From contig JANXNW010000281.1 in NCBI GenBank assembly GCA_025353905.1, positions 1 to 64,000 on the forward strand: a stretch of 64,000 nucleotides of DNA. Reading direction: 5' to 3'. Positions 1 through 64,000 of this stretch are shown one piece after another (the stretch's first letter is position 1; the number at the start of each line of letters is the position of its first letter). Source of the stretch: Hymenobacter sp. GTDB lineage: Bacteria > Bacteroidota > Bacteroidia > Cytophagales > Hymenobacteraceae. The notes beneath the pieces were generated by a model that saw only the letters and a list, made by a program, of their open reading frames with translations, searched no databases and was not told the DNA's origin. Both the position numbers and the translations under genes were made by a program.

Positions 1-31
1 CCTAAGTCATCTCTGCTACCTTGTATCCCGG

Positions 32-67
32 AATCAATTCTTGATTTTTAATTGCTAATTTTTAATT
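32..67. repeat. AT-rich word-like repeat arm before the first gene
   Basis: A short AT-rich tract with the near-repeated words AATTCTTGATTTTTAATTGC and TAATTTTTAATTC. It resembles the other word-repeat elements in this window; a partner arm would lie off the left edge. The TTG taken as the start of the first gene falls inside it. Confidence 0.4.
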
Positions 68-1785
68 CAACCCTCTGGCCCTGGCTGAGCCTGCTCGTGC
101 CGCTGGCGCTTTATCTCTGGAACCGGCGGCCGGGCCGCGAGGTGGCGGTGGGCAGCCTGCGCTGGCTGGCAGCCGGGGCCAACCGCCGCCTGCGCCGGCT
201 GCGGCCCGAGCAGCTCGCGTTGTTTCTGCTGCGGGCGGCGCTGCTGGCCGTGCTGGCGGGCGCACTGGCTGACCCGCAGTGGCGGGTGCCGCGCCCAGCC
301 GGGCGCGGGCAGGTGCTCATCAGCCCCGCCCTGGCCGACGGGCGCACCCTGGCCGCGCTGCGCCCGGTGTTCGATTCGCTGCGCCGCCTCGGCTACGCGC
401 GCCGCTGGCTGGCAGTGGGCCTGCCCGCCATCGACCCCGCCGATTGGGCGGCCGACTCGCTGGGTACAGCGCGTAAGCAACTGGCTGATAGCAGCTCATC
501 AGGCAAATTTTACCCGGCACGGGTGCGGCTGGCGGCCGACTCGTTTCCGGGTCAGCCGCTGTTCGTGCTCACGCCGGGCGCGCTGCCGGGCTTCTCGGGC
601 GGGCGCGAGGCGCTGCCGGCGCGCGTGAGCTGGCGCACCGTGCCGGGCCGCGCGCCGCGCACCTGGCTCTACGCCGCCACGGCTGGGTCTGGAGATGGGG
701 CCGACAGCCTGCGCCTGCTGCTGGCTACGAGCGACGCGCGCCAAACGACGCTGCGAACGCGGCGCGTGGTGCGGCCCCGGCCGGGCGCGGAACTGGTAGT
801 GGCGGGCCAGCGCCTGCGCTACGAAACCGCGAACAAGCTGGCGTACCTGCGGCCGGTGTTTACCGCCGATTCGGGCCGGCAGCTGGGCGCGGCGGCGGTG
901 CCCGTGGGGCCAGGCAGGCTCCGCGTCTGGGTGTGCGTGGGGCCGGGCCGGGCCGCCGAAGCCCGCTACCTGAGCGCCGCGCTGCGGGCGGCCGCGCTGG
1001 GTTTGCCCGGTCGGCTGGTGCTCACCGTCAGCCCAAACGCACCGCCTGCTGACCCGCCCGGCGGCCTAGCTGCTAACTTGGCCACTGGTGTAGCTGCTGA
1101 CCCAGCCGCCGGCCCGGCTACCGTGCCCGACTGGCTGTTTTGGCTGCGCGATGAGCCGGTGCCCGCTGCCTGGCGCAGGCAGGTGCGGCAGGGGCTGCGG
1201 CTGTGGCAGGAAGCCGCCGGGCCGGGCCAAGCCGACACGGCCGCGCTCGCCGGGTCGGTCGGTGTGGGCGGCGGACCAGGTGAAGCTGTTGTCATCAGCC
1301 GGCGCGGGGCGGTGGTTTCAGAGTCAGCGGTCACTGAAAAACTAGCGGGCCAGTCGGCTGAAAATTCGGCAGCTCTCGCTGAAACAGTCTGGGCCGATGC
1401 GCGCGGCCGGGCCGTCTTGAGCCGTCAGACGGTGGGTGCGGGTGCCCGCTATTTTCTTCATACCCGCTTCGACCCGGCCTGGAGCAGCCTGACAGACAGC
1501 CCCGACCTGCCCGCGCGGCTGCTCGACGTGCTGGCTCCCGTGCCCGAAATCGACCCCAGCCTGGCCGCGCCCGACCAACGGCAACTCGACCCGGCCCAAC
1601 TGCCGGGCCAATTAACATTGGGGTTGGCAACCGGTGCGGCGCGGCCCGCCCAGCCTTTGCCGCCGACCTGGCAGACCCATGACTTGCGGCCCTGGCTGGT
1701 GCTGCTGGCAACGCTGCTCTTCGGCCTGGAGCGGGCGCTCGCCGGCCGGCAAGCGGCGCGCGCCTCGTTTCTTGCGGCCTCATGA
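52..1785 (+). CDS. BatA-domain membrane protein (aerotolerance-operon type)
   Basis: A 577-residue protein. Its first ~80 residues fit the BatA / aerotolerance-regulator N-terminal membrane domain: a hydrophobic segment (about 8-22, with PWLSLLVPLALYLWNRR), a basic loop, then a second segment (about 53-75, with LALFLLRAALLAVLAG). A third hydrophobic stretch near residues 548-562 suggests the large middle part lies in the periplasm. I see no von Willebrand MIDAS motif. In Bacteroidota, proteins of this layout sit in operons with a MoxR ATPase and DUF58/VWA proteins; those would be upstream of the window. Its TGA overlaps the ATG of the next gene (ATGA), so translation is probably coupled. The start is uncertain: TTG is the only candidate before the first membrane segment and it lies in a repeat tract. 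Precise role unknown. Confidence 0.75.
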   Translation: MLIFNSTLWPWLSLLVPLALYLWNRRPGREVAVGSLRWLAAGANRRLRRLRPEQLALFLLRAALLAVLAGALADPQWRVPRPAGRGQVLISPALADGRTLAALRPVFDSLRRLGYARRWLAVGLPAIDPADWAADSLGTARKQLADSSSSGKFYPARVRLAADSFPGQPLFVLTPGALPGFSGGREALPARVSWRTVPGRAPRTWLYAATAGSGDGADSLRLLLATSDARQTTLRTRRVVRPRPGAELVVAGQRLRYETANKLAYLRPVFTADSGRQLGAAAVPVGPGRLRVWVCVGPGRAAEARYLSAALRAAALGLPGRLVLTVSPNAPPADPPGGLAANLATGVAADPAAGPATVPDWLFWLRDEPVPAAWRRQVRQGLRLWQEAAGPGQADTAALAGSVGVGGGPGEAVVISRRGAVVSESAVTEKLAGQSAENSAALAETVWADARGRAVLSRQTVGAGARYFLHTRFDPAWSSLTDSPDLPARLLDVLAPVPEIDPSLAAPDQRQLDPAQLPGQLTLGLATGAARPAQPLPPTWQTHDLRPWLVLLATLLFGLERALAGRQAARASFLAAS

Positions 1786-4112
1786 GCCAGGCCGTTGCCA
1801 TTTACCCGGATGAAGTGCTGCTCGCGGCCCGCTCGCGGCTGCTGGCCCTGGCGCGGCGGCAGCAGTGGCTGCTGCTGGCCCGCGTTGGCGCGCCCGCGCT
1901 GGCCGCGTGGGGACTGTTGGTGGCCGGGGCGCACCGCTACCCGGCAGTCGGGCCGGTGCTGCTGGCAGTGGGGCTGGTATGCCTGGCCGGGCTGGCTTTT
2001 TTGTTAAGAATCAATCGACTGCCCGGCTGGGTCTGGTCTACGCCCGCCGCCGTGGCGCGGCAGCTCAACCGACTTCACCCCGCGCTGGAGGACAGCGCTG
2101 GCCTGCTGCTGCAACCCGCCGAGCGGCTGCCGCTGCTAGGCCAGCTTCAACAGGGGCGCGTGGCCGGGCGGCTGGCAGCGCTGGCTGACGCGCCCGCGCC
2201 GCTGCTGCCAACGCGCTGGCGCGGCACGGGCTGGCTCACGGCGGGCTTGCTGGCGGCCGGGGCGCTGCTGTGGTGGGTGCCGATGCGTCGGGCTGCCATC
2301 GAGGGGCCGGGCGTGGCGTTGAAATTTTCCGCTGAAAAACCCCGGCCCGGCCAGCCGGCCGCGCCACGCCTGGGGCGGCTGCGGCTGCTGGTTACGCCCC
2401 CGGCCTACACCCGGCTGGCGGCTTTCGCGCCGCCGGCCGCTTCTTTTGCTTGCCCGCAAGGGGCGTGGGTGCGCTGGCGGGTGCCGGTGAGCGGGCCGGC
2501 GGCGGGCGCGCCCGAGCTGGAAATCGGTGGGCAGCGGCGGGCCATGCGGCCGGTTTCCGCGCCTGGCTCGGGCACGACGAGCGAGTTTGAAATCAGCCTG
2601 ACGCTCAACGCCTCAGCTTTGTACCGGCTGCGCTACGCGGGGCAGGTGTCGGAGGACTACGCCATTGAAGCGCGGCCCGACCAAGTGCCCATCATTCAAA
2701 TTCAAAGTCCTAAGTCGTACACGCTTATCACGGCGTGCGGTGTGCCGCCAGTCGTACCGCTGCGGGCCGTGCTGCGCGACGACTACGGCCTGACCCGCGC
2801 CGAGCTGGTGCTGACCCTGGCCCAGGGGCAGGGCGAGGCGGTGAAGTTTCGGGAGTTGCGCCGCGACTTGAGCCCTGCGCTGGCCGGGCAGCCGCGCCAG
2901 ACGACCGTTGCCAGCTCGCTCGACTTGCGCGCCCTGGGCCTGGCCCCTGGTGACGAGCTCTACGCCTACCTCACGGCCCAGGACAACCACGGCCAGACCA
3001 CCCGCTCCGACACCTACCTCGTGCAGTGGCAGGACACGGCCGCCGCCACCATGGCCCTGTCGATGGGCCTCGGCGTGAGCACCGCCCCGGCGTATTTTAG
3101 AAGTCAGCGCCAGCTGATTATCGACACCGAAAAGCTGCTGGCTGAGCGTCCGAAGCTGAGTGCCGCCGATTTCGCGCGCCGAGCCAACGAGCTGGGGCAG
3201 GACCAACAAACGCTGCGGCTGCGTTACGGCAAGTTTCTGGGTGAAGAAGCCGAAAAGGGCCTTGGGGCCGCGCCCACAGGCCGCGCTTCGGCCCCGCCTT
3301 CGCCCATTGCCGAAGACGACGCGCCGGCCGGCCCCGCGCCCGTGGCGGCCGACGACCACGACGAGCACGGTCCCGACGACCACGACCACGAGCACGATGA
3401 GCACGACCACGGCGCGCCGCCCGCTTCCATCCGCCGGGCCTCGCCCACGGCCGAAACCGACGCGCTCACCGAACCCTACACGCACAAGCACGACGATGCC
3501 GAAACGGCCGATTTCCTGGAGCCGGCCGTCAAGGTCAAGCTCCACGCCGTGCTCGACGAGATGTGGGCCGCCGAGCTGCGCCTGCGCACCGGCCAGCCCG
3601 CCGCCGCCCGCCCTTACGAGTACCGCGCGTTGCGCCTGCTCAAGGAAGTGCAGCAGCAAACCCGCGCTTACGTGCGCAAAGCGGGCATCGTGCTCGCGCC
3701 CCCGCCCGAAGCCGGCCTGCGCCTGAGCGGCGACCTGACGGGCGCAGCCGCCCCGCGTCGGCAAGCGACCGTGCCGGTGCCGGCCGACCAGCCAGCCGTG
3801 CGGGCTGCGCTGCGCGCGCTGGCCGGGCCGACTAGCGCGCCGGCCGGCGAGTCCGTGGCGCGCGCCCTCGACGGGGCCGCGCCCGCGTTGGCCGCTGCCG
3901 CGCTGGCTCGCCCCGCCTCGTATTTGCCGGCCCTGGCGGCCCTGCGTCGGCTCGGCACCGCCGTCCGTGCCGGCTCGCCGTCCCGTCCCACCGACCTGAT
4001 GCTCACGCAACGCGCGCTCACGGACTTGCTGCCGCTGCCCGCGCCCGCCGCACCTGCTTCCACTGCCCCCGACCGTCTCGCCCGCCGGTATTGGCAAGAG
4101 CTGGCGCGGTGA
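1782..4112 (+). CDS. DUF4175-like membrane protein with a His/Asp-rich segment
   Basis: A 776-residue protein that starts inside the stop codon of the BatA-domain gene. Three hydrophobic segments occupy roughly residues 28-48, 52-70 and 148-166, followed by a long probably periplasmic part. This matches large proteins encoded in BatA-type operons of Bacteroidota (DUF4175-like); the family assignment is by layout and composition and is moderate. Around residues 524-547 is a cluster of alternating His, Asp and Glu (DDHDHEHDEHDH), a possible metal-binding stretch, followed by a second His/Asp patch (YTHKHDDAETAD). The C-terminal third is Ala/Pro-rich. The stop codon TGA lies at the start of a GGTGAGTTGGTGAGATGG word repeat. 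Confidence 0.65.
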   Translation: MSQAVAIYPDEVLLAARSRLLALARRQQWLLLARVGAPALAAWGLLVAGAHRYPAVGPVLLAVGLVCLAGLAFLLRINRLPGWVWSTPAAVARQLNRLHPALEDSAGLLLQPAERLPLLGQLQQGRVAGRLAALADAPAPLLPTRWRGTGWLTAGLLAAGALLWWVPMRRAAIEGPGVALKFSAEKPRPGQPAAPRLGRLRLLVTPPAYTRLAAFAPPAASFACPQGAWVRWRVPVSGPAAGAPELEIGGQRRAMRPVSAPGSGTTSEFEISLTLNASALYRLRYAGQVSEDYAIEARPDQVPIIQIQSPKSYTLITACGVPPVVPLRAVLRDDYGLTRAELVLTLAQGQGEAVKFRELRRDLSPALAGQPRQTTVASSLDLRALGLAPGDELYAYLTAQDNHGQTTRSDTYLVQWQDTAAATMALSMGLGVSTAPAYFRSQRQLIIDTEKLLAERPKLSAADFARRANELGQDQQTLRLRYGKFLGEEAEKGLGAAPTGRASAPPSPIAEDDAPAGPAPVAADDHDEHGPDDHDHEHDEHDHGAPPASIRRASPTAETDALTEPYTHKHDDAETADFLEPAVKVKLHAVLDEMWAAELRLRTGQPAAARPYEYRALRLLKEVQQQTRAYVRKAGIVLAPPPEAGLRLSGDLTGAAAPRRQATVPVPADQPAVRAALRALAGPTSAPAGESVARALDGAAPALAAAALARPASYLPALAALRRLGTAVRAGSPSRPTDLMLTQRALTDLLPLPAPAAPASTAPDRLARRYWQELAR

Positions 4113-4219
4113 GTTGGTGAGATGGTAAGCTATGCGGAGCACAGCGAAGCATCTCGCCCGCTCTATTGCTGATGAATGAGGCTACTGCACCATGCGAGCT
4201 GCTCCGCTGTGCTCTGCAT
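4109..4219. repeat. Word repeat plus inverted repeat between BatA-operon genes 2 and 3
   Basis: The words GGTGAGTTGGTGAGATGG (4109-4126) are followed by an inverted repeat: left arm 4132-4157 and right arm 4194-4219 match at about 22 of 26 positions (core GAGCACAGCGAAGC / GCTCCGCTGTGCTC). The stop of the upstream gene is the first TGA of the word. Confidence 0.8.
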
Positions 4220-4250
4220 GACAAAGACCCCCCAATACCCAATACCCAGC

Positions 4251-6155
4251 GTGAGCTTACCCACCCTTCTTTACCCGCCGCTGCTGCTAGCCGCCTGCCT
4301 GCTACTGGCGCTGGGCCTGCTGCTGGCCGCCGCACGGCGGGCCGACCGGCAGCGGCTGCTAGTGCGGCTGTTGGCCAGTGCGTTGGCTCCGCTGGCGCTC
4401 TGGCTGACGGCGTACCCGCCGACGCGGGCGGTGCGGGCGACGGGCGGCGCAGTGCTCGTGCTCACGCCCGGCTATTCGCCCGACACGCTGCGGGTGCTCC
4501 GCCAACGGCTGGGGCCGGGCACTCCGACGTGGGCTTACGGCGTGCCCGCGCCGGCCGGGGCACGGCCGCTGGGCAGCCTGCTGGCGCTGGCCGAGCAGCG
4601 GCCCGCTTTGCGGCAAATGCACCTGCTGGGCGCGGGCGTGGCAGCCGCCGCGCTGCCCGCGCTGGGCGAGGTGCCGGTAGTAGCTCACCTGGGCCGGTCC
4701 TTCGTGGGCATCGCGACGGCTGATTGGAGCCGGCAACTCACGTTAGGTCAGCAGTTTTGGGTAGAAGGCCAGGTGAGCGCCGCCTCGGTCGACGGGCCGA
4801 CCTGGCTGAATTTATGGGCCGACGGCGCGGGGCGCGACTCGGTGCGGCTGCCAGTGGGCGGCGGGCCATTTCGGCTGCGCTACCGGCCCCGCGCGGCGGG
4901 CCTGGCCGGCTACGAGCTACGCCTGCGCCCGGCCGTCGGCCCGCTGCTGGCCCGGGAGCCGCTGCCCATTGAAATAACCGAGCCCGCCCGCCCGCCGGTG
5001 CTGCTGTTGGCCGCCGCGCCGGGCTTTGAGCTGAAATTTCTTAAAAACAGCCTGGCCGCTACGGGCCGGGCCGTGGCGGCGCGCACTGGCTTAAGCAAAG
5101 GTTTAATGGCCAGTGAGTTTTTGAACCATCCGGCTCAGGTGCTTGACCGCCTCACGCCTGCGGCCCTGGCCCGCTACGGTGTAGTGGTGGCCGATGCCGA
5201 CGCACTGGTCGCGCTGCCCGCTACTGATGCCCGCGCGCTGGCTGCGGCCCTGCGCCAGGGCCGGCTGGGGCTGCTGGTGCTCGCCGACGCAAGTGCCGCC
5301 CGCCCCGGCAGCTCGCTCCCGACCGTGCTAGGGCGCGCGCGGGCGGCGTTCATGGTGCGGGCGCGGGTGGGCGCGGCGGCTACACTCGCTCAGCCGCTGA
5401 GCTGGGCCGACGCGCCCGGCCCGGCCAAAGCCCGCCTGCCGGCCGAGCTCCGACCCGCCCCCGGCTGGCGGTCGCTGCTCACCGGGCCGGGCGGGGTGCT
5501 GTTGGCGGCCAGCCAGCGCGTGGGCCTGGGCACGGTGGTGGTGTCGGTGATGCCCGAAACTTTTCCGTTGGCCTTGAGCGGGCAAACGGCAGTTTACGCT
5601 TCGTTGTGGAGCGCGCTGCTCACGGCCGCGCAGCCGCCACCCCCCGCTGCGCCCACCTGGCAGCTGCTCACGGCCTGGCCGCGCCCCGGCCAACCGCTAA
5701 CGCTGCGTCTGGTCGGCGGTATGGTCCGGCCCGCCGACCAGGCCGACCAGGACAACCAAGCCGACCAGGCCGACCAGGTGCCGCCCGTCGTGCGCGGGCT
5801 ATCACGGCCATTATTTGATAGCCAGGGGCCTTCCGCGCGCTTGGGCCTGGCCCAGGACCCGCGCCTGCCCGAGTGGCGCACCGCACCCTACTGGCCCGCC
5901 GTGTCGGGCTGGCATGAGGTACGCGGCCCCGGCGTGGCCGTCCGCCACTTCTACGTTTTCGATTCCGCCGCCTGGGCTGGCCCTGAGCAGACCGTTCGGC
6001 AGCAGGCGCTGGCCGCCCGCGCTGCCCGGCTGCGGCAGGGCGTAGCCTCTCGGTCCGACGCGCTGGAAACGGTGCGGCAACCGTGGCCAGTGGGCTGGTT
6101 TTTCGGGCTTTTTCTGCTGGCGGCAGGATTCCTGTGGCTCGAAGAGAAGCTGTGA
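4251..6155 (+). CDS. BatA-operon membrane protein of unknown function (gene 3)
   Basis: I take the GTG at 4251 as start, giving about 634 residues (VSLPTLLYPPLLLAACLLL). An earlier in-frame ATG at 4176 would put the N-terminus inside an inverted repeat and is unlikely; ATG 4218 is a second alternative. Two hydrophobic segments near the N-terminus (about 6-28 and 36-55) and one near the C-terminus (about 613-630, WFFGLFLLAAGFLW) enclose a large probably periplasmic domain. Third genes of BatA-type operons in Bacteroidota often carry a VWA-like or glutamine-amidotransferase-like fold; I see no clear catalytic motif. Around residues 493-509 there is a low-complexity DQADQDNQADQADQ stretch encoded by near-identical nucleotide repeats (5735-5780). 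Confidence 0.65.
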   Translation: MSLPTLLYPPLLLAACLLLALGLLLAAARRADRQRLLVRLLASALAPLALWLTAYPPTRAVRATGGAVLVLTPGYSPDTLRVLRQRLGPGTPTWAYGVPAPAGARPLGSLLALAEQRPALRQMHLLGAGVAAAALPALGEVPVVAHLGRSFVGIATADWSRQLTLGQQFWVEGQVSAASVDGPTWLNLWADGAGRDSVRLPVGGGPFRLRYRPRAAGLAGYELRLRPAVGPLLAREPLPIEITEPARPPVLLLAAAPGFELKFLKNSLAATGRAVAARTGLSKGLMASEFLNHPAQVLDRLTPAALARYGVVVADADALVALPATDARALAAALRQGRLGLLVLADASAARPGSSLPTVLGRARAAFMVRARVGAAATLAQPLSWADAPGPAKARLPAELRPAPGWRSLLTGPGGVLLAASQRVGLGTVVVSVMPETFPLALSGQTAVYASLWSALLTAAQPPPPAAPTWQLLTAWPRPGQPLTLRLVGGMVRPADQADQDNQADQADQVPPVVRGLSRPLFDSQGPSARLGLAQDPRLPEWRTAPYWPAVSGWHEVRGPGVAVRHFYVFDSAAWAGPEQTVRQQALAARAARLRQGVASRSDALETVRQPWPVGWFFGLFLLAAGFLWLEEKL

Positions 6156-6180
6156 TATGCCGTCCAAGGAGGCTTCTTCG

Positions 6181-6280
6181 CTTGATTTTACTAAGACCTG
6201 AGACGTTGGACATGAGACGCTCGCCAGACGCTCGCCGAGAAAGTCTCAGGTTTAACGTCTCAGGTTTTAGTAAAATCAAG
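6181..6280. repeat. Long inverted repeat between convergent genes
   Basis: Arms 6181-6207 and 6254-6280 are complementary at 26 of 27 positions. The interior consists of words around CATGAGACG, CTCGCC and GTCTCAGG. The TGA stop of coaE on the minus strand falls inside the right arm. Confidence 0.9.
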
Positions 6281-6895
6281 CGACTTTTCCGCTACTTCAC
6301 CACCTCGCCGGATGGCCGCGTCCAGGGCCAGCACCTGGGGCAGCACGAGCTGCGAGTCGTCGTTGTAAACGACATACGTGGCGCGGCGCACCTTTTCGTC
6401 GTCATCGAGCTGCCGGGCCATGATGGCTTGCACGTCGGCGGCTGAGCGCTGCGGGTCGCGGCGCAGCACCCGCGCCTGCCTCATTGCCGCCGGGGCCCAC
6501 ACCGTGATGACGGCATCCAGGCCCCGGTCGATGTTGGCTTCGAAAAGCAAAGCGGCCTCTTTGAGTACGTACGGCTGGCCGGCGGCCGCCTGTTGGCTCG
6601 CCCAGGCGGCAAAGTCCGCGCCTACTCGCGGATGCACCAGCTCGTTGAGCCAGGCCAGCTGGGTGGGATTGTTGAAAGCGACCCGCGCCAGATAAGCCCG
6701 GTCGAGCTGCCCGGCCGCATCATACGTTGCCAGCCCAAATGCGGCCGTGAGCTGTTCGCGCAGGGCCGGGTCGTGGGCCATGAGCCACTTGGCCCGGCTG
6801 TCCGAATCATACACCGGCACCCCAAGCGCGGCAAATACCCGCGCCACCACGCTCTTGCCCGAGCCAATGCCGCCAGTGATGCCGATGAGAAGCAT
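6260..6895 (-). CDS. coaE: Dephospho-CoA kinase CoaE
   Basis: A 211-residue protein that phosphorylates the ribose 3'-OH of dephospho-CoA, the last step of coenzyme A synthesis, in the cytosol. The P-loop GITGGIGSGKS is at residues 5-15. VYDSDSRAKWLM follows, as in CoaE, where this Asp binds substrate. LVHPRVGADF and EAALLFEANIDRGLD are the expected core motifs of the family. Length is normal. It lies at the 3' end of the nusB/DUF1573/yajC/ybbR neighbourhood, a common Bacteroidota order, but is separated from ybbR by a ~200 bp nested inverted repeat. The last codons (ACT AAA ACC TGA) are part of the inverted repeat shared with the convergent gene, so the repeat supplies the C-terminal Thr-Lys-Thr and the stop. 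Confidence 0.95.
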   Translation of the reverse strand: MLLIGITGGIGSGKSVVARVFAALGVPVYDSDSRAKWLMAHDPALREQLTAAFGLATYDAAGQLDRAYLARVAFNNPTQLAWLNELVHPRVGADFAAWASQQAAAGQPYVLKEAALLFEANIDRGLDAVITVWAPAAMRQARVLRRDPQRSAADVQAIMARQLDDDEKVRRATYVVYNDDSQLVLPQVLALDAAIRRGGEVAEKSLDFTKT

Positions 6896-6896
6896 A

Positions 6897-7101
6897 GTGT
6901 TAGTGATTAGTGATTAATGATTAGTGATTAATGGTCATATGACTTACGCAACGCGTCCGTCATTGCGAGCGCAGCGAAGCAATCGCCCCTGTCAAGCATG
7001 TTCGACGAGCCGAACAACGAGCCGAATAGGTGTAATTGCTTCGCTACGCTCGCAATGACGAACGAGAAATTGACCACTAACCACTAACCATTAATCACTT
7101 A
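6897..7101. repeat. Nested double inverted repeat between ybbR-like gene and coaE
   Basis: Outer arms are built from GATTAGTGATTAATG words (about 6903-6936) and the complementary ACCACTAACCATTAATCAC words (about 7072-7100). Inside is a second pair: 6958-6983 (CATTGCGAGCGCAGCGAAGC) against 7034-7059 (GCTTCGCTACGCTCGCAATG). The stop codon of the ybbR-like gene (AGTGATTAA) is part of the outer right arm. Confidence 0.9.
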
Positions 7102-7558
7102 CTGAGTCGGCTGGCGGGGTGCCCGGGCCGGGCGTCAGGTAGAACGAGGCGGAGTCGTCGGGCAGGCTTAGCAGGCGTACGCCGCCCAGAGCGCGGCGCA
7201 ACGGGGGCCGCAGCGGCGAGCGTAGCGGCGGGGTGCCGGGCAGGCGCAGGTGCACTTCGGCCGGGGGCAGGTGCAGACCCAGCGCCCGGCTCAGCAGTCG
7301 CCAGCCCGCGCCGCGCACCTGCACCAGCACGGTGGGCGGCAGCGGCCGGGCGGGGTGGTAGCGTTGGGCGTTGTAGCGCCAGCTCACCGGATATTCGAGC
7401 GGCGCGGTGTAGCTCCGGCTCAGGGCGTGCAGCAGCCACAGCGTACTGGCGATGAGCAGGCAAATGCCCACGGCCCGGTAGTAGCTTGGGGTTCGCCCAA
7501 CAAGCGGCCGCAGCAGGCGGCGCAGCAGCGCGCCGCCAGTAGTTCGGGCGGGCCTCAC
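7091..7558 (-). CDS. Short YbbR-like domain protein
   Basis: A 155-residue protein if read from GTG at 7558, 4 nt after the yajC stop. A longer frame to 7699 exists but would overlap yajC deeply. One membrane segment (about 25-42, AVGICLLIASTLWLLHAL) is followed by a single YbbR-like repeat (PLEYPVSWRYNAQRY ... PTVLVQVRGAGWRLLSRALG). YbbR/CdaR proteins are membrane-anchored with several such repeats on the outer face, and Bacteroidota versions are usually about twice this long, so this one appears shortened. Context (DUF1573-yajC-ybbR-coaE) supports the call. Role in Bacteroidota is unclear; in Firmicutes CdaR regulates a diadenylate cyclase, not seen here. The stop codon lies in a repeat. 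Confidence 0.7.
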   Translation of the reverse strand: MRPARTTGGALLRRLLRPLVGRTPSYYRAVGICLLIASTLWLLHALSRSYTAPLEYPVSWRYNAQRYHPARPLPPTVLVQVRGAGWRLLSRALGLHLPPAEVHLRLPGTPPLRSPLRPPLRRALGGVRLLSLPDDSASFYLTPGPGTPPADSVSD

Positions 7559-7562
7559 GCTG

Positions 7563-7913
7563 CTACGAGCCGCTGCTAAGCGTGGCGCTGGTGCCGCTGT
7601 CGGCCGCCGCCGGCGAGCCGGCCGTGCGGGCAATCGCGCTCCGGTCGAAGCGCAGCCGCTGGCCCCGCTCCACTTCGAGCAGCACCGTTTCGGGGCCAAT
7701 TTCCACCACTAGCCCGTGCAAGCCGCCGATGGTCACCACCCGGCTGCCCTTCACCAGCGACTCGCGGAAGGCTTTCGCGTCGGCCGTTTTGCGCTGCTGC
7801 GGCCGAATCATGAAGAAATACAGCACCAGCCCGATTGCCACCGGAAACACGAACTGCATAATGCTGGCCCCCGGCGCGGCCTGGAGCAAAAGCGAGAGGA
7901 ACATCGTCGTCAT
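7563..7913 (-). CDS. yajC: Preprotein translocase accessory subunit YajC
   Basis: A 116-residue single-pass membrane protein associated with SecDF. Start ATG at 7913 overlaps the DUF1573 stop (ATGA). The single membrane segment (about 22-38, [14 protein letters not shown]) runs straight into the YajC signature [11 protein letters not shown], followed by the family's small cytosolic domain: [20 protein letters not shown] with [18 protein letters not shown]. The Ser/Ala/Thr-rich C-terminus is variable in the family. The overlap with the upstream gene and the 4-nt gap to the ybbR-like gene indicate one transcript. Confidence 0.93.
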
Positions 7914-8458
7914 GGAGCAGGAGTGGGAGTGGGAGCGGGGATAGTCGGGGCAGCCAGAATGACGCCTTTGATAACGAGGACAGTAGTGGCCGGCTGCGTA
8001 TTGGCTCGCACACTCACCGACTTGTTGATAATGCCTTCTTTGCCGCGGCTGTCGAAGCGCACTTCCAGCCGGCCCCGGCCGCCGGGCGGCACGGGGTCTT
8101 TGGTCCAACTCGGCGTGGTGCAGCCGCACGAGGCCGTCGCGTCGGCGATAAGCAGCGCCGACTTGCCGGTGTTGGTGAAGCTAAACGTGTGGCCCACCAC
8201 GCTGTCGGGCGCGATGCGGCCGAAATCGAACTGCTGCTCGGCAAAGGTCAGCACCGGCGCGTTGGGGTTCACGGCTTCGGTTTCGGCGGCTACGTTGGGG
8301 TTGTCGATGGTCGGGTTGGCCTTCGCGTCGGCATCGGCCTGGGCAGCGGCCGCGTTCATGCCTTGCGCGCCGGCTTCGGGTCGGTCGCGGTTGCAGGCCG
8401 CCAGCCCCAGCGCGGCGGCCAGCAGCCAATAATTCAAGTGGTTAAAGTAGAGGCGCAC
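7910..8458 (-). CDS. DUF1573 lipoprotein
   Basis: A 182-residue protein starting at GTG 8458. Its N-terminus is a lipoprotein signal ([12 protein letters not shown], Cys at about residue 22), so it is probably anchored in an envelope membrane. A linker rich in Ala, Asn and Asp precedes a DUF1573 immunoglobulin-like domain (about 67-168) with the typical [25 protein letters not shown] and SCGCTTPSW motifs. The C-terminus is Pro/Thr/Ala-rich. DUF1573 genes are regular neighbours of nusB and yajC in Bacteroidota; no biochemical role is established. It is 5 nt downstream of the isocitrate dehydrogenase gene and overlaps yajC. Confidence 0.88.
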
Positions 8459-8463
8459 GGTCG

Positions 8464-9462
8464 TTACAGCTTACTAATAATGTGCTGCGTAAACTCCTGG
8501 GTCGAGGCCCGGCCGCCGAGGTCGCCGGTGCACTCCTGCTGGTTTTGCAGCGTCGCATCCAGCGCCTGCTCGATGCGCGTGGCGTACGCTTTTTCGCCCA
8601 GGTGCTCCAGCATCAGCAGGCCCGAGCGCAGCAGCGCGGTCGGGTTGGCCTTGCCCTGGCCGGCAATGTCGGGGGCCGAGCCGTGGACGGCCTCAAAAAT
8701 GGCCATGTCGTCGCCGATGTTAGCCCCCGCCACCACACCCAGCCCGCCCACCAGCCCGGCGCATAGGTCCGAAAGGATATCGCCGAATAAATTAGTCGTC
8801 ACAATCACGTCGAACTGCTCGGGCCGCGTTACGAGCTGCATGCACATGTTGTCGATGATTTTGTCCTCGTACACCACACCCGGAAACTCGGCCGCCGCTT
8901 CCTTGCCCGCGTTGAGCATGAGCGTACCGGCCATCTTCAGAATATTGGCCTTGTGGGCCAGCGTCACCTTTTTGCGACCGTGCTTGGCGGCGTAGGCAAA
9001 CGCGGCCCGGCAAATGTGCCGGCAGCCGGCCACCGAAATCCGGTTGAACGAGTCGGCAATGCCGTGGTGCTCGTCGTACACTTCCAGCCCCGAATATAGC
9101 CCCTCGGTATTCTCCCGAAACAGCACCAAATCAATGTTTTCGTAGCGGGTGTGAATGCCGGGATTCGACTTGGCCGGTCGCAGGTTCTGGTACAGGTCGT
9201 ACTTCTGGCGCAGCGCCACGTTCACGCTCCGAAAGCCGTGCCCGACGGGCGTCGTAACGGGGCCTTTCAGCCCGACGCGGGTGCGCTCCAACGAGTCAAA
9301 CAGCCGTTGCGGCAGCAGCTCGCCGGTCTGGTCGAAAGCCGTCTGGCCGGCCGGGTGCTCGTCCCATTGCACCGGCACTTGGGCGGCGGCAAAAATAGCC
9401 AGCACAGCGCGGGTGATTTCCGGCCCGATGCCGTCGCCGGGAATAAGGGTAATCTGATGCAT
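8464..9462 (-). CDS. NAD-type isocitrate dehydrogenase (isocitrate/isopropylmalate dehydrogenase family)
   Basis: A 332-residue enzyme of the beta-decarboxylating dehydrogenase family. N-terminal [14 protein letters not shown]; substrate-binding [11 protein letters not shown] with the following [18 protein letters not shown]; catalytic-region [28 protein letters not shown] and [16 protein letters not shown]. The [10 protein letters not shown] loop favours isocitrate (or homoisocitrate) over 3-isopropylmalate, and the short length without the NADP-type extensions favours NAD. It would supply 2-oxoglutarate in the TCA cycle. The ATG at 9462 is preferred to a TTG at 9471, which lies in the upstream word repeat. 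Only 5 nt separate its stop from the DUF1573 start. Confidence 0.88.
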
Positions 9463-9468
9463 TTGGGT

Positions 9469-9558
9469 CAATGGGTGAATGGGTGAGTGAGTGAATAGGT
9501 GAATGAGCGGAACCGGCTAAGCCCTTCATCCATTCACCCCTTCAGCCATTCACCCATT
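9469..9558. repeat. Inverted word repeat between YtxH gene and isocitrate dehydrogenase
   Basis: Left arm of GGGTGAATGGGTGAGTGAG words (9470-9505), right arm of CATTCACCC words (9531-9558). It fills the whole gap, and the stop of the YtxH gene (AATGGGTGA on the minus strand) is in the right arm. Confidence 0.9.
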
Positions 9559-9861
9559 GGCTCTGCGCGAGTTGATTTGGTTGATGAGCTGGTCCACGTC
9601 GCCCAGCAGCTGTTCAGCTTTGTTCTTCGCGTCGTCGATTACGCGCTGGCCCTCGGTTTTGGCCGACGAGGGCGCGTTGTCGCGGCTCGTCACGAGTCCT
9701 TCGGTGAGGTCGGCGAGCAGCGAGCGGTATTTTTCGAGCTGGTAGCTAATCCAGGAGCGGGTTTCGCGGCCCGTTTCGGGCGCGTAGAGCAAGCCCAGGA
9801 CCGCCCCCGTCAGGGCACCCGTCGTGAAGCACAATACACCGGTGGTGGTTTTACTAGCCAT
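9550..9861 (-). CDS. YtxH-domain protein
   Basis: A 103-residue protein. The N-terminus is a Gly/Ala-rich hydrophobic segment (about 7-26, GVLCFTTGALTGAVLGLLYAP) ending in the family signature LLYAPETGRETR, followed by a predicted helical, charged coiled region (about 38-97). YtxH-like proteins are small membrane-associated proteins of unknown or stress-related function, common in Bacteroidota. The gene lies alone between nusB and isocitrate dehydrogenase, framed on both sides by word-repeat elements; the last residues Ala-Asn-Gly and the stop are encoded within the downstream element. Confidence 0.85.
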   Translation of the reverse strand: MASKTTTGVLCFTTGALTGAVLGLLYAPETGRETRSWISYQLEKYRSLLADLTEGLVTSRDNAPSSAKTEGQRVIDDAKNKAEQLLGDVDQLINQINSRRANG

Positions 9862-9958
9862 TGTTCAGGTGGTGAAATAGTGAGATGGTGAGATGGTGAA
9901 TGAGCAAGTGAACAGGCAAGTAAAAACTCACCACCTCACCAGTTCACTATCTCACTGA
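9862..9958. repeat. Inverted word repeat between nusB and YtxH gene
   Basis: Left arm words GTGAGATGGTGAGATGGTG (9866-9904), right arm words CTCACCACCTCACCAG and TCACTATCTCACTG (9928-9958). The nusB stop (CAGTGAGATAGTG on the minus strand) lies in the right arm; the YtxH ATG touches the left arm. Confidence 0.88.
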
Positions 9959-11163
9959 TTGTCCATCAAGCCGCGGCCCGACTTGCGAATCTCGCCGCTG
10001 GCGGCCAAATCCTGGGCCAATTTATCGAGGATACCGTTTACGAACTGCTTGCTCTTGGGGGTGCTGTACACTTTGCTGATTTCGATGTACTCGTTGATGG
10101 TCACCTTAACCGGGATGCCGCGGAAAAGCTGCATCTCGGTGAGGGCCATTTTCAGGATGATTTTATCCAGCAAAGCTACCCGCTCCACGTCCCAGTTCTC
10201 GGTCGAGTCGGCGATGAGCTTTTCGGCTTTGGCGTCGTCTTCGAGGGTTTGCTTGTAGAGCGTTTCGGCAAACTCGCGGTCGTCGTCCCAGTTGGCGCTC
10301 AGGTTCATCAGCTCCTGTTTCTCGGTAGCCTCGAAGGGCAGCATTTTCAGGGTTTTGAGTACCAGGTTGCGCACGATGGGGCGGTTTTCCTCCCAGTTCA
10401 CATCCGAGCTTTCTAGCCAGCGCGGCAGGGCCTCGCCCCGAAACACGAACTCCTTGTAAAGATGCCGCAGCAGCTCCAGGTCCGTCTCGTAGTCGGTCGC
10501 GTCGAGGTTGGTGTTGCGGCCCGCCAGGTACGCCTGCACGGTTTCGTCGGGCTTGATTTCCTTTTGCCACGCCTCGCGCAGCGCCTCCCGCTCCTCGGCA
10601 TCGGTCCATTGCAGCTTGCGCCGGATGGTGCTCTGCTGCAGCTGCTCGTTGCCCAGGAGCTTAGCCACGGCCGCGTTGCCAAACAGCCGCGCCGTCGCCG
10701 CCGCCTCGAAGCGCGGGCCGGTGAAGCGCCGCGCCTCGCGCTCGTTGTCCTCGGTGATGACCTCAAGTAGCGCCGCCGGCATATTCAGCAGGTGCAGATA
10801 CTGGTCGTGAATGCTCTCGGCCCCGTGCAGCAGCTGCCCGGCGTGAAACGTGGTTTCCTTCTGCACCAGCTTCTGGTAGTAATCGGCCGCGTCGCGCACA
10901 GCTTCGGCCACGGCCCGGTCCTCCGCCTCGTCGCCACTGGTTTCGGGCAGCTCGCCCGTGCGGTGCCACTCACGCAATTGCGCCTCGCCGAGCTTGCGCT
11001 GCCCTTCCAGCAAACGCCGGTCAGGCGCGACATCGGCCCGCAAATCCGGCTCAAACGCCGCCGCGATGCGGTCCTGCGCCAGCAGCAAATCGGCCGCTAC
11101 CGCCTGCTGGTAGCCATAAAGCGCCTGCATGACCTTGATGCGAAGAAGACGACGGTTGAGCAT
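9952..11163 (-). CDS. nusB: Transcription antitermination protein NusB (long Bacteroidota form)
   Basis: A 403-residue protein, much longer than the ~140-residue E. coli NusB but of the size seen in Bacteroidota. The N-terminus MLNRRLLRIKVMQALYGYQQ is the typical RNA-binding helix, here separated by a ~250-residue helical insert from the C-terminal NusB domain (about 300-385: NWDVERVALLDKIILKMALTE, PVKVTINEYIEISKVYSTPKS, FVNGILDKLAQDL). NusB with NusE (S10) binds boxA RNA and promotes rRNA antitermination. Both sides are closed by word-repeat elements and the last residue Gln plus the TGA are inside the downstream one. Confidence 0.93.
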   Translation of the reverse strand: MLNRRLLRIKVMQALYGYQQAVAADLLLAQDRIAAAFEPDLRADVAPDRRLLEGQRKLGEAQLREWHRTGELPETSGDEAEDRAVAEAVRDAADYYQKLVQKETTFHAGQLLHGAESIHDQYLHLLNMPAALLEVITEDNEREARRFTGPRFEAAATARLFGNAAVAKLLGNEQLQQSTIRRKLQWTDAEEREALREAWQKEIKPDETVQAYLAGRNTNLDATDYETDLELLRHLYKEFVFRGEALPRWLESSDVNWEENRPIVRNLVLKTLKMLPFEATEKQELMNLSANWDDDREFAETLYKQTLEDDAKAEKLIADSTENWDVERVALLDKIILKMALTEMQLFRGIPVKVTINEYIEISKVYSTPKSKQFVNGILDKLAQDLAASGEIRKSGRGLMDNQ

Positions 11164-11287
11164 GGTTTCAGTTGTTAGTTGCCAGTTGTCAGTTGTTAGT
11201 TGCCAGTTGTTAGTTATTTTGTGTTGTTAGCTCTTGTTTAGTGAAAGCGAAAATCTGACAACTGACAACCAACAACTGACAACTAAA
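11164..11287. repeat. Inverted word repeat between leucine dehydrogenase and nusB
   Basis: Left arm of CAGTTGTTAGTTGC words (11168-11212), right arm of CTGACAACTGACAACC words (11256-11287). Fills the entire gap. The dehydrogenase stop TAG is in TTAGTTGTCAGTTG on the minus strand. Confidence 0.92.
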
Positions 11288-12377
11288 AAGTGGCTTTGAC
11301 CTTGCCAATCGCGGCGATGCGCTCCTGGGCTTGCCGGATGGCGGCGGCCTGGGGGTGGCTGCCGTCCTGCTCGGCGCGGTCGAGCACTTGCAGGGTGTAG
11401 TCGTAGATTTTTTCGGTTTGGGTGAGCGCGCCCTCGCGGCTGGAGCCGGTTACCTCAGCGTAGACGTTGATGAGGCCGCCCGCGTTAATGAGAAAATCCG
11501 GCGCGTAGACGATGCCGCGGCGCACCAGCTCGGGGCCGTGCTCGTTCTCGTTTTCGAGCTGATTGTTGGCGCAGCCCGCGATGACGCGGCACTTGAGCCG
11601 CCGGATAGTGTCGTCGTTAAGCGTCGCGCCCAGCGCGCAGGGCGAGTAAATGTCCACGTCCTGGTCGTAAATCTCGTCCAGGCCCACGGCCACGGCCCCG
11701 AAGCGCGAGGCGGCGGCGTAGGCCCGCTCCTCGTAATAATCGGTCAGCACGAGCTTGGCACCCTCTTTTTGCAGGTGCTCCAGCAAGTAGGTGCCGACGT
11801 GGCCCACGCCCTGCACGGCCACCCGGCGGCCGGCGAGCGAGTCGGTGCCGAACGCTTTTTTGGCCGCCGCCTTCATGCCCATGTACGTGCCGTAGGCCGT
11901 CACCGGCGACGGGTCGCCGCTGCCGCCCATGCTTTCGGGCAGACCGGCTACGTGCTTGGTTTCCATGCGGATGTACTCCATGTCCTTGGTGGTCATGTTC
12001 ACGTCCTCGGCCGTGATGTACTTGCCGTTCAGGTTGTTCACGAAGCGCCCGAACTTGCGTAGCAGCGCCTCACTCTTGATTTTGCGCGCGTCGCCGATGA
12101 TGACGGCCTTGCCACCGCCCAGGTTCAGGCCCGAGATGGCGGCCTTGTAGGTCATGCCCCGGCTCAGGCGCAGCACGTCGTGCAGGGCTTCGGCCTCGGT
12201 AGCGTAGTGCCACATGCGGGTGCCGCCCAAGGCTGGCCCGAGCACCGTGTTGTGAATGCCGATGATGGCCCGCAGGCCGGTTTCGTGGTCGTGGCAGTAC
12301 ACCACTTGCTCGTGCTGAAATTCGGCGACCTGCTCGAAAACCGGAGCCGGCACCTGGAGGGGCGCGTCAAGTACCAT
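11283..12377 (-). CDS. Leucine dehydrogenase (Glu/Leu/Phe/Val dehydrogenase family)
   Basis: A 364-residue NAD-dependent amino acid dehydrogenase. The substrate-binding region GPALGGTRMWHYATEAEAL and catalytic GMTYKAAISGLNLGGGKAVI (Lys of MTYKAA binds substrate, Lys of GGGKAV is catalytic by homology) are intact, with EDVNMTTKDMEYI following. The Rossmann motif VAVQGVGHVGTYLLEHL is at about 188-204. Length fits leucine dehydrogenase (about 350-370), which interconverts branched-chain amino acids and 2-oxo acids. A TACCTTTG element on the minus strand about 180 nt upstream (12559-12566) is a possible -7 element, which would place the inverted repeat in the 5' leader. Confidence 0.9.
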   Translation of the reverse strand: MVLDAPLQVPAPVFEQVAEFQHEQVVYCHDHETGLRAIIGIHNTVLGPALGGTRMWHYATEAEALHDVLRLSRGMTYKAAISGLNLGGGKAVIIGDARKIKSEALLRKFGRFVNNLNGKYITAEDVNMTTKDMEYIRMETKHVAGLPESMGGSGDPSPVTAYGTYMGMKAAAKKAFGTDSLAGRRVAVQGVGHVGTYLLEHLQKEGAKLVLTDYYEERAYAAASRFGAVAVGLDEIYDQDVDIYSPCALGATLNDDTIRRLKCRVIAGCANNQLENENEHGPELVRRGIVYAPDFLINAGGLINVYAEVTGSSREGALTQTEKIYDYTLQVLDRAEQDGSHPQAAAIRQAQERIAAIGKVKATF

Positions 12378-12426
12378 AAGTTTGAAAACGGAAAAAGTGG
12401 GTGGGAAGGGGAGGATGGGTAGGGCG

Positions 12427-12434
12427 TAACTTTG
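12427..12434 (+). promoter_or_regulatory. Candidate -7 element upstream of the ABC exporter
   Basis: TAACTTTG fits the Bacteroidota -7 consensus TAnnTTTG. No clear -33 TTG/TTTG is seen at the right distance. Transcription from here would carry the 12443-12536 inverted repeat in a ~170 nt leader. Confidence 0.35.
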
Positions 12435-12442
12435 TTGAAGCG

Positions 12443-12536
12443 GTGAGACATGGGACTGTGCGAAGTGAGACTATGAGATTTTCGTTTAAAGAATTTCTCG
12501 TCTCATGTCTCACCTCTCACAGTCCCATGTCCCGTT
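12443..12536. repeat. Inverted word repeat between divergent genes
   Basis: Left arm 12443-12478 (GTGAGACATGGGACTGTG...) and right arm 12501-12534 (...CACAGTCCCATGTCCCG) are largely complementary. It lies in the upstream region of both leucine dehydrogenase and the ABC exporter, so a terminator role is not obvious. Confidence 0.9.
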
Positions 12537-12558
12537 AATCCAACGTCGTTACGGGCCA

Positions 12559-12566
12559 CAAAGGTA
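12559..12566 (-). promoter_or_regulatory. Candidate -7 element upstream of leucine dehydrogenase
   Basis: TACCTTTG on the minus strand fits TAnnTTTG. The leader to the start codon at 12377 would include the inverted repeat. No -33 element recognised. Confidence 0.35.
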
Positions 12567-12611
12567 CCCGATTCTCTGGCCCCCGGCCCCGCCCCTGCCC
12601 TTCTTCCGCCC

Positions 12612-14414
12612 ATGCCCACCCGCGCCCTCGCTGCCGTCAATCCGCACATTTACCGCTACAAGTGGCACTTTCTCGGTGGCGTTTTATTCGTGATTCTGAG
12701 CACCTTGCTCACCATCTTCCCGGCCCAGCTCGTGCGCTACGCCTTCGACCTCGTGAGTGAAGGCATCGACCTCTACAAGCTCTACGCCGGCACTCAGGCC
12801 CAGAGCGGCGTGTACGAGCTGTTCGGGCGCAACGTGCTGTTCTACGGCGTGTTGATTATTCTGCTGGCCCTGTTGCGGGGCATTTTTCTGTTCTTCATGC
12901 GCCAGACGCTCATCGTCATGTCGCGGCTAATTGAGAACGACCAGAAAAATCAAATCTATAAGCATTACCAGTCCCTGCCACTGAGCTTCTACCGCCGCCA
13001 TTCCACGGGCGACCTCATGTCGCGCATCTCCGAGGACGTGGGCCGAGTGCGGATGTACCTCGGGCCGGCCATCATGTACTTTTTGCAGCTCGTGCTCATG
13101 TTCGTGCTCGTGCTGCCGCTCATGCTCGTCGTCAATGTCAAACTGACCTTGCTCACGCTCTTGCCGCTGCCGATTCTCTCGGTCAGCATCTTCTATGTCA
13201 ATAACTTAATCGAGCGTAAGTCCGACGAGATTCAGAAGGCGCTGGCCGCTATGACGACCTTTACGCAAGAAGCGTTTTCGGGCATTCGGGTGCTCAAATC
13301 GTTCGTGCGGCAGCAGGACTCGGCCCAGCGCTTCGAGGCCGCCAGCGACGAGTACAAGGACAAGTCGCTGAGCCTGAACTTCGTCAATTCGCTGTTTTTC
13401 CCGCTCATCCTGTTTCTCATCGGGCTGAGCACGATTACCACCGTCTGGATTGGCGGTCAGGAAGTTATTCGGGGCACCATCACCACGGGCAGCATCGCCG
13501 AGTTCATCATCTACGTGAACCTGCTCACCTGGCCCGTCACGGCCCTGGGCTGGACCAGCTCGCTCGTGCAGCGGGCCGAAGCCTCGCAGGCCCGCATCAA
13601 CGAGTTTCTGGACGAGAAAACCGACATCGTCTCGCGCCAAAACGTCGAGCGCGTCATCGAAGGCGACATCGTGTTCGACAACGTGACTTTCACTTATCCA
13701 GACACCGGTATTCAGGCCTTGCGCGACGTCAGCTTTCGCGTGCGACCGGGGCAGACGCTGGCCGTCATCGGCAACACCGGCTCGGGCAAGAGTACCATCG
13801 CCGCGCTGCTCTGCCGGCTCTACGACGTGACGAGCGGCGCCATCAGCGTGGACGGCGTGGACGTGCGTGACTACGCTTTAACGTCTCTGCGTGAGCAGAT
13901 TGGCTACGTGCCGCAGGACGTGTTTTTGTTTTCCGACACCATCCGCCAAAACATCAACTTTGGCCTCGACCAGCCCGACGAGGCACGCATGGCCCAGGCC
14001 GCCCGCGACGCGGACGTGTACGACAACATCGAGCGCTTCCCGGAGGGGTTCGACACCAAAGTGGGCGAGCGCGGCATCACGCTCTCGGGCGGGCAGAAGC
14101 AGCGCGTGAGCATGGCCCGCGCGCTGGTCAAAGAACCCAAAATCCTGATTCTCGACGACTCGCTCTCGGCCGTGGACACCAAAACCGAGAACGCCATCCT
14201 CGGCGCGCTGCAGCGCGTGATGCTCAACCGCACCAGCCTCATCATCTCGCACCGCGTCTCGTCGGTCAAGCTCGCCGACGAAATCCTGGTCCTCGACGAC
14301 GGCCAAATCGTGCAGCACGGCACCCACGCCGCCCTGCTCGCCGACCAGAACGGCCTGTACCGGGCGCTGTATGAGCGGCAGTTGCAAGCCGAACCGGTTA
14401 TCAATGAACAATGA
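12612..14414 (+). CDS. ABC exporter, fused transmembrane and ATPase domains (MsbA/MDR type)
   Basis: A 600-residue half-transporter. The transmembrane domain (about 1-320) shows strong hydrophobic segments (WHFLGGVLFVILSTLLTIF, VLIILLALLRGIFLFFM, ILFLIGLSTITTVWI) and the STGDLMSRISEDV motif of type-1 exporters. The nucleotide-binding domain has Walker A GNTGSGKST (about 387), Q-loop GYVPQDVFLFSDTI, signature LSGGQKQRVSMARAL (about 490), Walker B ILILDDSLSAVD and switch ISHRVSS. The residue after the Walker B Asp is Asp rather than the usual catalytic Glu, as in degenerate sites of some heterodimeric exporters, but here the homodimer would have only this site. Substrate unknown. The final codons (GTT ATC AAT GAA CAA TGA) are made of the repeat words that follow. 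Confidence 0.92.
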   Translation: MPTRALAAVNPHIYRYKWHFLGGVLFVILSTLLTIFPAQLVRYAFDLVSEGIDLYKLYAGTQAQSGVYELFGRNVLFYGVLIILLALLRGIFLFFMRQTLIVMSRLIENDQKNQIYKHYQSLPLSFYRRHSTGDLMSRISEDVGRVRMYLGPAIMYFLQLVLMFVLVLPLMLVVNVKLTLLTLLPLPILSVSIFYVNNLIERKSDEIQKALAAMTTFTQEAFSGIRVLKSFVRQQDSAQRFEAASDEYKDKSLSLNFVNSLFFPLILFLIGLSTITTVWIGGQEVIRGTITTGSIAEFIIYVNLLTWPVTALGWTSSLVQRAEASQARINEFLDEKTDIVSRQNVERVIEGDIVFDNVTFTYPDTGIQALRDVSFRVRPGQTLAVIGNTGSGKSTIAALLCRLYDVTSGAISVDGVDVRDYALTSLREQIGYVPQDVFLFSDTIRQNINFGLDQPDEARMAQAARDADVYDNIERFPEGFDTKVGERGITLSGGQKQRVSMARALVKEPKILILDDSLSAVDTKTENAILGALQRVMLNRTSLIISHRVSSVKLADEILVLDDGQIVQHGTHAALLADQNGLYRALYERQLQAEPVINEQ

Positions 14415-14488
14415 GCAATTATCAATGAACAATGCCTACCAACACCTCCTCTGCAATTGCTCATTGCTCATTGATAATTGCTCACTGA
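14399..14488. repeat. Inverted word repeat between convergent genes
   Basis: Left arm 14399-14432 (ATCAATGAACAATGAGC words), right arm 14452-14487 (GCAATTGCTCATTGCTC, GATAATTGCTCACTG). Supplies the last residues and stop of the ABC exporter. The same words recur at 24.4, 46.1 and 61.7 kb. Confidence 0.92.
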
Positions 14489-14489
14489 C

Positions 14490-14990
14490 CTAAAGCTGCA
14501 CCAGTTTCATGCCTTTTTTCTCGCCGGCGATGCAGCGCACCACGTAGGGGCCGGGCGGCAGCGAGGCTACGTTGAGCACGACCGGGTAGGTGCCGGTCAT
14601 CTGGTTTTTGGTGAGCACCGGGCGGCCCTGCTGGTCGTTGATTTCGTAGCGGGTGGGGCCGGGCGCGTCGCAGCGCACGGTGAGGGTCTGGGCGATGGGG
14701 TTCAGCTCCGCTTTGATTTTGAGCGCGTTAGGACTGGGTGCGGGCGTGACGGGCGCGCGGGCGATGGGTGCCAGCGCGGGCGGAGCCCCGTCGGCTGGCT
14801 TGGCGTCCGTGGCGGCGGTCGTGGCCTTGGCGGGTAAGGTTTTAGTGGCCTTTGGCGCAGCTTTAGCCGTCTTGGGGGCACTGTGCGCGGACTTGGCTTT
14901 GGCGGCAGTTTTGGTGGCGGGCCGAGCCTGGGCCAGCAGCAGCAGCGGGGTCAGCAGGGCCGGTAGTACGAATAAAAAACGACGAAACAT
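14490..14990 (-). CDS. Secreted Lys/Ala/Pro-rich protein with a T9SS-like C-terminal domain
   Basis: A 166-residue protein read from ATG 14990 (MFRRFLFVLPALLTPLLLLA), a clear signal peptide; an upstream in-frame start at 15047 would extend it without reason. Residues ~20-85 are low complexity, rich in Lys, Ala, Thr and Pro. The C-terminal ~80 residues (IAQTLTVRCDAPGPTRYEI, VASLPPGPYVVRCI, GMKLVQL) have the beta-sandwich rhythm of T9SS sorting domains, in which a turn of the type LPPGPYVV precedes the last strand. It is probably exported across the outer membrane or surface attached. No enzyme domain is seen. Alternative: a stand-alone beta-sandwich adaptor. Confidence 0.7.
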   Translation of the reverse strand: MFRRFLFVLPALLTPLLLLAQARPATKTAAKAKSAHSAPKTAKAAPKATKTLPAKATTAATDAKPADGAPPALAPIARAPVTPAPSPNALKIKAELNPIAQTLTVRCDAPGPTRYEINDQQGRPVLTKNQMTGTYPVVLNVASLPPGPYVVRCIAGEKKGMKLVQL

Positions 14991-15132
14991 AGGTAGATAA
15001 GCTAGGCGAAGAATTGGTAAAGGTACTGCGCCGGGTGGGGGCGTCACGGACGGACGGGGCAGATGAGACGAGGTTCTTCGAACGAAAAAAACGACTTTTT
15101 TGGTGCGTTAGGCCGAAAAAGCGCCGCCTGCC

Positions 15133-15164
15133 TTGCGGAAGTCCGGCCGGTCGGCGTACCTTTG
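15133..15164 (+). promoter_or_regulatory. Promoter of tRNA-Pro(GGG)
   Basis: TTG (15133-15135), 21 nt, then TACCTTTG (15157-15164): good match to the Bacteroidota -33/-7 promoter. The tRNA begins at 15181. Confidence 0.65.
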
Positions 15165-15180
15165 CAGTCCCAATTTTCCT

Positions 15181-15254
15181 CGGGGTGTAGCGTAGCCTGG
15201 TATCGCGCCAGCATGGGGTGCTGGAGGTCGTAGGTTCGAATCCTGCCACTCCGA
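15181..15254 (+). tRNA. tRNA-Pro (anticodon GGG)
   Basis: Cloverleaf: acceptor CGGGGTG pairs with CACTCCG (one G-T); anticodon stem CCAGC/GCTGG with loop ATGGGGT gives anticodon GGG; T arm GTAGGTTCGAATCCTGC. The 3' CCA is not encoded (CCG follows). A hairpin terminator lies 37 nt downstream. Confidence 0.93.
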
Positions 15255-15290
15255 CCGAGGGAACCGGCCACTTTTGGTGGTCCTGACCAA

Positions 15291-15319
15291 GCCCCCGACC
15301 TTCGGGCCGGGGGCTTTTT
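15291..15319 (+). terminator. Rho-independent terminator after tRNA-Pro(GGG)
   Basis: Stem GCCCCCGACC / GGCCGGGGGC with TTCG loop, followed by TTTTT. Confidence 0.9.
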
Positions 15320-15411
15320 CGGGCCGCCAGTAAAGGGGTTGCCGGCCGCTTCAAGTTAGGTTTCCCGCCGCGGTGCCGCCGACCCTGTCCCGGGTGGTCC
15401 GCTTATTTTTT

Positions 15412-15488
15412 CGGGGTGTAGCGCAGCCCGGTAGCGCGCGTCGTTCGGGACGACGAGGCCGTAGGTTCGAATCCTGCCACCCCGACCA
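15412..15488 (+). tRNA. tRNA-Pro (anticodon CGG)
   Basis: Acceptor CGGGGTG / CACCCCG, anticodon stem CGTCG/CGACG with loop TTCGGGA gives anticodon CGG; T arm GTAGGTTCGAATCCTGC; CCA encoded at 15486-15488. Sits 157 nt after the GGG isoacceptor, separated by a terminator, so it probably has its own promoter (AT-rich TTATTTTTT just upstream). Confidence 0.93.
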
Positions 15489-15497
15489 GTTGCTGCG

Positions 15498-15532
15498 AGC
15501 CGGCTCTTTCCTCGCGAAAGAGCCGGCTTTTT
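15498..15532 (+). terminator. Rho-independent terminator after tRNA-Pro(CGG)
   Basis: Stem AGCCGGCTCTTTC / GAAAGAGCCGGCT with a short loop and TTTTT. Confidence 0.92.
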
Positions 15533-15884
15533 GCTGACTCAATTTGTTGGTCCAATGGCGCTTGGCCAGGTTCGAGGCAGGACGATTGGGCCCACGAAAA
15601 AGCTTTCGCCCGCGGCGGCAAGGCGGTCTGCCCAGGTTAGCTGAGTGGGCGCTAGCGCGCTGATTCTGAGTTTTATCCTGGCCTCACGAGAGCGGCACTT
15701 TGACGCGCGCTTTGTCGCTGACGGCTATCTTAGCCGCCCCTAACTGCTATCATGGTTCTCTCGTGCTCGACCTGGCGGCGCGTTTCCGCGTAGAAAGCCG
15801 CTGAAAGCTGGCCTGCGCTAACCCATAAGCGTGGTTGTTGTCTTCCCTCACGAGCCGGCACGACGCGGCTTCCTTTTGTAAATC
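15533..15884. other. Intergenic region, nothing recognised
   Basis: About 350 bases after the tRNA terminator. No convincing reading frame, RNA family or repeat is seen. The last part is presumably the promoter and leader of the gene at 15885. Confidence 0.5.
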
Positions 15885-16331
15885 ATGATGAAACTCGTAT
15901 TCCTTTTGGCCGGGCTTGGACTAACTACGGCCCACGCGGCCGCCCAAACCATCTCACCTGCCGTCGCTACCGCGCCCGCCGCCGCGGCTGCGGGCCTGCC
16001 CTGCGGCAACTACAGCGGTTTCGTGGCCAGCGGCAGCAAGCCCGTGGCGGGGGCCAACATCGGGGTGCAGGGCACCAATCTGGTGCTCATCACCAACGAA
16101 GAAGGCTTTTTCACGCTGCCCGCCCAGGTTATCGAGCTGCCGACGCTGAGCGTGAGCGCCGCCGGCTACTCCTCGCAAACCCTGACGATGAGCGCCTGCG
16201 ACCCGGCCCGTATCGAGCTGCAGCTCTTGCCCAACGCCCGCATCAAGCGCCGGGGCAAACGCCGGGGGCAGCTCATCGTGAAGCCGGCCGCGCCGGTCTT
16301 TGCGCCCCCGGCCCCACGCGCCGCCGAATAG
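15885..16331 (+). CDS. Secreted carboxypeptidase-regulatory-like (CarbD) domain protein
   Basis: A 148-residue protein with a signal peptide (MMKLVFLLAGLGLTTAHAAA, cleavage near AAA-QT). After an Ala-rich linker, residues ~45-115 form a carboxypeptidase-D-regulatory-like beta-sandwich: FVASGSKPVAGANIGVQGTN, LITNEEGFFTLPAQ, LSVSAAGYSSQTL. In Bacteroidota this domain is often fused to TonB receptors; here it stands alone. The C-terminus is basic then Pro/Ala-rich (RIKRRGKRRGQ, APPAPRAAE). ATG 15885 or the adjacent ATG 15888 could both serve. Function unknown; possibly a periplasmic binding or structural protein. Confidence 0.75.
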   Translation: MMKLVFLLAGLGLTTAHAAAQTISPAVATAPAAAAAGLPCGNYSGFVASGSKPVAGANIGVQGTNLVLITNEEGFFTLPAQVIELPTLSVSAAGYSSQTLTMSACDPARIELQLLPNARIKRRGKRRGQLIVKPAAPVFAPPAPRAAE

Positions 16332-16428
16332 GGCAGCTCAGCATTGTCAGGTAATCGTTGGCAGCTGTTGGCCTGAAACCGACGCTCTCACCAGTCTGGA
16401 TAATAGGGCGGGCTGTCCGCTCACCCTC

Positions 16429-16574
16429 AGAAGCTGTTTGAGTCAGCTGTTTCCGCCGTTTTCAGGTCAGACTTAGAACCTAAAACCTAGAGCTTGCTGG
16501 CTCAAATCAGCCACCTTACTGTGAGTCTAAGCTCTCAGTTTTAAGCTCTAAAATCTAACTCAAACAGCTTCTCA
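16429..16574. repeat. Inverted repeat between convergent genes
   Basis: Outer arms AGAAGCTGTTTGAGT (16429-16443) and AACTCAAACAGCTTCT (16557-16572); interior words such as TTAGAACCTAAAACCTAG and TTTTAAGCTCTAAAATC are also partly complementary. It ends four bases before the stop of the amidase. Confidence 0.85.
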
Positions 16575-16575
16575 A

Positions 16576-18069
16576 TCAGCTCAGCACTGGCCGCCGGTGC
16601 CGCCAAGGGCGGGCTTGCTCCAGCTGCCCGGCCAGCCGAAACAGCACGTCTTCGGCCCCGAGCGGAGCGATGAATTGTACGCCGCAGGGCAGGCCGTCGG
16701 CGGTCCAGTGCAGGGGCACCGACATGGCGGGCTGCCCGGTGAGGTTGGCGAGCTGGGTGTAGGGCGTTTTTTCAAGGCTTTGCTCGGCCAGCTTATCCAC
16801 GAGGCCCGAGCGGCGGACGAAGCCGCCGAGGCTAAAGGTGTTCACGATTTTGAGCAGCGTTTGCTCGCTGGGTTTGGGTTGCAGCTCGCCCACGCGCACC
16901 GGCGGCGCGGCCAGGGTGGGGGTCAGCAGCAGGTCGTGGGTGAGGTGGAAGCGGCCCATTTGGCGGGCAAAGTCATTCCAGGCGTGGCGGGCGGCGGCAA
17001 AATCGGCGGCCGAATACGTGCGGCCCAGCAGGCCCAGCAGCCAGGTAGTGGGCTCCACGTCGGCGGGCCGGGCGGGGCGGCCCAGGTGCCGGGCCAGGTC
17101 GGCGATGCTGGCCCCGGTTTCGCCAAAATACAGCATCAGAAAAGACTGCGCCACGGCCCGGCCATCAAAGGGCAGCGGCACTTCCTCGACCTCGTGGCCC
17201 AGGCTTTCGAGTAGCTGGGCCGCATCGCGCACGGCCGTGGCGCATTCCGGGTGCAGGGCCGAGCCGAGCGGGTGGCCCAGGCTGAAGGCCACGCGCAGCA
17301 GGCCGGGCTCGCGGCCAACTTCCTCCAGATACGGCCGAGCGGGAGCGGGCAAAAAGTAGGGCGCGCCGGGGTCGGGGCCGAGGGTAGCATCGAGGGCGGC
17401 GGCCGAGTCGCGCACCGAGCGGGTGAGCACGTGCTCGACGGCCGCGCCCTGCCACTTCTCGCCCTGTTCGGGGCCGGTGGGCACCCGCCCGCGGCTGGGT
17501 TTCAGCCCAAACAGCCCGCAGCAGGCGGCCGGAATGCGGATGGAGCCGCCGCCGTCGCCGGCCCCGGCCAGCGGCACGATGCCCGCCGCGACGGCCGCCG
17601 CCGCCCCGCCGCTGCTGCCGCCGGGCGTGTGGGCCAGGCTCCAGGGGTTGCGGCAGGCACCGAACAGCACCGGCTCGGTTACGCCCAGCAGAGCAAACTC
17701 GGGGGTGTTGGTTTTGCCCAGGATGTTGAGGCCCGCCGCCTGCCAGCGCCGCACCAGCTCGGCATCCTCCCCCGGCACGAAACCGCGCAGCGCCCGGCTG
17801 CCCGAAGCCTGCGGCGCGCCGGCATAAAAGGCGCCGAAATCCTTCAGCAAGAATGGCACCCCGCCGAATGGTCCCGGCGGCAGCCCGGCCGCTGCCCGCG
17901 CGCGGGCCGGCTCGTAGAGCGGCGTAACGATGGCGTTGATAAGCGGATTGACGGCTTCGGCGCGGGCCACGGCGGCGGCGCACAGCTCGGCGGCCGTGAG
18001 CTGGCCGCTGCGCACGAGCGCGGCCTGAGCGAGGCCGTCGAGCTGGTCGTATTCAGAAGGGGAAAGCAT
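16576..18069 (-). CDS. Amidase (amidase signature family)
   Basis: A 497-residue cytosolic hydrolase from ATG 18069 (MLSPSEYDQLDGLAQAALV); an in-frame ATG at 18102 is possible but precedes a -7-like element. The Ser-cisSer-Lys triad is present: Lys in FLLKDFGAFYAG, cis-Ser in TPGGSSGGAAAA, nucleophile Ser in GDGGGSIRIPAACCG. Length and order match the amidase signature family (GatA, fatty acid amide hydrolase, 6-aminohexanoate-cyclic-dimer hydrolase types). No gatC/gatB neighbour exists, so it is probably a catabolic amidase rather than GatA. Substrate unknown. Confidence 0.92.
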   Translation of the reverse strand: MLSPSEYDQLDGLAQAALVRSGQLTAAELCAAAVARAEAVNPLINAIVTPLYEPARARAAAGLPPGPFGGVPFLLKDFGAFYAGAPQASGSRALRGFVPGEDAELVRRWQAAGLNILGKTNTPEFALLGVTEPVLFGACRNPWSLAHTPGGSSGGAAAAVAAGIVPLAGAGDGGGSIRIPAACCGLFGLKPSRGRVPTGPEQGEKWQGAAVEHVLTRSVRDSAAALDATLGPDPGAPYFLPAPARPYLEEVGREPGLLRVAFSLGHPLGSALHPECATAVRDAAQLLESLGHEVEEVPLPFDGRAVAQSFLMLYFGETGASIADLARHLGRPARPADVEPTTWLLGLLGRTYSAADFAAARHAWNDFARQMGRFHLTHDLLLTPTLAAPPVRVGELQPKPSEQTLLKIVNTFSLGGFVRRSGLVDKLAEQSLEKTPYTQLANLTGQPAMSVPLHWTADGLPCGVQFIAPLGAEDVLFRLAGQLEQARPWRHRRPVLS

Positions 18070-18074
18070 GGGCG

Positions 18075-18081
18075 CAAGGTA
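18075..18081 (-). promoter_or_regulatory. -7-like element immediately upstream of the amidase start
   Basis: TACCTTG on the minus strand ends five bases before the ATG at 18069 (TACCTTGCGCCCATG). If it is the -7 element, the message is leaderless or nearly so. Confidence 0.35.
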
Positions 18082-18228
18082 GCTCGGTGGCAACTGGCCC
18101 ACTCGCTACCTTCGGACTCGTTTTCTTTCGATTTCGGTTCACAAAATCATCCCGTCACCGTGGCCGCTACTGCCGTTCTGTGGGCGGCGCATTCATCGTA
18201 GCAGTGGCTCGAACTGAACTACAACTTT

Positions 18229-18262
18229 TTTGTTGCACTTTTGCCCACCCGTTTACGTTTTG
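18229..18262 (+). promoter_or_regulatory. Candidate promoter of the toxin-antitoxin-chaperone module
   Basis: TTTG (18229-18232), 21 nt, then TACGTTTTG (18254-18262), one base off TAnnTTTG. Use of this promoter would require a start codon downstream of 18262. Confidence 0.4.
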
Positions 18263-18706
18263 GCTTTTCGTCGTTCACCACCCACTCTACCCGAAGTCGA
18301 GGGTTTTCTCCGGCGTTTACACGCCTTCATGGGTGTTGAGAAGCCATTTATTCTCATAAAAGACCGGGTGGAGAACAAGCAAGGTTTACTTGATTTGAAA
18401 CTTGATAGAGACCCAAGCCAACGCATTTCGTACATAGCGGCGCTCCGGCCAACGTATGCTTGTCAGTTGTTGCAATCCGACGATGCGGAAGAAGCAGCCG
18501 CTGGTCGTCATCTGTGGGTGTTCGGCATTTTGGTAGGCAAAGCGAGCAAGACTCAGCGTCCAGCCTACGTAAAAATTCAACTGGGCCAAACTGTTGCCGA
18601 CCCCATTTGCCTCTCGTTCCACGTCGCGCGCTTCCCCCTCACTTTCCTGTTTCCTTCCCCATACGCCGTCGCGTTCAAAACAGCTTTTGAAGCTTACCAT
18701 GCGTAG
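18230..18706 (+). CDS. Putative toxin of a toxin-antitoxin-chaperone module (MqsR-like partner)
   Basis: An open frame of up to 158 residues; the start is unresolved (TTG 18230, TTG 18260 or ATG 18329). The conserved part seems to begin at EVEGFLRRLHAFM, favouring 18260. Core features: FILIKDRVENKQGLLDLKL, AALRPTYACQLLQSD, HLWVFGILVGK, AYVKIQLGQ and ICLSFHVARFPLTF. I recall small Bacteroidota proteins with a VFGKEIK...YIK...ICISFH pattern encoded just before MqsA-like antitoxins; the toxin call rests on that resemblance and on position. It overlaps the antitoxin start by 8 nt, and a SecB-like gene follows. Base composition is visibly less GC-rich than the neighbours, consistent with transfer. 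Likely activity (mRNA interferase) is inference only. Confidence 0.6.
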   Translation: MLHFCPPVYVLAFRRSPPTLPEVEGFLRRLHAFMGVEKPFILIKDRVENKQGLLDLKLDRDPSQRISYIAALRPTYACQLLQSDDAEEAAAGRHLWVFGILVGKASKTQRPAYVKIQLGQTVADPICLSFHVARFPLTFLFPSPYAVAFKTAFEAYHA

Positions 18707-19295
18707 TCCAAACACCGGTAGTCCCATGCGTCTCGTGGAGAATGAACCCGCCCCCTACACGCTGCGCGGTGAAGAATTCGCCGTAGGTGGCCCCACGTGG
18801 GAGTGTCCCGACACGGGCGAGCGTTACCTGAGTCCTGAGCAAGTGGATGAGTTTTTTCGCCTCGTCCATGCCGCTTGGCGTGCGCGTCACGGCATCGGCA
18901 AAGACGCGCTCAGGCAGCGGCGCAAGGCCTTGGGCCTGTCAGCGGCGCAATCCTCAGCCCTGTTGGGGTTTGGCGTGAATCAATACCGAACTTACGAAAA
19001 CACCGACAAGCTACCCAGCAAGTCAAACGCCGTACTACTGAAACTGTGGCTCGACGACGACGCACTGGCCGCGCTGCTGGAGGCGGCCGAAGGGACGCTC
19101 ACTAAGGTAACCCGAGGTAAGCTGGGGGCCTACCTCGCTCAGTTGGCTATACCTTCGATTCCGTTAAGGGCCATACCGACTAGCGACGCGTTAGGAGCCG
19201 ACTGGTCGGGTGGCGCTACCGCTGTGCCCGCTGCGCCAACCGACTACAAAGCCACGCTTTCTGCCGAGGAATATTCCTACGCAATGGCTGCCTAG
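18699..19295 (+). CDS. MqsA/HigA-like antitoxin with HTH domain
   Basis: A 198-residue protein from ATG 18699, which overlaps the toxin stop codon. The N-terminal part (about 10-50) resembles the MqsA/YgiT zinc domain but has only one Cys (WECPDTGERYLSP) instead of four, so zinc binding is probably lost. Residues ~68-125 form an Xre-like helix-turn-helix: LRQRRKALGLSAAQSSALLG, FGVNQYRTYENTDKLPSKSN, AVLLKLWLDDDALAALLE, the pattern of MqsA C-terminal domains. About 70 residues follow the HTH, ending LSAEEYSYAMAA; in TAC systems such an extension (chaperone-addiction region) is bound by the SecB-like chaperone. Probably autoregulates the operon. Confidence 0.75.
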   Translation: MRSPNTGSPMRLVENEPAPYTLRGEEFAVGGPTWECPDTGERYLSPEQVDEFFRLVHAAWRARHGIGKDALRQRRKALGLSAAQSSALLGFGVNQYRTYENTDKLPSKSNAVLLKLWLDDDALAALLEAAEGTLTKVTRGKLGAYLAQLAIPSIPLRAIPTSDALGADWSGGATAVPAAPTDYKATLSAEEYSYAMAA

Positions 19296-19298
19296 CTT

Positions 19299-19841
19299 AT
19301 GAATGCTCCCCTCAATTTGGCCCACATTCACCCGGAGGGTTTCGCCGTCACCGAGTTTGATGTGAAGGGCTCGCGGACGCTGGCCGCCGTGCTGGCTGAA
19401 CGCCCGCAAGCCACCCTTGACCTGAGCCAGCACGCGCAGGTGCAGTTCAACGCGGCCAGTAACAAGGTGGTAGTGGCGTTGCATATTATTACGCAGGTGC
19501 AGGAGGCCGGTACCCTGATTTACAAGGCACCCAGTGGCCGGTTTGAGTTGCATTTTCACTTTTTGGTGGAAAAACTATCTGACTTGGTAATCCCCGCAAC
19601 CGAGACAGCTGCTCCTAATTTACCCTCGCAGCTTTTGCTTACCCTGACGGGGTTGGCCTACTCCACCGCCCGCGGCTTGCTTTGGGCGCGGCTGCCCGGC
19701 ACGGCGCTAGAAGGCGTTACGCTGCCCGTCATTGACCCCCGCCAGTTGTTTGAATTCGGTCCCAGCGATACAGCCCCTGCCGTTCAAGCGCTCACTGACT
19801 CGCCGCTCAAGGCGCGCAAGCCACGCGCTCGAAAAAGTTAG
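19299..19841 (+). CDS. SecB-like chaperone of a toxin-antitoxin-chaperone module
   Basis: A 180-residue protein, 3 nt downstream of the antitoxin. It has the SecB-like fold pattern: LAHIHPEGFAVTEFDVKG, strand-rich QVQFNAASNKVVVALHII, GRFELHFHFLVEKLSDLV and LLTLTGLAYSTARGLLWARL with the closing LPVIDPRQLF typical of Bacteroidota SecB-family proteins. The basic tail (KARKPRARKS) is unusual. In mycobacteria and other bacteria SecB-like proteins encoded with HigB/MqsR-type modules protect the antitoxin from degradation; position here fits the same role. A general export chaperone is the alternative, but the tight linkage argues against it. Confidence 0.75.
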   Translation: MNAPLNLAHIHPEGFAVTEFDVKGSRTLAAVLAERPQATLDLSQHAQVQFNAASNKVVVALHIITQVQEAGTLIYKAPSGRFELHFHFLVEKLSDLVIPATETAAPNLPSQLLLTLTGLAYSTARGLLWARLPGTALEGVTLPVIDPRQLFEFGPSDTAPAVQALTDSPLKARKPRARKS

Positions 19842-19902
19842 CGCCCTCTTGTTCGTGGCGTTTACCCGTCCGCATCGCTATAAAATTCCACTAACATCTC
19901 TC

Positions 19903-20793
19903 TTACAATCGCACTTCCGCCACCACGGCCGTGCTGCCGCCCGCGTCGTCGTCCGTAACCAGCAGTAGCTCATACCAGCCGGCCCCTAATTGCTGGCGTA
20001 TGGCCAACCCCTCGACCTTGCCCAGGTACGCCCGGCCGTCGGGCCAGGTGAGGCGCGTCAGCTCCGCCTGACCGGTGGTCAGGTCCACTTGCCCGACGTA
20101 GGAGCCGAGCACGGGGCCGTCGAGCACGGCATCGGCAGTGGCCTCGACGGAGGCCGTTACCAGCAGCTGATTATCCATTATTTGCGCACCCGAAAAGCCG
20201 GCCGCGTAGCCGTCCAGCGTGGGCAAGGCCACGGGCAGCGCCCGCGTGAGCGCCGGCACCGGCTGGGCCGGCTGCCAGAGGTAAGCTGCCACGTCAGCCA
20301 GATTCAACCCAAACACCACGGCCGGCCCGCCGCCCACCGGCCGCTGCAACAGCAGCAGCTCGGTGGCGCCAGTGGCGGCAGCTTCGAGGTTGAGCACGGT
20401 CCCGGCCGGCAGCGCGGCGCGGAGCTGGGCGTAAAGCGCGGCCAGATTGATGGTTTGAACGGGTTGCCCCGGCGTGAGCGGCACAAAATACCCTACCTCG
20501 CGCACCGGCCGTGCCCCGGAGCCGAGCAGCAGCAGGCCCAGCGCGCCGTCGGGGCCGGGCAGCAGCGTCATTGCTTCGAGGTCGGGCTTGAGAGCCTTCG
20601 GGATGCGGCCGGTGGTGAAATCGGTAGGGTCGAAAAGCGGCACCTGGCCCGCCGGGGCCAGGGTTTGCGCGTCGAGCAGGTAGAGAAAGGGCGCGTCGTC
20701 GCTCACCACGTAGGCCATGGGGCCCACGATTTCGATGCCCGATGCGGAAGGCAGGTTGGGCAAGGAGGTTTCGGAGTGGAGGTGGATAAGCAT
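19903..20793 (-). CDS. Probable beta-propeller-like protein (DUF6929-like)
   Basis: A 296-residue protein without a signal peptide or membrane segment. It reads as a series of beta-strand hairpins: GIEIVGPMAYVVSDDAPFLY, VGYFVPLTPGQ, TELLLLQRP, QIMDNQLLVTASVEATAD and AYLGKVEGLAIRQQ, suggesting a propeller fold. I associate this pattern with DUF6929-type proteins of Bacteroidota, with moderate confidence. The start codon is 12 nt downstream of the ettA stop, so the two are probably co-transcribed. No catalytic motif or function can be named. Confidence 0.6.
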   Translation of the reverse strand: MLIHLHSETSLPNLPSASGIEIVGPMAYVVSDDAPFLYLLDAQTLAPAGQVPLFDPTDFTTGRIPKALKPDLEAMTLLPGPDGALGLLLLGSGARPVREVGYFVPLTPGQPVQTINLAALYAQLRAALPAGTVLNLEAAATGATELLLLQRPVGGGPAVVFGLNLADVAAYLWQPAQPVPALTRALPVALPTLDGYAAGFSGAQIMDNQLLVTASVEATADAVLDGPVLGSYVGQVDLTTGQAELTRLTWPDGRAYLGKVEGLAIRQQLGAGWYELLLVTDDDAGGSTAVVAEVRL

Positions 20794-20805
20794 AAGCGCC
20801 CCAAC

Positions 20806-22476
<1,671 letters not shown>

Positions 22477-22480
22477 AGGA

Positions 22481-22560
22481 GTTTCTTGTTTTTGGTTTTT
22501 TGTTTCTGGTTGGCAAAGGTCGCTTGCCCAAACAAAAAACAAGAAACGAGAAACCAATCA
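22481..22560. repeat. Inverted word repeat between divergent ettA and DUF349 genes
   Basis: Left arm of GTTTCTTGTTTTTGG words (22481-22512), right arm AAACAAAAAACAAGAAACG (22531-22559). The same words form the single-armed tract at 24.0 kb. Confidence 0.88.
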
Positions 22561-22688
22561 GCGATTTTTCAGAGAAAAACCATTTCATCCGTAAACTTGT
22601 AGCAGCTTGTCCTGTTGCGCCCGGCTGCCACGGTCGGGCTTACCTAGCCAATTCTCTCTGCCACAACACCTACTCTTTCACTTTCCTC

Positions 22689-24014
22689 ATGGAAATTTCC
22701 GACCACCCGCTCACGGAAGCCCGTCGCTACGGCTACGTAGAGGACGGGGGCGTTTGGCTGCGCCCGACCCTGGGCCAGCCGGCCCGCCGCATCGGCCAGG
22801 TAAAAGACACCGAAGACGACGCGCTACGCTATTTTGCCCACCGCTATGAAGCCTTCCGGGCCAAGATTGACGAGCTGCTGACTCGTCTGCAAGCCGCCGA
22901 CAACCAGGGCTCGTATTTGATGAAGCTGCTGCACTTGCAGGACCAAGCCAAGCTGCACGACGGCCTCGGCGACTACGCCGCCTTGCACGAGCGCCTGCGC
23001 GCGGCCGAAGCCCAGCTCAACGAGTCGGTGGTGCGCAACCGGGCCCGCAACCTGGCCACCAAGCGCAGCCTGGTGGAGCAGGCCGAAGCCCTGCGCGACA
23101 CCGTGGAGTGGCTTTCGGCCAGCGAAACGGTGAAGGAGCTGCGCCAGGCCTGGCTCAAAACCGGCCCCGTGGACCGCGAGCTGACCGAGGAGCTGGAAAT
23201 GAATTTCCAGCGGGCCGTGCAGCATTTTTTCGACCGCCGCAAGCAGTTTCAGGCCGACCGTAAAGTGCTGGCCCGTCGCACCGTGGAGCGCTACCGCGAG
23301 CTGGTGGCGCAGGCCGACGCGCTCAAAAACTCCGACCAGTTCGAGACGACCTCGCGCCAGCTCAAGCAGCTGCAAACAGCCTGGCGCGAGGTGAACGGCT
23401 CGCTGCCCAAAAAGCAGGCCGCCGAGCTCTGGACTAAGTTTCGGGCCGCCAACAACCATTTTTTCGAGCGCCTTAAAAAGCACATCGAAAGCCAGCGCCT
23501 GTTGGAAGGTGAAGCCCGACCGGGCGGCCTGCCCACCACGCCCGAAGAAAGCCTGGCCCGCAAGCGGGCGCTGGCCGGCCGCGCCGAGGCGCTGCTGGAG
23601 CTGCCCTCGAACCAGGGCATCACCCAGGCCAAAACCCTGCAAGCCGAGTGGAAGCAGAGCGGCACCGTGCGCGGCCCCGAGTCCGACGCGCTCTGGCAGC
23701 GCTTCATGTTGGCCTGCGACAAGGTGTTTGAGCTGAGTGCACTCGACTATTACCTGCGCAAGCGGCAGGCCGAAGGGGCCGCTCCGCTGGCCCCGGCCGA
23801 GCGTGCTGAAGCCGCCATGACGGCCCTGCGCAAGTTTGTGGAAAGCGACCGGCAGGAGCTGGCCGTGCTGCAGGATAACCTGGGCCGGCTCAGCCAGACG
23901 GTCGCCAACGACTCGTTCCGGCAGCTCTTGCAAGGAAAAATTCGCACCTTTGAGCGTAAGATTCAAACCAAAACCGACCTGCTAAACCTCTTCGACCAGG
24001 GTAGCCTGCGGTAG
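22689..24014 (+). CDS. DUF349-domain protein
   Basis: A 441-residue, highly charged, largely helical protein from ATG 22689 (MEISDHPLTEARRYGYVED). After an N-terminal ~110-residue region there are tandem DUF349 helical repeats with the typical W..G pattern: LRQAWLKTGPVDRELTEELE, TAWREVNGSLPKKQAAELW, AEWKQSGTVRGPESDALW, each followed by F..A.D.FF-like segments. DUF349 proteins are common in Bacteroidota and of unknown role; they are probably coiled-coil cytosolic proteins. The upstream frame extension to 22500 reads through a word repeat and is rejected. The stop TAG touches a downstream repeat. Confidence 0.88.
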   Translation: MEISDHPLTEARRYGYVEDGGVWLRPTLGQPARRIGQVKDTEDDALRYFAHRYEAFRAKIDELLTRLQAADNQGSYLMKLLHLQDQAKLHDGLGDYAALHERLRAAEAQLNESVVRNRARNLATKRSLVEQAEALRDTVEWLSASETVKELRQAWLKTGPVDRELTEELEMNFQRAVQHFFDRRKQFQADRKVLARRTVERYRELVAQADALKNSDQFETTSRQLKQLQTAWREVNGSLPKKQAAELWTKFRAANNHFFERLKKHIESQRLLEGEARPGGLPTTPEESLARKRALAGRAEALLELPSNQGITQAKTLQAEWKQSGTVRGPESDALWQRFMLACDKVFELSALDYYLRKRQAEGAAPLAPAERAEAAMTALRKFVESDRQELAVLQDNLGRLSQTVANDSFRQLLQGKIRTFERKIQTKTDLLNLFDQGSLR

Positions 24015-24060
24015 GTTTTTTGGTTTATTGTTTTTGGTTGGTTGTTTTTGGTCGCTGGCG
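24012..24060. repeat. Single-armed word repeat after the DUF349 gene
   Basis: GTTTTTTGGTTTATTG and GTTTTTGGTTGGTTG words with no clear complementary arm before the next gene. Same vocabulary as 22.5 kb. Confidence 0.7.
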
Positions 24061-24189
24061 GCCAAGCGCTTTCAGCCGGAAATTATCCGCTTACTTGCCC
24101 AAAACTTTCGTTGCGGTGTGGCGTTAGCCGCCGAAGGGCTTACTTTTAGCCAGCATTTTTCTTCCGCCTCTTCACCCCCCTTTTTTACC

Positions 24190-24411
24190 ATGTACTGGAC
24201 TCTCGAACTGGCCTCTTACCTGGAAGACGCCCCCTGGCCCGCCACCAAAGACGAACTCATTGACTTCTCCATCCGCTCGGGCGCGCCGATGGAAGTGGTC
24301 GAAAACCTGCAAGGACTCGAAGACGACGGCCAACCCTACGAAAGCATCGAGGAGGTCTGGCCCGACTACCCAACCAAGGAGGACTTCATGTTTAACGAAG
24401 ACGAATACTAA
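24190..24411 (+). CDS. DUF2795-like small acidic protein
   Basis: A 73-residue protein from ATG 24190. The sequence MYWTLELASYLEDAPWPATK followed by DELIDFSIRSGAPMEVVENL is a small all-helical domain of the DUF2795 type, widespread as a single-domain protein in Bacteroidota. The C-terminal part is strongly acidic (YESIEEVWPDYPTKEDFMF, NEDEY). No function is established; possibly nucleic-acid or protein binding. The upstream frame extension to 24028 has no support. The stop TAA is 3 nt from the next word repeat. Confidence 0.8.
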   Translation: MYWTLELASYLEDAPWPATKDELIDFSIRSGAPMEVVENLQGLEDDGQPYESIEEVWPDYPTKEDFMFNEDEY

Positions 24412-24413
24412 GG

Positions 24414-24488
24414 TCAATGAGCAATTATTAATGAACAATGCTCATCAGCCGTAACAGGTAATTGTTCATTGATAATTGCTCATTGAAA
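24414..24488. repeat. Inverted word repeat after the DUF2795 gene
   Basis: Left arm TCAATGAGCAATTATTAATG (24415-24440), right arm TAATTGTTCATTGATAATTG and CTCATTG (24462-24486). Same words as 14.4 and 46.1 kb. Between co-directional genes. Confidence 0.9.
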
Positions 24489-24611
24489 ATCAGTCGCGGG
24501 GCACCCTGGTTGGGGGTTGCCCCGCGACTTTTTGTTGGCCCTGCTGCTGCCGTAACTTGCTGGGCATGGTCCGGTTTGTGAGCTATTGTTCTGGTTTTTA
24601 TTGCTTCTCGC

Positions 24612-26165
24612 ATGGCTGCAACCCCGCTTCGTGCCGATGAGTCTGCGCTGTGGCCCCGGCTCGCGGCGCTCGACCTCGACGGTAGCGACGCACTGTCGTT
24701 TTCCGGGCGACTGGCCCGCGACAACGGGTGGGCACCCGGTTTTGCCCGGCGCGTGGTGCTCGAATACAAGCGCTTCGTGTTTTTAGCCGCCACCTGCGGC
24801 CACCCCGTTACGCCCTCCGACGAGGTGGACCAGGCCTGGCACTTGCACTTGGTTTACACCCGCTCGTACTGGGATGAGCTCTGCGGGCAGGTACTGGGTT
24901 TTCCACTGCACCACGGCCCCACGAAGGGCGGCGCGGCCGAGGGCGGCAAATTTGCCGACTGGTATGCGGCCACGCTGGCTTCGTACCGCGCGGCATTTGG
25001 CGCGGAGCCGCCGGCTGATATCTGGCCCCCGGCGGCGGTGCGCTTCGGCGAGGCCCCGTTTTTCCGGCGAATAAACGTGCGGCGGTATTGGCTGCTGCCG
25101 CGGTCGGGCTGGTCGGGGTGGGGGCTGAGCTTACGTCAGCGACTGGGCCGGCACCTGAGCCACTGCCGGGGCTGGGGCCGGGCGCTGGGGCAAATGCTGA
25201 GGCGGGTGCTGAGGCGGCCGGCGGCGGGGCGCTGGGCCGGGGCGGGGGCGCTGCTGCTATTGTTCGGACTGGCGCTGGTCGGCTGCACGGCCCGCACCCC
25301 GCTCAACCCGCTGGACTGGTACGGCCCCGAGTTTCTGACCCTGTTTTGGGTGCTGCTGGTGGGCGGGCTGGGCGGGGCTGAATGGGCGCGCGCCCGGGAC
25401 CGGGGGCCGGCCGAGGACTACTCCGGGCCACCGTTGAACACCTACGCCCTGGCCCGCCTCGCCGACCGGGGCCAGCGCCTGGCCGACAGCGCCTTAGCCG
25501 CGCTGGCCCACAGCGGCCACCTGGAGCTGCTGGGCGAGCAAAAAGTGCGGCGCACGGATGCCGCTCCGCCTACCGACCTCTACGAGCGAGCCGTTTGGAA
25601 CCTGGTCATTCCGACGGGCTGGTCGAAGCTGGCCGAAGTGCGTGAACAGGCAGCGCTGCCCCAGATTGGGGCCGTGCAACAACTTGATACGGAGCTGGAA
25701 GCACGAGACCTGCTGCTAGTACCCTCCGAGCGTCGCCGCCTCAATGGGTACGTGCTCTGGGTGGGGCTGGCGCTGGGGGTGCTGGGCTTGGCTAAGGTGA
25801 TGGTCGGCTCGATGCGGGGCCGGCCGGTGGGCTTGCTAGTGCTCTCGCTGCTGGCGCTGGCCGGCATCGTAGCTTACTGCTACCACGCGCACGGGGCCTG
25901 GGCTACTGGCCGCGGCGCGCGCCTGCTGCGCGAGCTGGCTGCCGGCGTGCGCCAGCGCCGCCACGCCGCCGGCCCGCCGGCCGCCGACACTGTGGCCCTG
26001 ACGGTCGCCCTGTTCGGGTTAAGCGACCTCAACGGCTTGGGTTTAGGCGAGTTGGGTAAGCGCCTCGCCCCGCCGCCCAGCACCGACGGTGGCGGCGGCG
26101 ATGGCGGCTCGGGCTGCGGCGGGGGCGGTTGCGGCGGGGGTGGCTGCGGGGGCTGCGGCAGTTGA
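24612..26165 (+). CDS. TIGR04222-type membrane protein with GRDP-like N-terminus and Cys/Gly-rich tail
   Basis: A 517-residue protein. Residues ~1-125 contain FARRVVLEYKRFVFLAATC and DEVDQAWHLHLVYTRSYWDE, the signature of glycine-rich-domain (GRDP-like) proteins. Three to four membrane segments follow (about 212-224, 235-255, 378-395, 405-425). The middle part SALAALAHSGHLELLGEQKV is typical of TIGR04222 proteins. The protein ends in a low-complexity tail of Gly and Cys (GCGGGGCGGGGCGGCGS) with six Cys, as in other members of the family. Function unknown; the tail could bind metal or be modified. Confidence 0.8.
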   Translation: MAATPLRADESALWPRLAALDLDGSDALSFSGRLARDNGWAPGFARRVVLEYKRFVFLAATCGHPVTPSDEVDQAWHLHLVYTRSYWDELCGQVLGFPLHHGPTKGGAAEGGKFADWYAATLASYRAAFGAEPPADIWPPAAVRFGEAPFFRRINVRRYWLLPRSGWSGWGLSLRQRLGRHLSHCRGWGRALGQMLRRVLRRPAAGRWAGAGALLLLFGLALVGCTARTPLNPLDWYGPEFLTLFWVLLVGGLGGAEWARARDRGPAEDYSGPPLNTYALARLADRGQRLADSALAALAHSGHLELLGEQKVRRTDAAPPTDLYERAVWNLVIPTGWSKLAEVREQAALPQIGAVQQLDTELEARDLLLVPSERRRLNGYVLWVGLALGVLGLAKVMVGSMRGRPVGLLVLSLLALAGIVAYCYHAHGAWATGRGARLLRELAAGVRQRRHAAGPPAADTVALTVALFGLSDLNGLGLGELGKRLAPPPSTDGGGGDGGSGCGGGGCGGGGCGGCGS

Positions 26166-26907
26166 GCGGCCGCCAACGGCTCGGGTCACGGGGCGGCTCA
26201 TTCACCCAAGTCCAGTTTTTGGGGTTTTTGGCCACCATAGCAGCGGGCTAGTTTGTTCGGCCGTGCGCCGTGCAGCCCGGATGAACGTCGAATTATGGGT
26301 GAGCTTAGCGCGGTGGCGCGGAGCCAGACAGCCGGGGCGCAGCGCGGCGGAACAGCGTGCCACCCTCATTTTACCCTGGCCGGAGTAAGCGAAAAGACGG
26401 CCCCAAACGCGCTCACCAACGGCACCATTTAATCCGGGATAAATCCATAAGTAGTGGATTATCAGTCCTTGGGCGAACCAAGTATTCGCCGCCAGGTGGG
26501 CAAAACAAAAATTTAATATGCCACCGGAGTTGTTTTTTAACCGTTGCGGCGGGCGGGTTTATCCGATGATGCGCCGGGCCACGGGGCGCACCGCCGGCTG
26601 GCCAGCGCGCGGCCGCGTGTTATTTATCCGCCCGGCGGTTGCGCGCCAAGCGCTATCAATGGTCGAGCCAACTAGTTAGCGTGGGTTTGAGCCGGCTCGG
26701 GCTTACAGGCTGGGCCGATACATTTGCCCATGCCTGCCGGCTACCGCCCGCCAGACCTGGGCCTCAAAACCAGCCCTGGCCCGGCATGACCGCCGCGCCT
26801 TGGGCGCGGGGCCGGCCCCAACGGCCCCCACCACCGCTGTGCTTACCGTGCCCCGCCGCCGGGCGGGCCGCTTGCTTTTTCCCCACTCATTTTTTCCACC
26901 CACGCTC
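26166..26907. other. Long intergenic region before the glucanase genes
   Basis: About 740 bases with no convincing gene; small frames have no family features. A short dyad (AATCCATAAGTAGTGGATT, about 26433-26451) sits in an AT-richer patch that could hold regulatory sites for the beta-glucanase genes downstream. No promoter clearly matches both -33 and -7 elements. Confidence 0.5.
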
Positions 26908-29280
26908 ATGAAGATTTCTTCCTTTTTGCTCGTTCTTAGCTTGCTTATGGGGGGGCTGCTGCCGCGGCGCGGCCTGGCCCAGGGCAGCATCCCGTTCACC
27001 ATCAACAACACCTCGCCCTTCGCCGATGCCGACCTTTACGTGGCCATCGTGGGCCTCGACCCGGCCGGCAACCACGTCTGGGTAAACGCGGCCAACTCCC
27101 AGGTGCTACCCATGAGCCCGGGCTACAACACCGTAACCGGCCCCACCATCAACGGCAACACCGGGCCGGGCCAGAACTCGAAGTACGCGGCCTGCTTCAC
27201 CCGGCTCAGCAGCATTCCGAACCGCACCTTTACGCTGCCGCTTATCGCGGGCTGCCGGGTGTACATCTCGCGCGGGCAGCAGCTCTACTTCTACTTTTTT
27301 GGGGCTACCGGCGCGCCCTCGGGCTACACGGCCCCCAACCCGCAGAGCCCCACCGACCCCAACCTAGGCATCGTGTACGAAACAATTGAGCTGACCAACA
27401 ACAACCTGGGCTTTTTCGGCAACACTACCCGCGTGGATGCCTTTGCCTACCCGATGGGCCTGGAGCTGTACGGCAACGGCTACTACAAAAAAACCGGCGA
27501 GCTCAAAACCGCCGCCGACATCGTGGCCGCCTACAAGGCCAACGTGCCGGCCGAGTTTCAGGGCACCGTCAATAACGCCACCGGCGTTATCTCCTTTCCT
27601 TCCAAAACTCCCGCTTTTTACGACGGCACCAACGGCACCGCGGCCGGACCCTACGGCAACTACTTCAAGCCCTACCTCGATGCCATCTGGGCTAAGTATC
27701 GTAATGAGGACCTGATATTTAATGCCGGCAACGCGGGCGTGTTCAAGGGCCGCGTGGGCAGCGACAACCGCCTGGTAGTGGTGGGGCAGTCGGGCGGCTT
27801 CGCGGGCCGCACGGGCATCGTGGCGCGCCAGCCCACCACCCAGGAGGCCTTTGAGGGCAAGGGCGTGCTGGCCACCGGCGTGGGCGACGTGACCTGCGAC
27901 CTCGTGGTGCAGGCCCAGCTCACGGCCGCCATCAACCGCCACGCCGTGAACACGACCACCGCCAACCCCGGCCTGCAGAACTGGTACGACAAAAACACCT
28001 ACTACCAGGCCGCGCCCATGAACTACTACGCCCGCTTCTGGCACCTGCCGGGCATCAGCGTGGACAACCTCTCCTACGGCTTCGCCTACGACGACGTAGC
28101 CGACCAGTCTTCGACGCTGCAAACGCCGCAGCCCACGAAAGTGGTGGCCACTTTTGGCGGCTTTGCGGGCCAGACCACGGCGACACCAAAAGCCATTCCG
28201 GGCAAGATTGAGGCCGAAGCCTTCACCACGCAGTCGGGCACGCTCACCGAAACCACCACCGACGCGGGCGGCGGGCTGAACGTGGACTACTTCGAAACCA
28301 ACGACTACCTCGACTATTCGGTGAACGTGGCCACGGCCGGCTCCTACACCGTGGGCTTCCGCGTGGCCAGCGCCAACGGCGGGGCCACGCTGCAATTGCG
28401 CAACGGCAGCGGCGCGGTGCTGGGCAGCGTGAACGTGGGCAACACCGGCGGCTGGCAGTCGTGGCAGACCATCAACACCACCGTAAACCTGGCCGCGGGC
28501 ACCCAAACCCTGCGCCTGTTTGCCGCCGCCTCCACGGGCTGCAACGTAAACTACCTCACCTTTGCTACGGCTACTGTCTCTTTCAGCCGGCAGCTGGAGG
28601 CCGAGGCGGCCAACGTGAACAACGGCATGGTGGTGGAAGCCTGCACCGATGCCGGCGGCGGCCAGGACATGGGCTACATTGACCCCGGCGACTACCTGGT
28701 GTGGAACGGGGTAAACATCCCCATCAGTGGCACTTACCTGCTCGAATACCGGGTGGCCAGCGGGGCCGGCGGCGGTACCATCTCGGCCGATTTGAATGCC
28801 GGGACCACGCAGCTGGGCAACACGAGCATTCCCGGCACCGGCGGCTGGCAGAGCTGGACCACCGTTTCGAAGACGGTTACCCTCAATGCCGGCACCTACA
28901 ATTTCGGCATCTACGCCCAGACCGGCGGCTACAACCTCAACTGGGTGCGCATTAGCCAGGTGGGCGCGGCCCGCCTGAGCGCCAACCCGGCCGCCGCGCT
29001 GCTCGCCACGCCCGACGCCCACCCCACCGACCAGCTCAGCCTCTACCCCAACCCCGTCGCCGACCAGCTGCGCCTGGACCTAGTGCCCGAGCTGGCCGGC
29101 AGCAGCTACCGCCTGCTCAATGCCGTAGGGCAGGCCGTGGGCCAGGGCACCCTGAGCCAGACCCCGGACCAAGCGCTGGGCCAGACTCTGGACGTGCGGG
29201 CGCTCAGCGCCGGCCTCTACCTGCTGCAAGTCACGACCCCGGACCGGCAAACCCTGAGCCGGCGCTTTACCAAGCTGTAA
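26908..29280 (+). CDS. Secreted GH64-like beta-1,3-glucanase with two CBM6 modules and T9SS tail
   Basis: A 790-residue protein from ATG 26908. Signal peptide ~1-25 (KISSFLLVLSLLMGGLLPRR, ending AQG). Residues ~26-425 match glycoside hydrolase family 64, the laminaripentaose-producing beta-1,3-glucanases with a thaumatin-like subdomain (IPFTINNTSPFADADLYVAI, AAYKANVPAEFQG, LTAAINRHAV, YYARFWHLPGISVDNLSYGF, AYDDVADQS). Two CBM6 carbohydrate-binding modules follow (about 429-556 and 561-686), and a T9SS C-terminal sorting domain (about 708-790, LSLYPNPVADQLRL ... LSAGLYLLQV). Probably releases oligosaccharides from beta-1,3-glucans outside the cell. The next gene encodes a GH16 enzyme with a closely similar CBM6. 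Confidence 0.88.
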   Translation: MKISSFLLVLSLLMGGLLPRRGLAQGSIPFTINNTSPFADADLYVAIVGLDPAGNHVWVNAANSQVLPMSPGYNTVTGPTINGNTGPGQNSKYAACFTRLSSIPNRTFTLPLIAGCRVYISRGQQLYFYFFGATGAPSGYTAPNPQSPTDPNLGIVYETIELTNNNLGFFGNTTRVDAFAYPMGLELYGNGYYKKTGELKTAADIVAAYKANVPAEFQGTVNNATGVISFPSKTPAFYDGTNGTAAGPYGNYFKPYLDAIWAKYRNEDLIFNAGNAGVFKGRVGSDNRLVVVGQSGGFAGRTGIVARQPTTQEAFEGKGVLATGVGDVTCDLVVQAQLTAAINRHAVNTTTANPGLQNWYDKNTYYQAAPMNYYARFWHLPGISVDNLSYGFAYDDVADQSSTLQTPQPTKVVATFGGFAGQTTATPKAIPGKIEAEAFTTQSGTLTETTTDAGGGLNVDYFETNDYLDYSVNVATAGSYTVGFRVASANGGATLQLRNGSGAVLGSVNVGNTGGWQSWQTINTTVNLAAGTQTLRLFAAASTGCNVNYLTFATATVSFSRQLEAEAANVNNGMVVEACTDAGGGQDMGYIDPGDYLVWNGVNIPISGTYLLEYRVASGAGGGTISADLNAGTTQLGNTSIPGTGGWQSWTTVSKTVTLNAGTYNFGIYAQTGGYNLNWVRISQVGAARLSANPAAALLATPDAHPTDQLSLYPNPVADQLRLDLVPELAGSSYRLLNAVGQAVGQGTLSQTPDQALGQTLDVRALSAGLYLLQVTTPDRQTLSRRFTKL

Positions 29281-29373
29281 GTGGCCGGCGCTGGGCAGTC
29301 GTGGCGGCGGCCGCGACTGCCCAACTGCCGGCAGACTAGCCGTAGGGTCTTTTTCACCTCTTCCATCATTTCC

Positions 29374-31110
29374 ATGAAAAACCTACTTCCCCTCCGCCTG
29401 CTGCTCGGCGCGGCCACCTTCGGCCTGCTGAGCACCGCCCCCGCCCCGGCGCAAACTTACCAGCAAGTATGGGCCGACGAATTTGACAACGGCCTCAGCC
29501 CCAGCTGGAAGTTTGAAACCGGCGGGGGCGGCTGGGGCAACAACGAAAAGCAATTTTACCAGGCCGCCAACGCCACGGTGGCGGGCGGCGAGCTGCGCAT
29601 CACGGCCCGGCGCGAAAACGTGGGCGGGATGCCTTACACCTCGGCCCGCCTCAAAACCGAGGGCCTGAAGGAGTTTACTTACGGCAAGGTGGAGGCCCGC
29701 ATCAAGATGCCCCTCGGGCAGGGCCTGTGGCCCGCCTTCTGGATGTTGGGCAGCAACATCGGCGCGGTGGGCTGGCCCAAATGCGGCGAGATTGACGTGA
29801 TGGAGCATATCAACGCCGAAAACAAGGTGTACGGCACCATCCACTGGGACAGCAACGGCCACGCCCAGTACGGCGGCAACACAACGACCACGCCGGCCGA
29901 CTACCACATCTACAGCGTCGAGTGGACCCCGACCTTTATCAAGTGGTTTGTGGATGGCAACCAGTACCACGTGGTGGACATTACCAACGGGGTAGGCGGC
30001 ACGGAGGAGTTTCAGCGGCCGTTTTTTTTGTTGCTCAACCTGGCCGTGGCCGGCGACTGGCCCGGGCCGGCGGTGGACGAGAGCACCCTGCCCGCCACCC
30101 TGTTCGTGGACTACGTGCGGGTCTATCAACTCACGAGCACCCCGCCGCCCCCGCCCGCTACCGGCGGGGTGGCGACGGTGTACCGCGACTGCAACTACGG
30201 CGGGGCGGCCGTGAGCCTGCCGGTGGGCGACTACCCCCTGAGCCAACTGCTGGCTAAGGGTGTGCTCAACGATGACATCTCCTCCCTGCGGGTGAGCGCC
30301 GGCTACGAAGTGCAGCTCTTCACGGAGGACAATTTTCAGGGGGCGGCGCTGACCGTGGGTGCCGACAACAGCTGCCTGGTTGGGGCGGGTTGGAACGACC
30401 GGGCCTCTTCGCTGAAAGTGCGCGCGGCCGGTGCGGGCAGCTCCAGTGTGCTGCTCCAGGCGGAAGCAGCTAACGTGAACAACGGGATGGTAGCGGAGCC
30501 TTGCGCCGACGCGGGCGGCGGCCAGGACATGGGCTACGTGGATGCCGGCGATTACTTAGTTTTTAACAACATCACCTTTCCCACTTCGGGTGCCTACCTG
30601 CTTGAGTACCGCGTGGCTAGCCCTAATGGGGGCACGCTCTCGTCGGACTTGAACGCGGGCAGCCTGCCGCTCGGCAACGTGGCTATTCCGGCCACCGGCG
30701 GCTGGCAGAGCTGGACCACCGTTTCGCGCACGGTGACGGTAAACGCCGGCACGTACAGCTTCGGCATCTATGCCCAGACCGGCGGCTGGAATATCAACTG
30801 GATTCGAATCAGTCGGCTGAGCACGGCCAGCAGCGCCGCCGCCGCCGCGCTGCTCACCACGCCGGACCCCATCCCCGCCGCCGAGCTCAGCCTCTACCCC
30901 AACCCCGTCGCGGCCCGGCTCACGCTGGCCGGTGCTAACGAATTCGTCGGCGGCCAGGCCCGCATCCTAAGCGTAACCGGCCAGCAGGTGTGGCGAGGGG
31001 CTTACGACGGCCGGCCCCTCGACGTAGCCTCGCTGCAGCCGGGCCTCTACACCCTCGTGCTGGAAGCCCCCGGCCAACCCCGGCGGGTAAGCCGCTTCGC
31101 GAAGGAGTGA
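29374..31110 (+). CDS. Secreted GH16 laminarinase-type beta-glucanase with crystallin-like domain, CBM6 and T9SS tail
   Basis: A 578-residue protein from ATG 29374 (MKNLLPLRLLLGAATFGLLS), signal peptide to about residue 27. GH16 domain ~28-260 with WADEFDN, catalytic GEIDVMEHI (about 138-146, two Glu and one Asp of the family) and WPAFWMLG. Residues ~266-349 look like a beta/gamma-crystallin domain (VYRDCNYGGAAVSLPVGDY, LFTEDNFQGAALTVGADN). Then CBM6 (about 360-480), closely similar to the second CBM6 of the upstream GH64 protein, and a T9SS sorting domain (about 502-578, LSLYPNPVAARLTL). Expected endo-1,3-beta-glucanase acting with the GH64 enzyme. Confidence 0.92.
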   Translation: MKNLLPLRLLLGAATFGLLSTAPAPAQTYQQVWADEFDNGLSPSWKFETGGGGWGNNEKQFYQAANATVAGGELRITARRENVGGMPYTSARLKTEGLKEFTYGKVEARIKMPLGQGLWPAFWMLGSNIGAVGWPKCGEIDVMEHINAENKVYGTIHWDSNGHAQYGGNTTTTPADYHIYSVEWTPTFIKWFVDGNQYHVVDITNGVGGTEEFQRPFFLLLNLAVAGDWPGPAVDESTLPATLFVDYVRVYQLTSTPPPPPATGGVATVYRDCNYGGAAVSLPVGDYPLSQLLAKGVLNDDISSLRVSAGYEVQLFTEDNFQGAALTVGADNSCLVGAGWNDRASSLKVRAAGAGSSSVLLQAEAANVNNGMVAEPCADAGGGQDMGYVDAGDYLVFNNITFPTSGAYLLEYRVASPNGGTLSSDLNAGSLPLGNVAIPATGGWQSWTTVSRTVTVNAGTYSFGIYAQTGGWNINWIRISRLSTASSAAAAALLTTPDPIPAAELSLYPNPVAARLTLAGANEFVGGQARILSVTGQQVWRGAYDGRPLDVASLQPGLYTLVLEAPGQPRRVSRFAKE

Positions 31111-31114
31111 ATTA

Positions 31115-31196
31115 GACGTGAGACTTTGGGATGTGAGACCTGAGACTTTCTCGGCGAGTGTCTCATGTCTCACTTCTCAACGTCTCAGGTCTGATT
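31115..31196. repeat. Inverted word repeat between convergent glucanase and lycopene cyclase genes
   Basis: Left arm AGACGTGAGACTTTGGGATG and GTGAGACCTGAGAC (31115-31145), right arm GTCTCATGTCTCAC, CTCAACGTCTCAGGTCTGA (31161-31195). Same vocabulary as 6.2 and 12.4 kb. Confidence 0.9.
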
Positions 31197-31207
31197 CACG
31201 CAGCCGC

Positions 31208-32407
31208 TCACCGCTGCCCCGGCCGGCCGCGCAGCACGTGCCAGATAGAGCGCACGAACGGCCCCGACTCGACGGAGAGCATGATTTGCAGGTTCTCGCG
31301 CCAAGTGGTTTCCTCGTCCAGGAAGCGCAGGATGCGCTGCACGGGGTTGCGCTCGAACAAGCGCTGGAAGATGTCGCGCACGGTTTCGCCCCGGCGCTGC
31401 ATGATGTCGAGCAGCAGCGTATCGAAAAGGCCGAATTGCCAACGGTCGCCGGTGGGGTCCTGGGGCGGGTGGCCGGTGGCGGCGAGCGCGGCCACGAGGC
31501 GCGCCGAGTGGGCCTGCATGCGCTGAAAGGCGTAGCCGGTACTGGGTTTGGCCCGGCCCGCGCGGGTACCCAGGTGCAGCACCCGCGCGCTGGCGGCGGC
31601 TGGCAACGGGTGGTCCATCATCGGAATGGCCCCGACTTCGCGCTCCACTACGCGGTACTCATCGGGTGTCAGGCCCAGATTCTGGCGCAGGTAGTCAATC
31701 AAGGCCGCTTCGTACTCGGCAGGCGGCAGCCGCTCGGCCGAAAACAGCGTGTACTCAATTAGGGCCCGGCGGGCCGTAAAAGGCAGCACGTACATGAAAC
31801 GCGCCTCGTGGTGCTGGGCACCGCGAAAATCCATGAACTCGACCACGGCCGGGTCGAAGACGGGGCGCGTCGTTTCGATTTCCCAGCCCACGAAGTGCTG
31901 GAGCTGATAGCGGTATTTATTCGAATCCGGCTCAACAATGGGTGGACGACTATCGAAGGCATAACGGGCAACAAACTCGCGCCCATCGCTGGTGGTGGCT
32001 CGTACCTCGGTGCGATGCGTGTCACGCAGGTTTTGAACCTGCGCTCGCACCACGGTAAACTGGGCCGGGCGGGCGGCCATTTGCTGATGTGCGAACCGGT
32101 AGAAGTCGAGGCCCCGGATGGTGCGGTAGCGGTAGCGGCCCAGGTCGAAGACGCGCTCGAAGCCGGGAGCACGAAAAGCGATTTTCGACCACTCACCGGC
32201 CGCCAGCGCGTCGTAGGGCGTGGGCTGGTCGGCCCAGAACGACCAGGTGCGGTCGTTCTGGTCTTTGGCTTCAGCCTCGATGAGCAGCACCCGCTTGTCG
32301 GCCAGGCGCGGCTCCTGGGCCAGGTGGCAGGCCAGGCTCAGGCCCGATGCGCCGCCGCCCACAATCAGGTAATCGTACAAAATCGGGTCGGGCACAGGCG
32401 GGTTCAT
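31208..32407 (-). CDS. crtY: Lycopene beta-cyclase (CrtY/CrtL type)
   Basis: A 399-residue flavoprotein that cyclises the ends of lycopene to give beta-carotene. FAD-binding LIVGGGASGLSLACHLA at about 14-30, then VLLIEAEAKDQNDRTWSFW, the NDRTWSFW motif of CrtY enzymes, IRGLDFYRF and VGWEIETTRPVFDP with VEFMDFR, and the C-terminal GTRAGRAKPSTGYAFQRMQ. Length is normal. Gives the pink/orange carotenoids usual for this group. No other carotenoid genes are adjacent in this window. ATCTTTGCCCC directly precedes the ATG, suggesting a very short leader. Confidence 0.93.
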   Translation of the reverse strand: MNPPVPDPILYDYLIVGGGASGLSLACHLAQEPRLADKRVLLIEAEAKDQNDRTWSFWADQPTPYDALAAGEWSKIAFRAPGFERVFDLGRYRYRTIRGLDFYRFAHQQMAARPAQFTVVRAQVQNLRDTHRTEVRATTSDGREFVARYAFDSRPPIVEPDSNKYRYQLQHFVGWEIETTRPVFDPAVVEFMDFRGAQHHEARFMYVLPFTARRALIEYTLFSAERLPPAEYEAALIDYLRQNLGLTPDEYRVVEREVGAIPMMDHPLPAAASARVLHLGTRAGRAKPSTGYAFQRMQAHSARLVAALAATGHPPQDPTGDRWQFGLFDTLLLDIMQRRGETVRDIFQRLFERNPVQRILRFLDEETTWRENLQIMLSVESGPFVRSIWHVLRGRPGQR

Positions 32408-32572
32408 GGGGCAAAGATGGCGGGCAAACCGGACGCCGGGGAGGCGGCCGATTTGGTACGGTCGGGGCTTTAGTGGTAGGTTCGTGGCTACAACCCAAAC
32501 TGGGCCTGACCTATTAGATTATTTAATTTTTAGTCTGGGCTCAACCTTGATATTTGTTTCCGCGCGCTCGTT

Positions 32573-34684
32573 ATGAAGTTGAATATCTCCGCCGCTGCTT
32601 TGTTATCCTCAGCGGTAGCGCTGCTGGCCGCAACCCCGCCCGTCCGGGCTCAAACCGTGCTCTGGGCCACGAAGGTGGTGGATGTCTCGTCGGAGAAAGC
32701 CGAGGGCAAAGCGCCTTACTCGTCGGCCAAAGCCCTGGGCGAGCCCAACGCGCTGCCGCTGGGCGCGCTCAGCGCCAATGCCTGGTCGCCGGGCAAGGAC
32801 GGGGCCACCGAGTTTATCGAGGTGCGCTTTGCCCGCTCGGTGCTCGCCCAGCAGCTCACGGTGGTCGAAAACTTCAACCCCGGCGCCATCACCAAAATCG
32901 AGCTGATTGACACCAAAGGCGAGCCCCACGAAATTTACGCTAATCCCAAGCCCGGCCCCATCCCCGACGCGTTTCGGACGCTCACCGTGAAAGTGGCCCC
33001 GGACCCCAGCAAGTACCGCACCGCCGGCGCGCGCATCACGCTGGGGGCCAGCAAGGTAACGGGCATCAATCAAATCGATGCCATCGGAGTGGCCAACGTG
33101 TTGGAGCAGATGGTGAAGAAGGATTTTGCCGGCCCCACCACCGCCGACGTAGCTACCGTGCAGGCCGACTCGACGCTGCGCAACCTCGGCCCCAACGTGA
33201 ACAGCCGCCAGACAGACACCCACCCCGTGATTTCGCCCGACGGCCGCACCCTGTTCTTCGCCCGCCAGAACCACCCCGGCAACGTCGGCGGCACTGCCGA
33301 CCCGCAGGACATCTGGTTTTCCAAGCTCACCAGCGGCAAGCAGCAAACCTGGAGCCCGGCCAAAAACCTGGGCACCCCGCCCAACGGCCCCGAGGACCCC
33401 AACGGCCTGGCTTCGGTGTCGGCCGACGGCAAAGTGGCCCTGCTCATCGGCGTGTACGAAGAGGGTTTCATGCGGCCCAAGGGCTTCAGCACGAGCCGGC
33501 GCTCGCCGGGCGGCTGGAGCGTGCCGCGCAAAGTGGAGATTGACAACTACCGCAACGACGACCCCGAGCACATCGACGGCTTCCTCACGACTTCGGGCAA
33601 GGCCCTGCTCACGGCCGTGACCCGCCCCGACGGCCGCGGCGGGCAGGATTTGTTCGTGAGCTTCCCCAAGCCAGTGCCCGTGGGCGAGCAAGCCTCGCCC
33701 AACCGCCCCGTGCAGTGGAGCAAGCCCCTGAACCTGGGCCCGACCATCAACACGGCGCAGGCCGATTTCGCGCCCTTCCTGGCTTCGGACGATAAGACGC
33801 TGTACTTCGCTTCCGAGGGGCACGGCGGCTACGGCAAGAGCGACATTTTTTACGCGAAACGCCTCGACAGCACCTGGACCCATTGGAGCACCCCGCGCAA
33901 CCTCGGGCCGGTGGTGAACTCGCCCGACTTCGACGCCTACTACACCGTGTCGGCGGCCGGCGACCACGCCTACCTCGTGTCGGCGCGCAACGGCACGGGC
34001 GGCTCGAAAGACATTTTTCGGGTGGCGCTGGCCCCGGCCCTCAAGCCGGAAATGGTGACGCTCATCGCAGGCAAAGTGCTGGACGCGAGCACTAAGAAGC
34101 CGATTCGGGCCATTATTCACTACGAGAACCTGCTCACGGGCGAAGAAATAGGGGTGGCCGAGTCGTCGCCCGTCGATGGCTCCTACACCATCGTGCTGCC
34201 GGCCGGGGTGCGCTACGGCTACCGCGCCGAAGCCCCCGACTACCTGGCCGAGAGCAACAACCTCGACGCGACGAGCGCCGACAAGTACAGCGAGCAGCAC
34301 CAGGACCTGTACCTGGTGCCGTTCCGGGTAGGCCAGAAAGTGCGCCTCAACAACATCTTCTTCCCCCAGAGCCGCTACATCCTGCAACCCAGCTCGTTTC
34401 CGGAGCTCACGCGCCTGGTCAAAATCATGCGCGACTACCCGACGCTCGAAATTCTCATCGGCGGGCACACCGACAACCAGGGCGACGACGTAAACCCCGC
34501 CCCGAACCAAAAGCTGAGCGAAGACCGGGTGAACGCGGTCAAGAAATACCTGGTCAGCAAAGGCGTCGCGGCCAGCCGCCTCCAGACCCAGGGTTTCGGC
34601 GGCTCGCAGCCCATCGCCAGCAACGCCCAGGAAGAAACCCGACGCTTCAACCGGCGGGTGGAATTTACGATTACAAAGAAATAG
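32573..34684 (+). CDS. OmpA-family outer-membrane protein with PD40 repeats
   Basis: A 703-residue protein with a signal peptide (about 1-23, ending PPVRAQ). Residues ~25-180 form a discoidin/F5-8-like domain (WATKVVDVSSEK, ALGEPNALPLGALSANAW, GATEFIEVRFA). Next come WD40/PD40-like propeller repeats (about 205-470: HPVISPDGRTLFFARQN, FLASDDKTLYFASEGHGGYG), a carboxypeptidase-regulatory-like domain (about 498-580) and a C-terminal OmpA peptidoglycan-binding domain (about 593-703: LEILIGGHTDNQGDD, LSEDRVNAVKKYLVSKGV, NRRVEFTI). Probably anchors the outer membrane to peptidoglycan. Similar architectures occur near PorP/SprF genes of type IX secretion, such as the one 4 kb downstream. Confidence 0.9.
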   Translation: MKLNISAAALLSSAVALLAATPPVRAQTVLWATKVVDVSSEKAEGKAPYSSAKALGEPNALPLGALSANAWSPGKDGATEFIEVRFARSVLAQQLTVVENFNPGAITKIELIDTKGEPHEIYANPKPGPIPDAFRTLTVKVAPDPSKYRTAGARITLGASKVTGINQIDAIGVANVLEQMVKKDFAGPTTADVATVQADSTLRNLGPNVNSRQTDTHPVISPDGRTLFFARQNHPGNVGGTADPQDIWFSKLTSGKQQTWSPAKNLGTPPNGPEDPNGLASVSADGKVALLIGVYEEGFMRPKGFSTSRRSPGGWSVPRKVEIDNYRNDDPEHIDGFLTTSGKALLTAVTRPDGRGGQDLFVSFPKPVPVGEQASPNRPVQWSKPLNLGPTINTAQADFAPFLASDDKTLYFASEGHGGYGKSDIFYAKRLDSTWTHWSTPRNLGPVVNSPDFDAYYTVSAAGDHAYLVSARNGTGGSKDIFRVALAPALKPEMVTLIAGKVLDASTKKPIRAIIHYENLLTGEEIGVAESSPVDGSYTIVLPAGVRYGYRAEAPDYLAESNNLDATSADKYSEQHQDLYLVPFRVGQKVRLNNIFFPQSRYILQPSSFPELTRLVKIMRDYPTLEILIGGHTDNQGDDVNPAPNQKLSEDRVNAVKKYLVSKGVAASRLQTQGFGGSQPIASNAQEETRRFNRRVEFTITKK

Positions 34685-34747
34685 CGCGGTTCCCGGGGCT
34701 GCGGACTGTCAGACTATAGTTAAGCCGTGCTGAGCGAGCGCGTTCGG

Positions 34748-34790
34748 GCCGTCCGTCGGCCTGCCCTTCGGGCGGGTTGGCGGACGGCTC
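34748..34790. repeat. GC-rich hairpin downstream of the OmpA-family gene
   Basis: GGCCGTCCGTCGGCCTGCCC pairs with GGGCGGGTTGGCGGACGGC around a short loop, with G-T pairs. No T-run follows, so terminator function is uncertain. Confidence 0.7.
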
Positions 34791-35015
34791 TCCTGTTGGG
34801 GGCAGTGCCGGCGGTCAGGTAAGCTGTCTGGCGCGCATTTCATCTCCGTAAAATTCTCCCGCGAAGAAGCTGGCTGGAGTCTTGTCCGCTTTTTTTGGAC
34901 GTATTGTTTCTGGTTAGTCCCAAAAAGCTGACGCCGCCGTGAATGTGATTACCCTCTTTCAATTAATTCGACATCAACTTATTCGGACCCGATGTAAGCT
35001 GAAAGCAGTAGCGCG

Positions 35016-35042
35016 ACCGGCTTTTAGCGCGAAAAGCCGGAG
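35016..35042 (+). promoter_or_regulatory. Perfect hairpin just upstream of a secreted-protein gene
   Basis: CCGGCTTTT and AAAAGCCGG, 9 bp perfect, loop AGCGCG, ending about 12 nt before the TTG at 35054. It could act as a leader hairpin, or as a terminator of an upstream transcript. Confidence 0.5.
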
Positions 35043-35053
35043 GTAGATAAACG

Positions 35054-36634
35054 TTGAACAACTTAGCTGCCTGGCCTTTTACCCGTATATTGCGAAGCTT
35101 TGTGACTTTCAAAATAAAGAGCTTTACCTATGGGAAAATTCTACTACTTGTGGGAGCCGGTTGCCTGGCGTTGGCGCTGCCAGCGGCGGCTCAGGACCTG
35201 ACCAATTCCGGGGCTACCATCACGGTGCTGCCTGGTAGTACGCTCTACGTGGGGGCGGGCGGGCTGGCAAATCAGGCCGGCACCATCACCAACGACGGCG
35301 CGCTGCTGGTGGTCGGCCCGCTCAGCAACGCCGGCACGCTGGCTCTGAGCACCGGGACGCTCGAAGTGCGCGGCGACGTGACCAACTCCGGCACGGTGCT
35401 GCCCGGCACCAGCCCCGTAACTTTTAGCGGGACCGCCGACCAGCTGCTGACGGCCGGTGGCGCCACGCTCTACCAGGTGCTGGTAAACAAGCCCACGGCC
35501 GGCGCCAATACGCTGCGCCTGAACGGCGACCTAACGGTGAGCAACCAGCTCGCCTTCACCACCGGGCTGGTGAACACCAAATCGGGCGCGGTGGTGTACC
35601 GACTGCGGCTGCCCAACGGGGCGGCGGTCAGTGGCGAGGCCAGCGGGCGCTACGTGGTGGGCGCGCTCGAAATCACGCGCAACGCGGTGAGCGGCGCGGC
35701 CGTGGACTTTGGCCACGGGGCCGTGCTCAACCCGACGTCCAACAACCTGGGTACGGTGGTCATCACGCGCACGGCCGGCTTGCTGACCGACGACGTGAGC
35801 CGGGGTGTGAACTTCACCAACGCCAGCTTCAAAGGCATCGACCGCATCTGGACGGTGGTGCCCACCACCCAGCCCAGCGCCGCCGTGCAGCTCACCCTGA
35901 GCTGGCTGCCCGACAACGACAACGGCATCAGCGATTTTAGCCAGTCGCGCGTTTTTCAGCAAACCGCGCCGGGCCAGCCCTGGGCCGAGCGCAGCCCGCC
36001 GACCAACGCCAGCGCCCGCAGCATCACGACGCTGAGCCCGACCTCGCTCACCCGCTTCACGGTGAGCAACGCGGCCAACCCGCTGCCCGTCACGCTGCTT
36101 GATTTCGCGGCTCGGGCAGAAGGACCGGCGGCCGTGCGCCTGAATTGGGCCACGGCTTCGGAAATCGATAACGCGGGCTTCACCGTGGAGCGCAGCCTGG
36201 ATGCGCGCACGTTCGTGGCCGTTGGCACGGTGGCGGGGGCCGGCAACAGCACCGTGCGCCGTGACTACTCCCTGCTCGATGCCCGGCTGCCCGGCGGGGC
36301 CACGCTGCTCTATTACCGCCTGCGCCAGACTGACCTGAGCGGCAGCTTCAGCTTCTCGCCGGTGCGCTCGGTGGCCCTGGCCCCGGTGGCGGCGGGCTTC
36401 GTGGTGTACCCGACGCGGGTGCCGGCCGGGCAGGCTGCCACTTACCTCTACACCGGTCCCGCCGCGCCGGCCACCCTGCGAGTGCTCGACATGGTGGGCC
36501 GGGTGGTGCGCACCGTCGCCGTCGATGGCCGCGCCGAGGGCACGGTGCCGCTCACGGGCCTGGCCGCCGGTAGCTACCTGCTGCGCTACACCACGGCCAC
36601 GGCCAGCTTCGGCGGGCGTTGCGTGGTCGAATAA
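35054..36634 (+). CDS. Secreted T9SS-dependent surface protein
   Basis: Up to 526 residues; the start is TTG 35054 or GTG 35102 (no in-frame ATG before the signal sequence GKILLLVGAGCLALALPAAA). The N-terminal ~150 mature residues are repetitive, Ser/Thr/Gly/Asn-rich beta-strand sequence (TNSGATITVLPGSTLYVGAG, LSNAGTLALSTGTLEVRGDV), resembling a beta-helix or filament. A region with LPVTLLDFAARAEGPAAVRL, NWATASEIDNAGFTVERSLD, DYSLLDARLPGG is typical of Bacteroidota surface proteins preceding the T9SS sorting domain, which occupies the last ~75 residues (VYPTRVPAGQAAT ... LAAGSYLLRYTT). Probably exported to the cell surface. Its neighbour encodes another surface protein. Confidence 0.8.
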   Translation: MNNLAAWPFTRILRSFVTFKIKSFTYGKILLLVGAGCLALALPAAAQDLTNSGATITVLPGSTLYVGAGGLANQAGTITNDGALLVVGPLSNAGTLALSTGTLEVRGDVTNSGTVLPGTSPVTFSGTADQLLTAGGATLYQVLVNKPTAGANTLRLNGDLTVSNQLAFTTGLVNTKSGAVVYRLRLPNGAAVSGEASGRYVVGALEITRNAVSGAAVDFGHGAVLNPTSNNLGTVVITRTAGLLTDDVSRGVNFTNASFKGIDRIWTVVPTTQPSAAVQLTLSWLPDNDNGISDFSQSRVFQQTAPGQPWAERSPPTNASARSITTLSPTSLTRFTVSNAANPLPVTLLDFAARAEGPAAVRLNWATASEIDNAGFTVERSLDARTFVAVGTVAGAGNSTVRRDYSLLDARLPGGATLLYYRLRQTDLSGSFSFSPVRSVALAPVAAGFVVYPTRVPAGQAATYLYTGPAAPATLRVLDMVGRVVRTVAVDGRAEGTVPLTGLAAGSYLLRYTTATASFGGRCVVE

Positions 36635-36676
36635 TCTCTCCCAACTGTTTTTTCTCCCCCTTATTTTCCTAGTCTG

Positions 36677-38560
36677 ATGAAAAAAATCTCTACTAACGCA
36701 CGTCGGGGCCTGGCCCTGATAGCTTTGCTGACGGCGGGCTCGCTGGCCGCGCAAGCCCAGAACGTGGGCATCGGCACGACGGCCCCCGACGTGTCGGCGG
36801 CGCTCGACATCGTGTCCGGCTCGAAGGGCGTGCTGCTGCCGCGCGTGGCCTCGACCTCGGGCGTGCCTACGCCGGCCACGGGCCTCATCGTGTACCAGAC
36901 CGGCGGCACGCCCGGCTACTACTACAACTCGGGCACGCCCGGAGCCCCGGTCTGGCAGCAGTTTGCCACCGCCACCGGCGCGGCCGTGACGGCCAGCAAC
37001 GGCCTCACCAGAACCGGCAGCAACATCGCCCTGGGCGGCACCCTGACCGGGGCCACCACCATCGCGCAGGCCGGCAACAACTTCAGCCTGACCGGCGGCG
37101 GCAACGTGGGCATCGGCACGGCCACCCCCAGCCAAAGGCTTGACGTAACCGGAGGAGGCCTCCGGGTGGGGGCCAACGGGCCCTTCACCAGCGTGACCGC
37201 TCTCGACCAGGGAGTGCATTTGCAGTGGAATCGCTCGGGCTTCGAAGGCGAAACCTGGCTCATTAATCACTTGGGTCTGGGCACCGCCAACGCCGGCATT
37301 CGCTTTGCCGGCATCACCACGGCCAACGGCACGGTGCCAACTGAATGGGCCCGTTTCCTGAACAACGGTTACTTCGGCTTGGGCACCACCGCGCCAAGCA
37401 CCCTACTCGATTTGGGCAGCAGCTACGGCCTGACCCCTTCGGACCCGGTGACCAAGAAGTTGGCTCTGTACAACGATAGCGGGTTCAACTTCTATGGCTT
37501 GGGAGTGTCAGCCTCTCAGTTGAACATTTTTGCCAGCGCAGGTCCCACCGGGGCTCCCGTCATGGTGCTCAACGCCAACGGCAACGTAGGCATCGGCCTC
37601 GGCAACGCCCTGCCCGCCGTGAAGCTGGATGTGAACGGCGGCGTGAATATTCAAGGGGCCAACACGCTGGAGTTCGGGGCCGGCGTGGCCGGCAAAGAAG
37701 TCAACGCGGGTAAAATCGGTTATCAGGCGCTGAATGTTGGCGCGCTGGATATTTCCGGGGCTGGAACCACTACTGCTAACCGCCGCATTCGGTTCTATAA
37801 TGAAGGCGGGGCCAGTTTTACGGGCAAGGTGGGCCTAGGTACGGCCACGCCCAACAACCTGCTCGACCTCGGCGACAGCTACGGCCTGACCCCTTCGGAC
37901 CCGGTAGCCAAGAAATTAGCCGTGTACCAAGAATCGGGCAACAACAACTTTTACGGCCTGGGGGTGTCGGCTTCCCAGCTGAACATTTTTGCCAGCGCAG
38001 GTCCCACCGGGGCTCCCGTCATGGTGCTCAACGCCAACGGCAACGTGGGCATCGGTCTCGGTAACGCGGTTCCGGCCTTCAAGCTCGACGTGGCCGGCGA
38101 CATCAATGCCACGGGCCAGGTGCGGGCCAGCGGCGTGGTGCTCACCTCCGACGCCCGCTTCAAGCAGCAGGTGCGGCCGCTGGGCGGGGCGCTGGCCGCC
38201 GTGCAGGCCCTGCGCGGCGTACGCTACACCTGGAACGCGCTGGGCATCAAGCACGGCGGCCAGGCCGGTGCCGAGCAGGTGGGCGTGTTGGCCCAGGAGC
38301 TGGAAAAAGTACTCCCCGAGCTGGTGAGCACCGGCCCCGACGGCTACAAAGCCGTGAACTACGCCCAGCTCACGCCCGTGCTCATCGAGGCCATCAAGGA
38401 GCAGCAGCAGCAGATTGATGCCCTCAAAGCCCAGAACGCCGCCCTGCAAGGCCGCACCGCCCAGGCCGATGCCGACCACGCCTCGCTGCAAACCCTGCAG
38501 GCGCAAATGGCCCGCCTGCTGGACGAAACGGCCCCGGCCGGCGCGCAGGCCCGCAAGTAG
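36677..38560 (+). CDS. Secreted tail-fibre-like protein with C-terminal S74 chaperone domain
   Basis: A 627-residue protein with signal peptide (about 1-27, ending LAAQAQ). The body is made of Gly/Asn/Thr-rich repeats with VGIGTTAP / VGIGTATP motifs common in Bacteroidota tail-fibre-like proteins. Two long near-identical units (about 243-318 and 395-473) each contain LNIFASAGPTGAPVMVLNAN. The C-terminus (about 490-600) is an intramolecular chaperone/auto-processing peptidase S74 domain: SDARFKQQVRPLGGAL, GVLAQELEKVLPELV, YKAVNYAQLTPVLIEAIKE, with the Ser-Asp of the autocleavage site, then a coiled coil (EQQQQIDALKAQNAALQG). In phage tail spikes this domain trimerises the fibre and is cut off. 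A terminator follows. Confidence 0.88.
   Translation: MKKISTNARRGLALIALLTAGSLAAQAQNVGIGTTAPDVSAALDIVSGSKGVLLPRVASTSGVPTPATGLIVYQTGGTPGYYYNSGTPGAPVWQQFATATGAAVTASNGLTRTGSNIALGGTLTGATTIAQAGNNFSLTGGGNVGIGTATPSQRLDVTGGGLRVGANGPFTSVTALDQGVHLQWNRSGFEGETWLINHLGLGTANAGIRFAGITTANGTVPTEWARFLNNGYFGLGTTAPSTLLDLGSSYGLTPSDPVTKKLALYNDSGFNFYGLGVSASQLNIFASAGPTGAPVMVLNANGNVGIGLGNALPAVKLDVNGGVNIQGANTLEFGAGVAGKEVNAGKIGYQALNVGALDISGAGTTTANRRIRFYNEGGASFTGKVGLGTATPNNLLDLGDSYGLTPSDPVAKKLAVYQESGNNNFYGLGVSASQLNIFASAGPTGAPVMVLNANGNVGIGLGNAVPAFKLDVAGDINATGQVRASGVVLTSDARFKQQVRPLGGALAAVQALRGVRYTWNALGIKHGGQAGAEQVGVLAQELEKVLPELVSTGPDGYKAVNYAQLTPVLIEAIKEQQQQIDALKAQNAALQGRTAQADADHASLQTLQAQMARLLDETAPAGAQARK
37405..38095 (+). 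repeat. Internal duplication in the S74-domain protein gene
   Basis: Two units (about 37405-37633 and 37861-38095) are near-identical; a 67-nt block is identical at 37521-37587 and 37980-38046. The unit encodes LLDLGxSYGLTPSDPV ... LNANGNVGIGLGNA. Confidence 0.9.
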
Positions 38561-38584
38561 TACGCCGCTCCCGTGACTTTTTCC

Positions 38585-38616
38585 AAAGCCCCTGACCGCC
38601 CGGTTGGGGGCTTTTT
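38585..38616 (+). terminator. Rho-independent terminator after the S74-domain gene
   Basis: AAAGCCCC ... GGGGGCTTTTT with CCGCCCGG in the loop region, followed by T-run. Confidence 0.88.
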
Positions 38617-38731
38617 CGTGGGCGGCGTGTTCGGTGAAAATATGTATTTGGGCGATACTGCGTTACACCGATGTCGGCCTCTGAGCGGCTTATGAGCTTA
38701 CCAGCAAGCCCGGTGGGGCCAAGTGTTGTGG

Positions 38732-38762
38732 TTGGCCCGCTATTTTAGGTGAGGTAACTTTG
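38732..38762 (+). promoter_or_regulatory. Promoter of the PorP/SprF gene
   Basis: TTG (38732-38734), 20 nt, TAACTTTG (38755-38762). Places transcription start near 38770, about 60 nt before ATG 38830, and argues against the TTG at 38776 as start. Confidence 0.6.
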
Positions 38763-38829
38763 TTTTGATAGTCCATTGAGGGACGGGGCAAAATTTATTG
38801 TGCGGCAATTCACTTTTTTCAACAGCAGA

Positions 38830-39858
38830 ATGTGGGTCGTGAGCCTGGCGATGCCGGTCTTGCTACTGCTCCTGGCCGCGCCCGCCGCCCGCGCCCAGGA
38901 CGTGTACTTCTCGCAGCCGTTTGCCAACCGGCAGGCGGATAACCCGGCTTGGGTGGGGCTGCTCGACGACTACGGAGCCACGCTCAGCTTTCGCAATCAG
39001 TTTCCGCAGCTCGCCGGCACCTTTATTACGAGCCAGTTGGCGGCCGACTGGCGGCTGCCGCAGCGCGGGCTGCACCAGGCGCTGGGGGTGCTCGTGAGCC
39101 AGGACCGGGCCGGCGCGGCGGGCTACACCCGTTTTTCAGCCACCGCGCAATATGCCTACCACACCCGCCTGAGCCGCACCGTGGCCTTGAGCGGCGGCGC
39201 GCAAGTCGGCTACGGCCGCCAGCGGGTGGGCTACAACAACCTCACCTTTGGCGACCAGTACGCGGCCGACGGCACGTTGCTCGGGCCGTCGGCCGAGAGC
39301 CTGAGCGGGCTGCCGCCCGTCAATTATCTGTCTGTGGGCCTGGGGGCGGTGCTCTATGCTGAACAGGCTTGGCTGAGCGTATCGGGCCAGCACCTGAACC
39401 AGCCGAATCTGGGCTTCCGGGCGCAGGCGGGGCTGCCGCGGCGGTTGAGCGTGAGCGGCGGCTACAAGCTGTTCGTGCGGCGGCCGACGGGCTTCGGAGC
39501 GGGCGAGGTGCGCGAAATCAGCGTGGTGCCTACGGCGACCTACGCGCGGCAGGGCGGCTCGGGGCGCAGCGAGGCGGGCATCTGTTTATTGGCCGACCCG
39601 ATTACGCTCGGGGCGACGTACCGCAACCTGACCAGCCCCGACCTGGCCACCCAGCACGTGCTGGCCCTGACGGCCGGCGTGGCCTACGGCGACCTGCGCC
39701 TGGGCTATGCTTACGACGTGGGCCTGAGCGCGCTGGCCGCTGAGTTGGGTGGCGCGCACGAAATAACTGTGACCGTGCGGGCGTTCGACAAGCTCGAAAG
39801 CGCTTATCGCCGGCTCAAACGGCGTAATTACCCGACGAACCCTTGCCCAAAATTCTGA
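38830..39858 (+). CDS. PorP/SprF family type IX secretion outer-membrane protein
   Basis: A 342-residue protein from ATG 38830 (MWVVSLAMPVLLLLLAAPAA, signal peptide ending ARAQ). The mature N-terminus DVYFSQPFANRQADNPAWVG and the beta-barrel strands (YGATLSFRNQFPQLAGTFIT, GLHQALGVLVSQDRAGAAGY, QVGYGRQRVGYNNLTFGDQY) are the hallmark of PorP/SprF, outer-membrane beta-barrels linked to type IX secretion and gliding. Length is normal (about 300-340). Members often pair with a specific large secreted protein; here the upstream surface proteins or the OmpA/PD40 protein are candidates. The next gene is gldJ. Confidence 0.9.
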   Translation: MWVVSLAMPVLLLLLAAPAARAQDVYFSQPFANRQADNPAWVGLLDDYGATLSFRNQFPQLAGTFITSQLAADWRLPQRGLHQALGVLVSQDRAGAAGYTRFSATAQYAYHTRLSRTVALSGGAQVGYGRQRVGYNNLTFGDQYAADGTLLGPSAESLSGLPPVNYLSVGLGAVLYAEQAWLSVSGQHLNQPNLGFRAQAGLPRRLSVSGGYKLFVRRPTGFGAGEVREISVVPTATYARQGGSGRSEAGICLLADPITLGATYRNLTSPDLATQHVLALTAGVAYGDLRLGYAYDVGLSALAAELGGAHEITVTVRAFDKLESAYRRLKRRNYPTNPCPKF

Positions 39859-39874
39859 TTTCGTCGTAAGTTTG
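39843..39874 (+). promoter_or_regulatory. Promoter of gldJ
   Basis: TTG (39843-39845), 21 nt, TAAGTTTG (39867-39874); the start codon is at 39929. The -33 element lies inside the 3' end of the PorP/SprF gene. Confidence 0.55.
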
Positions 39875-39928
39875 TAGTCCTATTGCTTGCCCCAAATTAG
39901 CCGTTGTGACGGCCCCCCTCCTTTTTTT

Positions 39929-41194
39929 ATGAAATTAACATCTTTCCTGAGTCTGCTCGTGGCCGGCAGTCTCGCCCTGGGTAGTTGCGGCAACAAGGGT
40001 GCGCGCACGGCGACCAACCCCGGCAAGGAGTCGTCCACGACCGGTATCGAGTACAATACCGATGAGGGGATGAAAGTGTCGGACTTCGAAAAAATCCCCA
40101 CTGGGCCGGGCCTCGTCTTCATCGAAGGCGGCCGTACGGTGCTGGGCTCGCTCGAAGAAGACGTAACCGGTAACCACGACAATATCGAGCGCACGGTAAC
40201 CATCGCCTCGTTTTTCATGGACGAAGCTGAGGTAGCTAATATTCACTGGCTCGAATACCTGCACTATTTGCGCAAGGACTCGTCGGAGGAAAAATACCGC
40301 GCCGCGCTGCCCGATACCACCGTGTGGGCGCGCGATTTGTCGTTCAACGACCCCTACGTGACGTACTACCTGCGCTACCCCGGCTTTCGCTATTTCCCGG
40401 TGGTGGGCGTGAACTGGCTGCAAGCCAACAGCTACTGCGCCTGGCGCACGGCCAAGGTGAACGAAAACCTGGCCAAAACCGGGGGCGATGACAAGCCCCG
40501 GAAAAACAAGAAGGGCAAGGGTAAAAAAGATGCTCCCGCTGCCGCCGAAGGTGGCGCGAGCACCGCCGGGGCCCTGGATGATGGCAAAGGCGGCCCGAGC
40601 ATTGAAAAAGGCAACACGGTGCCCAACTACCGCCTGCCCACCGAAGCCGAATGGGAATTTGCTGCGCAAGCGCTCGTCGGTACCCAGGAAGTGGGCAACG
40701 AAAACCAGGAGCAAAAGCGCATCTATCCCTGGGATGGCCGCTCGACGCGCAACGCTTACGGCAAAAATCAGGGGCAGTTCCTGGCTAATTTCAAGCGCGG
40801 CCGTGGCGACTATGCCGGCATCGCGGGCAGCCTCAATGATGGGGCTATGATTACGGAATACGTGTACGCCTACCCGCCCAACGACTACGGCCTCTACAAC
40901 ATGGCCGGCAACGTGAACGAGTGGGTGCAGGACGTGTACCGCCCGCTGTCCTTCCAGGACGTGGAGGACCTCAACCCCTTCCGCCGCAATGGCGTGGGTG
41001 ACGAAGCCAGCAAGTACGACACCAAGGGCAACCAGAGCCTTATCAACGACCACGTGCGCGTGTACAAAGGCGGCTCGTGGCGCGACGTGGCCTACTACCT
41101 CTCGCCGGGTACCCGCCGCTTCATGGCCGAAGACTCGGCTACGGCTACCATCGGCTTCCGCTGCGCGATGATTAACGCCGGCACCAATAAATAA
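39929..41194 (+). CDS. gldJ: Gliding motility / type IX secretion lipoprotein GldJ
   Basis: A 421-residue lipoprotein from ATG 39929; signal peptide with lipobox SLALGSC (Cys20). It has a formylglycine-generating-enzyme (SUMF1)-like fold: GLVFIEGGRTVLGSLEEDV, ASFFMDEAEVANIHWLEYLH, YRAALPDTTVWARDLSFNDP, VVGVNWLQANSYCAWRTAKV, YRLPTEAEWEFAAQAL, NMAGNVNEWVQDVY, GGSWRDVAYYLSPGTRRFM. The DTTVW..DL.FNDPYV..YLR.P pattern distinguishes GldJ from GldK. A Lys/Gly-rich insert (about 187-215, RKNKKGKGKKDAP) interrupts the fold. GldJ is needed for gliding and T9SS stability and is not thought to be catalytic. The adjacent PorP/SprF gene fits the same system. Confidence 0.88.
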   Translation: MKLTSFLSLLVAGSLALGSCGNKGARTATNPGKESSTTGIEYNTDEGMKVSDFEKIPTGPGLVFIEGGRTVLGSLEEDVTGNHDNIERTVTIASFFMDEAEVANIHWLEYLHYLRKDSSEEKYRAALPDTTVWARDLSFNDPYVTYYLRYPGFRYFPVVGVNWLQANSYCAWRTAKVNENLAKTGGDDKPRKNKKGKGKKDAPAAAEGGASTAGALDDGKGGPSIEKGNTVPNYRLPTEAEWEFAAQALVGTQEVGNENQEQKRIYPWDGRSTRNAYGKNQGQFLANFKRGRGDYAGIAGSLNDGAMITEYVYAYPPNDYGLYNMAGNVNEWVQDVYRPLSFQDVEDLNPFRRNGVGDEASKYDTKGNQSLINDHVRVYKGGSWRDVAYYLSPGTRRFMAEDSATATIGFRCAMINAGTNK

Positions 41195-41195
41195 G

Positions 41196-41377
41196 GAGCA
41201 CGGATTTTCACGGATTTTTTGGATTTCACGGATTTTGTGAACGGTTGCCGTTCAGACTATCCAGCGTTTGCGGTGAGTAAATAAGAAAGGCCACCCTGCG
41301 AGGGGCGGCCTTTCTGGCGTTTTGTACCGTCCACAAAATCCGTGAAATCCAAAAAAATCCGTTCTAATCCGTGCTCG
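41196..41377. repeat. Inverted word repeat flanking a terminator between gldJ and comF-like gene
   Basis: Left arm CACGGATTTTCACGG, GGATTTCACGGATTTTGTG (41197-41240), right arm CCACAAAATCCGTGAAATCC, AATCCGTTCTAATCCGTG (41331-41376). The ComF stop TAG lies in the right arm (CACGGATTAG on the minus strand). A separate true terminator lies inside at 41285-41314. Confidence 0.9.
41285..41314. terminator. Bidirectional terminator between convergent genes
   Basis: GAAAGGCCACCCT / AGGGGCGGCCTTTC hairpin with flanking A and T runs, inside a larger word-repeat element. Confidence 0.8.
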
Positions 41378-42065
41378 CGGTAGCGATAGTGGCAATGCTG
41401 AGGGTACTGGCGCCGGCCGCGAGCAGGGCCGTGCCGCAGGCTTCGAGCGTGGCGCCGGTCGTGAGCACGTCGTCGACGAGCAGCACGTGGCGGCCGACCA
41501 CGGCGGCGGGCTCGGCCACTTCGAAGACGGTAGCCACGTTTTGCCAGCGTTCGAGGCGGCCCTTGCGGGTTTGGGAAGCGGTGTGCTCGGTGCGGCGCAG
41601 GGCAGTGGCGGCTTGCGGGCAGGGTAGGGCGGTGGCCAGGCCCGCGCCAAACGCTTCGGCTTGGTTGTAGCCGCGCCGGGCCAGCTTGCGCCGGTGCAGC
41701 GGCACGGGCACGATGAGGCCAAAATCGAACGCGCTTCGCAACGCGGGCGTGGCTATTAATTCGGCACCGTAGAGCTGGCCCAGGGCCTGGCCCACCTCGC
41801 GCTGGCCCGCGTACTTGAGCTGATGCAGCAGCTGCTGCACCCGGCCGTGGCGCACGAAGCGCAGGTAGCTCAACGTGTGGCACACCGGCAGACGGCCCCA
41901 GAAGCGCCGGGCGAGCGGGTTGTCGGCCGGCGGCAGGTGATGGTAGTCGGTGTAGGGCAGCTCGGCCCGACAGGTGGTGCACAGGTGCTGCTCACCGGCC
42001 AGCAGCGGCTCGGCGCAAGCCAGGCAGGGCCGCGGGAAAAAGAGCGAAAAGCAGTCGGCGAACAC
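41364..42065 (-). CDS. ComF family phosphoribosyltransferase-like protein
   Basis: A 233-residue protein starting at GTG 42065. N-terminal zinc finger (CLACAEPLL ... LCTTCRAELP, four Cys) and C-terminal type-I phosphoribosyltransferase domain with PRPP loop VLLVDDVLTTGAT (about 186-198); PVPLHRRKLARRGYNQAEAF is the ComF signature. In competent bacteria ComF acts in DNA uptake; in Bacteroidota it is widespread, with an undefined role. It ends Thr-Ala-Ser-Thr-Asp, where the Thr-Asp codons and the TAG stop belong to the flanking word repeat. Confidence 0.9.
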   Translation of the reverse strand: MFADCFSLFFPRPCLACAEPLLAGEQHLCTTCRAELPYTDYHHLPPADNPLARRFWGRLPVCHTLSYLRFVRHGRVQQLLHQLKYAGQREVGQALGQLYGAELIATPALRSAFDFGLIVPVPLHRRKLARRGYNQAEAFGAGLATALPCPQAATALRRTEHTASQTRKGRLERWQNVATVFEVAEPAAVVGRHVLLVDDVLTTGATLEACGTALLAAGASTLSIATIATASTD

Positions 42066-42072
42066 GTTTTTA

Positions 42073-42322
42073 ATGTGCTAATGCGTGGATGAGTTGATGT
42101 GCTAATGTTTGACCAGGCTGGCTGCACGAAACTGGTGCGGCCGTACTTTGCGAAGCTATTCCCGAAGGCCGCTTTTCACAAGCTCACTACGAGCCTCGAA
42201 GCTACAAACGGCCAGCTGTCGCGCCCCGTCAGCAGAGAATGTTTGAAGCCATGTCATACTCAAAACATGACTCTCAGCCAGCGGAAAATCAGCACATCAG
42301 CACATTAACTCATCCGCAAATC
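42073..42322. repeat. Widely spaced inverted word repeat between divergent genes
   Basis: Left words GTGCTAATGCGTGGATGAG, TTGATGTGCTAATG (42074-42106); right words CAGCACATCAGCACATTAAC, TCATCCGC (42289-42320). About 180 bases separate the arms, which lie between the divergent comF-like and AhpD-like genes. Confidence 0.7.
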
Positions 42323-42330
42323 AAATCGAA

Positions 42331-42723
42331 ATGTCCCTTACCACCGAATTTAACGACTACCGCCAGCGCATGAACGAGCGCATCCTGGCCCACGACAACA
42401 AGGTTATCAAGCGCTTTTTCAACCTCGACACCAATGCCTACCAGGCCGGGGCGCTCGATGTCAAAACCAAGGAGCTGCTGGGCCTGGCCTGCTCACTGGT
42501 GCTGCGCTGCGACGATTGCGTGAAGTATCACCTCGGCAAGTGCCATGAGGCGCAAGTGTCGGACGAAGAGGTGTTTGAGCTGTTCGGCATCGCCAACCTC
42601 ATCGGTGGCAGCATCGTCATTCCGCATTTCCGGCGGGCCGTCGAGTACTGGGAAGTGCTGCGCACCGAAGCCAGCGACTCATCTGCTACTGCCTTGCCGG
42701 CCGCCCCGCCTCATGTCCACTAA
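42331..42723 (+). CDS. Carboxymuconolactone decarboxylase / AhpD-like family protein
   Basis: A 130-residue all-helical protein. TKELLGLACSLVLRCDDCVK has the CxxC (CDDC) pair of AhpD-like proteins, followed by YHLGKCHEAQVSDEEVFE with the conserved His, then GIANLIGGSIVIPHFRRAV. AhpD-like proteins act as thiol peroxidase adaptors or gamma-carboxymuconolactone decarboxylases; the CxxC pair favours a redox role. The gene overlaps the next by 11 nt and shares its transcript. The final ~18 residues (SSATALPAAPPHVH) are probably disordered. Confidence 0.88.
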   Translation: MSLTTEFNDYRQRMNERILAHDNKVIKRFFNLDTNAYQAGALDVKTKELLGLACSLVLRCDDCVKYHLGKCHEAQVSDEEVFELFGIANLIGGSIVIPHFRRAVEYWEVLRTEASDSSATALPAAPPHVH

Positions 42724-43114
42724 CGCCCGACCCGACCCGGCCAGCGACGAGAGCGAGGCCGACTTCAATGCCCGCTGGGAGGCGCTGCTGGCCGAGCTGA
42801 CCGAGCGCTTCGGTCGTCGGCCCGACCTGAACGCGCTGCTGCTGCTCATCGGGGTGCAGGAGCTGGGCCAGGGCGTGGCCGCCTTCACCAAGGAGCAGAA
42901 GCAGGACCTGATGCACGTGGCAACGTGTAAGCTCTTCAGCCTCAGTGGCTACTACGAGCTGGCCCGCACCGACGACGAGGGCTGGCCCCACTACCGCCTG
43001 GTGCGCCCCGTGCCCTTCGCCAACCTCAAAGAACAGGAGCGCATGCTGAAGTGGCACATGCTGGAATACTTCGAATCGCAGATTGACGCTGATTTTAAGG
43101 ATGACGCTGATTAA
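42713..43114 (+). CDS. Conserved hypothetical protein, C-terminus built from a repeat element
   Basis: A 133-residue cytosolic protein from ATG 42713, overlapping the AhpD-like gene by 11 nt. The core (about 20-118) has RWEALLAELTERFGRRPDLN, LLLIGVQELGQG, FTKEQKQDLMHVATCKLFS and LKEQERMLKWHMLEYFE, a pattern found beside AhpD-like genes in Bacteroidota; no function known. The last 11 residues (QIDADFKDDAD) are encoded by GATTGACGCTGATTTTAAGG-type words of the following inverted repeat, so the natural terminus was probably at FES or thereabouts and has been extended by the repeat. Confidence 0.8.
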   Translation: MSTNARPDPASDESEADFNARWEALLAELTERFGRRPDLNALLLLIGVQELGQGVAAFTKEQKQDLMHVATCKLFSLSGYYELARTDDEGWPHYRLVRPVPFANLKEQERMLKWHMLEYFESQIDADFKDDAD

Positions 43115-43247
43115 AAGGCAGCGGATTTTTCGTGTAACGAGTTAGTGAAGAATGCCCAGAGCCATCACCAAACCCGTTCATCGAACCTGTGTAATCAAAA
43201 AAAATCTGCGTCAATCTGTGATAAAATCTGCGTCAGTCTGCGATGAG
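43082..43247. repeat. Inverted word repeat overlapping the 3' end of one gene and the start of the next
   Basis: Left words ATTGACGCTGATTTTAAGG, GATGACGCTGATTAAAAGG (43082-43118); right words AATCTGCGTCAATCTGTG, AATCTGCGTCAGTCTGCGATG (43202-43245). The left arm encodes the C-terminus and stop of the upstream gene; the ATG of the exonuclease III-type gene is at the tip of the right arm. Confidence 0.9.
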
Positions 43248-44091
43248 AATAGTTTCTTATAACCTCAACGGCTGGCGCTCGGCCCTGCGTAAGGGCTTGC
43301 CCGAATGGGTAGCCGACGCTGCGCCCGACGTGCTGCTGGTGCAGGAAATCAAGGCTGGTACTGTGCCGCTCGACGTGAGCGGGCTGGCCGCGCTCGGCTA
43401 CCGCGCCTACCTGCACCCGGCCCGCAAGCCGGGCTACGCCGGGGTGGCGACGTTCAGCCGGGTGGCGCCGCGCGCGGTGACGACGGGCTGCGGCGAAAGC
43501 TGTTACGACGACGAGGGCCGGGTGCTGCGGCTCGATTTCGAGGGGTTTTCCGTGCTCAACGTCTACATGCCGTCGGGTACGAGCGGGCCGGCACGGCAGG
43601 CATTCAAAGTGGCGTGGCTGCACTGGTTTCGGGCCTACGTGGCCGGGCTGCGCGCCGACCCGGCCGTGGGGCCGCTCGTCATCGGCGGCGATTTCAACTG
43701 CTGCCCGGCGGCGCTCGACCTGCATAACCCGCAAGCCAACCAGCGCTCGCCCGGCTACACGCCCGAGGAGCGGCAGTGGTTTGCCGACCTGCTCGCCGAT
43801 GGCTTTGCCGACTCGTTTCGGCACTTGCACCCGGCTGCTGCCGGCCATTACTCGTGGTGGAGCCAGCGCGCCGGCTCACGCGTCCGCAACCTGGGCTGGC
43901 GCCTCGACCACCTGCTGCTCGACGCCGCGCTGCTGCCACGTCTGCGCGCAGCCGGCCTCTGGCCCGACGCAGTGCATTCCGACCATTGCCCCGCCTGGCT
44001 GGAGCTAGCGCCGGATGCGCTTCCTGACGTGCTTCCTGCCTCACTAACTGGTCCGCGAACTGGCGCGCGAAATGCCCGAATTTTGCTGTAA
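43243..44091 (+). CDS. xth: Exodeoxyribonuclease III / AP endonuclease family (Xth)
   Basis: A 282-residue nuclease. MRIVSYNLNGWRSAL at the N-terminus, metal-binding Glu in LLVQEIKAG, the EGFSVLNVYMPSGTSG strand, catalytic VIGGDFNCCPAALDLHNPQ with Asp-x-Asn, WSQRAGSRVRNLGWRLDHLL and the final SDHCP with catalytic Asp-His. Length is normal (about 255-280). Removes abasic sites and 3' blocks in base excision repair. The C-terminal ~30 residues (DVLPASLTGPRTGARNA) are beyond the usual end. The start codon ATG lies in the last word of the repeat upstream. Confidence 0.92.
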   Translation: MRIVSYNLNGWRSALRKGLPEWVADAAPDVLLVQEIKAGTVPLDVSGLAALGYRAYLHPARKPGYAGVATFSRVAPRAVTTGCGESCYDDEGRVLRLDFEGFSVLNVYMPSGTSGPARQAFKVAWLHWFRAYVAGLRADPAVGPLVIGGDFNCCPAALDLHNPQANQRSPGYTPEERQWFADLLADGFADSFRHLHPAAAGHYSWWSQRAGSRVRNLGWRLDHLLLDAALLPRLRAAGLWPDAVHSDHCPAWLELAPDALPDVLPASLTGPRTGARNARILL

Positions 44092-44176
44092 CCCTGCCGG
44101 CTCAGGTGGGGTTAAGTATCCGGCCGCTGCCAATAGGCGGACGGGCCGTTTCTCATTTCTTTAGACCCTACTCATC

Positions 44177-44284
44177 ATGCTTTATTTGTTTTTAGCCCTG
44201 GCCCTGATTACGGCCCTGCTCGCCCTCGACACTGCCCGCCGGGTGCGCACCATGTTGGCCCCGGCGTCGGTAGCGGCCCGCTAG
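44177..44284 (+). CDS. Possible 35-residue single-pass membrane peptide
   Basis: A short frame, MLYLFLALALITALLALDTA followed by RRVRTMLAPASVAAR: one membrane helix (about 2-17) then a basic cytosolic tail, the layout of many bacterial small membrane proteins. It sits alone between the exonuclease III-type gene and a rho-independent terminator at 44342, and its stop TAG lies in the first copy of a 26-nt tandem repeat. No homologue is recalled; a chance frame cannot be excluded. Upstream is AT-richer sequence (TTTCTCATTTCTTTAGACC) that could hold a promoter. Confidence 0.5.
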   Translation: MLYLFLALALITALLALDTARRVRTMLAPASVAAR

Positions 44285-44334
44285 CTTGGTGCCCATCAGT
44301 GGCCCGCTAGCTTGGTGCCCATCAGTGGCCCGCC
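44275..44334 (+). repeat. 26-nt tandem repeat
   Basis: GGCCCGCTAGCTTGGTGCCC plus ATCAGT, two exact copies (44275-44300, 44301-44326) and a third partial (GGCCCGCC), directly before a terminator. Contains the stop of the small frame upstream. Confidence 0.92.
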
Positions 44335-44341
44335 AACAAAG

Positions 44342-44369
44342 AAAGCAGCCCGCCGGGCTGCTTTTTTTG
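44342..44369 (+). terminator. Rho-independent terminator
   Basis: AAAGCAGCCCG / CGGGCTGCTTTTTTT hairpin with T-run. Confidence 0.92.
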
Positions 44370-44400
44370 TTGGCTTATTTGCCAATCGGCACTTAATTTT

Positions 44401-44787
44401 CTAACGAATGACCAGCTTGGAAAGCTTGCTGGAGTTATCGGCTTCGAGCTTGACGTAGTACAGGCCACTGGCAAAGTGGGTCAGGTCCAGCGTTTTCGTG
44501 TAACGCTCGTTGAGCTCGCTCAGCGTTTCGTGGTGCATAACCGTGCCGATAACGTTGAGAACGCTCAGCTCGACGCGGCGACCCACGAGGCCATTGATGG
44601 TGAGGTGGACGATGCCCGTGCTCGGGTTGGGGTAGATGACCAGGGTGCGGTCGTCGAAGCCGGCGCGCGCTTGAGTGTGCGCCTCGATGCGCACGGGAGC
44701 GGGTGGCGTGGCAGACCGGGCCGCCTGGCCACTGCTGAGCCCCACAGTAAGCAGGCCCGCGAAAAAAAGAAGTATGCGTTGTTTCAT
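44401..44787 (-). CDS. Small secreted protein consisting almost only of a T9SS sorting domain
   Basis: A 128-residue protein with signal peptide (MKQRILLFFAGLLTVGLSSG). After a ~25-residue Ala/Pro/Arg linker, the rest (about 45-128) is a complete T9SS C-terminal domain: TLVIYPNPSTGIVHLTINGL, VELSVLNVIGTVMHHETL, LDLTHFASGLYYVKLEADNS, KLSKLVIR. No passenger domain is present, so it may be a small surface peptide, a leftover of a larger gene, or a stand-alone domain with its own role. It lies next to the FAD oxidoreductase gene in divergent orientation. No adjacent T9SS component gene. Confidence 0.82.
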   Translation of the reverse strand: MKQRILLFFAGLLTVGLSSGQAARSATPPAPVRIEAHTQARAGFDDRTLVIYPNPSTGIVHLTINGLVGRRVELSVLNVIGTVMHHETLSELNERYTKTLDLTHFASGLYYVKLEADNSSKLSKLVIR

Positions 44788-44862
44788 AGTTTGAAAAGCG
44801 GGCTGGGTATTAACAGCAACGCGCCAAAAGTGAAGTGAGAAAGTTACGACTTCAGCGCACTT

Positions 44863-44870
44863 TAGTTTTG
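44863..44870 (+). promoter_or_regulatory. Candidate -7 element upstream of the FAD oxidoreductase
   Basis: TAGTTTTG matches TAnnTTTG; no convincing -33 element at the usual distance. About 70 nt before the GTG start. Confidence 0.4.
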
Positions 44871-44941
44871 CAAAACTACACCCGTTAATTCAGTAGCGCG
44901 CGTTAAATCTTTAAAATCCGGTTTTTAAAGGCCGGCCTGCC

Positions 44942-46093
44942 GTGTATTTTTCTGTCGATGACCAAGCGGCCGCCCCGGCCGTCGTGATTTTGGGGGGCGG
45001 GCTGGCGGGGCTGGCTGCCGCCCTCGACCTGGCCGGGCGCGGCCACCGCGTGGCGGTGGTCGAGCGGCGGCGCTACCCGTTCCACCGCGTATGTGGCGAA
45101 TACGTGAGCCGCGAAGTGCTGCCTTACCTGGGCCGGCTCGGGGCCGACCCCGCGCCGCTCGGGCCGGCCGCCATCGGGCGCTTCGAGCTTTCGTCGCCGG
45201 CCGGCCGCACCCTGCGCAGCTCGCTCGACCTGGGTGGCTTCGGCGTGAGCCGCTACGAGCTGGACGATTTTCTGTATAAAATCGCGCTGGCGCGGGGGGT
45301 CGAATTTATGTTTGCGACCGTAGCCGGCGTCGCCTTCGACGAGGCCGCCGACCGCCACACCGTCACGCTCACCGACGGGCGCACCCTGGCGGCCCGGCTC
45401 GTGCTGGGTACTTACGGCAAGCGCAGTACGCTGGACCGGCAGCTCGGACGCGCGTTTTTCGGGCAGCGCTCGCCCTACCTGGGCGTGAAGTGGCACCTGC
45501 GCCTGCCGGGTTTCGCGCGCGATGTCATTGCGCTGCACAATTTTCGGGATGGCTACGCCGGGGTGTCGGCCATTGAGAGCGAGCGGCTCTGCTTTTGCTA
45601 TCTCACCACCCGCGCCAACCTCAAGGCCGTCGGGGGCAGCATCGCCGCGCTCGAAAGCGAGGTGTTGCATCGCAACCCGCTCATCCGCGACATCCTCACC
45701 AATGCCGAACGGCTGTACGCCCAACCCGAAGTCATCAACGAAATCTCTTTCGCCCCGAAGCAGCCCGTCGAGCAGCATTTGCTGATGGTGGGCGATGCGG
45801 CCGGGCTCATCACCCCGCTCTGCGGCAATGGCATGGCGATGGCCCTGCACGGAGCCGCGCTGGCAGCCCCACTCGCCGACCAGTTTTTGCGCGGCGCGCT
45901 GCCTCGCCCGGCCCTGGAAACGGCTTACGCGGCGGCCTGGCGGCAGCAATTCGGCACCCGCCTGCGGGTGGGCCGCGCCGTGCAAGGCTTGTTCGGCGGG
46001 CCGGTGCTGAGCGAGCTCGTCATCGGCGGCCTGCGCTACTGGCCGGCCGCCGTACGCACCCTCATGCGCCAGACGCACGGCAAAGCATTTTGA
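44942..46093 (+). CDS. FAD-dependent oxidoreductase, geranylgeranyl-reductase-like
   Basis: A 383-residue flavoprotein read from GTG 44942. FAD-binding VVILGGGLAGLAAALDLAGR at about 14-33, then VAVVERRRYPFHRVCGEYVS: the C-G-E-Y segment after the dinucleotide-binding fold is typical of geranylgeranyl-reductase-like / plant-type hydroxylase-like enzymes. FISYELD-like FGVSRYELDDFLY and the second FAD motif LLMVGDAAGLITPLCGNGMA are intact. Substrate unknown; Bacteroidota homologues often accompany polyketide synthase and methyltransferase genes, but none is adjacent here. The stop TGA is the first base triplet of the following repeat (TTTTGAGCAATGAGC). Confidence 0.85.
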   Translation: MYFSVDDQAAAPAVVILGGGLAGLAAALDLAGRGHRVAVVERRRYPFHRVCGEYVSREVLPYLGRLGADPAPLGPAAIGRFELSSPAGRTLRSSLDLGGFGVSRYELDDFLYKIALARGVEFMFATVAGVAFDEAADRHTVTLTDGRTLAARLVLGTYGKRSTLDRQLGRAFFGQRSPYLGVKWHLRLPGFARDVIALHNFRDGYAGVSAIESERLCFCYLTTRANLKAVGGSIAALESEVLHRNPLIRDILTNAERLYAQPEVINEISFAPKQPVEQHLLMVGDAAGLITPLCGNGMAMALHGAALAAPLADQFLRGALPRPALETAYAAAWRQQFGTRLRVGRAVQGLFGGPVLSELVIGGLRYWPAAVRTLMRQTHGKAF

Positions 46094-46190
46094 GCAATGA
46101 GCAATGAGCAATTATCAATGAGCAATTCAGTTTTGACTACTTGGAGTCTGCTTTGAATTGTTCATTGTTCATTGTTCATTGCTCATTGAT
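46093..46190. repeat. Inverted word repeat between convergent genes
   Basis: Left words GAGCAATGAGCAATTATC, AATGAGCAATTC (46092-46130), right words GAATTGTTCATTGTTC, ATTGTTCATTGCTCATTG (46155-46189). Supplies the stop of the small membrane protein (AATCAATGA on the minus strand) and touches the stop of the oxidoreductase. Confidence 0.92.
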
Positions 46191-46368
46191 TGCTGCTGCC
46201 GCCGCCCATCTTGGTCACGAGCCACCAGATGAGGAAGACAATCAGAAACAAGGCGATGGCCCCGACCCAGATGCCGCCCTTGAATACGCCGCCGATAACC
46301 GAGCAGCCCGGGAGGAATGTGACGAAAAAAGCCAGCGCGGCCAGCAGCGAAAAGCGCGAGGTAGTCAT
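46183..46368 (-). CDS. Small membrane (lipo)protein
   Basis: A 61-residue protein. N-terminal lipoprotein-like signal (SLLAALAFFVTFLPGC, Cys ~22), then SVIGGVFKGGIWVGAIALFL into a second hydrophobic stretch ending IVFLIWWLVTKM. The SVIGGVFKGGIWVG motif recurs in small Bacteroidota proteins of this kind. The final residues GGGSSNQ and stop: the Asn-Gln codons and TGA are repeat words. Divergently placed from galK. Function unknown. Confidence 0.78.
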   Translation of the reverse strand: MTTSRFSLLAALAFFVTFLPGCSVIGGVFKGGIWVGAIALFLIVFLIWWLVTKMGGGSSNQ

Positions 46369-46549
46369 AGCAAAATGGTTCGGGGAAAGCAGGATGCTGG
46401 CTTCGCCACCCGGCGGCCGCTCGGTGCGGTGTACTCGCGGCGGCCAAAAAAGGTTGAGCCGACGGCACCCCGGTCGGGCATCGGGCCGTAAGCAGCGGCT
46501 AATGAGCTGCGCTTTGGGCGCACATTTGCGGCGCCGTGACTAACTCAAC

Positions 46550-47713
<1,164 letters not shown>

Positions 47714-47738
47714 GCCGTTCGGTTCCGGCTCGTCGGGA

Positions 47739-47790
47739 AGTTCGCGCAGAGGGCGCCGAGGCTAGCCCGCAGAGGGGCGCAGAGCGCTTT
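47739..47790 (+). repeat. Word-like repeat between galK and galT
   Basis: GCGCAGAGGGCGCCGAGGC and CCGCAGAGGGGCGCAGAGCG are imperfect copies of one word; no inverted partner is seen. Confidence 0.6.
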
Positions 47791-47824
47791 CTCATTACTT
47801 TAATCTCGCAAAAACCACCACTAT

Positions 47825-48919
47825 ATGGACCTTGCATCTCAACCGCACCGCCGCTACAACCCGCTGCTCGACGAGTGGGTGCTTGTGTCGCCGCACCGGG
47901 CCAAGCGGCCCTGGCAGGGGCAGCAGGAAACGAGCGAGGTCGAAGTTCGGCCCGCTTACGACCCGACCTGCTACCTCTGCCCCGGCAACGCCCGCACGAG
48001 CGGCGCGGTGAATGATAAATATGAGCATCAGTTTGTGTTCGACAACGACTTTGCGGCCCTGTTGCCGGAAGAAGTGAAGAGTGAAGAGTTAAGAGTTGAG
48101 AGTGTGGTACCTGCTGAGGGTCCAATTCTTCATCCTTCACTCTTAACTTATAACTTCCTCCGGGCCGAAGCCGAAACCGGGCGCTGCCGGGTCATCTGCT
48201 TTTCGCCCCGCCACGACCTGACCTTGCCCGAAATGCCGGTCAGCGAAATTCGGCGGGTGGTGGATGTCTGGACCGACGAGTATCGGATGCTGGGCGCGGA
48301 CCCGGCCATCAACTACGTGCAGATATTCGAGAACAAGGGCTTTGTGATGGGTTGCTCGAACCCGCACCCGCACGGCCAGATTTGGAGCGAGCGCACCGTG
48401 CCCGATTTGCCGGCCCGCGAAACCCGTGCCCAGCGCGCGTATTTCGAGCAGTACGGCCGCTCGCTGCTGGCCGACTACCTGGCTTTGGAGGAAAAAACCA
48501 AAGTCCGCTTTGTGGTTGAAAACGCCACCTGGGTGGCGCTGGTGCCCTTCTGGGCGGTCTGGCCCTTCGAGACGCTCGTGCTGCCGCGCCGCGCTGTACA
48601 AGACCTCACCCAGCTCAGCGAAGCTGAGCGCGACGGGCTGGCCGACATCATCAGCCAGCTCACTATCCGCTACGACAACCTGTTCGAAATCAGCTTCCCG
48701 TACTCGGCTGGCCTGCACCAGCGCCCGACCGACGGGGCCGAATACCCGGAATGGACCTTGCACCTGCACTTTTTGCCGCCGCTGCTGCGCTCGGCTACGG
48801 TCAAAAAATTCATGGTCGGCTACGAATTATTGGCCAATGCCCAGCGCGACATCACCCCCGAGCAAGCCGCCGAACGCCTGCGGGCGCTGCCGGCCGTGCA
48901 TTATAAAGTTGGTGCTTAG
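47825..48919 (+). CDS. galT: Galactose-1-phosphate uridylyltransferase GalT with an in-frame repeat insertion
   Basis: A 364-residue enzyme transferring UMP between UDP-glucose and galactose-1-phosphate. Start [20 protein letters not shown], zinc-binding CYLCPGNAR, catalytic [12 protein letters not shown] with HPH (His as nucleophile), then [20 protein letters not shown] and LHQRPTDG. Between DFAALLPEE and [13 protein letters not shown], where homologues have a short variable loop, lie about 30 residues ([22 protein letters not shown]) encoded by an inverted word repeat at 48068-48160. The frame is kept, so the enzyme may well be active with an enlarged loop. The stop is in the repeat that follows (GGTGCTTAGTGC). 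Confidence 0.95.
48068..48160. repeat. Inverted word repeat inside galT coding sequence
   Basis: Left words GAAGTGAAGAGTGAAGAG, TTAAGAGTTGAGAG (48070-48103), right words TTCTTCATCCTTCACTC, TTAACTTATAACTTCC (48126-48157), partly complementary. Same architecture as the intergenic elements but translated in frame. Confidence 0.9.
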
Positions 48920-49044
48920 TGCTTAGTGCTTGGTCTATTCAATGAAACCAAGCACCAAGCACCAAGCACTAAGCACCAAGCACTAAGCTTCATGCACTAA
49001 GCACCAAGCACTAAGCACCAAGCACTAAGCACCAAGCACTAAAA
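48912..49044. repeat. Dense word-repeat array between convergent galT and an outer-membrane-like gene
   Basis: Two to three GTGCTTAGTGCTTGG words (48912-48933) on the left and about ten complementary CAAGCACCAAGCACTAAG words (48944-49042) on the right. Contains the stop codons of both flanking genes. Confidence 0.93.
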
Positions 49045-49794
49045 AGCAAACCCCGCGCGCACGGCCAGGCGCTGAAACTCCAGCTCCTGGCGGGGAGCGG
49101 GGTCGCGGGTGATGGCCGCGTTCTGGGCGCGGTAGGCGATGCTGACCAGGAAGCCGGTTTGCTCGTTGAAGAGCACTTTTAGGCCCAGCCCGGCGGCCCA
49201 GAGGCGGCCGCCGGCGTAGGTGACGGGGCCGGGCAGGGCCTCGTCGCGGCCGGTCAGGTTGAAGCCGTAGCCGCCGTCCACGAACCAGAACGGGCGCAGC
49301 GGGCCGCGCCGCACGGGCAATTCGCCGCGCAGCGAGGCAAACACGGGCACGATGCTTTGGGTGGCGTAGAGGTCGATGCCCACGCCGCCGCCCACGAAAA
49401 GTGCCGGCCGCAGGCGGTAGCCGTTCACGGTCTGGAACGAGAAGGCCGACGTATTGACCGAGCTGTTGGTGTTGCGGGCGGCGAGCGCGCCGAGCTCGGT
49501 GTAGTGGCCGAAGCCGCGCGGCCGGGCCGCACCCGGCCCCGGCGGCCGCTGCTGCCGCCCCACCGAGTCCACGTCGGCCAGCGGAAACGCCAGGATGTCG
49601 CGGCTCGGCAGGCGCAGGCGCATTACGTCGGGCGCGTCGGCGCTTAGTGGCAGGCGCTGGCCGTGCAGTACGCTGCCGTTGCGCAGGTAGAGCACATCTT
49701 CCATGGTCGGCACCGGCGCTTGCGCCCGCGCCCGGCGCGGAACGGCAACCACGGCCAAGAGGGTCAAAGCAGCAAGTGTCCGTGAGAAACGCAT
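49039..49794 (-). CDS. Probable outer-membrane beta-barrel protein
   Basis: A 251-residue protein from ATG 49794 (MRFSRTLAALTLLAVVAVPR, signal peptide ending RAQ). Residues ~25-75 form a small domain with MEDVLYLRNGSVLHGQRLPL and the rest has amphipathic beta-strand pairs (FGHYTELGALAARN, NGYRLRPALFVGGGVGIDLY, PFWFVDGGYGFNLTG, GFLVSIAYRAQN) ending in an aromatic residue (AGFAF), as outer-membrane barrels do. It is likely a Bacteroidota outer-membrane protein of unknown function. The Phe codon is directly followed by the repeat-supplied TAG. A TACCTTTC element ends 3 nt before its ATG. Confidence 0.75.
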   Translation of the reverse strand: MRFSRTLAALTLLAVVAVPRRARAQAPVPTMEDVLYLRNGSVLHGQRLPLSADAPDVMRLRLPSRDILAFPLADVDSVGRQQRPPGPGAARPRGFGHYTELGALAARNTNSSVNTSAFSFQTVNGYRLRPALFVGGGVGIDLYATQSIVPVFASLRGELPVRRGPLRPFWFVDGGYGFNLTGRDEALPGPVTYAGGRLWAAGLGLKVLFNEQTGFLVSIAYRAQNAAITRDPAPRQELEFQRLAVRAGFAF

Positions 49795-49797
49795 GAG

Positions 49798-49805
49798 GAA
49801 AGGTA
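49798..49805 (-). promoter_or_regulatory. -7-like element just upstream of the outer-membrane-like gene
   Basis: TACCTTTC on the minus strand, three bases before the ATG (TACCTTTCCTCATG). Suggests a leaderless or near-leaderless message. Confidence 0.3.
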
Positions 49806-49875
49806 CGCAAAGCCCGGCCGTAAAATAACGCGGCCCGACCCGCAACCTAAGCAGCAGGGGTCTGGGCGGGTTACC

Positions 49876-49931
49876 GTGCGGTAGGCTTCAGCCTGCCATC
49901 CTAGCAGACGGCAGGCTGAAGCCTACCGCAC
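49876..49931. repeat. Perfect 22-bp inverted repeat between co-directional genes
   Basis: GTGCGGTAGGCTTCAGCC plus TGCC (49876-49897) and its exact complement (49910-49931), 12-nt loop. It lies 7 nt beyond the stop of the LytTR regulator gene, so it could terminate that transcript, though no T-run follows. Confidence 0.93.
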
Positions 49932-49938
49932 AACTGAC

Positions 49939-50751
49939 CTACCCGCCGTCGAGCCAGGCTTTGAAGGAGGCCACGCGCTCGCGACTCACGACGACCTCGG
50001 TATCGGGCGACGGGGCCAGCTGCAGGCGCAGGCGCGAGCCGGGGTAGGGGCGCACTTCGCGCACGGCGCCCAGGCGCACGGTGAAGCGGCGGCTGAGCCG
50101 GAAAAACTCGTGCGGGTCGAGCAGCGGCTCCAGCTCGTCGAGCGAGTAGTCCACGAGGCAGGCGCGCCCATCGAGGCCGACGAGGCGCACGGCGTGGCCC
50201 TCAGCGTGAAAATAGGCCACCTCGTCGGTGGCGCGGTACTGCATCCGCCCGTTCCAGCGCACCAGGAACCGCGTTTTGTAGGGGTGGCGCAGGCGCTCGA
50301 ACAGGCCCGCGAGCTGGCTCAGGTCGGGCAGCGGGGCGGCGGGCACGGCGGGCGCGAGCGACGCGGCCGGCCCTTCCGCCAGCAGCGCGGCGGGCTGACT
50401 AAATTGCCGCAGCTTATCGAGGGCCCGGCGCACGTCACTCAGCGCCAGCGGCTTGAGCAGGTAATCCACGCTCATCACCTGGAATGCTTGCAGGGCGTAG
50501 GCGTCGTAAGCCGTCGTGAAAATGACCGGGCAGCGCACCGTTACCTGGTCGAAAATCTCGAAGCACAGCCCGTCGGCGAGCTGCACGTCGAGTAAGACCA
50601 AATCGGGCGCGGGCTGGGTTCGGAACCAGGTCACGGCTTCGGCCACCGAATCGAGCCGGGCAATCACCTCGATGGTCGGGTCGCAACGCCCGAGCAGCGC
50701 CACCAGCCCGTCGGCGGCCAGGGCCTCGTCTTCGATAAGTAAAACGGTCAT
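49939..50751 (-). CDS. LytTR-family response regulator
   Basis: A 270-residue protein from ATG 50751 (MTVLLIEDEALAADGLVALL); a longer frame to 50811 enters an inverted repeat. Receiver domain ~1-125 with the acidic pair Glu7-Asp8, phosphoacceptor Asp55 in LVLLDVQLADG, Thr in FTTAYDAYALQAF and Lys in YLLKPL. Linker rich in Ala/Pro (about 130-160), then a LytTR DNA-binding domain (about 168-268: FLVRWNGRMQYRATDEVAYF, GHAVRLVGLDGRACLVDYSL, FRLSRRFTVRLGAVREVRPY). Probably phosphorylated by the histidine kinase encoded immediately upstream. Targets unknown; LytTR regulators of this type often control membrane or surface genes. Confidence 0.92.
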   Translation of the reverse strand: MTVLLIEDEALAADGLVALLGRCDPTIEVIARLDSVAEAVTWFRTQPAPDLVLLDVQLADGLCFEIFDQVTVRCPVIFTTAYDAYALQAFQVMSVDYLLKPLALSDVRRALDKLRQFSQPAALLAEGPAASLAPAVPAAPLPDLSQLAGLFERLRHPYKTRFLVRWNGRMQYRATDEVAYFHAEGHAVRLVGLDGRACLVDYSLDELEPLLDPHEFFRLSRRFTVRLGAVREVRPYPGSRLRLQLAPSPDTEVVVSRERVASFKAWLDGG

Positions 50752-50754
50752 GGC

Positions 50755-50832
50755 GTAGCGCGCAGCCTTTGCTGCGCGGGTAAGGTGAGAAAAATCGGCC
50801 CCGCAACGCACGCAGCAAAGGCTGCGCGCTAC
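50755..50832. repeat. Perfect 22-bp inverted repeat in the gap between kinase and regulator genes
   Basis: GTAGCGCGCAGCCTTTGC plus TGCG (50755-50776) and its exact complement (50811-50832). The kinase stop TAG is inside the right arm; the regulator ATG is 3 nt beyond the left arm. Confidence 0.93.
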
Positions 50833-51857
50833 ATCGACAAAAGCGGCAGCTTAACGGTGAAGCTGGTTTCGGTGGCCTCGACGCGCACGGCTTGCTCGGA
50901 CACGAAACCGTAGCGGGCCACGATGTTGCGCAGGCCGAGCTGCAGCGACGTATCGGGCGGCGCGGCGCGGGCCTGGCGCGAGTTGCGCACCACGAGCCAG
51001 TGGTCGTCTTCGACAAACAGCTCGATGTGCAGCGGGTGATTTTGCGAAGCCACGTTGTGCTTCAGGGCATTCTCGAACAGCATTTGCAGAGCCACCGGCA
51101 CGGCGAAGCGCGGGCGCAGGTGGACGGGCACGTCGAGGCGCACGTCGAGCGCGCCCCGGAAGCGGGTGCGCAGCACGAACACGTAGGAAGCCAGAAAATC
51201 GAGCTCGGTGCCCAACTCCACCAGGTCTTTTTCCTGCTGCTGGAGCACGTAGCGGTACACGCGGGCCAGCTGCTGGATAAACTCGGCCGCCTCGTCGGGC
51301 GAGCGGTAGAGCAGCGCGGCCAGCACGTTGAGGTTGTTGAAGAGAAAGTGCGGATTGACCTGCTCGCGCAGCGATTGCAGCCGCGCCAGCGCGCCGGCTT
51401 TTTTGAGCGCCTCGGCCTCGACTTGCGAGTGGCGTAGCTGGCGGTTGGCGTAGGCCAGCGCGTTAATCGTGTTGAGAAACAGGTTGATGCGAAACGCGAC
51501 GACCAGCAGCAGCTTCAGGCCGAGCGCGAACTGGGCGGGCGGCAGGTGCAGGCGCGTGGCTTGCAGCAGCCAGGCCGGCCCGGCCGTGGCCAGGGCCGTA
51601 ACCGGCAGGCTCAGCCCAAACGCCGGCACCAGCGGATGCAGCCCCGACGGCAGCCAGCGCCCGAGCGTGGGCAAGCTTCGCTCAATGAGCAGGTTGCCTT
51701 CCCAAATCAGCCCCACCACCACCACGAACAGATTCAGCAGCCACCACGGGGCCACCGACAGCCCATACGAGCCGAGGGCTTCCATGAACAGCACATTGGC
51801 CCCCGAATACGTCCCTAGCAGCAGCACGTAGAGCCAACGGTAGCGGGTAGCGAACAT
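50829..51857 (-). CDS. LytS/YehU-type sensor histidine kinase
   Basis: A 342-residue membrane kinase. Four hydrophobic segments (about 8-28, 35-55, 78-97, 107-128) and no obvious sensor domain, followed by the HisKA_7TM/LytS-type His_kinase region: LARLQSLREQVNPHFLFNNL with the phosphorylated His, then FVLRTRFRGAL and the HATPase_c N-box MLFENALKHNVASQ and LGLRNIVARYG. Paired with the LytTR regulator downstream, from which it is separated by an inverted repeat. Signal unknown. The last codon before the stop is ATG; the stop TAG comes from the repeat. Confidence 0.92.
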   Translation of the reverse strand: MFATRYRWLYVLLLGTYSGANVLFMEALGSYGLSVAPWWLLNLFVVVVGLIWEGNLLIERSLPTLGRWLPSGLHPLVPAFGLSLPVTALATAGPAWLLQATRLHLPPAQFALGLKLLLVVAFRINLFLNTINALAYANRQLRHSQVEAEALKKAGALARLQSLREQVNPHFLFNNLNVLAALLYRSPDEAAEFIQQLARVYRYVLQQQEKDLVELGTELDFLASYVFVLRTRFRGALDVRLDVPVHLRPRFAVPVALQMLFENALKHNVASQNHPLHIELFVEDDHWLVVRNSRQARAAPPDTSLQLGLRNIVARYGFVSEQAVRVEATETSFTVKLPLLSM

Positions 51858-51923
51858 GGGTTTTGGTGCTTGGTGCTCGGCTCGCGAGGACAGTTATCCT
51901 TAAATATTCAGCAAGAAACGCCC

Positions 51924-51962
51924 AAACAAACAACCGGCTCCCGCCCCTGGGCGAGAGCCGGC
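51924..51962 (-). terminator. Terminator downstream of the fasciclin gene
   Basis: On the minus strand GCCGGCTCTCGCCC / GGGCGGGAGCCGG hairpin followed by TTGTTTGTTTGGG. Confidence 0.75.
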
Positions 51963-51986
51963 TGCCGGGCCGGAGCCGCGTCGTCG

Positions 51987-52976
51987 CTAGGGCAGCAACA
52001 CGCGGTCGATGACGTGCACCACGCCGTTGGTGGCCAACACGTTGGCAGCAATCACGTTAGCGGGAGTGGTGTTTTTCGCCGCCGCTACCGTAACACCAGA
52101 TGCACTGGCGGTGATAGTGATTTTTTCCTTGCCAAAGGTTTCTACCTGCTGCGTAGCGGCCAAGTCGGTCGAGAACACTCGACCGGTAGCAATGATGTGC
52201 GCCGACAGAACGCTACGTAGCGTAGCGGGCGGTACCGCACTCGCATCAGGAATGCCGGCAGCCCGGAAAGCGGCATCGGTTGGGGCGAACACAGTCAGGT
52301 TGCCAGGGCTACTGGCCGCTGTCAGCAAGTCAGCGACACCCGGCTGGCTCAAGGCCTGCAAGAGGATGGTGAACTCTTTACCGGTAGTGGCTTGAGCGCT
52401 GGCCACTACTATGCCGGCAATGCTGCGTGACGGCGGACTCAATACTTGGTCGATGATGTGAATGACGCCGTTGGAGGCGACTACGTCGGCGGTCGTAACC
52501 TTCGAGTTGCCGTTGACAAACACCCCAGCGCTACCCTTGCTCACGTACAACAGATTGTCGGTAGTACCGCGAGCCGTGGCTTGGGAGCTGGCTCCGTTGG
52601 GGAAATCAGCCGCTTTTTTGGCTCCCGGCAGGGCGTGGTAGAGCAGAATATCCTTCAGTACGTCAATCTGCTTCTGGTCGGTAATGGCGGCGATGCTGGC
52701 GGCCGTATTGAACGGAGCCGCCAGTTTCCCGAAGGCGGCGTTGGTGGGCGCGAACACCGTGAACGGGCCGGGGCCGGAAAGCGTGGCGGCCAGCTGGGTT
52801 TTGGTAACGGCCGCGACCAGGATGCTGAAGTCGGGGTTGCCGACGGCGATGTCCACGATGGTTTGCGGGGCGGGGGGAGTCACGACGGGGTCGTCTTTTT
52901 TGCAGCCGGTGGCCAGCAGGGTCAGCGCCGTGGCGGCGCCTAGCAGCAGGCGCCGGAAGTGGAGGGTGGTAGTCAT
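51987..52976 (-). CDS. Fasciclin-domain lipoprotein (two FAS1 domains)
   Basis: A 329-residue protein from ATG 52976 (MTTTLHFRRLLLGAATALTL); lipobox LLATGCKK. Two FAS1 domains: about 40-180 (FSILVAAVTKTQLAATLSGP, FTVFAPTNAAFGKL, LLYHALPGAKK, NGVIHIIDQVLSPP) and about 187-329 (FTILLQALSQPGVADLLTAA, LTVFAPTDAAFRAAGI, LSAHIIATGRV, NGVVHVIDRVLLP). FAS1 domains mediate adhesion or bind surface polymers; in Bacteroidota, lipid-anchored versions are common. Likely exposed at the cell surface or periplasm. It sits downstream of a TonB receptor in the same direction, 175 nt away. Confidence 0.93.
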   Translation of the reverse strand: MTTTLHFRRLLLGAATALTLLATGCKKDDPVVTPPAPQTIVDIAVGNPDFSILVAAVTKTQLAATLSGPGPFTVFAPTNAAFGKLAAPFNTAASIAAITDQKQIDVLKDILLYHALPGAKKAADFPNGASSQATARGTTDNLLYVSKGSAGVFVNGNSKVTTADVVASNGVIHIIDQVLSPPSRSIAGIVVASAQATTGKEFTILLQALSQPGVADLLTAASSPGNLTVFAPTDAAFRAAGIPDASAVPPATLRSVLSAHIIATGRVFSTDLAATQQVETFGKEKITITASASGVTVAAAKNTTPANVIAANVLATNGVVHVIDRVLLP

Positions 52977-53151
52977 GGGGGGAAAGGGTTTGTTAAAATG
53001 AAATGAACACCCCCTCAACGCCCCGGGCCCCGGTCTGGTCGCGCTTGGGTGCGCCAACTGCCCAAACAGCTACCTGAACCGTTTGCCGGCGGGCCTGAGC
53101 CGAACCTGGCCGCGCCCCTGCGCTTCGACGCTGCCGCGCCTGTCCGCGCCC

Positions 53152-55824
53152 TCAGCGCCCGTACGTCACCGTCAGGTAGTACAAGCCGCCCACGCCGGGG
53201 CCGCCCAGGTACGAAACGTAGCGCTGGTTGAGCACGTTGCTGGCCCCGAGCTTGAGCCGCACCGCCGTGGCAGCAGGCAGCGCGTAGCTCAGCTGCGCGT
53301 CGAGCGTGCCGTAGGCGGGCACGCTGCCCGTCACGAGGAAGGTCTGGGAAAAGTAGCCGGCCTGACGGTGAAAACTTAGCCCGAAGCCGAGGCCGCGCCA
53401 GGCGTTTTCGTTGGCCAGGCTCAGGTTATACAGCCAGCGGGGCGTGTTGAAGCCGTCTTCCAAACCATCGCCGTTGTCGGCGCGGTCGAGGCGGGCGTAG
53501 GTGGCGTTGGCCCCGGCGAGGTAGCCGCCCGCCAGCTCGTAGCGCAATCCGGCCGAGCCGCCCGAATTACAGACCTGGGTGCGCGAGTTGGTCCAGAGCC
53601 GGTAGCGGGCCTGAGTGGCGCGGGCATTAAGGGCAGTAGCCACGGCATGGAGCGGGCCGGTCAGCGGCACGTAGGCGGCCGGCAACGGGTCGCGGATGGC
53701 AGGCCCACTCGCCCCGCCGGCCCCGCCCGTCGCGTCAATGGGCACGTAGGCTTCGACCTGGGCGATGAAGTCGCGGTAGGTATTGACGTAAAAATCGACG
53801 TCCAGCAGCAACCGCCCGCCCGGCCCGAAAGCCGCCCGGTAGCCCACTTCGAGCGAGCGCACGTACTCCGGCCGCAGGTAAGAGTAAGGGTTCTGGACCA
53901 GCAAATTTTGATTGGCCAGAATGGCGGCCTGCCGCTTCTGAGCGACGGGGCTGGCCGAGTTGTCGGCGTTAATGCCCGCCGTCACGGCCGCGTTGAACGC
54001 GTCGATGCTGCCGCGCAAGTAGCTGTTCTCAAACACACCGCCCGACATCACGACCAGCCCGCCGATGCGCTTGACCTGCCCGCTGTTCACGTTCGAGAAA
54101 CCCTCGAATAAGCTCGGGAAGCGGTAGCCGCTCTGCGCGCTGAGCCGGAAATTCTGCCGCGCCGTGGGCGAGAACACCGCCGTCAGGCGCGGATTGAGCC
54201 GCACGTCGAAATAGTTGTTCTTGTCCACCCGCAGCGTGGCCGTCAGCCGCAGCCGGTCGTGCCAGAGCCGCCCGCCCACCTGCCCGAAGCCGCCGGTTTT
54301 CGAGTAGCTCAGGCGGTCGCTCAGCGGGTCCTGGCCGGGGTTGGGATTGACGAAGTAATTGCCGTCGGGCGCCACGAGGTAGCTGCGGTGGTCGAGGCCG
54401 GCGCGCAGGTCGAGGGCGGCGGGCAGCGCGCGGCCGGCCCGGCGCAGAGCGGCGGCCAGGTCCAGCTGCGTTTCGGCGTGCAGCAGGCGCGCCCGCACCC
54501 GCAGCGCCGCGCCCGCGTCCCAGTTGTTAATGTCCCGCAGCTCGCTCAGCCGCTGCGCAAACGCCTCGGTGCCCGGCTGCAGGCGGCCGGCGTCGGCCAC
54601 CTGGCGGGCGTCTGTCTGGGCCTGGGCCACGGGCTGACCGCCGGCCACGGCCGCGTTCCAGGCGGCGGTGTAGTCGGCATTCCAGCGCGCGTCGGGCTTG
54701 AACGAGCGGTCGAGGTTTTCGCCCATCGAGCGCAGGTTGTACGAGTGCCCGGTATTCTCATCGGTACCGTAAGCGCGGGCCTGCACTACGGGCGTGGTCA
54801 GGCTCAGCGCGTGCTGCTGCAAGCGGTAGCCAGCAAGCTGGAAGCGGTTCGCTCGCTGATACACGTTGTCGAAATCGGCCACTCGATACGTGTAAGCCAA
54901 CTCCACGTCGGGCCGGATGCGGTAGTGCAGCGCCGCGTCGGCCTTGAGCGTGCGCAGACGGTAGTCCACCAAATCGCGCTCGTCGTAGCCGGTGCGCGCC
55001 ACCTGGTACTGCTTGCCGCCGAGCGTGAGCGTCGAGCGGTTCGAGCTTTCATTGCCGTACGAATTAACCGGGTCGCGGGCCGGATTGGCCGCCCCCAGCA
55101 AACCGGTGCTGGCGTTGCCGGCCGGGTTGAGGTCGGTCTGGTCGTTGGCCACCCAGTCGTAGCCGCGCAGGTAAGTGGCGTTGATTTTGAAAGCCAGCCG
55201 ATTGGCCACGAGCACGTTGGCCAGGCGGACGCTCGTTTCCGAATACAGCTTAGCGCCGGTCTGGGCATCGCTCAAGTGGTTCACGCCCGTCTGCTGGCGC
55301 ACGCTCACGCCCTGGGACGCGAACGGGTTGCGGGTCGTGAAGTTGGCCAGCCCGTTCACGGCGTTCAGCCCGTAAAGCGCGGCGGCCGCGCCCGGCACCA
55401 GCTCGACGCTTTGGATATCGAGGTCGCTCGGCCCGAGCGCGTTGCCAATCGGCCCGCCGATGTGCGGGGCCTGGTTGTCCACCCCGTCCACGAGCTGGGC
55501 GAAGCGCACGTTGGTCGTGTTGGCGAAACCCCGCGCGTTAATAACCTTGAAACCCAGGCTGGGCGTGAGAACCTGCACGCCCTTGAGCCCTTCGATAGCG
55601 TCAAAAAACGAAGGTGCGGGCGCGAGCCGCAGGGCGCGCGCGTCGAGTTTCTCAACCGTCACCGGCGAGCGCAAAAAGCCTTCCTCCATCCGCGAGGCGC
55701 TCACCACGACTTCCGTCAGCGCCGAACGCAGCGTGTCGGGCCGGGCCGTGGGCTGGGCCGCGGCCGGAGTCAGGATGAAGGCGACGAGGGCGGCGGTTGG
55801 CCAGGGAAGGAGCGGTGGTTTCAT
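53152..55824 (-). CDS. TonB-dependent outer-membrane receptor
   Basis: An 890-residue receptor from ATG 55824 (MKPPLLPWPTAALVAFILTP, signal peptide ending AAAQ). The TonB-box region may be in ALTEVVVSASRMEEGFLRSP; plug domain ~45-170 (VEKLDARALRLAP, VINARGFANTTNVRFAQLVD, QSVELVPGAAAALYGLNAVN), then a 22-strand-like barrel ending in an aromatic-containing strand (GLYYLTVTYGR). It lacks the carboxypeptidase-regulatory N-terminal domain of SusC-type receptors and no SusD-like gene is next to it, so a siderophore, vitamin or metal complex is more likely than a glycan. The fasciclin gene lies downstream and an MFS transporter diverges upstream. Confidence 0.9.
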   Translation of the reverse strand: MKPPLLPWPTAALVAFILTPAAAQPTARPDTLRSALTEVVVSASRMEEGFLRSPVTVEKLDARALRLAPAPSFFDAIEGLKGVQVLTPSLGFKVINARGFANTTNVRFAQLVDGVDNQAPHIGGPIGNALGPSDLDIQSVELVPGAAAALYGLNAVNGLANFTTRNPFASQGVSVRQQTGVNHLSDAQTGAKLYSETSVRLANVLVANRLAFKINATYLRGYDWVANDQTDLNPAGNASTGLLGAANPARDPVNSYGNESSNRSTLTLGGKQYQVARTGYDERDLVDYRLRTLKADAALHYRIRPDVELAYTYRVADFDNVYQRANRFQLAGYRLQQHALSLTTPVVQARAYGTDENTGHSYNLRSMGENLDRSFKPDARWNADYTAAWNAAVAGGQPVAQAQTDARQVADAGRLQPGTEAFAQRLSELRDINNWDAGAALRVRARLLHAETQLDLAAALRRAGRALPAALDLRAGLDHRSYLVAPDGNYFVNPNPGQDPLSDRLSYSKTGGFGQVGGRLWHDRLRLTATLRVDKNNYFDVRLNPRLTAVFSPTARQNFRLSAQSGYRFPSLFEGFSNVNSGQVKRIGGLVVMSGGVFENSYLRGSIDAFNAAVTAGINADNSASPVAQKRQAAILANQNLLVQNPYSYLRPEYVRSLEVGYRAAFGPGGRLLLDVDFYVNTYRDFIAQVEAYVPIDATGGAGGASGPAIRDPLPAAYVPLTGPLHAVATALNARATQARYRLWTNSRTQVCNSGGSAGLRYELAGGYLAGANATYARLDRADNGDGLEDGFNTPRWLYNLSLANENAWRGLGFGLSFHRQAGYFSQTFLVTGSVPAYGTLDAQLSYALPAATAVRLKLGASNVLNQRYVSYLGGPGVGGLYYLTVTYGR

Positions 55825-55871
55825 AGTTGATGTGGCGGGCGGTTGTGGGTGCGGCCGTTCAGGTGCGTACC

Positions 55872-56018
55872 TCAACCCCCTAGCCCCCCTCTCCCGTGGA
55901 GAGGAAGGAACTAACCCTAGTTCTAGTCTTTAGACCAGGTAAGTTTGATTTAGAGCTAAAACTAAGGCTAGTCCCCCCCCTCTCCACGGGAGAGGGGGGC
56001 TAGGCCCCAAAGGGGTCC
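55872..56018. repeat. Long inverted repeat between divergent TonB receptor and MFS genes
   Basis: Left arm AACCCCCTAGCCCCCCTCTC, CCGTGGAGAGG (55874-55902), right arm CCTCTCCACGGGAGAGG, GGGCTAGG (55978-56004), near perfect. Between are words CTAACCCTAG, TTCTAGTC and GCTAAAACTAAGGC. Confidence 0.93.
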
Positions 56019-56102
56019 CGTGAGGTGAACGAGCGACGAGCCACACCAGGACAGTGAAGGTTCATCGCGCAAATCTGTCCGCCCGCCCCTACCCGCCCCG
56101 GC

Positions 56103-56110
56103 TACCTTTG
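56103..56110 (+). promoter_or_regulatory. Candidate -7 element of the MFS gene
   Basis: TACCTTTG, 21 nt before the ATG at 56132; -33 element not clear. Would give a leader of only about 15 nt. Confidence 0.45.
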
Positions 56111-56131
56111 CCCGCCCTGCCGCCACCCCCG

Positions 56132-57502
56132 ATGCCCGACCCGACTACTCTGCTTTCCACTTCCCGCCCCGACCCCTACGCCGCGCTGCGAATCCCCGAT
56201 TTCCGGCGGCTGCTCACGGCCCGGGTGCTTTTCACCACCGCCACCCAGATTCAGGGCGTCGTCGTGAGTTGGCAGATTTTTCAGCTCACCGGCGACCCGC
56301 TCGCCCTGGGCCTCATCGGGCTGGCCGAGGCCATCCCGAGCATCGGCGTTTCGCTCTACGCCGGGCACGTGGCCGACGCGGTGCGCCGCAAGCGCATCAT
56401 CGTGCCGGCCGTGGCCGTGCTGTTTGCGTGCGCGCTGGCTTTGTGCTGGCTGGCGCTGCCGGCCCAGGCGGCCGTGCTCAGCGGCGGCAAGCTGCAGGTC
56501 GCGGCCCTGCACGCCACGCTGGTCTGGCCGCTGTATCTGGTCCTGTTCGTGAGCGGCATCGCGCGCGGGTTTCTGGGGCCGGCGCTGTTCTCGTTCATGC
56601 CCCAGCTCTTGCCCGACCGTGCGCTGCTGCCCAACGCCATCACCTGGAACTCCAGTTCCTGGCAGGCGGCTTCGGTGCTGGGGCCGGCGGCGGGCGGGCT
56701 GCTGCTGCTGGCGAGGCCCGCGTTTTTGGCGGACCACGGGCTGGCGGTGGTCGCCGACTGGGGCCGGCAGTTCGGTATTGTGCTGGCCTACGGCGTGGAC
56801 GTGCTGCTCGAAGGGCTGGCGCTGCTGCTCTTCATCAGCATTGCCAGCCGGGCGCTGCCGGCCCGCGCCGACGGCGAGGCGCGCCTGGCGCTGGGCGCGA
56901 GCATTGCCAGCGGCATTCGCTTCATTTTCAGCAACCAAATTGTGCTGGCCGCGCTCTCGCTCGATATGTTCGCCGTGCTCTTCGGCGGGGCAGTGGCGCT
57001 GCTGCCTTTTTTCGCCGACCACGTGCTGCAGGCAGGCCCCGACGCGTTCGGCTACCTGCGGGCCGCGCCCTCGGTGGGGTCGGTGGCGATGGCCGTCTGG
57101 CTCACGTTCGTGCCGTTGCGGCGCGGGGCTGGCCGCAAGCTGCTCTGGGCCGTGGCCGGCTTCGGGCTGGCCACCATCGCTTTCGCGCTCTCGCGCAACC
57201 TCTACCTGTCGCTGTTTCTGCTGTTTCTCACCGGCGTGTTCGACTCGGTGTCCGTCATCGTGCGCTCGACGCTGATTCACACTTACACCCCCGAGCACAT
57301 GAAAGGCCGGGTGTCGGCGGTGAACAACATCTTCATCGGCAGCAGCAACGAAATCGGGGCCTTCGAGAGCGGAGCGGCGGCCAAGCTCTTGGGTACGGTG
57401 CCGAGCGTCGTGTTCGGCGGGCTGATGACGCTGGCCGTGGTGGGCTTCACCGCCTGGCGGGCCGATAAGCTGCGCGGGCTGGAGATGGGGGCGGGGAAGT
57501 AG
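56132..57502 (+). CDS. MFS transporter (EntS-like exporter family)
   Basis: A 456-residue protein from ATG 56132 (MPDPTTLLSTSRPDPYAALR); the frame upstream to 56054 crosses no gene feature. About 12 membrane segments and the typical N-terminal PDFRRLLTARVLFTTATQIQ, VVSWQIFQLTGDPLALGLIG, and the loop ADAVRRKRIIVPA between helices 2 and 3. The C-terminal part YTPEHMKGRVSAVNNIFIGS is a signature of EntS/MFS_3-type exporters (enterobactin exporter and drug exporters). Substrate unknown. Its divergent neighbour is a TonB receptor, so a siderophore-related function is possible but is only a neighbourhood guess. Confidence 0.9.
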   Translation: MPDPTTLLSTSRPDPYAALRIPDFRRLLTARVLFTTATQIQGVVVSWQIFQLTGDPLALGLIGLAEAIPSIGVSLYAGHVADAVRRKRIIVPAVAVLFACALALCWLALPAQAAVLSGGKLQVAALHATLVWPLYLVLFVSGIARGFLGPALFSFMPQLLPDRALLPNAITWNSSSWQAASVLGPAAGGLLLLARPAFLADHGLAVVADWGRQFGIVLAYGVDVLLEGLALLLFISIASRALPARADGEARLALGASIASGIRFIFSNQIVLAALSLDMFAVLFGGAVALLPFFADHVLQAGPDAFGYLRAAPSVGSVAMAVWLTFVPLRRGAGRKLLWAVAGFGLATIAFALSRNLYLSLFLLFLTGVFDSVSVIVRSTLIHTYTPEHMKGRVSAVNNIFIGSSNEIGAFESGAAAKLLGTVPSVVFGGLMTLAVVGFTAWRADKLRGLEMGAGK

Positions 57503-57542
57503 GGGATGGCGTCAGGGGTGGGCGGCTGGGGCCGGAAGCACC

Positions 57543-57613
57543 CTGACCTTCCGGCCGGCCACCGGCTTCGTGCGTTCGACCTGCGCGAGCTGACCTTCCG
57601 GCCGGCCGCCGGC
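57543..57613. repeat. Direct repeat downstream of the MFS gene
   Basis: CTGACCTTCCGGCCGGCC plus RCCGGC occurs at 57543-57566 and 57590-57613, with one difference. Confidence 0.8.
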
Positions 57614-57739
57614 ACCAGCGCCGCCAGCCAGCCCTTGCGCCTCCCGAAGGCATAGGGTCTGAGTTCGACCCTCGATGAAAAATCTTGTCCCAGTCGGGAG
57701 AAGGTTTTTTAGTAATCGACGAAGGGTGGCCGGCCCGCC

Positions 57740-57747
57740 TAGCTTTG
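57740..57747 (+). promoter_or_regulatory. -7 element directly before the ECF sigma factor gene
   Basis: TAGCTTTG ends five bases before GTG 57753, so the message would be leaderless or start just at the GTG. No -33 element recognised. Confidence 0.4.
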
Positions 57748-57752
57748 CGCGC

Positions 57753-58337
57753 GTGAACGCCGACCTCGCCCTCGACGCCCGCCTGGCCGCGCTGCGCCGC
57801 ACTGATGAGGCGGCCTGGATGGAGCTGCTCTTCAGCAGCTTCTACGAGCCGCTGGGGCGGGTTATTTTTCGCGTCGTGCCCGACCGCGCCGTGGTGCAGG
57901 ACCTGTTGCAGGACGTGCTGCTGCGGGTTTTGGAAGGCCGCCAGCAGCTGCCCGAAGTGGGTAGCTACCGCGCCTACCTGACCCGCGCCGCCCTCAACGC
58001 GGCCCTGCGCTACGCCGAGCGCGGCCGGCGGCAGGTGGCTTGGGACGAGGCCCCGCCCGCCGCCATCGCCGTGCCCGCCCCGGCCGCCGACGACCCGCTC
58101 GCCGCCCTGCATCAGCACGAAACCCAGCTCGCCGTGGCCGCCGCCCTGGCCCGGCTGTCGCCCCAGGCCCGCACCGTGTTCGAGCTGAGCCGCTACCAGG
58201 ACCTGAGCTACCAGCAAATCGCCGAGCAGCTCGGCCTCAGCCCCAAAACGGTGGAAAACCACCTGGGCAAAGCGCTGAAGACACTGCGGCGGGAGTTGGC
58301 AGGCGTGTTGCGGAATCTGTATTCGGTGCTGTGGTAG
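57753..58337 (+). CDS. ECF-type RNA polymerase sigma factor
   Basis: A 194-residue protein from GTG 57753; the upstream frame to 57675 would cross the -7 element. Region 2 (about 20-85: WMELLFSSFYEPLGRVIFRV, VVQDLLQDVLLRVLEGRQQL) and region 4 (about 128-180: LARLSPQARTVFELSRYQDL, YQQIAEQLGLSPKTVENHLG) have the expected ECF layout without region 3. It heads a module: TonB receptor, DUF4249 lipoprotein, FecR anti-sigma and an STN-domain protein. In Bacteroidota such sigma factors are held inactive by FecR and released when the receptor binds its ligand, activating the receptor genes. Confidence 0.9.
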   Translation: MNADLALDARLAALRRTDEAAWMELLFSSFYEPLGRVIFRVVPDRAVVQDLLQDVLLRVLEGRQQLPEVGSYRAYLTRAALNAALRYAERGRRQVAWDEAPPAAIAVPAPAADDPLAALHQHETQLAVAAALARLSPQARTVFELSRYQDLSYQQIAEQLGLSPKTVENHLGKALKTLRRELAGVLRNLYSVLW

Positions 58338-58433
58338 CTCGCCACGCGCGGCGAGCTGCAAAATAACTTCTCCCCCGACTGGGGGTCCCGCCCGCCGAGC
58401 GTGTCTTAAGCGCAAACCCGCTTTGTCCCGCTT

Positions 58434-60815
58434 ATGCGTCCTCTCCCGTCCTGCTTACTTCTCGCCGCGCTCTGGCTCGCCGGGCTGACCCCGACCGCCG
58501 TCCGCGCCCAAACCCAGCCAGCCGCGCTGGCGGCCACCGTTACGCTCAGCGGCTACCTGCGCGATGCCGCTACGGGCGAGCCGCTCATCGGGGCGACGGT
58601 GTTCGAGAAACGCCTGAAGCTGGGGGCCACGGCCGACGAGCGAGGGTTTTTCAGCTTGGCGCTGCCGCGCGGCGCGCACGTCATCACGTACTCGTTCGTG
58701 GGCTACGCCCCGCGCGAGGAGCGGCTGACGCTGAGCGTCAATCAGGAGCGGCAGGTGCGGCTGAGCAGCGCCGGGGTGCAAACGGGCGAGGTGCTCGTGA
58801 CCGGCAGCCGGGCTGCGGCGAACGTGCAAGGCACCCAGATGGGGGTCAATCAGCTCGATATGAAAGCCATCAAGCTCGTGCCGGCTTTGCTGGGCGAGGT
58901 AGACGTGGTGCGCACGATTCAGCTACTGCCGGGCATCAGCACGGTGGGGGAGGGCGCGACGGGCTTCAACGTACGCGGCGGCAACATCGACCAGAACCTG
59001 GTGCTGCTCGACGACGCGCCGATTTACAACTCCTCTCATTTGTTCGGCTTCTTTTCGGTGTTCAACCCCGATGCGGTAAAGGATTTGACGCTGGTCAAGG
59101 GCGGCATTCCGGCCAGCTACGGCGGGCGGTTATCGTCGGTGCTCGACGTGCGGATGCGGGCCGGCAACCCCGACTCGCTGGCCGTGAGCGGCGGGCTGGG
59201 GCTGGTCTCGTCGCGCCTGGCAGTGGAGGTGCCCCTTATCAAAAACAAGCTCACCGTATTGGCGGCCGCGCGTCGCTCCTACGCGGACTTATTTTTAAAA
59301 GCGGTGCCGTCGCAAAAGGACAACGTGGCCAATTTTTCGGACCTGAGCGTGAAGCTCCACTACCGGCTCGGCGCGCGCGACCAGCTGGCGCTGACCGGCT
59401 ACCGGGGGCGCGACGTGTTCAACTTCGGCCAGGAATTCCAGACCAACTACGGCAACGCCACGGGCACGCTGCGCTACACCCGCACCGGCGAGCGCCTGAC
59501 GCTGCACCTGACGGCCCTGAGTGCGCGCTACGACACCGGGCTGGGCACGCCGGGCGGCGGGCAGGCGTTCCGCTACGCCACCACCATCCAGAACTACACC
59601 GCCAAGGCCGACCTCGGCTACCAGCTCGGGCCGCGCAGCCACCTGGGCGCGGGCGCGGCCAGCACCTGGTACGAAGTCGCGCCCGGCCAGCTCACCCCGC
59701 TCAGCGCCAATTCCATCTACCGGCCGCTGGCCGTGCCGACTCAGCGCGGCCGCGAGCTGGCCGCCTACCTCGACCACGAGCTGGACCTGACGCCGGCCCT
59801 GTCGGTGCGCTACGGGCTGCGAGTCAGCGCGTTTCAGTACCTGGGCGCGGCCACCGTGCGCGACTACGCCGGCCCCGACGGGGTGGAGAAAACGCCCGTC
59901 GGCACCTCCCGCGCCTACGCGGCGGGCGCGGTCGTGGCCAACTACCCCAACCTGGAGCCGCGCCTCTCGGTGCGCCTGGGCCTGAGCGAAACCAGCTCGC
60001 TCAAGGCCAGCTACAACCGCATGGCCCAGTACCTGCATTTGCTCTCGAACACGACCGCTGCCTCGCCCTTCGACTCGTGGACGCTGAGCACGGCCAACGT
60101 GCGCCCCGAGCGGGCCGACCAGCTGGCGCTGGGCTACTTCCGCAATTTTCAAAACAACGCCTACGAGGCCAGCGTGGAGGTGTTCGGCAAACGCCTGACC
60201 AACCAGATTGACTTCGTGGACGGGGCCAACCTGCTGCTCAATCAGGACCTGGAGGGCTCCCTGCTCTACGGCCGGGGCCGGGCCTACGGGGCCGAGCTGT
60301 ACGTGCGCAAAAACACCGGCCGCCTCACCGGCTGGCTGGCCTACACGCTGAGCCACAGCGAGCGGCAGATTGCGGGCATCAACAACGGCCGGTGGTACGA
60401 CACGAAATTCGACAAGCGCAACGTGCTGGCCGTGGTCGGTATTTACCAGCTCAGCGCGCGCTGGTCGCTGTCGGGCACGTTCAACTACAGCACCGGCGTG
60501 GCCGCCACCGTGCCCGACGCGCGCTTCGTGTATCAGGGCCTGGTGGTGCCCAACCTGACCGACAACGCCCGCAACAACTACCGGGTGCCGGCCTACCACC
60601 GCCTCGACCTGGCCGCCACCCTGCAAGGCCGTCGCCGGCCGGGCGCGCGCTTCAGCAGCAGCTGGGTTTTCAGCGTCTATAACCTCTACGCCCGGCGCAA
60701 CGCCTACAGCATTTACTTCCGCCAGAGCGAGAAGGACCCCGGCCAGACCGAGGCCGTGCGGCTGAGCATCCTGGGTTCGGTACTGCCTTCGGTGACGTAT
60801 AACTTTAATTTTTAA
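58434..60815 (+). CDS. TonB-dependent receptor with carboxypeptidase-regulatory N-terminal domain
   Basis: A 793-residue receptor, signal peptide ~1-25 (ending RAQT). Residues ~36-105 form the carboxypeptidase-D-like domain (LSGYLRDAATGEPLIGATVF, HVITYSFVGYAPREERLTL), then a plug (about 115-235: GEVLVTGSRAAANVQGTQMG, VRTIQLLPGISTVGEGATGF, NVRGGNIDQNLVLLDDAPIY) and a beta-barrel to the C-terminus (SVTYNFNF). This is the receptor subtype that pairs with DUF4249 lipoproteins rather than SusD, as in the next gene. It lacks an STN domain of its own; one is present instead in the protein encoded at 62924. Ligand unknown. Confidence 0.92.
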   Translation: MRPLPSCLLLAALWLAGLTPTAVRAQTQPAALAATVTLSGYLRDAATGEPLIGATVFEKRLKLGATADERGFFSLALPRGAHVITYSFVGYAPREERLTLSVNQERQVRLSSAGVQTGEVLVTGSRAAANVQGTQMGVNQLDMKAIKLVPALLGEVDVVRTIQLLPGISTVGEGATGFNVRGGNIDQNLVLLDDAPIYNSSHLFGFFSVFNPDAVKDLTLVKGGIPASYGGRLSSVLDVRMRAGNPDSLAVSGGLGLVSSRLAVEVPLIKNKLTVLAAARRSYADLFLKAVPSQKDNVANFSDLSVKLHYRLGARDQLALTGYRGRDVFNFGQEFQTNYGNATGTLRYTRTGERLTLHLTALSARYDTGLGTPGGGQAFRYATTIQNYTAKADLGYQLGPRSHLGAGAASTWYEVAPGQLTPLSANSIYRPLAVPTQRGRELAAYLDHELDLTPALSVRYGLRVSAFQYLGAATVRDYAGPDGVEKTPVGTSRAYAAGAVVANYPNLEPRLSVRLGLSETSSLKASYNRMAQYLHLLSNTTAASPFDSWTLSTANVRPERADQLALGYFRNFQNNAYEASVEVFGKRLTNQIDFVDGANLLLNQDLEGSLLYGRGRAYGAELYVRKNTGRLTGWLAYTLSHSERQIAGINNGRWYDTKFDKRNVLAVVGIYQLSARWSLSGTFNYSTGVAATVPDARFVYQGLVVPNLTDNARNNYRVPAYHRLDLAATLQGRRRPGARFSSSWVFSVYNLYARRNAYSIYFRQSEKDPGQTEAVRLSILGSVLPSVTYNFNF

Positions 60816-60869
60816 TGAACTGCTTTGGCGCGGCCCAGCAACGGCACCTCACCCCAACCAACCCTCCCC

Positions 60870-61685
60870 ATGCTACTACGCCCCCTCGCCGCCCTGACGC
60901 TGCTGCTGCTGACCAGCTGCACCGATGTCATCAAACTCGACCTGCCCCAGGGCCAGCCGCTGCTGGCCGTGGACGGGGCCATCACCGACCAGCCCGGTCC
61001 TTACGTAGTGCGCCTGAGCCGCACCGCGCCTTACTTCAACCCCGCCGCGCTGCCCCGCGTGACGGGGGCCGTGCTTACGCTCACCGACAACCAGGGCGGG
61101 CGCGAAACCCTGCGCGAGCGCGGCCCCGGCGAGTACGTTATCAGCCAGTTGCGCGGGCGCGTCGGCGGGCAGTACGTGCTCACCATTCAGGCCGATGGGC
61201 AGACGTATCGGGCCCAGACTGAAATCCGGCGCACGATGAGCATTGACTCGCTGGGTCGCCGCTACATCCCCGAAACGACGCTGCTTGACAGCGTGGGCTA
61301 CCAAGTGAGCTACCACGGCCAGGAGCTGCCCGGCGCGGGCGACTACTACCGCTTCAAAGTCTATCGCAACGGCCGGCTCTGGAACCGGCCGCTCGACCTG
61401 TTCGTGTCGTCGGACGAGCTGGTGGACGGCAATTACCTGAGCTTCCTTTTCCGCGACCATTCCTACCCAAAAGGCACGCGGGTGCGGGTCGAAATCAACT
61501 CGCTGCCGAAAGACTACTTCACCTTCCTGACCAACCTGCAAACCCAGCTCAACAACGCCGGCCTCTTCGCCGCGCCCCCGGCCAACGTGGGTACCAACGT
61601 GCTGAACACGAGCGGCGGCGGTCCGGCGGCGGTAGGTTACTTTGCGGGCTACACCGTGCGGGCTGATTCGCTGGTGATGAAATAG
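60870..61685 (+). CDS. DUF4249 lipoprotein
   Basis: A 271-residue protein from ATG 60870; signal peptide with lipobox LLLLTSC (Cys ~16). The mature protein begins TDVIKLDLPQGQPLLAVDGA ITDQPGPYVVRLSRT, which is the DUF4249 pattern (lipoproteins with an Ig-like N-terminal domain), and ends in the family's TVRADSLVMK region. Genes for DUF4249 proteins regularly follow TonB receptors of this type and are thought to be surface-exposed partners, as SusD is for SusC. The gene lies 54 nt after the receptor stop. Confidence 0.85.
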   Translation: MLLRPLAALTLLLLTSCTDVIKLDLPQGQPLLAVDGAITDQPGPYVVRLSRTAPYFNPAALPRVTGAVLTLTDNQGGRETLRERGPGEYVISQLRGRVGGQYVLTIQADGQTYRAQTEIRRTMSIDSLGRRYIPETTLLDSVGYQVSYHGQELPGAGDYYRFKVYRNGRLWNRPLDLFVSSDELVDGNYLSFLFRDHSYPKGTRVRVEINSLPKDYFTFLTNLQTQLNNAGLFAAPPANVGTNVLNTSGGGPAAVGYFAGYTVRADSLVMK

Positions 61686-61699
61686 GAGTCAAAAATCAG

Positions 61700-61745
61700 C
61701 TAAGAATTAATTGCTCGTTGCTCATTGAGAATTGTTCATTGACAG
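61700..61745. repeat. Single-armed word repeat before the FecR gene
   Basis: AATTGCTCGTTGCTCATTG and AGAATTGTTCATTG words, same vocabulary as 14.4, 24.4 and 46.1 kb, without a complementary arm. It abuts the FecR start codon. Confidence 0.75.
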
Positions 61746-62906
61746 ATGCCTGACCTCTACGACGAAGCGCCCTGGGACTTACTAGCCCGGCACCTGCGTG
61801 CCGACCTCGACGGAGCCGGGCAAACCCAGCTGCGCGGCTGGCTGCAAGCCGATGCGCGGCACCTGGAAGTGCTCGTCACGCTGACCCGCGTTTGGGAGCT
61901 GACGGCCCCGGCCCGGCCGCCGCTGTTCACCGCCGCCGAGGTGGCCGCCGCCTGGCAGCGCTTCCGCCCGCTGATGGTGGCCGGTGCTTCGACTTCCGCG
62001 CCCGCCGCCGCTGCCGCCGAACCTACCTCGTCCCCGCCCGCACCGCTCCCGCCCGCGCCGTGTCTGGCCGTCACCCAGCGGCGGCAGCGGCGGCGCTGGG
62101 CGGTGCCGCTGCTACTCACGCTGCTGCTCGTCGGCGCGGGCTGGGCCTGGACGCTCACGCGCCGCTCGGCATTGGCTCGGCCCGAAGCGGCGAGCTTCGT
62201 CAGCGCCGACGGGGCGCGCCTGGTCACGCTGCCCGATAGCAGCCGCGCCTGGCTCAACGCCCGCTCGACCTTGCGCTACGCCAGTGCGGGCGGAGTGAAT
62301 GGCGCGGTCGGCGCGGCCACGCGCCGGGTGCAGCTCACGGGCGAGGCGTATTTTGAGGTGCGGGCGCTGGGCGCGAACCGGCCGTTCGTGGTGAGCACGA
62401 CTACGGCCCAGGTGCGGGTGGTAGGCACGGCCTTCAACGTGCGGGCCTATGCGGCCGAAGACTCAATGGAAGTGAGTGTGCGCCACGGCCGGGTGTGGCT
62501 GACGCCGCTCGCCGGCCCCGACAGCGTGCTGCTGACGGCCGGCACCCGCGCCGCCCTGCGCGCCGCCGACGCACCCGGTCGCGCCGCCGGCCCCCTGCGC
62601 CGCCTGCCCATCCCCAACCAGAATTTCCGCGCCTGGCAAACCGATACGCTGCGCTTCGCCGACGCGCCGCTGCCCCAGGTGCTGCGGGCGCTGCAAGCCA
62701 CTTACGGCACCCGCGTGGCGCTGGCCGCGCCGGGCCTGAGCGCCTGCCGCTTCACGGGCACCTTCGTCCACCCGCGCCCGGCCCAGGTATTAGCGGTGGT
62801 CGCCGTGGCCACGGGCTGCCGCCTGCGGCCCGACGCTGGCGGCGGCTACGTGCTGAGCGGGGCGGGCTGCGCTGGGGGCTCTCAGGCAGCGGCCAGCGGG
62901 CGCTAA
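61746..62906 (+). CDS. FecR-family anti-sigma factor
   Basis: A 386-residue single-pass membrane protein. Residues ~1-90 cytosolic (YDEAPWDLLARHLRADLDGA, binding the sigma factor), an Ala/Pro-rich linker, a membrane helix (about 118-136, AVPLLLTLLLVGAGWAWTL), a periplasmic FecR domain (about 150-260: TLPDSSRAWLNARSTLRYAS, VQLTGEAYFEVRALGANRPF, VVGTAFNVRAYAAEDSMEVS) and a C-terminal DUF4974-like/STN-like domain (about 300-370: LRFADAPLPQVLRALQATYG, CRFTGTFVHPRPAQVLAVVA). Expected to hold the sigma factor of 57753 until a signal from the receptor system arrives. Confidence 0.92.
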   Translation: MPDLYDEAPWDLLARHLRADLDGAGQTQLRGWLQADARHLEVLVTLTRVWELTAPARPPLFTAAEVAAAWQRFRPLMVAGASTSAPAAAAAEPTSSPPAPLPPAPCLAVTQRRQRRRWAVPLLLTLLLVGAGWAWTLTRRSALARPEAASFVSADGARLVTLPDSSRAWLNARSTLRYASAGGVNGAVGAATRRVQLTGEAYFEVRALGANRPFVVSTTTAQVRVVGTAFNVRAYAAEDSMEVSVRHGRVWLTPLAGPDSVLLTAGTRAALRAADAPGRAAGPLRRLPIPNQNFRAWQTDTLRFADAPLPQVLRALQATYGTRVALAAPGLSACRFTGTFVHPRPAQVLAVVAVATGCRLRPDAGGGYVLSGAGCAGGSQAAASGR

Positions 62907-62923
62907 GCTTTATTTTTCCGCCT

Positions 62924-64000
62924 ATGCATCGCTTGTACTCAACGTTTTGGTGCGGGCTACTGCTCTGGCTGCCGCTAGTGCCGGGGCTGCCGGCTCGCGC
63001 CCAAACCCCCAACCTGGCACCCCTGCCCGCGCCTGGACCAGCCGCCCTGCTGGCCCGCCCGGTGCGCCTGGTTCAGGCGCGGGCGTGGCCGCTGGGTGCG
63101 GCCCTGGCCGAGCTGTCGCGCCAGACCGGAGTGCCGTTCAGCTACAGCAGCAGCCGTATCGGGGCGGGGCCACGGGTGTGGCTGCGGGCGGGCGCGGCGC
63201 GGCCGCTGGGCGAGGTGCTGGGCGAAATTCTGGCAGCGCGCGGGCTGGCTTGCGGCCGGTTGGGTGGGCAGCTCGTGCTGTGGCCGGCCCGGCAAACGGC
63301 CCCGCCCGGCGTGGCGCTCATCAGTCGGCGCGAGCTGAGCACGTTCGCGGGCCAACCCAACCAACCCAGCCAACCCAGCCAAACGGGCCAGGAGGCGCGC
63401 GCTGGTGCAGCCGGGCCGGTGGCGGCGGCTGGTTTGGCCGCATGGGGGTCAGCGCTGCCCCGACCGGCCGGGGTGGCAGTTGCCTCATCTCCGGCAGAAG
63501 GGCACATTGCCCCAGCCGAAGCCATTCAGTCCAAAAATCATTCTGCAAATGACTCGAAGCCAAGCATTTCACGTTCCTCATCCGTCCGTCGCTCGTCAGC
63601 CAAGCTGGCCAAGCTGGCCGCCGCATCGGCCGTCACGGGGGCGGCGGCGACAGCTCATTCGCCAAGCCGACCCTTACGAGCGAGTATTGCCGATTCGTCG
63701 CGGGTTGAGCCAATGCTGACCCCGCGCTCGCCCTCAACGCTGCTTTCCGATTCGGCTGATGTTGAGCTGGCGCAAGAACTGGCCCGCCTAACGCGCCTGG
63801 CTCCGCGACCGCTGCTGCCGCTGACCGCCATGCCGCGCCCGGCCGTACCCACGCGCGAGCGGATGGCCCAGCTTTCGCTCATTCCGCCCCTAAGCACGAA
63901 CTGGCTGAGCAACGCGCGGGCCAATAACCGCTTCTCCATCAACGCCGGGGTGGGCTACGCGGCCGGGGTGCGGGCCGTGGAGCTGGGTGGATTGGCCAAC
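62924..64000 (+). CDS. STN-domain secreted/outer-membrane protein, 3' end beyond the window
   Basis: Open from ATG 62924 to the window edge (359 codons, no stop). Signal peptide MHRLYSTFWCGLLLWLPLVP to about residue 26. Residues ~50-120 form a secretin/TonB short N-terminal (STN) domain: PVRLVQARAWPLGAALAELS, RQTGVPFSYSSSRI, GEVLGEILAARGLACGRLGG. A long low-complexity Ser/Ala/Pro-rich linker follows (about 135-300), with NQPSQPSQT and AKLAKLAA mini-repeats. The last part, LSLIPPLSTNWLSNARANNR, FSINAGVGYAAGVRAVELGG, resembles the start of a surface-repeat barrel seen in Bacteroidota outer-membrane proteins. With FecR next to it, the STN may deliver the inducing signal. Confidence 0.75.
   Translation, partial: MHRLYSTFWCGLLLWLPLVPGLPARAQTPNLAPLPAPGPAALLARPVRLVQARAWPLGAALAELSRQTGVPFSYSSSRIGAGPRVWLRAGAARPLGEVLGEILAARGLACGRLGGQLVLWPARQTAPPGVALISRRELSTFAGQPNQPSQPSQTGQEARAGAAGPVAAAGLAAWGSALPRPAGVAVASSPAEGHIAPAEAIQSKNHSANDSKPSISRSSSVRRSSAKLAKLAAASAVTGAAATAHSPSRPLRASIADSSRVEPMLTPRSPSTLLSDSADVELAQELARLTRLAPRPLLPLTAMPRPAVPTRERMAQLSLIPPLSTNWLSNARANNRFSINAGVGYAAGVRAVELGGLAN

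Follow-up and report, generated by a model that had tools for sequence, protein, structure and literature searches.

Anatomy of a nested palindrome beside coaE in Hymenobacter and the turnover of hairpins in gene gaps

Organization of the coaE gap

The window is a 64,000-nt stretch of DNA from a Hymenobacter MAG of 4.14 Mb. This assembly comprises 435 contigs, with 82% completeness and 5.5% contamination, and about 10% of it was read, as stretches. The gap between coaE and the gene upstream of it is filled by a three-layer palindrome composed of heptamer arms, a terminal-repeat half on the left side only, and a 101-bp core. The features are as follows:

6260 to 6895, minus strand: coaE (dephospho-CoA kinase; PF01121, E = 4.8e-45; TIGR00152), the downstream neighbour of the composite
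6900 to 6937, no strand assigned: left outer arm, tandem heptamers GTGATTA / ATGATTA / ATGGTCA, with the complementary part at 6909 to 6937
6940 to 6958, plus strand: terminal-repeat half, TGACTTACGCAACGCGTCC, consensus GGACTTACGCAAAGCGTCC; its right-side partner is missing
6959 to 7059, no strand assigned: inner core, a 101-bp inverted repeat, GTCATTGCGAGCGCAGCGAAGCAATC...ATTGCTTCGCTACGCTCGCAATGAC, of a CGTC-type REP-dimer-like family
7060 to 7070, no strand assigned: unpaired right spacer, GAACGAGAAAT, the expected place of the right terminal-repeat half
7071 to 7099, no strand assigned: right outer arm, made of heptamers that pair with the left arm
7091 to 7558, minus strand: upstream gene, unnamed (ybbR is a working label only)

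On the minus strand the ATG of coaE comes right after the left outer arm, and the right outer arm contains the last codons and the TAA stop of the upstream gene, for which Pfam and NCBIfam searches returned no match. The inverted repeat within an inverted repeat that the sequence-only reading had described at 6897–7101 is present, both members lying where it had placed them. The outer arms (6909–6937 and 7071–7099) are 29 nt long, 90% complementary and 133 nt apart, and the inner arms (6954–6990 and 7028–7064) are 37 nt long, 86% complementary and 37 nt apart. Folded as a single DNA strand, 6897–7107 reaches −55 kcal/mol, compared with a mean of −23.3 for shuffled sequences (z = −10.2; 0 of 200 shuffles as stable), and the outer-flank complementarity score of 21.5 exceeds the maximum of 13.5 among 5000 shuffles. 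The transcript strand folds at −112 kcal/mol, and unpaired spacers of 22 and 12 nt separate the heptamer arms from the core in this copy. Rfam 15 covariance models run against the window matched two tRNAs only, the composite having no RNA-family match. We regard this anatomy as solid; the mechanism proposed below is one that we infer.

The core, the terminal repeat and the heptamer arms

About 40 places in the same genome matched a 221-nt query in which the window's arms were included, and the core copies described here were drawn by similarity to this query. The core repeat measures 89–114 nt, mostly 101, runs head-to-head and starts with NGTCATTGCGAGC; its copies are 75–97% alike, and a related core match occurs in 74 of 120 genomes of the genus. 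Every aligned copy is an inverted (head-to-head) dimer and intergenic, with 20 copies in co-directional gaps, 8 in convergent gaps and 1 in a divergent gap. The family thereby resembles the CGTC-tagged REP superfamily (Di Nocera et al. 2013, PMC3733652), which is likewise intergenic, multicopy, arranged as head-to-head dimers and located downstream of genes; part of the core ends also show the CGTC or TGTC start followed by AT. The terminal tag of that superfamily is CGTC, with TGTC or CCTC as variants. The resemblance is incomplete. At the 76 ends of 38 core copies GGTC (26) is as common as CGTC (28), with TGTC at 9 and AGTC at 8, unlike in the CGTC REPs, and the core monomer folds as a stem of 5 bp plus 2 bp, in contrast to their stem of 8–9 bp with a loop of 4–5. 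Given the variable tag and the shorter monomer stem, we call the core REP-like and do not assign it to the CGTC REPs.

CGTC-tagged REPs have no dedicated transposase (PMC3733652), and we found none for the Hymenobacter core. Palindromes adjoin two Y1_Tnp (RAYT-like) genes (L221 1243–1788 and L222 1315–1836) and are not of the ATTGC core type, which flanks neither of these two genes; at L222, a GTCATGCTGAGC-type hairpin lies upstream of the gene neighbouring Y1_Tnp. Palindromic dimers that end in GTAG or nearly so, resembling GTAG REPs, are also present in the window at 49876–49931 and 50755–50832. Literature searches on the core sequence and on Hymenobacter heptamers yielded nothing direct.

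The layer at 6940–6958, which the sequence-only reading had missed, corresponds to one of the terminal repeats of an IS701-family insertion sequence. There are 37 occurrences of this repeat, GGACTTACGCA, in the genome and 0 in the reversed control, and it bounds a 1.06-kb element (L223 1–1066) whose protein scores 338.8 bits for IS701 transposase (cut-off 250). Several contigs stop inside or beside this element, so the insertion sequence probably broke the assembly. The same terminal repeat ends short MITE-like palindromes, some of which enclose REP pieces, and TA flanks, a possible target-site duplication, are seen at some short MITE copies only. In G079, at nagB, a REP lies within the same terminal-repeat arms (L277). 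The motif stands beside 5 of 38 core copies. Both halves are found at L003, L007 and L008; the window site shares GGACTTACGCA with the 1.06-kb insertion sequence, as an IS701-family MITE does, and keeps one half, on the left.

The outer arms had been read as a fixed 15-mer and prove instead to be tandem heptamers (GTGATTA, ATGATTA, ATGGTTA). We surveyed heptamers in 1.24 Mb from the same genome and two close species pairs. Tandem 7-nt units occur in intergenic DNA, the RTGRTTA class giving 45 matches in the genome of the window and 0 in the control. Among arms with at least three tandem units, period 7 was found in 18 hairpins and in 0 shuffles, and other periods reached at most 4. About 23 different heptamer words occur in 27 hairpins; words vary by locus, and the two arms of one locus match. 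Several core copies have the GTGCTTA or GTGATTA word class in common. The left and right flanks of one and the same copy show a complementarity of 13.2, compared with 6.7 when the flanks come from different copies, all drawn with the arm-containing query, and in 14 of 40 core copies flank complementarity exceeds the 99th percentile. Heptamer hairpins lacking a core are common (median loop 27 nt), as are cores lacking heptamer arms, and in many core copies, unlike most hairpins that lack a core, the arms run directly into the core stem with no leftover loop. Six more heptamer-arm hairpins occupy gene gaps of the window (6178–6283, 11184–11284, 14412–14484, 24414–24486, 46095–46188 and 48909–48979), with the words GACATGA, GTTGTCA, CAATGAG and GTGCTTA. 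Stop triplets are somewhat enriched in 5′ arms (0.097 per position vs 0.072 in shuffles, p = 0.0002); this small effect is confounded by word structure, and we claim no stop-codon role for it.

Among long simple repeats, heptanucleotide units form the most frequent class in many bacteria (see the discussion in PMC4679880). A close likeness is to the 70–75 heptameric inverted-repeat pairs of Xanthomonas, built on GGGAATC, which are also tandem heptamers on facing strands in intergenic DNA (PMC4692102). Xanthomonas, however, is described as having one word type per genome, whereas Hymenobacter has many words, locus-matched arms and cores nested inside. The locus-specific words, with no single consensus, likewise distinguish these outer palindromes from those of the CGTC REPs (PMC3733652).

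Hairpin turnover at orthologous gaps

The window composite is absent from all related-species sites that we checked at the coaE gap, the window's own coaE falling on a long, unplaced branch. Relatives carry heptamer-only hairpins with other words at four loci (L065, L067, L068 and L071), a REP-like element alone at L070, and no hairpin at L066, L079 and L081. The sequence-only reading had proposed to look for strains with outer-only or inner-only elements; in related species both kinds of layer occur alone at this site, and the gap differs among them rather than holding an unchanged composite. The ispE gap behaves similarly. Composites with different words and REP types are present in the genome of the window and in G081, among them a second composite (L248) whose words and REP type differ; G079, G028 and G084 have heptamers only, and G104 has a REP only.

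Many gaps in close species pairs hold unrelated hairpins at the same position, as does the gap upstream of nusB in G010/G083, where the slot is the same and the hairpin different. With homologous hairpins removed, slot sharing over three pairs gave a Mantel-Haenszel OR of 3.7 (p = 0.0004), the G071/G087 pair showing none by itself (OR 1.1). In that pair one slot (L303–L322) has the REP stem ATGCA/TGCAT in one species and ATTGC/GCAAT in the other, between flanking proteins 96–98% identical. Orthologous sites near trpB, accD, a MOSC gene, serC and nagB, which have mixed or rearranged neighbourhoods, were left out of these counts. Hairpins occupy 36 of 38 convergent vs 4 of 53 divergent orthologous gaps. 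The earlier suggestion that gene gaps are preferred targets therefore holds for some gaps, because hairpins avoid divergent ones, and gap orientation accounts for part of the slot reuse.

Paired arm changes and competing explanations

Orthologous hairpins have changed at both sides of a base pair 20 times vs 3.6 expected, and 15 of these changes keep pairing. One gap of G010/G083 differs by an indel of 15 nt, CGGCATTAACCATTA, that is exactly the opposite arm in reverse complement, while the flanks and the loop are almost unchanged. Among 76 indels overall, an inverted template at p<0.01 exists for 5, compared with about 0.8 expected; a second mirrored indel, of 7 nt (CGTTAGC, one mismatch), is not significant alone. 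Template switching creates and repairs hairpin stems, and such quasipalindrome mutation likewise predicts matched multi-base changes in both arms (PMC8794818, PMC7202029). The published cases concern RNA genes and E. coli reporters, whereas in Hymenobacter we propose it for dispersed intergenic hairpins. Selection, or the exchange of a whole hairpin for another, can also give rise to paired changes.

We propose, at about even confidence, that the composite occupies a post-stop hairpin slot in which REP/MITE insertions and heptamer slippage act as seeds and template switching keeps the arms matched. The core would consist of two CGTC-type REP-like repeats joined head-to-head, accompanied on its left side by what appears to be the remnant of an IS701-type MITE arm. 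Both layers were probably inserted into gaps downstream of genes, where palindromes may be tolerated or useful, perhaps in a terminator-like role at mRNA 3′ ends. The heptamer arms are probably not an inserted element and most likely grew through slippage in steps of 7 nt, starting from the base of a palindrome already in place. Template switching during replication would copy one arm onto the other, so that each locus could have its own words yet matched arms, and the whole stem could be exchanged for another hairpin while its position stays. The sequence-only reading had suggested successive insertion at one site. For the REP and MITE layers this appears to be correct in part, since the layers occur separately at the coaE and ispE gaps; it finds no support for an outer element conceived as a fixed-sequence mobile unit, the heptamer arms being better explained as locally grown and mirrored. 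Against slippage and template switching we count that a clean mirrored copy is seen in a single indel, and that the unpaired spacers of the window copy fit plain insertion into a loop.

Such an insertion is the first alternative: a MITE carrying a REP dimer would have entered the loop of a standing heptamer hairpin and later lost its right end. Besides the spacers, it would account for the MITE half that lies on the left, between the outer arm and the core, and for the heptamer-only hairpins at the coaE slot of relatives, and it has parallels in the short MITE copies with a REP piece inside and in the REP dimers found within palindromes of Anabaena, Thermomicrobium and Halothiobacillus (PMC3733652). 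We nonetheless consider it unlikely, though not strongly so: the arms of many other copies join the core with no leftover loop and have different words, the ispE composites lack the loop present in heptamer-only relatives, and a target duplication is not readable at the window site.

Selection at the RNA level, by which a strong post-stop hairpin would be retained because it terminates transcription or stabilises mRNA 3′ ends, with compensatory mutations matching the arms, would suit the scarcity of hairpins in divergent gaps, the retention of slots whose sequence changes and the stable fold of the transcript strand. It seems improbable, however, as sense-strand G.U and A.C mismatches occur in near-equal numbers (67 against 64), which speaks for a DNA-level process, and RNA-level selection alone leaves period 7 and the long matched blocks unexplained. 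We reject a single mobile unit with heptamer arms as its ends as highly improbable, because arm words differ among copies with similar cores and the arms form no conserved terminus, even though several copies share a word class.

The nested structure is real and part of a genus-wide pattern. Extending slippage and template switching to that pattern, we tentatively suggest, while leaning somewhat against so general a statement, that Hymenobacter gene gaps may contain self-renewing hairpin slots whose position is inherited and whose sequence is rewritten by these two processes, with REP and MITE elements serving solely to seed or replace a hairpin. Across the genus, gene gaps carry interchangeable hairpins whose arms change together, which provides a natural test of how long palindromes originate and persist in bacterial chromosomes, including REP-like ones that keep near-perfect stems with no obvious transposase: since both arms change at once in orthologous slots of close Hymenobacter species, template switching, insertion and selection can be separated by ordinary strain sequencing.
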